The translations under genes and the position numbers were made by a program. Positions 1 through 28,749 of a DNA stretch of 28,749 bases are shown one piece after another. The notes beneath the pieces were generated by a model. The model did no database searches, was not told the origin of the DNA, and was given only the letters and a program-made list of their open reading frames with translations. Within the stretch, counting starts at the first letter, position 1. Each line of letters opens with the position of its first letter. Origin of the DNA: a virus; IMG/VR virus record IMGVR_UViG_3300006810_000280, positions 1-28,749 of that record. The stretch is one strand, 5' to 3'.

Positions 1-715
1 CGACTGATCCGCCGCGGAATGAATAGATCGATTGGTCAGGGTCGCCGACAAATGTGCGTGAGTCGAATTCCAGCCGCTCGATGATTTCGAAATCGATAGG
101 CGCGCAATCTTGCACCTCGTCAACCAGGATGTGACCAAGGCACATGTGCGACTCATTCAATTTCCCTGCGAGCTTGCAGGCCATGTGCAGGATGGCGTCA
201 AATGTCAACATGCCCTCGGCGATCAACTGCCCGTAAAATCCCGCGACGACGACCTCTACTTTGTCCAACCTGCCTTGCCTCTCGACTGGTCCGCGCGCTA
301 TCGCCTCCTCAAGTTTTTTCCGTGATCCTTTCCAACCAAGATCCGAAACGACTTTGTCCAAGACTTGCGCCGCGTGCTCCTCATCTATCACGACGATGTC
401 AGACGGTAGTCCAACCATCTCACCAAATTCCGTCAGCAACCGCAGGCAGAACCCGTGAAGCGTCCCGACGTAGCCAAGCCTCACGTTGTGGTATCTTTTC
501 GGTCGTTCTTCCGCGACTCGCCGCTCGATCTCGCGGCCTGCCGCGTTGGTGAATGTGATTGCGCTGATCTCCAGCGGCTCGATTCCGCTTTCGATCATGT
601 GCCGGATTCGGGCAACGAGAGTGCGGGTTTTTCCGGAGCCTGGGCCGGCGATGACTAACAGCCGGTCAGCGGTCGATGTAGCTGCGGCGAGTTGGTTTTG
701 ATTGAGTTCGTTCAT
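1..715 (-). CDS. UvrD/Rep-type superfamily 1 DNA helicase, 3'-truncated by window edge
   Basis: I translated this frame by hand. It runs from an ATG at 715 to the window edge with no stop, giving the first 238 residues. The SF1A helicase motifs occur in order: Q-motif region LNQNQLAA (4-11), Walker A AGPGSGKT (23-30), motif Ia around AITFTNAAGREI (52-63), GTLHGFC (84-90), Walker B/motif II VDEVQD (198-203), and motif III VGDPDQSIYSFRGG (223-236). Family members are ATP-driven 3'-5' DNA translocases used in repair, recombination or phage replication. Motifs IV-VI would lie outside the window. It follows the SbcC-like ATPase gene, which suggests a joint DNA-processing role (inference). No Shine-Dalgarno is visible. 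The start is preceded by the structured element at 732-828, so expression may be controlled there. The family call is firm; the exact subfamily is not. Confidence 0.93.
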   Translation of the reverse strand, partial: MNELNQNQLAAATSTADRLLVIAGPGSGKTRTLVARIRHMIESGIEPLEISAITFTNAAGREIERRVAEERPKRYHNVRLGYVGTLHGFCLRLLTEFGEMVGLPSDIVVIDEEHAAQVLDKVVSDLGWKGSRKKLEEAIARGPVERQGRLDKVEVVVAGFYGQLIAEGMLTFDAILHMACKLAGKLNESHMCLGHILVDEVQDCAPIDFEIIERLEFDSRTFVGDPDQSIYSFRGGSV

Positions 716-731
716 GGTTTGCTTTGATAGG

Positions 732-828
732 TTGAAGCCTCTCCGAGTTAATATTGACGCGCCCCGATTGTTGCAGTTGTAGTTGATGGGAGGGACGCGC
801 CCCAAAGAACAGCCCGGAAAGGCTTCAA
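732..828 (-). promoter_or_regulatory. structured intergenic element: 14-bp inverted repeat enclosing a 10-nt direct repeat
   Basis: The 118-bp gap between the ATPase stop and the helicase start holds two arms, 732-745 and 815-828. In minus-strand RNA they pair over 14 consecutive positions (13 Watson-Crick and one G-U). The stem base lies 16 nt upstream of the helicase ATG. The 69-nt interior carries two exact copies of GACGCGCCCC (756-765 and 794-803, + strand). A 10-nt exact direct repeat inside a long inverted repeat suggests a regulatory RNA, a paired protein-binding site or a replication-related site. The function is unknown. No T-tract follows the stem, so an intrinsic terminator is unlikely. 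Confidence 0.45.
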
Positions 829-833
829 AGTGT

Positions 834-3137
834 TCAGTTCCAAACGGTAACAACTTTCACGTTCGCCTCGCCACAACCGACTGATTCCGACGCATCCGCC
901 CCTATAAACTGGTCGATCTTGCCCGCGTCGATCAGCTCCCGCACGCGCAGCAGTAGTGCGCGCTTGGTGTCCGCGTCCAGTCGTCCGAGTTCGTCGACGA
1001 TCGCGATGCGCGGGCCGTCGCTGGTCGTTGCGAGTGCGATGCAGACAGCGGCGTATGCAATCGCCAGTTCCGCGCCTGAGAATGTCGCGCTGCCGAGCCG
1101 CACAAAGTTGCGACCGCTCCACCTTCCAAGCTCTCCGTCGCAGACATTGAGTGGAGTTTCAAGCACGTCTGCGCAAAGAGCGTTTGCGCGTTTAGACAGT
1201 TCGTTTAGAGTCGCGTTGATGAACTCATCGCGGCACGTTTCGAGCTCGGCGAGAACCGCCTTGTGCGTCGCTTCTTCGGCTTTGGCTTTGTCGCGCGCGG
1301 CGATGGATTCTTCGACGGCTTGAAGTTTGGCGCGGGCTGCTATGCCTTTTTTTTCCTCGATGTCTTTTTCACCGATCGCGCCGTCAATCTCTTGGAGTTT
1401 TATGGTTTGCTCGCGATACTCGTAGTCTAACCGTTGGGTTCCTCCGTGAGCCTTCAACAGTTCGTCAACCTGCCGGTCAATGTCAGCGATTGTTTGCGCG
1501 TTCTCATCTAGTGCCGCGGCGGCGGCGAGCGCGTTGCGTAGCTCCTGCAACTGGTTGCGGCGGGCGGTGAGTTCGCGGCCGAATGCTTCGACTCGGCCGC
1601 GCTTGTCGGCTGCGTCCTTGTTGGCGTCGATCCGTTTTTGCAGGTCGTCGGCGCGCTCGGTCAGTGCCTCAGTCCGCATTGCGTGATTCGCTGACGCGCG
1701 GCTTGCTTCCTGCGCTTTTTCAAGGTCGCCTGATGCGTTTCCGATGTCTTCAAGCTCGGCGCGCCGATCGTCGCGTGTTGCGATAACTTCCGCGCGTTTG
1801 AGTGACAGTTTGCCGGTTTCCTCAAGTAGTCCCTCAAGCTTGAATTCCTCGTCGCTCAACTTGCCGTTGATGCCATCCTTGATGTTCTCGCGCCACCCTT
1901 CCGAGTCGGAGCCGCAATGCGGGCAACTCGGTTGCGCGTCGATCTCTGCAAGCTGAGTTTCATGCGCCGCGATGGCATCGGTGATCTGTCCGTGTCTGAC
2001 CTCGTTCTTGTCGAGCCATCGATCAAGCGCGGCGATCTCCGATTCGCAATCACCTAACGCAGATTCCAGTTTCCTTGCGCGCTCGATGCGGTCGCGGATC
2101 TCGGCGAATGTTTCGTCGCTCGGCATCTCTGGAACGTCCTGGGCTTTCAGTTCCGCGATCTGGAGTCGCACGTTTTGGAGCGTTGCGACGTCGTGACCGT
2201 ATTGCTGCGCTTGCGCGGCGAGTCCTAAGTCTTCGGATATTGCTCCGAGTATCTTGCCTTCGATCTCGGCCAAAACAGTTGCTAGTTCGTCGGCGGTTCT
2301 GTCAAACCCTACCTCCTGACGTTTGGCGGCGACCATCTCTTGCACGCCGTCGCCGTCGTGGACCTTGAGCCCAGCGCGGCGCACTTTCAACGCGGCGACC
2401 TGCTCCGTTACGGCGTCGATTGCATTCAGCGATTTCAAGACCGCCTCCCGCTCCTCCCGCAGCTTGCGCAACTCGACGCCGGCGCGGCTGGATACGTGGA
2501 CGATGTCGCGCAACTCTGTGAGCGATTGCGCTGCACCCTCGTGGCGTTTGACTGCGGCAGCTGCCTCCTTACGCTCGGCGTCGATCGCTTTGATTGCGGC
2601 CTCAATGCCGTCAACCGGCTCTTGCCCGATCAACGCCTCATCTATGATCTGCTCGACGCACAGCAACACGTCTTTAACAACGTCAACGGGGTGATCGTCG
2701 GGCCGGATCTTTGCGACCGATTCCCGGAGTTCGTCGACATCAAACGCAATGTCGGGACAATGTCGCAGGATCATTTCACGGCGCGCTTTTGGGCTGGCAT
2801 CGAAATACACAGACGCGTCTAGTGTGACGGCGTCTAGTGCGTTGTCCGTCGCGTCGAGCTTGATCGACTTGCCTTTCTGGGTCAGGCATCGGCGCCATTG
2901 TGAGGCGTCGTCCCATTCGATCCCGCATTCCATCTCTGATCCGCTGCTCAGCGAAAAAATGCCGGCGTTGGTTTTGGCGCAGCCTGGAATGTAGCCTGTC
3001 AAGGCAAACGTCGCCGCGTTCAGTCGGGCGGTTTTGCCTGTAAAATTGCGCCCTTGAAAAACGGTGATGTCGGCAACGTCTTCGGAGAATGTCAACCCCT
3101 TCATGTTGCGTGCTTCTATTTTGGTGATTCGTTTCAT
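834..3137 (-). CDS. SbcC/Rad50-like SMC-family ATPase with zinc hook
   Basis: The 767-residue protein has split ABC-ATPase architecture. Walker A GRNFTGKT (29-36) is near the N terminus, a long Glu/Arg/Ala-rich coiled coil (about 180-660) carries a CPHC zinc-hook motif (405-408) in the middle, and the C-terminal lobe has an SGAE signature (687-690) and Walker B ending in DE (715-716). Proteins of this form tether and process DNA ends, usually with an SbcD/Mre11 nuclease. No such nuclease gene is in this window, and the protein is shorter than cellular SbcC (over 1,000 residues). Its neighbours are a possible DNA-binding protein upstream and a UvrD-like helicase downstream, so a recombination or replication module is likely. 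The leader at 3138-3164 is A/C-rich with no Shine-Dalgarno. A RecF/RecN-like role is an alternative. Confidence 0.85.
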   Translation of the reverse strand: MKRITKIEARNMKGLTFSEDVADITVFQGRNFTGKTARLNAATFALTGYIPGCAKTNAGIFSLSSGSEMECGIEWDDASQWRRCLTQKGKSIKLDATDNALDAVTLDASVYFDASPKARREMILRHCPDIAFDVDELRESVAKIRPDDHPVDVVKDVLLCVEQIIDEALIGQEPVDGIEAAIKAIDAERKEAAAAVKRHEGAAQSLTELRDIVHVSSRAGVELRKLREEREAVLKSLNAIDAVTEQVAALKVRRAGLKVHDGDGVQEMVAAKRQEVGFDRTADELATVLAEIEGKILGAISEDLGLAAQAQQYGHDVATLQNVRLQIAELKAQDVPEMPSDETFAEIRDRIERARKLESALGDCESEIAALDRWLDKNEVRHGQITDAIAAHETQLAEIDAQPSCPHCGSDSEGWRENIKDGINGKLSDEEFKLEGLLEETGKLSLKRAEVIATRDDRRAELEDIGNASGDLEKAQEASRASANHAMRTEALTERADDLQKRIDANKDAADKRGRVEAFGRELTARRNQLQELRNALAAAAALDENAQTIADIDRQVDELLKAHGGTQRLDYEYREQTIKLQEIDGAIGEKDIEEKKGIAARAKLQAVEESIAARDKAKAEEATHKAVLAELETCRDEFINATLNELSKRANALCADVLETPLNVCDGELGRWSGRNFVRLGSATFSGAELAIAYAAVCIALATTSDGPRIAIVDELGRLDADTKRALLLRVRELIDAGKIDQFIGADASESVGCGEANVKVVTVWN

Positions 3138-3173
3138 TTTGTTTTGTCTGTTTGGTTTGTTTGGCGCGCCGGT

Positions 3174-3791
3174 CTAGGACTGCGCCGGAATCGGCAACCG
3201 CGTCGCGCTCATCTCGTCAATGCCGCCGCGCCGGTCGGCGGCAATGAAGATCGTAGACGTGATCGCTTGAAACTGGTCAGGCGTCAGCGGTTGGCCATAC
3301 GCCTCCGCATACCAGCGATCAACGTAGCGCGCGCCCTGCAATGCGCGGCACATGAGATTGGAAACCTTGGCCAACGTCTCGTCCACATTGCCCGCACTGC
3401 TGCTAGGCTGCGGGGCCTGCGACTGCGGCGGTTGCGGTGCCGCTTGATCGAATGCCGGCGGCTGATCCTGCGACGGGGCAGGGGCGTGCGGTTGCGCGGG
3501 CTGCGTGGGCGGATGGCCTCCTGCGGCGGGCTGTGCGTCGGTGATCTGAATTGTTGCAGTGTCGCGGGAGCCGAACGCTTGAAAAAAAACCAACTCGCCG
3601 ACGTGGCCGTCAAACGCTTTCCCGCAGGCGTCGTTCTCGACGTTGTAAAGCCGGTTTGTCATGCCGTTTTGAAAATCCAGCGCGACCCATGGCGGTTTGC
3701 CATCGAATTTGCTCGGGGTGACGTTTGAGGCGACAACGGCGCGCGCCGGTCCGATGTTGACGAGTTCGGAGTGATAGAGTGTTTTACTCAT
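3174..3791 (-). CDS. two-domain protein with Pro/Gln-rich linker, possible DNA-binding accessory
   Basis: I chose the ATG at 3791 (205 aa) rather than an upstream one at 3845, because the extra 18 residues look non-conserved. The N-terminal 85 residues look like a compact beta-rich domain, ending in alternating hydrophobic residues around ELVFFQAFGS (66-75). Residues 86-134 are a Pro/Gln/Ala linker, and the last 70 form a helical segment containing RYVDRWYAEAYG (155-166). A small beta domain with a disordered linker beside recombination genes would suit a single-stranded DNA-binding or annealing accessory protein, but no diagnostic motif is present and this is inference. It lies 36 bp upstream of the SbcC-like gene and probably shares its transcript. 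Confidence 0.35.
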   Translation of the reverse strand: MSKTLYHSELVNIGPARAVVASNVTPSKFDGKPPWVALDFQNGMTNRLYNVENDACGKAFDGHVGELVFFQAFGSRDTATIQITDAQPAAGGHPPTQPAQPHAPAPSQDQPPAFDQAAPQPPQSQAPQPSSSAGNVDETLAKVSNLMCRALQGARYVDRWYAEAYGQPLTPDQFQAITSTIFIAADRRGGIDEMSATRLPIPAQS

Positions 3792-3878
3792 AATCTGATC
3801 TGTTTTTCTGTTAGTGCGGTCCATTTGGCCCGCGTTCGGTTGCAATCTACCGCAAATGCGCGGGTATCGTCAAGCGGT

Positions 3879-4478
3879 TTATTCGCTCAAGATCAAATCC
3901 CCGAACAAGTCGAGGTTTTCGAAAATCCTTGAATGCTTGCGGAATGCCGGAAACTCAAACCCTGCCTTGCCGCCTACTTCAATCGCATTGTGATTTTTGA
4001 CACGCATCGATTTGCCCGCGTAGCCAATGCTTCCCATGTCGCCCCACGCGTGAAACGCCAAGCACTTTGCAAACGTCACAGCAAGATCACCAGGCGCATG
4101 CCACACGTCGACGCGCTCCACCTCGGGCGGCATTGGCGCATTGGAATCCAGTGCGGGATTGATAAAAATCAGGCGGTCAAATATCGGCCTGATCCAAGCC
4201 GCATTGAGCAGCTTCCGGCAGCCGTCCGAATGCCCTAGCCCGATGATCCGAGCGGGCTCCGAGTCAAACCGCGCAGCATCCGTCGCCGTCTCGACGATCT
4301 CCCGCGCGCGCTGTTGGTTCCGGAAGCGTGATCGCGCCGCGGCCAGAAACTCGAAACCGCGGTCTGCCTCAATCATCGTCCAACCGCGCGCCTCTGCGTA
4401 TGGTCGGAAGCGGTCGGTTGTGGCGGCGCCATTGTCGCGGACGTTGAATCCGTGAGCGGTGACGAGGATCGTTTTCAT
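3879..4478 (-). CDS. alpha/beta-hydrolase fold protein in the lysis region
   Basis: The 199-residue protein opens with a beta strand and AHGFN (8-12), an oxyanion-hole-like segment. It has the nucleophile elbow GHSDG (82-86, Ser84), a following strand LIFINPALD (103-111), a possible acid at Asp131 in WHAPGD, and a possible catalytic His182 in RKHSRIF. Order and spacing fit a Ser-Asp-His serine hydrolase or esterase. The substrate is unknown. The gene overlaps the 56-aa ORF by ATGA and follows the holin and lipoprotein genes, a place where phages often keep envelope-degrading enzymes. Known phage hydrolases of this fold include mycobacteriophage LysB esterases, but I see no specific similarity to LysB. 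An envelope-lipid or polysaccharide esterase is inference. Confidence 0.6.
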   Translation of the reverse strand: MKTILVTAHGFNVRDNGAATTDRFRPYAEARGWTMIEADRGFEFLAAARSRFRNQQRAREIVETATDAARFDSEPARIIGLGHSDGCRKLLNAAWIRPIFDRLIFINPALDSNAPMPPEVERVDVWHAPGDLAVTFAKCLAFHAWGDMGSIGYAGKSMRVKNHNAIEVGGKAGFEFPAFRKHSRIFENLDLFGDLILSE

Positions 4479-4645
4479 CGAGCCCGCGCCATACTGAGCT
4501 TGTGCGAGGCGACGAACGCGTCAAGGGCCGGCACGTCGCGCACGGTGACGGCGTTGTCAGAGACGAGTCCGGCATCCTGCGCTAGGTTCATGATCTCCTT
4601 GTCCGACAGTTCCCACTTCTTGGCAAGTTTTTGCAGGTCGTTCAT
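4475..4645 (-). CDS. 56-aa hypothetical protein of the lysis region
   Basis: I found this small gene by reading the minus strand between its neighbours. Its ATG at 4645 overlaps the stop of the upstream 64-aa gene as ATGA, and its TGA overlaps the start of the downstream hydrolase gene in the same way. Such exact coupling on both sides is strong evidence for translation. The product starts MNDLQKLAKKWELSDKEI and has two short amphipathic helices with no signal peptide or membrane segment. I recognise no family. The helical N terminus with a following turn could be a small DNA- or protein-binding fold, but nothing is diagnostic. Confidence 0.65.
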   Translation of the reverse strand: MNDLQKLAKKWELSDKEIMNLAQDAGLVSDNAVTVRDVPALDAFVASHKLSMARAR

Positions 4646-4836
4646 TTGTGCTTTAGTCCTTCGATGTAGATTTCCAGGCGGTGGATGTCCTCGCGATTCT
4701 GACTTACGGAATCAATCAACCGCGTGTAGATGTCCTTGCAGAGAAAGCCAACGAGCGCAACCATTACAGTCGACAGCATGGCAACGGTTTGCCAGTTCGG
4801 CCGCGTGTCCTCGTTGGCTTTCCTGTCGTCCTTCAC
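4642..4836 (-). CDS. small membrane protein with one TM segment and short coiled coil
   Basis: The 64-residue product has a charged N terminus (about 16 residues), one hydrophobic segment (about 17-33, VAMLSTVMVALVGFLCK) and a polar helical tail rich in Arg, Asp and Glu. The start overlaps the stop of the lipoprotein gene as ATGA, and the stop overlaps the next gene the same way. This topology occurs in antiholins, small holins and inner-membrane spanin-like proteins. Beside a lipoprotein and a holin candidate it probably contributes to lysis control. No catalytic or binding motif is visible, so the precise role is open. Confidence 0.6.
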   Translation of the reverse strand: MKDDRKANEDTRPNWQTVAMLSTVMVALVGFLCKDIYTRLIDSVSQNREDIHRLEIYIEGLKHK

Positions 4837-5402
4837 TCTTCCTCCGTTGCCGCCTGCTTCTTGAGTTTCTTGACCTCGGCTCTGCGCGCGTCCAGATCCT
4901 CAAGCACGGCGTCGTAATCCTCGGGCGTTGCGTTGCCCGCTGTGATCGCCTCGGCCGCGGCGGTCGCGCCTCCGGACACAGTGGCAAGGTATGCTTTGAG
5001 AGTGTCGGAAATCGGTTGTGCAATCGCGGAGATTGCATCGGGTTGCACTTCGCCGGCGTAATCGGTCAGACCTGTTTTAAGCCTGCCGCCCATCGAAGTG
5101 CGCCGATCCGTCGTGACGGCCGCGGCCTGCTGTTTGGACAAAAACGCGAGCGATCCGGATTTGCTCTCCGCTGTTTCGGCGTAACTGGTCGCGTTCGTCA
5201 GTGCGACTGTCACCTCGTTTGTTCGCCCGTCCGGCAGGATCTCACGATTCGTGGTCACGACGGAGCCGGTGCCGGTGCCGGATTCGTCGGTCGCGAACTG
5301 GACGTTGCGTGTTTCGCGCATCTTGCTTTTGGGATGCTGGCAACCTGCGATGATGGCCGCGACGGTGAGGAGTGCTAGTGTGATGATGGTTTGCTTTTTC
5401 AT
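4833..5402 (-). CDS. lysis-region lipoprotein
   Basis: The 189-residue product begins with a typical lipoprotein signal peptide: MKKQ, a hydrophobic stretch LALLTVAAI, and lipobox IAGC with Cys21 as the lipidation site. The mature part is polar, Ala/Thr-rich, and ends in a charged helical tail (about 155-189, with LDARRAEVKKLKKQ). It lies between two small membrane-protein genes, which suggests an envelope role at lysis, such as an outer-membrane spanin partner. However, Rz1-type spanins are much shorter and Pro-rich, so this is not a standard one. The signal peptide implies a diderm or at least lipoprotein-processing host. The leader is CAAAC-rich without a clear Shine-Dalgarno. Confidence 0.65.
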   Translation of the reverse strand: MKKQTIITLALLTVAAIIAGCQHPKSKMRETRNVQFATDESGTGTGSVVTTNREILPDGRTNEVTVALTNATSYAETAESKSGSLAFLSKQQAAAVTTDRRTSMGGRLKTGLTDYAGEVQPDAISAIAQPISDTLKAYLATVSGGATAAAEAITAGNATPEDYDAVLEDLDARRAEVKKLKKQAATEEE

Positions 5403-5445
5403 GGCTTGTTTGGGTTTGTTATGTCGCGTTTCGCTAACGCTAGGA

Positions 5446-5760
5446 TCAGGTTTTTTTTTGACTTTCCGTTAAATCAGACTTGCTGATTGCAATCGTCAAT
5501 TCATCAATTGATCTTGATAGCTTGTTGTTTGTTTCCGCGAATCTCTCGTGAGTTTCAGCGCGCTCTTTTTGCGACTCCTGCAAAACCTCACGAATGAATG
5601 TTGTATTGTCGGAGTTAAGTTTCGAAATTAGCCGTTCGCTGCGAGCGTCCTTGCGGTCGTTGATGCGCATAAACAAAACGATAACGACAAAGAGCGCGCC
5701 GGCCATGAGTCCAACCAGGCCAAATTGCCCCCATGTGTCAGCATCTGCAAAGCTTTCCAT
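5446..5760 (-). CDS. membrane-anchored coiled-coil protein, holin/antiholin-like
   Basis: I chose the ATG at 5760, just at the end of the upstream gene (TGATG); an ATG one codon earlier is equally possible. The 104-residue product has a short polar N terminus, one strong TM segment (about 11-31, FGLVGLMAGALFVVIVLFM) and a long charged helix to the C terminus with heptad-like spacing. That layout resembles small phage holins of the BhlA/UviB type or an inner-membrane spanin, an inference from topology only. The last codons lie in an A9 tract forming a canonical slippery heptamer (see the feature at 5452-5458), so a longer -1 frameshift form may exist. Confidence 0.6.
   Translation of the reverse strand: MESFADADTWGQFGLVGLMAGALFVVIVLFMRINDRKDARSERLISKLNSDNTTFIREVLQESQKERAETHERFAETNNKLSRSIDELTIAISKSDLTESQKKT
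5452..5458 (-). other. candidate -1 frameshift site A_AAA_AAA
   Basis: The minus strand carries nine A residues (5451-5459). In the zero frame they read CAA AAA AAA ACC TGA, so the heptamer A_AAA_AAA sits exactly in slippery phase two codons before the stop. A -1 shift would add 17 residues (NLILALAKRDITNPNKP), and its TGA would overlap the ATG of the lipoprotein gene at 5402 as ATGA. No experimental evidence is available. A homopolymer length error in the sequence could mimic this. Confidence 0.4.
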
Positions 5761-6065
5761 CATTGCTTGAGTTTGTTGACGACTTTGACGAGGTGGTAAG
5801 TGGTGGCCGATGTTGCGAAAAACATGCAAAACCGAATACTGGATTGCAAAGCTTGCGACCATTCATCGAGCCATCCGAAATGCGCCGCAATCGCAAAAAT
5901 TAGCGTGCCTAAACCGATGACTGCCTCGCCGGCCAGTTGATAGCAAATCGCCTTTGAAACGTGCTCGGCGTCGTGCTTGGCTTTGATGCCGCCAAATACA
6001 AATGCTGCATACACTGACAAAATCACTGTCGCGATGCCGAGTGACATAATAATTAGCGTTATCAT
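5760..6065 (-). CDS. putative holin with three transmembrane segments
   Basis: The 101-residue product has three hydrophobic segments: residues 1-26 (a Leu/Ile/Val-rich start ending AAFVFGG), about 45-65 (AGEAVIGLGTLIFAIAAHFGW) and about 76-95 (SIRFCMFFATSATTYHLV). They are separated by short charged loops, and the protein ends in a basic tail. Length and topology match class I holins, which form lethal holes in the inner membrane and time lysis. Its place after the tail and adhesin genes and before another membrane protein and a lipoprotein supports this. Holins share little sequence, so the call rests on topology and context. The gene start lies 11 bp after the glycosyltransferase stop. Confidence 0.6.
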   Translation of the reverse strand: MITLIIMSLGIATVILSVYAAFVFGGIKAKHDAEHVSKAICYQLAGEAVIGLGTLIFAIAAHFGWLDEWSQALQSSIRFCMFFATSATTYHLVKVVNKLKQ

Positions 6066-6076
6066 GGCGTTGCGTG

Positions 6077-7177
6077 TTAGCCGTCCTCGCGGCGTTGCTC
6101 AAAATACTCTACGTGTCGGCGATGCAATTCTGGTTTGTCCGTTGCCCATTCAAGAAGGCCAGTCGTCACGTTGCGATGCAAGTCTGTGCTCGGATCAAAG
6201 TCAACCAAGTATTGAGTGCGTTCCCGATATTGCCTGTTCTCCCTGTCTCCGTGCCATAGATGCGTAATACGCCCCTTAATGCACCCAACATCGCCGCGGA
6301 CATAGCGCGCGACCGGTAACGCCCATCGTCGAAAATCGTCGGCGACCTTGTCGCAGTTAACCGCGCGCAGATACGGCGGCTCAAGCTGACCCATGAAAGC
6401 TGCGTGCGCGAGCGCGTCGCCGCCGCCGGTAATAAATTTCTCGTAGAGCCCAAAGAGGTCGAAAAACTCGCGATGCGCGGCCCATGCGCCCCCAGGCGGG
6501 TGATCTCCGAAATTGACTGGCAGTGTATTGAGTTGCGCCAGATGCGCGGCGACGCTAGTCCTTGTTTGGATCGGGCTTCCGTCGCGGTCGTTGTGCGTGA
6601 TCTCGGAATACAATTGGACAACGGGCTTGTTCCGCAATGCTTCCTCGGCCTGCTCTCGCCAGTTTTGGTTTTGGAAGATCAGGTCGCAGTCAATCCATGC
6701 GATGGCGTCGAACTCGCGCGGGATAAATCCCCTGTCGCGGGCGGCGATGTTGAGCACGTTTTCTTTCAGCCAAAGCTTGTCCTTGGCTCTCATGTGCTTG
6801 ACTTGATCCGACTGCGGCATGGTGAAACGTTGCCCTTTAAACGCAATCTCGACCGTGTAGAGCGGTGGCCATCCGTCCTTTTCAAACTGCTCTGCGAAGC
6901 GATCGTAATTCCGGCGAAGCGTTTCAAAGCCTGCCGGATTGTAGAAGCAGCACACCGCCGCTATGCGCGGCCGCGGCATCGGCTCCCATTGCGAATGCTT
7001 TGATTCTCCCGCACTCGCAGCCGATTTGATCGTGTAGCCAGCCGCGGCAAGCTCCGACATGATCCGCGCGGCCTTTGCCGGCTGGTCGCGGCACGGGTAG
7101 CAGCGGAAGCGCGCCGGATCAGGCGGCACTGTGTCAGACTTCCATGCTGTGCGCGTTTTGGTGTCGGCGACGATCAT
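6077..7177 (-). CDS. phage-encoded glycosyltransferase (GT-A-like)
   Basis: The 366-residue product has a glycosyltransferase-like core from about residue 70. It shows strand RIAAVCCFYNP (71-81), a KLWLKENVLN segment (134-143), a metal/nucleotide-sugar-binding DxD-type motif in AWIDCDLIF (160-168, D163-C-D165), an acceptor-site-like GGAWAA (229-234), GGGD (251-254) and HLWHGD (306-311). I recall this arrangement from a family of phage and bacterial glycosyltransferases, but could not search. The N-terminal 70 residues, with two Cys, look like an additional small domain. It is the last gene of the adhesin block, just before the lysis genes. It may glycosylate virion fibres or modify host surface glycans (inference). 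The donor sugar is unknown. Confidence 0.75.
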   Translation of the reverse strand: MIVADTKTRTAWKSDTVPPDPARFRCYPCRDQPAKAARIMSELAAAGYTIKSAASAGESKHSQWEPMPRPRIAAVCCFYNPAGFETLRRNYDRFAEQFEKDGWPPLYTVEIAFKGQRFTMPQSDQVKHMRAKDKLWLKENVLNIAARDRGFIPREFDAIAWIDCDLIFQNQNWREQAEEALRNKPVVQLYSEITHNDRDGSPIQTRTSVAAHLAQLNTLPVNFGDHPPGGAWAAHREFFDLFGLYEKFITGGGDALAHAAFMGQLEPPYLRAVNCDKVADDFRRWALPVARYVRGDVGCIKGRITHLWHGDRENRQYRERTQYLVDFDPSTDLHRNVTTGLLEWATDKPELHRRHVEYFEQRREDG

Positions 7178-7180
7178 GGG

Positions 7181-7987
7181 TCATGAGTAGTTGCGGCCGT
7201 CTGCCAATAGGTCAATCGCGTTGGGTTCTATCACACGTTCCCACACTCCGATGTGATCGATACGGCCGTAAAAAGGATTGTTGTATCCGCCGACAAACGA
7301 TGTTTGCCCTTGATTGTAGGTGCCGGGATTTTGCGCGGCGGTTTTTGTTAGCATGGTTCCTTTGTCAAGCTGGATAAAAACCACAGCTGCACCTGATCCA
7401 GATGTGTATGCTCCAAAGGCAACATGATACCAAGTATTCATGTTAATCAGCCCGCAATCTTTTTCGACCCATTGCGGCGTCGGAAATGAGTCGTCGTAGA
7501 TTCCGAATTTCATCCGCTTTGGGTCGCCCGCTGTCGTGCAACTCTCCAACATTAACCGTGAGTTGACAGGATCGCCGCCAACCTCAGCCCCACTGCTATT
7601 CGTCCCTAAAATGTATTCCTCAGAATTCGTTGTGCCGTATGCGTAAAGCCAAAGGGCGATTGTCTTATCAACCACACCTCCAGAGCCATCCGCAAAACTG
7701 AAAATTCGCCCCGGTCCTGTCGTCGCCGGAGATGCGGTGTATACCGCGAACTGGTCCCCGTATGTCGCCCCGGCTCCAAACTCACGCGCGTCATCCATTT
7801 GACCCGTCGCTGTCGGGATGTTGCTTCCGCTCGTGACGGACATTGTATTGGTCCCTGTCACGTCGATCAGGTCGTCAGTCGCGCCGGATTCGTCGGCCTT
7901 GAACCATGCGACGTAATCCGCAAACTGGTTCCCATCCGCCGCCAAAAAAGCAGGATCAAGCAGGTTGAGGTGCGGTTTGTGAATCAT
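7181..7987 (-). CDS. LamG/concanavalin A-like lectin domain protein, putative adhesin
   Basis: The 268-residue product fits a single jelly-roll domain: an N-terminal FADYVAWFKADES (22-34) segment, core strands around KTIALWLYAYG and NTWYHVAFGAY, and a terminal strand with GRIDHIGVWERVI. This pattern (W-H-V-A and the closing D-x-x-x-V/I-W-x-R element) is typical of LamG/laminin-G-like carbohydrate-binding domains in phage receptor-binding proteins and secreted enzymes. It lies between a fibre gene and a glycosyltransferase. A GGAGG ribosome-binding site lies about 11 bases upstream of the start, one of the few strong ones here. It probably binds a glycan on the host surface, but the ligand cannot be inferred. 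Confidence 0.7.
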   Translation of the reverse strand: MIHKPHLNLLDPAFLAADGNQFADYVAWFKADESGATDDLIDVTGTNTMSVTSGSNIPTATGQMDDAREFGAGATYGDQFAVYTASPATTGPGRIFSFADGSGGVVDKTIALWLYAYGTTNSEEYILGTNSSGAEVGGDPVNSRLMLESCTTAGDPKRMKFGIYDDSFPTPQWVEKDCGLINMNTWYHVAFGAYTSGSGAAVVFIQLDKGTMLTKTAAQNPGTYNQGQTSFVGGYNNPFYGRIDHIGVWERVIEPNAIDLLADGRNYS

Positions 7988-7991
7988 GGCT

Positions 7992-9719
7992 TTAGACCTC
8001 CGTTACGAGGACCGCAATAACGCTTGCCGCCGTTGTCCCGTAGGCGGTGAGCGACAGTATCGACGTCGTGTTAGCGGACAAACTGCTCGGCGCAGTGTTG
8101 AGCCATGTCCAGCTCGGGAATGCAACCGTTCGCGCGCTCCCGTCCGTCGTGATCTTGAGCGTGACGGCCTTGCAAAAGTTCGCGGAGCTTGGCTGATTGC
8201 TCGCGGTAAACGTGGTGTTATCTGCGAGCGTCAGCGTCTGGTATTGTCCCGCGTCAAAATCAATGGCGATCGATGACGACGACGCAACCGGGATTAATGG
8301 CAACTCGTTGTCTGGGTATGCGTCCGACTTGTGAATCTCTCGGAATTCGCCGTCCGTCTCGTCGTAGACGTATTCCGCCCATCTGTAATAGTTGCCGGTC
8401 CCTCCGTCCACCTTCGGGAAGGTCGTCAGCAACGTGCCGCCCGTCGATGCGTCGTAAACCGTCACCGTCTCATCCATCGGCAACGAGGATTGAATCCGCA
8501 CCTTGACGACGTCGCCGTCAAGCGAGTTTGTCGACACGAGAGACAGCGATGCCGTAAAGTCCCCGGTCGCGTAGTTGGCTCCGGTGTCGTCGATCTCCAC
8601 AAATGCCGTATGGCAGCGAACACCGAGCGCGGGCGTTATGTTCGTGTTGCCCGCTCCTGTGATCGTGATTTGCTCGCTAGAATGACTTGGGTTGAAAACG
8701 GTTTTGAGCTTCCAAATCTTTTCGTTCGTCGAAGCTGCGTAATCGTTAGGCCGTATGATCTCGGGCGACGACTCCGCATCGGTTCCGCTCTCCAACTCGT
8801 AGACGTAAAGCTCGTTTGACACGTCGATCGCGACCTTGATGCCCGTTGCAATCGACGCCGTCTCAATGCCGTCCAGGTTCGTCGATCCGCCGCCAGTCAA
8901 CCCTGTCACCAGCGATTTGTTGTGAACGTAGGCCGCGTCCGACTCAGTCTTGGTGTAGTAGCTCGGCAGATCCACCGGCGCAAGTGCGTCGTCCGCAATG
9001 ACCTCGCCATGCACGACCGTCTTGCCTTGTAGCCGCGTAACACGGTTGCCGCTCGTGTCGGTGATCTCGACCTCAAGCCAAATGTCCGCGGTTTCCTCGC
9101 CGGCCAAGAAGTCGCGCAGCTCGTAGGTCGCGAAACTCACCTGAGATTGCCAGCCGTTCGTGATCGTCGACCACGTCTCCTTGAACACAACCGGCGATTG
9201 CGCAAGGTAGATTGATTGCACCTCTGCCGTGCTGCCATCGCCCGCGGTCAGCTCGGCGAACGCAACACCGGCGTTTGGCTCAAGCTCGTTGTCCGCAACC
9301 GCAAGCATGGCGTGCGCGCCCGTGCCGTCCCACGTCACCTTGAACGAGGGCCATGTCCCCTCAACCGTCACTGTGTCGGAAAACGGGCCAGCGTCGGAAT
9401 TGAGTGCGTTGAGCGCGGTTTGCACGGTCGACGCGTTGGCATTGTAGGCAAGTGCGGTCGTGGTGTCGGTTCCGTCCGTCAGCTTGTAGGTTCCGCCTGT
9501 CGGTTCCGCTGCCTTGTTGCCGAGCGCGAACTTGACTGTCAGCGCACCGTTGCCGCTCTCGGAGTCAAAGCTTCCCTCGCCGTCGACCAAGTAGAGCTGA
9601 ACCTGTTCCAAATCGCCGAGGCGAAATTGCGGCAACGGCGTCGGCGTCGGTGTGGTCTGGCTGCGGACGAATGCCGCTGACGGATCAACCGCGGCGGTGT
9701 TGATGTAAATGGATTTCAT
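7992..9719 (-). CDS. tail fibre / receptor-binding protein
   Basis: The 575-residue product starts with a short virion-attachment-like region with a TPTPTPLP stretch (23-30). It continues with Thr/Ser/Gly-rich beta-repeat material and contains the fibre hallmark YYTKTESDAAY (254-264), a sequence type common in trimeric tail fibres of many phages. The C-terminal 300 residues are low in charge and rich in Thr/Ser, with many predicted strands and no cysteine cluster, consistent with an extended fibre plus tip. It sits in the block after the tape measure with other adhesin-like genes. Receptor-binding is inferred from the family. The precise target is unknown. Confidence 0.75.
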   Translation of the reverse strand: MKSIYINTAAVDPSAAFVRSQTTPTPTPLPQFRLGDLEQVQLYLVDGEGSFDSESGNGALTVKFALGNKAAEPTGGTYKLTDGTDTTTALAYNANASTVQTALNALNSDAGPFSDTVTVEGTWPSFKVTWDGTGAHAMLAVADNELEPNAGVAFAELTAGDGSTAEVQSIYLAQSPVVFKETWSTITNGWQSQVSFATYELRDFLAGEETADIWLEVEITDTSGNRVTRLQGKTVVHGEVIADDALAPVDLPSYYTKTESDAAYVHNKSLVTGLTGGGSTNLDGIETASIATGIKVAIDVSNELYVYELESGTDAESSPEIIRPNDYAASTNEKIWKLKTVFNPSHSSEQITITGAGNTNITPALGVRCHTAFVEIDDTGANYATGDFTASLSLVSTNSLDGDVVKVRIQSSLPMDETVTVYDASTGGTLLTTFPKVDGGTGNYYRWAEYVYDETDGEFREIHKSDAYPDNELPLIPVASSSSIAIDFDAGQYQTLTLADNTTFTASNQPSSANFCKAVTLKITTDGSARTVAFPSWTWLNTAPSSLSANTTSILSLTAYGTTAASVIAVLVTEV

Positions 9720-9722
9720 GGT

Positions 9723-10730
9723 CTATTTTCGGCAGACGGAAACGTAAATGGATACTGGCCCGAGCGATCCGTCCGCGTTCGTTGTGGCCGTGTTTTCAAT
9801 CGTTATCTTGCCAGTGTGCGGGCCTACAATCAACTGTTCCCACGTCGTCGCGCCATCGTTTGACGCCAGCGTGTGAGTTGCGTTGACCGTGTGGAACTGA
9901 ACGTTGACGTCTTGCGTTCCTGCGCCGCTTCGGTTATCGCCGGCGAGCGTATACTTGAGGATGTATTGCCTGCCCGAGCGTAACGTGATGTCGTTTTTGG
10001 TTCTGATCCGCGCTGGAGCCCATTGGCCTTGCAATAGCGTTCCGGAAAGGTCGATGTATTTCCCGTTCCCTGGGACAGGATCAAATCCGCCAGGGCCGAG
10101 AACGTCGATGTTGTTCAAAATCACGTCCCAATTTTGCAGCGTCGAAATCGCCAGTCCTTCGGTCGGTTCGTCCTCCCAATCCTCCACAAACAGACAATTC
10201 GGATCATTGAAAAACTCGCCGCTGATAACGTATCGGTCGTGCGATTTGACTAGCTCGATTGGCTCCGTTGCTATCGCGCGCGCCCATGCGTTCGCAAGCA
10301 TTACGAGCGGCCCGCGCACGGCCCGATTGAAGATCGTTTGCCGCGGATCTCGCGGCCGCAACTGAGGCACAAACGGGAACACCTGCCCGCCGCCGCGCTC
10401 GGCTGACTCGTTCGTGAACTTGAACGCGTCCGCGCTCTTGATGACCGCGAGCCCGCGGCCGATCATTGCGCGGGCGGCATTGTAAATCTCTACGATTCGG
10501 TTCAACTGCGTCGTCGAAAGAAGTCCGCCGCGATGCATGAAGTCTGGCAGAAATGCCGGCCCGCCGCCACCGCTCTCTGCTTCTGTTGCCTCAACCTTTA
10601 TCCCCTCCGTCGACCATATCACAGAGACGCCATCGCGACCGATGAAACGCGCAATGTTGGCGTATACGTCGCGCAGCCAGTAAGCATGTGCGCGGCTGAG
10701 CGGGTTGAATGGTTGGGTGAGTGCGTTCAT
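9723..10730 (-). CDS. tail-tip/adhesin protein with duplicated N-terminal unit and carbohydrate-binding-like C terminus
   Basis: The 335-residue product has two similar N-terminal units (11-52 and 71-112, offset 60). Both carry LS, a helix with Y, then IGR, and end in a Gly-rich turn (GGGG and GGG). The C-terminal region (about 220-335) has GNGKYIDLSG, LRSGRQYILKY, TLAGDNRSG and a series of strands. This resembles galactose-binding-like jelly-roll domains such as DUF642-like sequences. The gene overlaps the upstream tail gene by ATGA and has an AAGG ribosome-binding site. A tail-tip attachment role followed by glycan binding is inferred from domain layout and position, not from a recognised family. 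Confidence 0.5.
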   Translation of the reverse strand: MNALTQPFNPLSRAHAYWLRDVYANIARFIGRDGVSVIWSTEGIKVEATEAESGGGGPAFLPDFMHRGGLLSTTQLNRIVEIYNAARAMIGRGLAVIKSADAFKFTNESAERGGGQVFPFVPQLRPRDPRQTIFNRAVRGPLVMLANAWARAIATEPIELVKSHDRYVISGEFFNDPNCLFVEDWEDEPTEGLAISTLQNWDVILNNIDVLGPGGFDPVPGNGKYIDLSGTLLQGQWAPARIRTKNDITLRSGRQYILKYTLAGDNRSGAGTQDVNVQFHTVNATHTLASNDGATTWEQLIVGPHTGKITIENTATTNADGSLGPVSIYVSVCRK

Positions 10731-11608
10731 TCCGCCTTCACGTATGGGGTTGACGCCTCGAAAATGTCGCCCTTCCAGCGAGTCAATCGAGTGTGTTCCG
10801 CGACGATCAACTCGCCGCTGGCAACCTTGCTAAGATAGTCTGTGCGCGTCGGAACTGTGGTGTCTGTGTAGGTCAGGGTTTCCGCACCTGCGGCGTCGAT
10901 GATTAGCTCGGGCTCCCATATCGGAATATCCTCGACGTTTTGAACGTTCGGCGAAATTCCGGGAATGTAATAGTCAAACGTTACCATTGCCGGCACTGCG
11001 TTTGTGCGCGGCTCGCGGCCGTCCTCGACCTTCTGCATGGTCAGGAAATAGAGGCTGTTGTTATTGGGTGCTGTGACAGGATCTGTCACAACAGTCGTGC
11101 CGCTCGTGCCGGTCAACGCAGTCCGGCGAACAACAAACGAAGTCTGAATGCCTGCGGGATACTGAATCTGCGTTGCTTTGATGACGACACGGTCGCCGAC
11201 GCTCACTGATGGATTGCTCGACACGGTGAATGTGTGGACACCGCTCGCGAGCGTGGAACCGGAAATAGTGACGAGCGGGTAAACCTGATCCGATCCAATG
11301 CCGCGGAACGTGTAGGAGATTTGCCGCGTCTCTGTGCGGCTGATCGGAATCATTGAATACTCGCGTTGGAACTGAACAATCCCGGCTCCAATGTGCTGCG
11401 TTGGCGTCTCATCGACGAGGTAGTAGGGGCTGCCGCCGATGAACTCCGAGCTCATGAAAAGTGGCGGAGTCCAACTGTCTTGCCGTTGGAAAAACGTCTG
11501 GCGAAAGGCGCGCGTCGTCACGTCGCCGGACGCGTAGAACGGCAGATAGAATTGCCGCGGTCCATTCGCGACGGGCACGGTGAAATTGCCATCGAATATG
11601 CGGCTCAT
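10727..11608 (-). CDS. tail-tip protein of unknown family, directly after the tape measure
   Basis: The 293-residue product is beta-rich, with Thr/Ser/Val alternation and few cysteines. It has a distinctive N terminus (MSRIFDGNFTV) and central repeats of strands. I recognise no family. In siphoviruses the gene directly after the tape measure usually encodes the distal tail or baseplate hub connection, so a tail-tip role is reasonable. The 882-bp gene overlaps both neighbours by ATGA. No enzymatic motif is visible. It could be a lambda gpM/gpL-like component, but this was not confirmed. Confidence 0.45.
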   Translation of the reverse strand: MSRIFDGNFTVPVANGPRQFYLPFYASGDVTTRAFRQTFFQRQDSWTPPLFMSSEFIGGSPYYLVDETPTQHIGAGIVQFQREYSMIPISRTETRQISYTFRGIGSDQVYPLVTISGSTLASGVHTFTVSSNPSVSVGDRVVIKATQIQYPAGIQTSFVVRRTALTGTSGTTVVTDPVTAPNNNSLYFLTMQKVEDGREPRTNAVPAMVTFDYYIPGISPNVQNVEDIPIWEPELIIDAAGAETLTYTDTTVPTRTDYLSKVASGELIVAEHTRLTRWKGDIFEASTPYVKAE

Positions 11609-12978
11609 TGGTTCAGTTGTTGGACAGCCTCGCGCATTGTTCGCACTTGCTGGTTCAGGTCTTGCAACTCGGAGTTTGACTGCGTTACGGCATCCTCAAG
11701 CGCAGCCATCGGCCTCTGTTCGCCCGTCGTCAATTCTGACAAATGAGAGCGCATTTGCCGCGCGGTTGCAAACGCATCCTGAGACGGCTGAAACAATCCA
11801 AGCTCTGCAAGTCTGCGTCCCTCTTGCTCGTGAGCGCGGGCCAACCTCGCCCGCTGTGTCTGGCGCACAAGGTTTGTCAGATTGATACCGCTGCCGGCGT
11901 CTATCAATCGCTGGATCGCGTCGGCTTCCTGATGCCTGCCAGATCGGCGCAGCGCAGCGACACGCGCAGCGCGGTTGCGGTTGATCGCGACATGCTCGCG
12001 GAGGTTCTGCGCGATGTTCCGGTCAGCGAGTCCGTCAAGGTCTGTTCTGGACTGATCCTCCCGCGCGTTGGCGAGTCTGCGTCGCGCGTCGGCTTGCCGT
12101 TTCATTAGGTCGACTTTTTGACGCTCAAGCGCAACCTGCTTTTCCGCTTCTTGGGTCGTCATCTCGGAAATTCTGCGCATTTCGTCGGCGGTGTTTTTCG
12201 CGTCAACTTGCGCGTTGGCGATGTCTCGCGCTGCGTCAAAGCCGATGCCTGTTGACATGGCTCCCATCAATGCGTATCCGCGCTCAAGCGCGTCTATAAA
12301 CGATCCAAGCTTTTGAGCCACAAACCCTAAAGCTTGAGTACCAAAGGCTTTGAGTTTGTTGGACAGTCGGTTGATTGCAACCAACGCTTTTTGCTCAGTA
12401 ACGACGCCAAGACGCTCTGCTTCGGCGACCATTTCACGCATGCCGTCAGATCCGTTTTGAAGCAACGTCACAAGGGCCGCGCCCTCGGAATCGAACGCTT
12501 GGAACGCGAGTCTCAACCGCTCTTGTTGACTGTCTGCATTCCTGACGGCGTCCGCGTAATCTGCCAGCACGTCGGTCGTGTCGCGCATGTTCCCGTTGTT
12601 GTCTCGGAGTTGGATTCCAAGCTCTTCCATCGTCTTGGCAAGCACGCCTTGCCCTCGCGCTGCCTCGCCAATTCGACGAGTGAAACGTTGTAATGCCATG
12701 TTTGACGCGTTGACGCTGACGCCGTTTTGCTGCGCTGCATGATTCCATGCCTGCAAAAAATCGGTGGAGACTCCAAGCTTTCGCGATGTGTCGATCAGCT
12801 TGTCGGCGAAGTCTGTTACCGATCGCCCAAGCGTCGCGAGTCCAAAGCCAATGCCAAAAAAACCAAGGCTGGACTGCATCGCAGCCTTGAACTTGCCCAT
12901 GCCGGTCTTTGCCTTTGACAGCCCGCGCATAAACGGCGTCACGTTGAGCCCTAGAACTGCTTTGGCGTGCTCTGTCAT
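11605..12978 (-). CDS. phage tail tape measure protein
   Basis: The 457-residue product begins with a typical tape-measure N terminus (NVTPFMRGLSKAKTGMGKFKAAM, about 12-34, shown here only as position and type). A hydrophobic segment with LGFFGIGFGLATLG follows (about 38-51), and the rest is mostly helical, with Ala/Arg/Glu-rich coiled-coil stretches. Such proteins fix tail length and are threaded through the tube. At about 1.5 A per residue, 457 residues imply a tail near 70 nm, short for a siphovirus. The last residues are also coiled-coil. It follows the chaperone-like genes, the usual place for tape measures. Confidence 0.85.
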   Translation of the reverse strand: MTEHAKAVLGLNVTPFMRGLSKAKTGMGKFKAAMQSSLGFFGIGFGLATLGRSVTDFADKLIDTSRKLGVSTDFLQAWNHAAQQNGVSVNASNMALQRFTRRIGEAARGQGVLAKTMEELGIQLRDNNGNMRDTTDVLADYADAVRNADSQQERLRLAFQAFDSEGAALVTLLQNGSDGMREMVAEAERLGVVTEQKALVAINRLSNKLKAFGTQALGFVAQKLGSFIDALERGYALMGAMSTGIGFDAARDIANAQVDAKNTADEMRRISEMTTQEAEKQVALERQKVDLMKRQADARRRLANAREDQSRTDLDGLADRNIAQNLREHVAINRNRAARVAALRRSGRHQEADAIQRLIDAGSGINLTNLVRQTQRARLARAHEQEGRRLAELGLFQPSQDAFATARQMRSHLSELTTGEQRPMAALEDAVTQSNSELQDLNQQVRTMREAVQQLNQ

Positions 12979-13244
12979 TGCGCCCCCCGTTCGTCAGCGC
13001 GACCCCATAGCCGCGTGCGCAGCAGTCGCGCCGTCGCAGCGATCGCCCGCTCTAGCCGCGTTGCTATGCGCTCCCGTTGCGTGTATCCGAGTCGCCAGTG
13101 ATACGCGAGCCAGTTGTCGGTTGCGTATGGGCAATCAGCGATCCGGCCACCGACGCACCAGTCAGCCGCGCCCCAACGCTCGGCCTCTTGGGCAAGCTCT
13201 GCGCTTGGGATTTCGTCAATCAACATGGACTCAGTTTCTCGCAT
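12975..13244 (-). CDS. small RMF/CrpP-fold-like protein overlapping the chaperone gene
   Basis: The reading frame remains open upstream to 13538 inside the previous gene, but I chose the ATG at 13244. It has a good Shine-Dalgarno (AAGGA, 8-nt spacing) and overlaps the previous gene by 14 bp. The 89-residue product contains CVGGRIADCPYATDNW (30-45) and HWRLGYTQRERI (49-60). A Gly-rich helix turn, then CPY, then W-x-x-G-Y resembles ribosome modulation factor and CrpP-fold proteins (RMF has CPY and a WLGGW-type end). RMF dimerises 70S ribosomes in starving cells; whether this homologue acts on ribosomes is unknown. It could instead be the second half of a frameshifted tail chaperone pair (+1 shift). 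Confidence 0.45.
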   Translation of the reverse strand: MRETESMLIDEIPSAELAQEAERWGAADWCVGGRIADCPYATDNWLAYHWRLGYTQRERIATRLERAIAATARLLRTRLWGRADERGAQ

Positions 13245-13806
13245 TTTTGTTTTCCTTCTCCAGCCAGCGCGCGCGGACCTTGTCGGACGGATTGAAAAAG
13301 ACTGCCTTACCATCGTGGCGGCGTCGGATTTCGCGCTCAAGCTGGAACGTAACACGCAACGGGAGCTCAAGAACAGTGTCAATTTCCCATCCGTATTCCG
13401 ACGCAAGCAAGTCGCACTGCCGCGACACCCACGATGTGTTATCAACCCGGAACACACTCCCGTCAGACTGCCCAGGCGCGTCCGCGAACTGCTCAAATAC
13501 CCAAGCTTCCAAGCTCTCCGCAACGGCGTCGACGCCATGCCTGAAAAACGCCCACGCGCATCGCAGTTGATGCGCTACGCGCGACGTTCCGGCCGGCGAC
13601 ACAACCCATAGATACAACTCCAGCGTCTCCGCGTTCGGCTCGATCTCCGCGCCTAGCTGCGACAACAGCGCAGTATGGCGAACGGTCAGCGGGTCGACGC
13701 GGATGCCGGCGACGAACTCGGGGACGCGAATAAACGCAGCCTCTCGCGTTCGCGCCTCGGCTTCGACGGCCTCACGATACCCCGGTATGCAGTCCGGGAG
13801 ATTCAT
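13231..13806 (-). CDS. putative tail assembly chaperone
   Basis: The 191-residue product has a compact helical/beta N-terminal half and a charged C-terminal tail (KVRARWLEKENKNARN). It lies between the tube candidate and the tape measure, where almost all siphoviruses encode a tail assembly chaperone (gpG/GT in lambda) that binds the tape measure. No sequence motif confirms this. The downstream 89-aa frame overlaps its end, as in the well-known frameshift arrangement, but in the +1 register (equivalent to -2 rather than -1). The stretch CAAAAAT at the overlap is A-rich and would allow a +1 slip of a Lys codon. The gene start lacks a Shine-Dalgarno motif. Confidence 0.45.
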   Translation of the reverse strand: MNLPDCIPGYREAVEAEARTREAAFIRVPEFVAGIRVDPLTVRHTALLSQLGAEIEPNAETLELYLWVVSPAGTSRVAHQLRCAWAFFRHGVDAVAESLEAWVFEQFADAPGQSDGSVFRVDNTSWVSRQCDLLASEYGWEIDTVLELPLRVTFQLEREIRRRHDGKAVFFNPSDKVRARWLEKENKNARN

Positions 13807-13809
13807 GAC

Positions 13810-14172
13810 TCAGTTGTATTTTTTGCGGAACTCGATGTTGCACTTCTTTTCCCCGTCTTTCGTTTCGGGCTGGCTGACGCTGGAAACGATGAACGTCTCG
13901 CTGCCGATGGTCGCGTCGAACGTGACGGCGAACTCTTCGCCGAGCACGGGCGCGTCTGTGCTGGCGATCATCTGGAGCTGCGCGGAGCCGGTCACGAATC
14001 CCGCAACCAAGACTTGCCCGGACGGTTCGCCGATTTCGTCGGTTTGCTCAATGACGTTGGTCGGTCGCGAGACTTCAATGTTGTCGGCAACGAACGTGTC
14101 GCCCGTGCTCGCCGGAATTTGGACGGTTCGCGATCCGTATTGAACGCTTCCGTCGTTGCTTACTGCTGCCAT
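13810..14172 (-). CDS. putative major tail tube protein
   Basis: The 120-residue product is beta-rich, with alternating hydrophobic strands around GSRTVQIPAST, SGQVLVAGFV and GEEFAVTFDATIG, ending in a basic tail (FRKKYN). The absence of Cys other than one near the C terminus, and the position between tail terminator and chaperone candidates, fit a tail tube subunit. It is shorter than most tail tube proteins (about 140-250 aa). A clear ribosome-binding site (AAAGGAA) precedes the start, suggesting high expression, as expected for a tube protein. The alternative is another beta-structured virion protein. Confidence 0.45.
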   Translation of the reverse strand: MAAVSNDGSVQYGSRTVQIPASTGDTFVADNIEVSRPTNVIEQTDEIGEPSGQVLVAGFVTGSAQLQMIASTDAPVLGEEFAVTFDATIGSETFIVSSVSQPETKDGEKKCNIEFRKKYN

Positions 14173-14205
14173 TTTTGTTCCTTTCGGTTTTGGGTTTTGA
14201 TCGGT

Positions 14206-14682
14206 TTACGCTGCTGCCGGCCACGAGTCGTTAGCGATGTCCACGACGCCGGAAAATTGCATTGCTGATTGGTCAAGCAGGTCGTCTTCCTGCAGCTCAG
14301 GAGTGCTTTGCGAATGATGTATTTCCGCAACTTTGTGATACGTCAACGCGCCGTTGATGTTGCTACTGTATTGCGCGATTACGTTGTGGATCTTGGCTCT
14401 GTAATCACGGTGTGTTGTCACGTCGTCGTTGCGGTTCGTGACGACGCGCAGAGCTAAATCGAAATTGAATGACGCATCCCGCGCCAGTCCGTCGTTGTCC
14501 ACGTAGAGCCGGCCCGTCGCCTCGCCAAGCGACACCTGCACGTCAACGTATGGCGCGGTTTTGGTGTCCGTCGCCCGCGCTGCGTAGTTGGTGACAGACT
14601 GCGCCGTAAACAGCGTCGACACCGCCGATTCAAGCGCGGTTGCGATCTGGTAGAGCGTGGGATAGTCTGGAGCTTGTGGCAT
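14206..14682 (-). CDS. putative tail terminator/completion protein
   Basis: The 158-residue product has a helical N terminus (YPTLYQIATALESAV, 7-21), a beta core with APYVDVQVSLG and FNFDLALRVV, and a C-terminal FSGVVDIANDSWPA segment. Size, fold pattern and position resemble gpU-type tail terminators or head-tail joining proteins of siphoviruses. These cap the tube and attach it to the head. No Shine-Dalgarno is visible before the start. I infer the role from position and general pattern only. Confidence 0.5.
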   Translation of the reverse strand: MPQAPDYPTLYQIATALESAVSTLFTAQSVTNYAARATDTKTAPYVDVQVSLGEATGRLYVDNDGLARDASFNFDLALRVVTNRNDDVTTHRDYRAKIHNVIAQYSSNINGALTYHKVAEIHHSQSTPELQEDDLLDQSAMQFSGVVDIANDSWPAAA

Positions 14683-14684
14683 GG

Positions 14685-15479
14685 CTATGATGTGCGACGA
14701 GCGCGGGAGCGAACCCGCATCCCTATTGCAATGTCTTTGGCGTAACCGGAATTGATTAGCCGGATCTTGCGTTTGATCGCTGAAAGCCTGATCCGCAAAA
14801 CGTCACGCATGAATTGATTGAGCTCTGATGCACCTCGGGCAGAGTTGGTCATGATCGCGGTCACTGCATTTGTTCCAGCTCCGCGGAGTTGCGACGTTCC
14901 ACGCGCGCCGGCCTCGTGACGACGTGATACCCATTTGGGAACTTTTCCTTGAAACTGCCTGACCGCAGGAATCCAGCCCGCTTTCAATCGCCCGACGTTC
15001 TGTTGCTTGCGCTTAATGTATCGCGCGCGCACTCGCTCCGGAACGACGACGCGCTTGTTCTCGATCCATCGCCCGCCGCCAGTAGTTCTCGCGCGGCTCT
15101 GGATTCTGCCGCGCCGGTCGCGTTGGCTGTTGTGGTATTCCTCAAGCCTGTCGTCCGTCAATTGTGCTCGATGCCATTCGATCGACGGCTCTTCGGTGTC
15201 GCCCGTGAACAGCTTGATATTGTCGCCGCTTCCGCCGTTCTCGTTCATGGCGTGACGGATCAAGCTTTCAGGCGCGCCGGCAATGATCTTCTTGATGTCG
15301 CGCTCGACTGCCTTGCGTCCCTGGCCTTGGGTTTTGGGAGGCGTGCGGCGCATGGCCTGCTCAGCAAACAAGCGGCTTTCAACTCTGACAATCGTGTCAG
15401 CGTCCTTGCCTGCCGCAATCGCCAAGTCTGCAAGCGTGCGGTTTAGCTCGGACGTGTCCATTGAGTAGGTGAGGCTCAT
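14685..15479 (-). CDS. putative tail completion / minor tail protein (HK97 gp10-like position)
   Basis: The 264-residue product is very basic. It has a helical N terminus (SELNRTLADLAIAAGKDADT, about 10-29), RTPPKTQG (45-52) and a long Arg/Lys-rich middle and C terminus. The start of the protein and the R-T-P-x-x-T-G turn look like HK97 gp10-like or phage virion morphogenesis proteins that complete the head-tail interface. It is longer than those families (usually about 130-160 aa), with an extra basic C-terminal region that could contact DNA. The gene overlaps the BppU-like gene by ATGA. Confidence 0.45.
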   Translation of the reverse strand: MSLTYSMDTSELNRTLADLAIAAGKDADTIVRVESRLFAEQAMRRTPPKTQGQGRKAVERDIKKIIAGAPESLIRHAMNENGGSGDNIKLFTGDTEEPSIEWHRAQLTDDRLEEYHNSQRDRRGRIQSRARTTGGGRWIENKRVVVPERVRARYIKRKQQNVGRLKAGWIPAVRQFQGKVPKWVSRRHEAGARGTSQLRGAGTNAVTAIMTNSARGASELNQFMRDVLRIRLSAIKRKIRLINSGYAKDIAIGMRVRSRARRTS

Positions 15480-15808
15480 CGGTCATCCCTGATTCTAAGC
15501 TCGATGTATGCCTTGTTCGGCGCGGCCATCGTTTTACCGCTCGAAAATGTCACTCGAAAAAATCCCTCATAGAGTCCCGGTGTCGTCGTGTCCGATGCGC
15601 CCCACGATGCGCGCACCGATCCGTTGGCCGCGTCCGTCAACGAGCACGTAACAACCGTCGCGTCTGCGTCTGCGTCGCTCTTGAGCCAGTAGCGGAATTG
15701 CACTGTTGCGCCGGTCAAGTCGATCGCAGAGCCGGCCGCGTCCTTGATGACAGCGTCAAGCACGGGCTCGCGGTCGCCCTCGCCGAGATAGATTGTTGTC
15801 GTTGCCAT
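15476..15808 (-). CDS. BppU-N-like immunoglobulin-fold virion protein
   Basis: The 110-residue product matches the layout of the N-terminal domain of phage baseplate upper proteins. It starts with a polar strand and GDREPVLDAVIKD (11-23), then AIDLTGATVQFRYW (28-41), a Gly/Ala turn, a G-L-Y-E-G-F-F strand (77-83) and a final PNKAYIELRI strand. This is a small beta-sandwich, here without the usual C-terminal extension. In other phages it anchors adhesins in the baseplate. Here it lies between the 14-residue-repeat gene and the tail completion gene, suggesting a structural rather than enzymatic role. Confidence 0.6.
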   Translation of the reverse strand: MATTTIYLGEGDREPVLDAVIKDAAGSAIDLTGATVQFRYWLKSDADADATVVTCSLTDAANGSVRASWGASDTTTPGLYEGFFRVTFSSGKTMAAPNKAYIELRIRDDR

Positions 15809-15821
15809 AGCGTTTTTCGAT

Positions 15822-16421
15822 TTAGACGATCGTCACCAACGTTTCCGTGCTGGTCGCGGTCGCGATCGTCGGCGCGCCTGCAGTCGATGTGGTCGGAGTG
15901 ATCGTGATCGTGAACGTTGAATCTGGAGGCGGCTCCTCAACGTTCCAAGATACCGCCAGCGTATCAATCCCGCGATCTCGCACGCTCCACGACGCGTCAA
16001 GTGTCTCGGTATCCCTTGTTCTGACGCTCCACGATGACGCTACAGTGTCGGTGTCGCGACTGCGCACGTCCCACGTCAACGATTGCGTGTCAGTGCCGCG
16101 CTCTATGATGCTCCATGATGCGTCAAGAGTCTCTGTGTCGCGCGCTCGCACGCTCCACGATGCGGCTACAGTGCCGGCATCACGCGCGCGGACAGACCAG
16201 CTTGCGGCGGCGGTGTCTATTCCGCGGCTGCGCACGTTCCATGTAGCGGCTTGCGTGTCAGTCGCTCGGGCTCGCACGCTCCACGATGCCGCGGCCGTGT
16301 CGATGGCGCGGGCGCGCACGGACCACGACGAGTCAACGGTCTTGCTGCTGCGTGACGTGCCGGCTGTTTCGGCGTAGCCGTTGACGACGTAGGTCTTGCC
16401 TATGTAGTTCGCGGCGATCAT
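15822..16421 (-). CDS. 14-residue tandem-repeat virion protein
   Basis: The 199-residue product has a short N terminus (1-31), then nine full copies of a 14-residue repeat (32-157) and a partial tenth, followed by a Pro/Thr-rich tail. Repeat consensus is (S/T)W(S/N/D)VRxRxxDTxxA, so each unit carries one Trp, two Arg and an acidic-Thr pair. Such regular short repeats are expected to form a beta-solenoid or a set of beta-hairpins, and similar Trp repeats occur in some phage tail-associated proteins. It overlaps the upstream small fibre partner by ATGA. The function is unknown; I infer a fibre, spike or decoration role. Repeat number may vary among relatives. Confidence 0.6.
   Translation of the reverse strand: MIAANYIGKTYVVNGYAETAGTSRSSKTVDSSWSVRARAIDTAAASWSVRARATDTQAATWNVRSRGIDTAAASWSVRARDAGTVAASWSVRARDTETLDASWSIIERGTDTQSLTWDVRSRDTDTVASSWSVRTRDTETLDASWSVRDRGIDTLAVSWNVEEPPPDSTFTITITPTTSTAGAPTIATATSTETLVTIV
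15951..16328 (-). repeat. nine 42-bp in-frame tandem repeats
   Basis: The repeats encode the 14-residue unit of the previous gene. They are imperfect at DNA level but all in the same frame, and (S/T)W opens every unit. Units 5 and 8 share DTETLDA endings, and units 2 and 6 share TDTQ, suggesting block duplication as well as single-unit growth. Confidence 0.85.
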
Positions 16422-16783
16422 GCAGGCCAGTTGGCGTCGTTGGCGGTCAAATTAACATCAGCCTCCAGTCTGTCAGACTCAGCGCGAACAGATTTCACCC
16501 AATCCCAAATAGCCTGTAAAGCTGCGCTCTCAGCCTCCTCATCAACTGTCGGCGTTGCCTTGGTGTTAAGCTCAACCATGCGCGCGATCATGTTCCGCTG
16601 CTTCCACTCCGGGTAGCGGTCGGTGATAACTTTACATGCAGCAGCTTTGATGTCTGGAATGCGCTGATCGGCAGCTTCCTCGGCTTCACGTTGCGCCTGC
16701 GCTGCCTGCTCCGCCTCATGGGCCGCCTGCTCGTCGGCCGTCATGTCTCGAGTGATTCCGTGCTTGTGGATTTTTAACGCCAT
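16418..16783 (-). CDS. small fibre-associated protein, possible tail fibre assembly factor
   Basis: I chose the ATG at 16783 rather than an earlier one at 16864, because it lies 1 bp after the upstream stop and gives a natural N terminus (MALKIHKHGITRDM). The 121-residue product has an Ala/Glu-rich helix (about 16-40), then CKVITDRYPEWKQRNMIAR (49-67) and another helix. The segment RYPEWKQRNM resembles one often seen in small phage proteins encoded after tail fibre genes. These act as fibre assembly chaperones or as fibre tips. It follows the polyglycine fibre gene directly, in line with this role. Confidence 0.5.
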   Translation of the reverse strand: MALKIHKHGITRDMTADEQAAHEAEQAAQAQREAEEAADQRIPDIKAAACKVITDRYPEWKQRNMIARMVELNTKATPTVDEEAESAALQAIWDWVKSVRAESDRLEADVNLTANDANWPA

Positions 16784-16784
16784 T

Positions 16785-17927
<1,143 letters not shown>

Positions 17928-17931
17928 GATG

Positions 17932-18471
17932 TTATGCGGCTGTGTCCCATGCGATTCCGAGTGTGAACCCGTCCGCGTCGATTGCGGCGGTGTCGGCTGC
18001 CGTCCTGCGAATCCAGATCGCGCGACACTCGCCGGCCGCAATGTCGCCAACGCTGATTCCGGTTCCGTCCGTGGTCGGGCTGCTGAAGCTCTCGCCGCTC
18101 GGCGCGGTTGATTCGTCGGCGACCTCGTCGGCCTGCGCACTTGCGCTACCGATCGCGCTGGCAGCGGTGCCGTCGACTGCGAGCGCGATGCTTGCGCCGC
18201 CCGCGGTTTCGCTGTCGATGTAGACGCTGACGGATTCCGCGGTCAGGCTGCCGTGGGCGTTGTGAATGAACACGCAGCGGTATTCTACGTCACTGGCCGC
18301 GTTTTCCGTTCCACTGATCGCGTCGAACAGATCATGAAGACTCGTTCCGACCTCGGTGGTGGAGATGTATTTTCCGAGCGATGCGTTTGGGTCGGCTTGG
18401 GCTGCGCTGTTGCCGGCCGATCCCGTTTTGATGCTCAGCTTAACTTTGATGTCCGATGCTGCAATGGCCAT
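17932..18471 (-). CDS. virion structural protein of unknown function
   Basis: The 179-residue product starts MAIAASDIKVKLSIKTG and is rich in Ala, Ser, Thr and Asp. Alternating strands occur in DVEYRCVFIHNAHGS (61-75) and SVSVYIDS (80-87), and it ends in a strand with GFTLGIAWD. This start and the centre resemble phage virion proteins near the head-tail joint that I recall from other phages, but no function is known to me. AGGA lies about 8 bases before the start. It is cotranscribed with the connector candidate upstream. A neck or decoration role is inferred from position. Confidence 0.5.
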   Translation of the reverse strand: MAIAASDIKVKLSIKTGSAGNSAAQADPNASLGKYISTTEVGTSLHDLFDAISGTENAASDVEYRCVFIHNAHGSLTAESVSVYIDSETAGGASIALAVDGTAASAIGSASAQADEVADESTAPSGESFSSPTTDGTGISVGDIAAGECRAIWIRRTAADTAAIDADGFTLGIAWDTAA

Positions 18472-18480
18472 GTGTGAATC

Positions 18481-18801
18481 CTATCGTTTGAGGCGCAACG
18501 TCCATGTCTCGGCGTTGCGGTCGTGGTGTTTTTCGATCTCGTGAATGATCCAAGTTTCCGACTCAATCGTGATCTCTGCGTTCTCGGTCGGAGTCGCTTC
18601 ACCCTCGGCGGCGAATTGGGAAACTTGGACGATGATCCGCTTGAGTTGTGAGTCGACATAACCGCCGCTCTCCATCTCCAGCATTCCCGGTTGCGGATCT
18701 TCCGCCGCTGTGTAGTCCAGTCCGGAGTAGGTAATCGTCAGCGGCATGTCGGCAATGACGTGTCCCAAGTCGGTGTTGAGTTGTGTTAAGTCAATTGCCA
18801 T
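18481..18801 (-). CDS. putative head-tail connector protein
   Basis: I chose the ATG at 18801 (106 aa); an in-frame TTG five codons earlier lies in the terminator region and is less likely. The product begins MAIDLTQLNTDLGHVI and ends in strands ENAEITIESETWIIHEI and TWTLRLKR. Size, beta-rich C terminus and position after the capsid gene fit head completion or stopper proteins such as gpFII-like connectors (inference). There is no visible Shine-Dalgarno; the 14 bases before the start directly follow the T-tract of the terminator at 18815-18851, so translation and transcription are both likely to be limited. Confidence 0.45.
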   Translation of the reverse strand: MAIDLTQLNTDLGHVIADMPLTITYSGLDYTAAEDPQPGMLEMESGGYVDSQLKRIIVQVSQFAAEGEATPTENAEITIESETWIIHEIEKHHDRNAETWTLRLKR

Positions 18802-18814
18802 TTTCAAAAAGCGC

Positions 18815-18851
18815 AAAAAAGCCGCCGCCGGAGGGTGGCCCGGACGGCGGC
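18815..18851 (-). terminator. intrinsic terminator after the major capsid gene
   Basis: On the minus strand the RNA reads GCCGCCGUCC, a loop, then GGCGGCGGC followed by six U. Arms pair over about nine positions, seven of them GC, then one G-U and one further GC pair. The T-tract ends at 18815, only 14 bases before the next start. The capsid stop lies about 26 bp upstream of the stem. It is a standard rho-independent terminator in form. Downstream genes need read-through, antitermination or a promoter within the capsid gene. Confidence 0.8.
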
Positions 18852-18877
18852 TAGTGGGGGATGTGTGGGCGAGAGTC

Positions 18878-19852
18878 CTAAACGAGAGTGATCTTGCAAG
18901 CCTTGTCCCAGCGACCGATGCCGAGATTGTAGGCGCGGTTCGCGAGGATCAACGCCTGGTTGTTGAGCTTGTAGTATTCTGACTCCGGGCCGAGCACGTC
19001 GATCATCGGTTGCTCAAGCTCCACGAGCAGGAACGGCGCGACCGGGCCGTTGGCCTCAAAGAGGCAAATGGCGTCGGTGTCGGTGAACCGCGGCGAATAG
19101 ACAGGCGTGATGTTCAACCCTTCGCTGGCGAGAGGGTTGGGTCCGGCTCCGTCCTGCTGGTTGATCGCGTTCGCACCAAAGGCGATGCGGCCCGCCGTCT
19201 CGTAGCGGCTCGGCAGAATCGCGACCATTTCGGAAAGGTCTTCGTTGATGACCTCGCCTTGATCGTCAACAAACGTCCGCATTTGCTCGACGCCCTGCAT
19301 TACAGCGAAGATCAGTTCCGCGGGGCTCGGCTCGGCAACGGTGCCGTGCGTGGTGACGGGAAACGTGGAGATGTCCGCGTCAATGTTGTTGTCCATCGAC
19401 TGATCGCCGGCCGCGTGCGAGTCCGAAAACAACGCCTCGCCATCGTAGCCGGTAGCGGTCACGGTTCCGTTGAGCACGTCGAACAAGTGCTTTCGCGGGT
19501 GATTGGCGACGCGCAGCGCGACTTGGTCGGCGAGGTTGCCGAGTTGAGCCTGTCCGGTTTTGTCGAGACGCAGGAGCCGGCGCGGCACGGGGATGGTCAA
19601 CTCGTAGTCCTTGGACGTAACGTTGACGCTGTGCTCGCGAAAGCCCTTTTCGTTGCGCTCGCCGACCCATTCCGACATTGCCGGCACGGTGCCGAGCGAC
19701 GCAATGGTTTCGGTGACGTTGTCCGCGTCGATCTGCGTAGTGATCGCGTCAATAAGCGCGGTCTGGGGCCGCTCCTCGATCGCTTGCAGAACGCGACCTT
19801 GGACGCCTTTGGCGGTTACCAGCGGATGCGTGTTGTTTGGAAAGTTTGCCAT
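18878..19852 (-). CDS. major capsid protein, Mu gpT-like
   Basis: The 324-residue product shows features of Mu gpT-like major head subunits. These include an N-terminal helical arm (about 13-40), SEWVGERNEKGF (about 60-71), ELTIPVPRRLLRLDKTG (83-99), a Phe-Ser-Asp-Ser-His segment, and later AILPSRYETAGR and DAICLFEANGP. The HK97 fold is expected. It is unusual to find this type next to a lambda-type terminase, portal and protease. A terminator follows the gene, as would suit a highly expressed protein. No Shine-Dalgarno is visible before the start. Confidence 0.8.
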   Translation of the reverse strand: MANFPNNTHPLVTAKGVQGRVLQAIEERPQTALIDAITTQIDADNVTETIASLGTVPAMSEWVGERNEKGFREHSVNVTSKDYELTIPVPRRLLRLDKTGQAQLGNLADQVALRVANHPRKHLFDVLNGTVTATGYDGEALFSDSHAAGDQSMDNNIDADISTFPVTTHGTVAEPSPAELIFAVMQGVEQMRTFVDDQGEVINEDLSEMVAILPSRYETAGRIAFGANAINQQDGAGPNPLASEGLNITPVYSPRFTDTDAICLFEANGPVAPFLLVELEQPMIDVLGPESEYYKLNNQALILANRAYNLGIGRWDKACKITLV

Positions 19853-19891
19853 GATGTGCTGTGTGTTGAGTGCTTGTCGCTTGTGATCGGA

Positions 19892-20326
19892 TTACGAGCT
19901 GACCGCGCCCGCGCTTGCCGCCGTAGCATCGAACCGGACCATGCAAGTGGTTCCGCTGACGTGGCGATGAATCACGCCGATCGCGGTATCACTGCCGCTG
20001 TCGGTGATGGAAAACGTGTTGCTGTCGGTCGCGTAGACGGTCGCGTTGGTCTTGTTGAGCGCGCCGCCAGTGACAGTCAGTTCCACGATGCCGCGGTAGC
20101 GCACGGCGCAGTTGATTGCGCCGGCCGCGCCGCTGGAGTTGTCGGCTTTCTCAAGCGCGAACCCGCGGAACGGGTCGCCGTCTTGGAGTTGCCGGACGTA
20201 TCCGGAGGCGTCATCGCCGAGGCATGCGCCCTTGTAGATCGTGGCGGACGCGTCGACGGGCTTGCTCGTGTCGCGATGCTCGCCGACTGCGTAGGTTCGT
20301 TCGGTGTTTGCGGAAAGTTGGGCCAT
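19892..20326 (-). CDS. putative capsid decoration (cement) protein
   Basis: The 144-residue product has an N-terminal arm and a beta core with ASATIYKGACLGDDASGYVRQL (26-47, given as positions), DPFRGFAL (51-58) and YRGIVELTVTG (76-86). This order (YKG start, GYV, F-x-G-F-A and the RG-x-x strand) resembles DUF2190-like head decoration proteins, which trim the capsid surface next to the major capsid gene in many phages. It lies directly before the capsid gene in transcription order, as in such phages. Not confirmed by search. Confidence 0.55.
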   Translation of the reverse strand: MAQLSANTERTYAVGEHRDTSKPVDASATIYKGACLGDDASGYVRQLQDGDPFRGFALEKADNSSGAAGAINCAVRYRGIVELTVTGGALNKTNATVYATDSNTFSITDSGSDTAIGVIHRHVSGTTCMVRFDATAASAGAVSS

Positions 20327-20364
20327 TTTTCAGGGTGTGTTGAGGTGGCGTTTCGGGGAGTGAA

Positions 20365-20922
20365 TCAGTCAGCCTTGAACGGATCGACGCGACCGGCGTC
20401 GGCCTGCCGCATGTAGGCAGCGAATGCGCCGGCGGTCGGGAACTCGGCCTGCGCGGCGTCGGAAAGCGGATACGCGGCGACGTAGTCTTTCGCCTCCAAC
20501 GCTTCGGCAAGCTTGTTCTCGCTGTTCGATCCAGGCTGTTCGGTGGCGTCGGTGGTCTTGGCGTCAGGTCCAGCGGCGTCCGTGCTCGGATTGGCTCCGG
20601 CAGCGGTCAGTGCCTTGCCGGCGACGGTCGACGCAGCGGCTTCCGCAACGGCGGCGACACTGTCCGAGTCGGCGACCAGTGCGGCGAGCTTGTCGGCCTT
20701 TTCCTTGGCGTCGGCGTCGAACTTCTCAGCGGCCGCGGCGTAGTTCTTCGTGGCGGCTTCGAATTTCTCGACAGCGGCGTTGAACGTTTCGACGGACGCC
20801 TCACACGCTTTGCGCGCTTCGTCGGCGGCGTCAACGGTGGCGCGGAACGCGTCGGCGGCAAGCTTCGGGTCTTTGGGGTTCCCGAGAGCGGCGAGGGTTT
20901 CAGCGGAGAGTTTGATTGTCAT
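20365..20922 (-). CDS. putative scaffolding protein (coiled-coil)
   Basis: The 185-residue product is dominated by Ala/Lys/Glu/Asp-rich helices (about 20-100 with EARKACEASVETF, EKFEAATKNY and EKADKLAAL). A Ser/Pro/Thr-rich linker follows (about 110-135), then a C-terminal segment with AYPLSDAAQAEFPT. Long helical proteins between the protease and capsid genes commonly act as scaffolds that the protease later removes. This is inferred from composition and position. The product is rather short for a scaffold but comparable with lambda Nu3. Confidence 0.45.
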   Translation of the reverse strand: MTIKLSAETLAALGNPKDPKLAADAFRATVDAADEARKACEASVETFNAAVEKFEAATKNYAAAAEKFDADAKEKADKLAALVADSDSVAAVAEAAASTVAGKALTAAGANPSTDAAGPDAKTTDATEQPGSNSENKLAEALEAKDYVAAYPLSDAAQAEFPTAGAFAAYMRQADAGRVDPFKAD

Positions 20923-20952
20923 TTTGCGGGAGTGGGTTTGCGTTGCGGAAAA

Positions 20953-21162
20953 TTAGCGGATGCCGACCTCGACGGGAGCGGTTGAACCCTTGCCGATCAT
21001 GCCTGCTCCGATCTCAACGGGGCCGCGATTCGCGGAGCGTTGAACGCCGACAGCGGCGCGGGTTGGAGCGGTGACAGACTCGCCGGTTTTTGCCGGCTGG
21101 CTGGGTTGAGATTTTGCTTTGTTGGCCATTCCGTTTTGGCTTTGTAATGCTGCTTGTTTCAT
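20953..21162 (-). CDS. 69-aa hypothetical basic protein in the head block
   Basis: The product is polar, with Lys/Gln/Ser/Ala in the first half (MKQAALQSQNGMANKAKSQ) and a Gly/Val/Ile-rich tail. A clear AGGAAA ribosome-binding site stands before the start at 21162. I recognise no family. Its position between the protease and scaffold candidates suggests a head-assembly helper or substrate, but this is only a guess. The N-terminal Gln/Lys region and Pro-Ser linker look disordered. An in-frame ATG at residue 12 is an alternative start but has no comparable ribosome-binding site. Confidence 0.6.
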   Translation of the reverse strand: MKQAALQSQNGMANKAKSQPSQPAKTGESVTAPTRAAVGVQRSANRGPVEIGAGMIGKGSTAPVEVGIR

Positions 21163-21181
21163 GCTGTTTCCTGATCGTCAA

Positions 21182-21240
21182 GCCCTTTTGAAAACTTTTT
21201 TCACGGGCGTTTTTCGGTGAATACCGCTACAAAACGGTAT
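21182..21240. repeat. two adjacent inverted repeats in the protease-small gene gap
   Basis: One repeat (21182-21208) has GCCC arms and an inner TGAAAA/TTTTCA. The other (21221-21240) has ATACCG/CGGTAT arms around an 8-nt loop that spans the protease stop codon at 21227-21229. The region is AT-rich compared with its surroundings and could be a processing, operator or promoter site. Neither stem has a downstream T-tract on the minus strand, so termination is unlikely. Confidence 0.35.
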
Positions 21241-22189
21241 AGTCACTTTCGCTCTGGTAGAGCATTTCAAGCGCACCGTCGTCGTCGAATTCATCGTCGC
21301 CATACGTATCTATGACGCCTTGCAATCCGCCGATCTGGTCGGCGATACCGGCTTCAACCGCGCCTTGCCCGATCCACATTTGCCCCGTCGCTACCGCGTC
21401 CACGTCCAGCCGCGGCCGGCCGCGCTCGATCGCGTTGCGAAACTGCTCGAAAAACGTCCGGACGCTGGCGGCGATGTCCTCCAACTGCGCAAGCGACATG
21501 GAGCCTTGCGCAATGGTTTTGAGTTCCGCGGATTTGACCGTGTGCAACTCCAGCGGTTGATAGGTCATCCGGCAGAGCGTGCCGATGCTGCCGATCATGC
21601 CGCTCGGGTCAATGTGGATACTGTTGCACTGCGATGCGATGTAGTAGGCCGCGGACGCGCAGAACGGATTCACAACGGCGATAATAGGCGGTGTTGCTGC
21701 CATGCTCGCAAGCTCGTTGATGCGGGCGGCGATCTCCTCCAATCCGAGGCAGTTGCCGCCGGGGCTGTCGATCTCAAGTGCGATTGCGGAAGGGTCGACG
21801 GCGAGCGCGTCGGAAAGCATGCGGTCCAGTTGCTCGTAGCTTGTCAGGTCGGATACGTTGTCCATCCACGAGGCGCGCGGAGTCAGGACGCCAAAAACCG
21901 GAATGACGGCGACTCCTTGAATCATTGCAATTCGGCGCGCGAATTCACTCTGCTCTTTGCCTCCAGGGAACGCGGTCATTCCTTTGACCGTGCGCGATGT
22001 GCCGGCGACATCAAACAAGTCGTCCAGCGACTTGAAATCCGGATGCACTGCGCCAGAGCCCGCCTGTTTCGCGTGCTCGAAAATGCCGCAGATACGGTCC
22101 ATGTATTCATCGGTAATCGCCCACGGCTTGTTGTAGATTTGCGCGCCGATTCGGTGCAGGTCGCGCGGCGTTGGTTGATTCGTGCTCAT
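21227..22189 (-). CDS. S49-family prohead serine protease
   Basis: The 320-residue product has a SppA/ClpP-like core: AIALEIDSPGGN (135-146), CASAAYYIASQ (177-187, Ser179 as nucleophile), MIGSIGT (198-204) and VKSAELK (218-224, Lys224 as candidate general base). The Ser-Lys dyad is typical of S49 peptidases, which in lambda-like phages (gpC) mature the head. It lies next to the portal gene, as in lambda. AGAGGA with about 9-nt spacing precedes the start. The N-terminal 80 residues are variable. There is no separate Nu3-like internal start that I can see. Confidence 0.85.
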   Translation of the reverse strand: MSTNQPTPRDLHRIGAQIYNKPWAITDEYMDRICGIFEHAKQAGSGAVHPDFKSLDDLFDVAGTSRTVKGMTAFPGGKEQSEFARRIAMIQGVAVIPVFGVLTPRASWMDNVSDLTSYEQLDRMLSDALAVDPSAIALEIDSPGGNCLGLEEIAARINELASMAATPPIIAVVNPFCASAAYYIASQCNSIHIDPSGMIGSIGTLCRMTYQPLELHTVKSAELKTIAQGSMSLAQLEDIAASVRTFFEQFRNAIERGRPRLDVDAVATGQMWIGQGAVEAGIADQIGGLQGVIDTYGDDEFDDDGALEMLYQSESDYTVL

Positions 22190-22193
22190 GGGG

Positions 22194-23723
22194 TCAATCC
22201 TCTGTCATCACTGCGACTTGCTCGGGTTGCTCGTTCGGCGTCAGCATCCGGACCTCTCGCGACTCGACGCCGTGCCGCGCTGCTGCCTCGTCGATCAGCT
22301 TCGCCGCGCGGGCCTTTTGCTCGACGACGTCTTCGAAATCGGTATCAAGCCACGATTCGCAAAAATCAAACTCGTCCATGACGCCGTATTTCATCAGGTT
22401 TTCGGCAACCTTCATATCGCGGCCAAAGTCGATCGACTGCTTGCGCGGCTTGCGTGCGCCGATCGCCCACCAGCGCGGGTGATCCGGCAACAGTCCGGCG
22501 TCGATCTTGGCGCGAATGAAGCGCGCGCCGATCGGGCGATACCACGAGCGCACAAGGAGCCTGTGCAGCTTGATGAATTTCCGGTCTGCCTCCTCCATGT
22601 CGGCCCGCACTGCTGGACCCGTGCCGACCATGCGCCACACGACGGAGAACGGGAGCCCGCAACCGCGCGCAATGTGCGCAACGGTCATTTCCATGAGGTT
22701 GAGCCAACCATCAGAAGGGACATCCGCTTTGAGTGCGGTCACGTCCTCGCCTGGGAAAACGTATCGGATCAACTGGTCGCCGATTTCCTCGACGTTGGCT
22801 TCCTCGTTGCCGAGGTGATCCGTTCGCGTGTCCATACCAGGGTGAGATCCCGCCGACGAAACTTGCATTCCTCCGCTCGCGGTCTTGTTGATAATCGCAT
22901 GGCGGGAATGAACCTTTGCCGTCAAAACCTGCGCGGCCGTCGTCTCTTGCCAATCGCGGATTGCGTCGAGCACGGCGTGAAGCTTGGTCAATCCTCGATA
23001 CGCATCGACGCGCCGGCCAGTGTCCTTGATGTGAGCGATCTCAGAGCGGGGGATGATGCGCGCATTTTCGAACTGCCCCCAGCGGGCGCGGTCGCGGAGC
23101 TGGTATCCGGTCACGCGTCCTGCGGCGTCCAGCACGCATCCGCCAACCATGTTGCCCATATCAACGCCGTGATCGCCTGTGCGGCTTGAGCCGATGCGGT
23201 CTGCCTCGATCAGGTTGACGCCGTAGCCGATCGGGCGACCTGCCGACGACATTTGCAACCGATGCTGGCCGAAAATGTCGCCTTCCAAGAATAGCCCCTG
23301 AGTGACAACCAGTTGTGTCAGTTGAGCGAATCCATGCTCCCCGCGATAGTCGATGCTGTCTTGCTCCTCAACGAATGCGTCTCTGTAGCGTCGGTCGATG
23401 TCTGGTTCACCGGTGTTCCAACGCAATTCGCAACGCCCAACGACGCCCTCCGCGTATTTGTCCGCAATGGCGCCCACAAGCCCGACGTTGGCTTCAAGGT
23501 CGCGGGCCTCGCTGATAAGGCTTTCCCTGTCTCCAAGATCAAGTGACTTGTCGCGCGACTCAAGCCGGCGCGCTGGACGCTGGCGCAATCGGTTGCGCAC
23601 TGCGCCGTTGTAGGGTCGTCCGGTCGTTGCGGCCATGACTCCGCGGCCTGCGGCTTTGATCGCTCGCCCGAGAATTCCGGCCCGCTCGCGGAGCGTGTAT
23701 CGTGCTGTGACTTCGCGGGGCAT
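22194..23723 (-). CDS. lambda-type portal protein
   Basis: The 509-residue product matches the lambda gpB family. The N terminus is basic; then come RDKSLDLGDRESLISEARDLEANVG (57-81, given as position), a Gly/Glu-rich centre including FLEGDIFGQHR, LIEADRIGSS and AHIKDTGRR, and a C-terminal acidic region with EEANVEEIG. Portal proteins form the twelve-fold DNA entry channel at one head vertex and contact the terminase. It is followed by the S49 protease as in lambda. The start ATG lies 2 bp after the upstream stop, without a ribosome-binding site. Confidence 0.88.
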   Translation of the reverse strand: MPREVTARYTLRERAGILGRAIKAAGRGVMAATTGRPYNGAVRNRLRQRPARRLESRDKSLDLGDRESLISEARDLEANVGLVGAIADKYAEGVVGRCELRWNTGEPDIDRRYRDAFVEEQDSIDYRGEHGFAQLTQLVVTQGLFLEGDIFGQHRLQMSSAGRPIGYGVNLIEADRIGSSRTGDHGVDMGNMVGGCVLDAAGRVTGYQLRDRARWGQFENARIIPRSEIAHIKDTGRRVDAYRGLTKLHAVLDAIRDWQETTAAQVLTAKVHSRHAIINKTASGGMQVSSAGSHPGMDTRTDHLGNEEANVEEIGDQLIRYVFPGEDVTALKADVPSDGWLNLMEMTVAHIARGCGLPFSVVWRMVGTGPAVRADMEEADRKFIKLHRLLVRSWYRPIGARFIRAKIDAGLLPDHPRWWAIGARKPRKQSIDFGRDMKVAENLMKYGVMDEFDFCESWLDTDFEDVVEQKARAAKLIDEAAARHGVESREVRMLTPNEQPEQVAVMTED

Positions 23724-23725
23724 GA

Positions 23726-23974
23726 TTATTCGGGGTCAGCGGAGCAGTTGGCGTAGGTGCGCGTCACTTTGGTGCCCTGGGCAACCTGTAGGGCGTGGCT
23801 GATCTCGGCGAGCGTGGCGCGGATCTGGGCCAAGCTCGCGCGGTTGTGGCTGCGTCCCGCGATGCTGTAGCTTTGGCCCGCGGTCAATGCTGCGTTCAGC
23901 TCCGCGATGGCGTTGGTGCGCATCGTGGTCAGCGTGTCCGCGTCCAATCCTACAAGTTCGCCTGTGATAGCCAT
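23726..23974 (-). CDS. gpW-like head-tail joining protein
   Basis: The 82-residue product has two helices around QSYSIAGRSHNRASLAQIRA (34-53, given as position). The segment resembles small phage proteins in gpW/DUF6148-type families, with an S-Y-x-I-x-G-R-x turn. It lies between the large terminase region and the portal gene, exactly as gpW in lambda (A-W-B). gpW is 68 residues and stabilises DNA in the head by forming the neck. The extra C-terminal ten residues, with one Cys, are unusual. Confidence 0.6.
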   Translation of the reverse strand: MAITGELVGLDADTLTTMRTNAIAELNAALTAGQSYSIAGRSHNRASLAQIRATLAEISHALQVAQGTKVTRTYANCSADPE

Positions 23975-23995
23975 TTGCTCATATGCTTGGCCACA

Positions 23996-24184
23996 TCATT
24001 CCTGTTTTGGCAAGTTATTTGTGGAGAGGAGTTCCGCGCGGGCGTGTTCCATTTCGAAGGCGAGACTGTAGGCCGTGCGGGCTGTTGTCTTCCAATCGAG
24101 GATGTCGTCGGTGTCGTCGCGCATGATCTGCACCATTGCAGCGCGGGCGTTTTGGTCTATTCGGTTTGTTTGTTCTATGCTCAT
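23996..24184 (-). CDS. 62-aa hypothetical protein upstream of the gpW-like gene
   Basis: The product is helical and mostly polar. It starts MSIEQTNRIDQNARAAM and has a W-K-T-T-A-R-T-A-Y-S-L-A-F helix (about 31-43). I recognise no family. The size and position between terminase and gpW-like gene suggest a minor packaging or neck protein. There is no clear Shine-Dalgarno before the start at 24184. A short intergenic region of 21 bp separates it from the gpW-like gene. Confidence 0.6.
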   Translation of the reverse strand: MSIEQTNRIDQNARAAMVQIMRDDTDDILDWKTTARTAYSLAFEMEHARAELLSTNNLPKQE

Positions 24185-24199
24185 GGTTGTCGTTTCTTT

Positions 24200-24295
24200 T
24201 TAAGAGGACGCACCCAACCCAGTCCGGCGCGTGTCCTCAGACACGACGTTGGCCGACTGACTCGCATTGCCGGTTTTACGGTCGTTGTTTGTCAT
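24200..24295 (-). CDS. possible 31-aa micro-ORF
   Basis: Read directly from the minus strand, this is an ATG to TAA frame in the 134-bp gap between the large terminase stop and the next gene. The product is very polar (starts MTNNDRKTGNASQ). No ribosome-binding site is clear. An imperfect hairpin (24204-24238, GAGGAC/GTCCTC arms) lies at its end. It may be a leader or non-coding; the call is weak. Confidence 0.3.
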   Translation of the reverse strand: MTNNDRKTGNASQSANVVSEDTRRTGLGASS

Positions 24296-24318
24296 AACTG
24301 GGCGGGTGGTCCAAATCG

Positions 24319-26256
24319 TTAGCGTATCAGGTCCCAGATGCCGCCAATGTCCAGCGCGGCCATCTGCATTTGTTCAGTGTCGGGTATGTCGTGACGCCCT
24401 TTTTCTTTCCACTCGTATCCGGTTATCTGTCCGGCAGCGTCGACGGTCGGAACGCGCGTCACGTTCTGCATCTGCGCAAAATACTCATCCGGCGCGTTCG
24501 CCGCGACAGTCCACCAATGCGGCGGAAGCTTTTCCGGCGACGCTGCCTCTTTCACCTCGCCGGCACGGGCTCGGATGTTCGACACAAACAGTGTTTCGCG
24601 GTAGTGCGACTTGGAAAACGAGTAGACAAGGATCTCGCGACCATCGCCCGTGCGCTCTACGTCCTGCTTCCAGTGCTGCCTCATTCGCACACTCTGGTTC
24701 GTCACTTGGAAGTTTGCCGCCTTGTGTCCGCGAACTGGGTTCCATCCGTTCCATATCGGCGCGTGCCTGCTGCCGGCCCACGATCCGTGATCGCGGCAAG
24801 CGCGTTTGACCTCGTCCGGCTTGTAGGCGCAATCGATGAAAACCCATGCGTTCGCGACTTTGCGCGACTCTTGAAACAAGCGCAACTCTTGGAATCCTAG
24901 CAGGTTGCCGACATCAACAAGGCGCGACTCTATGGAGCGCGTTTCCGTGTCGACGATGACTTGGCGCAGGCAATAGACGATGAACCCCTGCTGATTGTCG
25001 ACGGTGATAATGCGAGCCTCGCGGAGGTGATCGGCGCGGCTCTGGTCGATGATGCGGAACTCGCCGATTGAGTGATTCCCGACGCAGGCGTCAAGGTCGC
25101 CTTTCTCGATCTTCTCCCCGCCTGGAGGCTCCCATGATTCGCCAAGCGTCTCCGTGACGAAAACGCGCAGCGGCGCAAGGTCGCCCTGCTTTTGCGCGAC
25201 GCGTGCCTTCAGGAACTTCTTGACGATCTCCGGCCACGCGCATTCCGGCCACGGCATATATGCTTCCCACCAATGGCAAGAGATTTGATCGGATGGAGCT
25301 AGCGGGTTTGTCTGAATGGGGCGCAGCGTCGAGTAGAGCCGGAACTTTTCATGATCCGCGAACCGATGCCGGCACGCTGGATTATCGCACTCATACCGGA
25401 CTGTCTTGGCTAACTCCTCCCAATCCCACGCGTTTTCTCCCGGCTTCGTCCTCTCGTTGGTTTCCCACACGAATCCGCCGCACTCGCGCGGCTTCGGATG
25501 CAGCGTCGTTGCGTCGCGGCCGAAGCGGAACGTTTGAGCGTGCCCGCACTCGGGGCAATCCCAGAACCAGAGATGCTGCGACCCCTCACGAAAGCTTAGA
25601 TCGAGTTCGCAGTTTAAATCGCCGGCCGTCGAGAACCCGAAAAACTGCCAGTTGCGAATCGACTTGAAGCGGTTGCGGATTTGCGTTGCGGCTCCGGGCG
25701 GGTATTTCCGCCACTCGTCCAAGAATACGGTGCCTACGCTGATTGACTCGCGGGCCGATGATGTTACCGCGCTCAAAATGTGCAAATCCATGTTCGCGAA
25801 CTGAACAAGCTTGTTCGTGAGCCGGTCGCGGGAGTGCGGAACGAGGTGCGCGACCGCTGGACAGTTTTCAAAGTCTGCCTTGAACCTCGTTTTCCAGAAT
25901 GACTTCGCCTTTTCTTGCGAATCGAGATACCACGCGGAGTGTCCGGGCCGGTTGCGGAGTTTCCAGATTGCGCAGAACTCCGCGGTCTTGGTTTTGGCGC
26001 ACTGCGCAGCAACCTGGAGCGTGATCGATCGCTTGGAGCGGTCTTGGAATGAGTCGACCACGAAGCGCGACATGGGAACAAGGTCGAAGGAAACAGGGCC
26101 GGGGATGTCAGCGTCAGGGCCGAAGACGACGTTTTCCTCGATCCATTGCGAGGCGGGTATGTCGGGCTCAACCTTCCAAGCGGCCGAAACGATGTCGGAC
26201 AGAATTATTTCCTCCGTGATCCGGCGAGCTTCGGCTTTGATGTCAATTTTCCCCAT
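24319..26256 (-). CDS. terminase large subunit, GpA type
   Basis: The 645-residue product has the ATPase-nuclease layout of lambda gpA-like terminases. It shows a Walker A-like segment VAAQCAKTKTAEF (82-94), Walker B VFLDEW (177-182), a Zn-binding CPEC (234-237) with CDNPAC (290-295), and a nuclease part starting at IITVDNQQG (416-424, Asp420 as a metal ligand) and IDCAY (474-478). The enzyme cuts concatemers and pumps DNA into the prohead. The start overlaps the methyltransferase stop as TAATG. The P-loop lacks the usual glycine before the Lys-Thr pair, which deserves checking. Confidence 0.88.
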   Translation of the reverse strand: MGKIDIKAEARRITEEIILSDIVSAAWKVEPDIPASQWIEENVVFGPDADIPGPVSFDLVPMSRFVVDSFQDRSKRSITLQVAAQCAKTKTAEFCAIWKLRNRPGHSAWYLDSQEKAKSFWKTRFKADFENCPAVAHLVPHSRDRLTNKLVQFANMDLHILSAVTSSARESISVGTVFLDEWRKYPPGAATQIRNRFKSIRNWQFFGFSTAGDLNCELDLSFREGSQHLWFWDCPECGHAQTFRFGRDATTLHPKPRECGGFVWETNERTKPGENAWDWEELAKTVRYECDNPACRHRFADHEKFRLYSTLRPIQTNPLAPSDQISCHWWEAYMPWPECAWPEIVKKFLKARVAQKQGDLAPLRVFVTETLGESWEPPGGEKIEKGDLDACVGNHSIGEFRIIDQSRADHLREARIITVDNQQGFIVYCLRQVIVDTETRSIESRLVDVGNLLGFQELRLFQESRKVANAWVFIDCAYKPDEVKRACRDHGSWAGSRHAPIWNGWNPVRGHKAANFQVTNQSVRMRQHWKQDVERTGDGREILVYSFSKSHYRETLFVSNIRARAGEVKEAASPEKLPPHWWTVAANAPDEYFAQMQNVTRVPTVDAAGQITGYEWKEKGRHDIPDTEQMQMAALDIGGIWDLIR

Positions 26257-27056
26257 TATGGTTTAGTAACGTTACTTCGGTGATTTGCACTGTTCCCCGA
26301 ATACATTGCAGCGCGCACCGCTCGGGCAACGGCGCGGCCCATTGGCAACGGCACTCCATTTGCGATCGCGCGGCGAAGTTCCGTCGTGGTGAATGGCGTT
26401 TTCTCGAATCGCGCCGGGTCGATGCCTTGCGCTTCGGCCATGTAGGCGATTCTTGCACGGTTCCGCTGGGCGCTTCCCTTCCAGTCCGCTTGCCCGGTGC
26501 TGACTACCGTTGGTAGCTCGTCCACAGCTTCCAGAGCGGCGGGCTGGATGTGGAAGCGGCTTGCGCCTTCCTTCGCCCCGAACGTGAAGCGGCGGCGGCG
26601 GCGCTGTTCTCCACCGCACCAACGGTTGTCACAGAGTCGCGATACTATTTCGTAGCCTTCGATTTCCGGCACCGGAACGGTTGGGACGTTTTCCATCACG
26701 AACCATTCGGGCTGCGCTTCCGCTACGCATCGAGCGTAGTCCGGGATCATGTCCGGCATCACCGAGTCATCGCCCCACCTTGCGATGTTCACGTTCCCGA
26801 GTCCGCTGAATCTCTGGCAGGGTGGACCGCCGATGATGCCCGCGAACTTGCCAGCCGGAGGGTGGAAGTTGCGGATGTCGCCACCCCAAATCAGGTCCGG
26901 CCCGCGCACGATGATGAAGCCCTCCTCCTCGAATGCCTGGTCAAGCAGGCCGATCCAAGGGAACAACGACAACACCAACGGGGAACAAGACGCTGGTGAC
27001 AATGACTGCCCGGCGGGAGTCACTGGCGAAGCGGAGGATGAAGGGCGGGCAGTCAT
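26256..27056 (-). CDS. DNA C5-cytosine methyltransferase, second copy
   Basis: The 266-residue product has motif I LSLFPWIGLLDQAF (29-42), motif IV GGPPCQRFSG (76-85, Cys80 as nucleophile), motif VI MENVP (121-125), motif VIII QRRRRRF (151-157) and motif X-like VPLPMGRAVARAV near the end. It is compact, with a very short target-recognition region. The N-terminal 27 residues are Ser/Pro-rich and probably unstructured; a start further downstream at GTG or TTG is possible. It lies between the small and large terminase genes, an unusual place. It likely protects phage DNA from host nucleases (inference). Its recognition sequence is unknown. Confidence 0.85.
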   Translation of the reverse strand: MTARPSSSASPVTPAGQSLSPASCSPLVLSLFPWIGLLDQAFEEEGFIIVRGPDLIWGGDIRNFHPPAGKFAGIIGGPPCQRFSGLGNVNIARWGDDSVMPDMIPDYARCVAEAQPEWFVMENVPTVPVPEIEGYEIVSRLCDNRWCGGEQRRRRRFTFGAKEGASRFHIQPAALEAVDELPTVVSTGQADWKGSAQRNRARIAYMAEAQGIDPARFEKTPFTTTELRRAIANGVPLPMGRAVARAVRAAMYSGNSANHRSNVTKP

Positions 27057-27064
27057 GTCACAGC

Positions 27065-27688
27065 TCAGCGTTGTGCCTTGCTTCCCTTCGCCGCTTTCCT
27101 CTTTGGCTTCGCTTTCGCCTTCGCCTTCGCCTTCGCTTTACGCTTCGGCGCAACCCGTCGCTTCTTCGCCGCCGGCTTCTTGATCGGCTCCGGCTCCTGC
27201 GCATCGCTCCATTGCGTCGACGCTAGTGTTTCCGCAACCGCCTTACATTCGTTCTCGATCTGCTCCTGCAACCAGTCGGCCTGATCTTTGGTCAACCCGA
27301 GCTTGAGCTGCGCCCGCGGCGCGATCGATGCGCCAAGCAGCAGAAACCGCGACTTGGCGACCGATACATGGCGAGTGATGACAGTTCGGATTGACTCCTC
27401 CGCAATCAGCTTTTTGCGCGCTTCCTCAAGCGCAAGCTCCTTAATCATGCGCTCTGCTCGCGTCTTCTTGGCGCGCTCGACGTGGTAGTCTGGCGACTCC
27501 TGATCGTCGGTGCCGTTCTCCGCGATCCAGTCAAGCAGCTCGTCACATTGCACGTTGCCGTTCGCGCGGAACGCTGCGCAGCCGGCCTTTTGGGCCGCGT
27601 CGACGATGCCGTAGGTCAACTCGCAGCGGGCAGCCGCGGCTTGCTTGTTTGGCGCGAAGCCGAGCTTGGTTTTGGTATGGTCGCTCAT
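27065..27688 (-). CDS. putative small terminase subunit (Nu1-like) with Lys/Ala tail
   Basis: The 207-residue product has an N-terminal DNA-binding-like half (1-60), a long helical centre (70-150, with ELALEEARKKLIAEESIRTV, about 84-103, given as position) and an extremely basic C-terminal tail (about 165-207; repeats of KA and KR). Nu1-like terminase small subunits bind cos DNA and assist the large subunit. The central pattern and location before the large terminase support this role. The basic tail is unusual and resembles histone H1-like tails. The start overlaps the upstream methyltransferase stop by ATGA. Confidence 0.55.
   Translation of the reverse strand: MSDHTKTKLGFAPNKQAAAARCELTYGIVDAAQKAGCAAFRANGNVQCDELLDWIAENGTDDQESPDYHVERAKKTRAERMIKELALEEARKKLIAEESIRTVITRHVSVAKSRFLLLGASIAPRAQLKLGLTKDQADWLQEQIENECKAVAETLASTQWSDAQEPEPIKKPAAKKRRVAPKRKAKAKAKAKAKPKRKAAKGSKAQR
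27108..27137 (-). repeat. five TTCGC(C/T) hexamers encoding the Lys-Ala tail
   Basis: On the plus strand, five hexamers run without gaps. On the minus strand they read AAGGCG-type codons, giving alternating Lys and Ala in the small terminase tail. In-frame expansion or contraction would change tail charge. Confidence 0.85.
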
Positions 27689-28722
27689 TTGATCGATTCG
27701 ATACGCCGCCCGATCCAGCGCATGACGGGAACGGCCATTGAGTTTCCAAGCGCATTGTAGCGCGGCCCATCAGGGCAGGCGTCGGCGTCTTTGCCGCGCC
27801 AGGGAATCATTGTGTGACCGTCAGGAAATCCTTGCAACCGCTCGCACTCGGTCGGCGTCAGTCTGCGCACAGCGGTTTGTTCCGGAACCAGCGGCGTCCC
27901 GCGTCCGGTCCCGTCCTCGCTCGCGTCGAAGCCCTCGCCGCCGCCGCTGTCGCCGGGGAAGGTTTCCGTTTCGGAATCGAGCCGACTACCGTGCGATACA
28001 AGGCACTTTGATACCTCTGGAATCATGTATCCCGCTTCGGCGTGGTCTGCGCTGTTGCTCCAGCCACCGCTTCCAGCGCAAGCCTTAAACGTGCCGGCAA
28101 CTTCTTGCCCCGCTTCTCGGCGCGGCGCAGAATCCCCGCGCAGGCACGCGGGCTCAAATAGAACCGCTGCGGCACTTCGCCAGTCTCCAAGACATCCGAC
28201 AACGAACACACGGCGTCGTCGCTGGGGAACTCCGAAGTATTGAGCGTCAAGAACGCGGTAGGCGAACCCATACCCGAGTTGCCCCAGCCCTCCGAGCAAG
28301 GAACCAAACGCTCCTGTTCTATCCGACAGGACGCCGGGGACGTTCTCCCACACCACCCAGCGCGGCCGAAGGCTTTCAAGAAGAGCAAGGAAAACGAGAG
28401 TGAGGTTTCCGCGAGGATCTTCCAAGCCGCGCCTGAGTCCAGCGACTGAGAAGGCTTGGCAGGGTGTTCCTCCAACAATGAGGTCAGGCCGAGTTGCAAG
28501 TTTCCATTCATGATGTTTCGTCAGGTCGCCAAGGTTCGGCACGGTCGGCCAGTGATGATTCAGGACAGCAGCCGGAAATTTCTCGATCTCCGCGAACGCG
28601 ACCGGCGACCAGCCGAGCGGCTTCCACGCGACGCTCGCGGCCTCGATGCCGGAGCATACGGACAGGTAGCTGATTCCGCCTCGTGGCGCGCTCGTGTGTG
28701 ATTTACGATTCGGCTGATTCAT
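27685..28722 (-). CDS. DNA C5-cytosine methyltransferase
   Basis: The 345-residue product has motif I SVCSGIEAASVAW (21-33), motif IV GGTPCQAFS (84-92, Cys88 as nucleophile), motif VI ENVPG (126-130), motif VIII PQRRRRVF (166-173), and motif IX/X elements RLTPTECERLQGFP and YNALGNSM near the C terminus. The region between about 190 and 275 is the likely target-recognition domain. It methylates cytosine C5 in an unknown DNA sequence. It lies at the upstream end of the window, just before the small terminase gene, and shares an ATGA junction with it. Confidence 0.93.
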   Translation of the reverse strand: MNQPNRKSHTSAPRGGISYLSVCSGIEAASVAWKPLGWSPVAFAEIEKFPAAVLNHHWPTVPNLGDLTKHHEWKLATRPDLIVGGTPCQAFSVAGLRRGLEDPRGNLTLVFLALLESLRPRWVVWENVPGVLSDRTGAFGSLLGGLGQLGYGFAYRVLDAQYFGVPQRRRRVFVVGCLGDWRSAAAVLFEPACLRGDSAPRREAGQEVAGTFKACAGSGGWSNSADHAEAGYMIPEVSKCLVSHGSRLDSETETFPGDSGGGEGFDASEDGTGRGTPLVPEQTAVRRLTPTECERLQGFPDGHTMIPWRGKDADACPDGPRYNALGNSMAVPVMRWIGRRIESIK

Positions 28723-28749
28723 ACGAAAACGATGCGATGGGGATTAACC

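Follow-up and report, generated by a model that had tools for sequence, protein, structure and literature searches.

By its sequence, the protein P0001 belongs, as a divergent member, to a phage repeat family of wide distribution in which W-x-V recurs every 14 residues (the W-repeat). We propose, at a probability of roughly 0.55, that P0001 forms the stalk of an appendage which is mounted on the head or neck and aids adsorption, and that the length of the stalk is set by the number of repeat units. The gene lies in a stretch of 28,749 bases (the window) that is a complete IMG/VR virus record. The features of the surrounding module are as follows:

15476..15808, minus strand: P0002, 110 aa, Ig-like and BppU_N-like; a gene of this kind recurs immediately after W-repeat genes
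15822..16421, minus strand: P0001, the W-repeat protein, 199 aa; matches a profile HMM of other phage W-repeats at E 2.4e-27
15825..15950, minus strand: degenerate tenth unit of P0001 (SWNVEEPPP) and Thr/Ser-rich C-terminal tail
15951..16328, minus strand: nine contiguous 14-residue units of P0001 (residues 32-157) with a strict 14-residue period; one predicted strand per unit in both models
16418..16783, minus strand: P0003, 121 aa from its likely ATG, between the fibre and repeat genes; not in the near twin
16785..17927, minus strand: P0004, fibre-type, 380 aa from its likely ATG, with a probable poly-Gly hinge and an exchanged body
17932..18471, minus strand: P0006, 179 aa, phrog_13135; regularly accompanies the W-repeat, with a homologue directly following gp15 in KVP40

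The ATG of P0001 overlaps the stop codon of the preceding gene (ATGA). A first-pass annotation of the same DNA described nine uninterrupted units, each with a single Trp, across 15822-16421. All nine are present and are followed by the degenerate tenth; the coordinates given there are those of the gene, the repeat proper spans 15951-16328, and the strand, which the annotation did not give, is minus. Ten Trp fall at exact 14-residue steps. Within the nine units, Trp, Val or Ile, the second Arg and the Thr of the ‘DT’ box are each conserved in 9/9, the first Arg in 8/9 and the Asp in 6/9. Unit 6 (SWSIIERGTDTQSL) and unit 4, where AGT replaces xDT, deviate. Self-matches at period 14 number 74, against a maximum of 34 in 2000 shuffles across all periods from 5 to 44. 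Searches of Pfam, NCBIfam and PDB sequences with P0001 returned no match above cut-off. An antisense ORF (15847-16377, plus strand) is also open, in the mirrored frame. Codon-position statistics cannot pick the strand because the third positions of both frames coincide; neighbours, family homology and synteny all favour the minus strand, and the antisense ORF was rejected as a coding frame.

The units share endings at the protein level, which had been taken as a sign of recent unit duplication. Units 5 and 8 are alike at 13/14 residues, yet they match at 32/42 bases, and all unit pairs match at 17/42 to 32/42 bases, too few for duplication to be recent. Base differences between units amount to 0.57 per site at third codon positions and to 0.27 and 0.33 at the others. 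Since the bases have diverged, mostly at third positions, we regard the units as old, with selection maintaining their likeness. When orthologous units are compared between the window and the near twin, 31 codons differ silently and 21 differ otherwise. The paired Arg noticed earlier is nearly invariant in P0001 as R-x-R and is private to the window and twin: outside the window, a strict W-x-V-R-x-R pattern over two units matched only the twin. A cationic face, also suggested, does not hold, with a net charge per unit of 0.0 in P0001 and of -2.2 to +1.8 across the family.

The family was collected by scanning viral contig DNA for four consecutive W-x-V motifs spaced 14 residues apart; an initial genome scan using a full-length alignment gave zero relatives. 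Among the matches listed, filtering left at least 44 loci (one doubtful, the window and its twin contig, and at least 41 others); in these others the number of 14-residue Trp-Trp steps ranges from about 5 to 49. A profile HMM built from 41 loci, with P0001 and the near twin left out, recovered P0001 (E 2.4e-27) and KVP40 gp15 (E 2.7e-20), and the best of 1000 P0001 shuffles reached E 0.1. Family members are defined by a Trp each 14 residues within W-x-[V/I/L/T], a pattern that P0001 also shows. Column 9 is mostly Val in the family, a hydrophobic residue there being usual but not universal, and is D, G or A in 9/9 units of P0001; column 8 of the P0001 units is Arg throughout. Matches to a W-x-V-R pattern in bacterial genomes were nearly all simple DNA repeats or chance and were set aside; two, L267 and L277, resemble true family members.

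The W-repeat family has so far been filed just as an uncharacterised ‘tail protein’ (phrog_6079), and our search of open-access papers turned up nothing that describes either the repeat or the gp15 extension. Several relatives match phrog_6079, which has no characterised function, at up to 7e-31. P0001 does not match it at E<=1, nor does it in the record at E<=0.001, where control genomes were likewise silent. Many of the W-repeat proteins in L142, L144, L145, L148 and L152 carry a short recurring motif at the C-terminus, for example PEQRVFAIEPEQRVF, which is perhaps a docking tail. The C-terminus of P0001 is unlike this motif.

The repeat domain was modelled with AlphaFold2 from a 35-segment alignment (pLDDT 72, pTM 0.65). 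The model is ordered, with an 11-residue strand and a 3-residue turn in each unit. An earlier, alignment-poor model (pLDDT 52) likewise has one strand per unit and was excluded from fold searches. We predict one β-strand per 14-residue unit with moderate confidence. Of the stacked solenoid originally suggested, a regular β repeat, predicted to be ordered, is retained. In shape the model comes close to the two-sheet β-helix of SufB/SufD (5awg_F, Z 11.2, rmsd 2.1 Å over 139 residues); there is no lag-2 excess in unit-to-unit identity, and the predicted two-sheet coil is thus without support from identity. Foldseek with the repeat model found no PDB match at E<0.001, the best hit of a PDB search using the 35-sequence repeat profile had an E of 0.63, and fold-library searches gave matches at the level of shape only. 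The W-repeat may take the form of an oligomeric β fibre. The adenovirus-type triple β-spiral has a 15-residue repeat with two strands each, unlike P0001 with its period of 14 and one predicted strand per unit.

KVP40-type vibriophages carry the W-repeat as a C-terminal extension of gp15, annotated as a structural neck protein (tail sheath stabiliser). T4-type gp15 is located at the top of the tail. The extension ties the repeat, indirectly and through homology, to the virion. The gp15 cores are nearly identical in the eight KVP40-type phages that align, and their extensions have 153, 194, 236 or 250 residues with 7, 8, 13 or 14 Trp; a ninth phage has an extension of 211 residues with 12 Trp. 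The core is near-constant and the extension variable, and unit number is therefore free to vary. The gp15 extension and P0001 share the Trp every 14 residues, an adjoining P0006 homologue and a unit number that varies among close relatives. They differ in that the gp15 repeat is fused, acidic and without R-x-R, whereas P0001 is free-standing and carries R-x-R; the gp15 core domain (~200 aa) is missing from P0001, which has about 31 residues ahead of its repeat. In Vibrio phage 1.081.O (L134, MG592456.1), positions 2679-2872 within gp15 are annotated as CRISPR spacers, a mis-call that arises from the 42-base W-repeat DNA.

P0006 is the steadiest companion of the repeat. A homologue was found in 18/22 W-repeat contigs and in 1/26 controls, and there weakly; as controls served viral contigs in which the DNA pattern occurs but the family is absent. 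In 13/13 loci whose upstream sequence exceeds 4.5 kb, window and twin included, the homologue lies 0.5-3.9 kb upstream on the same strand, and the P0001 locus has it within ~4 kb. The next gene after gp15 in KVP40 (KVP40.0353, 34% identity) is also a P0006 homologue, and the homologues in KVP40-type phages are 34-38% identical to P0006 over 83%. The order differs, with the homologue after the repeat in KVP40 and before it in the window. The reverse linkage is looser, the repeat being found in the available flanks of 14/35 P0006 loci, at times directly upstream as in KVP40. P0006 has no match in the PDB by sequence.

The other module genes resemble fibres and adhesins. The N-terminus of P0004 matches a tail fibre family (phrog_8469, 5e-13) and a ‘putative tail fiber protein’ in the PDB (8jov_1, 6.9e-8). 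A CCG run (window 17314-17358, 14.7 copies) encodes an 11-residue poly-Gly stretch in P0004 that is probably a flexible hinge. P0002 matches phrog_1084 (1.2e-5) and phrog_1627 (5.6e-6), and Pfam BppU_N below threshold (0.0022). An Ig-like BppU_N-like gene stands right after the repeat in about 12 loci, as found with an iterated profile in which some drift is possible, and in L018 such a part is fused to the repeat protein. L018 and L152 also contain what reads as concanavalin-A-like sequence, and in L141 a phosphodiesterase domain is joined to the repeat.

In a near twin (IMGVR_UViG_3300020054_000583), the P0001 gene has ten units instead of nine, a difference of one unit that arose by gain or loss close to the N-terminal end, and the repeat proteins are 79-85% identical, compared with 93-100% for other structural proteins. 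Nothing in the twin corresponds to the window region 16421-17643, which comprises P0003 and the P0004 body. In place of this region the twin has another fibre remainder and two genes, one of 244 aa that reads as containing concanavalin-A-like sequence and one of 135 aa. Because the twin carries other genes over this region, the repeat abuts an exchanged cassette of the host-recognition type. The boundaries of the exchange are sharp in a relative that is otherwise 89-96% identical.

In the window, the module has the capsid gene to one side and the tape-measure gene to the other, and is apart from the tail-tip genes. The commonest identifiable neighbour families across loci are terminase large subunit, portal, major head protein and protease. 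In an actinobacterial locus (L267, Fodinicola feengrottensis), portal, protease, P0006, the fibre N-terminus, a 31-step repeat, the Ig-like part and a capsid-like protein follow one another in this order; the portal, protease and capsid-like identities were assigned by sequence reading. The position of the module varies: it follows the capsid gene in the window, precedes it in L267, is upstream of terminase in L107, L055 and L112, and is on gp15 in KVP40. Since the module moves between loci, gene order alone cannot place it on the particle. Elsewhere in the window, two C-5 cytosine DNA methyltransferase genes (26256-27056 and 27685-28722) lie close together beside the terminase gene, and the shorter matches its Pfam model partially. 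A concanavalin-A/laminin-G-like protein (7181-7987, E 2e-5, just under the Pfam cut-off) is encoded in the presumed tail-tip region and could be a receptor binder.

The fusion to gp15 and the head and packaging neighbours could also be explained by a non-adhesive stabiliser of the neck or connector, a collar or sleeve at the head-tail joint in which repeats lengthen a cementing ribbon. We consider this unlikely. A fixed joint is hard to square with a unit number that spans about a tenfold range across the family, and with the 7 to 14 Trp that follow a gp15 core which itself barely changes; adhesin-type domains also adjoin the repeat or are fused with it.

Similarly improbable is an ordinary tail-fibre or tail-tip stalk that is in the head gene region by chance. 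P0004 has an N-terminus of the tail-fibre type, relatives match the ‘tail protein’ phrog_6079, and W-repeats are fused to another ‘tail protein’ (phrog_1887, in L143) and to a phosphodiesterase domain with tail-fibre similarity (L141). Against this reading, the module of the window is separate from the tail-tip genes, its neighbours on other contigs are packaging and head genes, and the fusion partner in KVP40 is gp15 and no baseplate protein.

The proposal that copy number tunes length as a molecular ruler survives as a plausible stalk length, and repeat number does vary among relatives (9 and 10 units in the twin pair, about 5 to 49 steps family-wide). A ruler of tail length is very hard to sustain and is contradicted by the separate tape-measure protein (11605-12978), which has the same 457 aa in window and twin despite the differing repeat number; moreover, nine β-strands at ~4.8 Å would span a few nm, and the repeat is predicted to be β, whereas tape measures are a long helix.

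Phage fibres are themselves a known kind of system. The best functional analogue known to us is the head spike of the Rhodobacter capsulatus gene transfer agent (RcGTA), which combines a pentameric jellyroll base with a flexible capsule-binding fibre (PMC7296036); the proposed appendage would resemble it in a β base with a fibre, a head-gene setting and perhaps first contact with the capsule. No W-repeat is reported for these spikes, and we found no significant homology to P0006, P0004 or P0001; the sequence hint is just the match of P0002 to GTA_spike_fiber (E 0.012, below cut-off), which was not reproduced with ten P0002-like proteins. Fibritin neck whiskers (T4 wac; VPHK566_0422) are likewise neck appendages and, in KVP40-type genomes, are encoded beside gp13, gp14 and gp15. 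Fibritin is a trimeric coiled coil, whereas the W-repeat is predicted to be all-β, and KVP40-type genomes hold a separate fibritin whisker gene (VPHK566_0422) in addition to the repeat.

The reading of P0001 as the stalk of an appendage is favoured by family membership, the gp15 fusion with its variable extension, P0006 linkage, head-gene neighbours and module position, as well as by the adhesin-type parts adjoining or fused to the repeat, the exchange of the fibre body and the predicted single strand per unit. Counting against it, neither an anchor nor a binding domain can be recognised in P0001, the position of the module changes, some W-repeats occur in proteins filed as ‘tail protein’, the sole physical anchor lies in a distant phage, the reverse P0006 linkage is looser, and unit-to-unit identity does not back the predicted two-sheet coil.

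As a stalk, each 14-residue unit of P0001 would form one β-strand with Trp mid-strand, and the turn would be made by the residues ahead of the conserved Thr, typically T-D or I-D. Stacked units would build a regular β structure whose length is fixed by their number. P0006, the P0004 fibre with its exchangeable body, the W-repeat stalk and P0002 as an Ig-like cap or adaptor would together constitute an appendage cassette. We infer that in the window phage this appendage is located on the head or neck and not at the tail tip, projects from the particle, and helps it to bind the cell surface or to linger there.

Our analysis places a formerly anonymous repeat within a recurrent, widespread gene module of phage particles. 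We suggest, at rather less than even odds, that the W-repeat, P0006 and the Ig-like cap represent an undescribed and widespread modular head/neck appendage of tailed phages, with hosts ranging from Vibrio to Actinomycetota. Its stalk would lengthen or shorten in evolution as units are added or dropped, and in KVP40-type phages it may make up an additional set of neck fibres, based on gp15 and separate from the fibritin whiskers. KVP40-type vibriophages, with the repeat fused to a neck protein and natural length variants, are a cultivable test case. If true, this would add a class of phage head/neck fibre of adjustable length and would give names to many structural genes now annotated as ‘hypothetical’.
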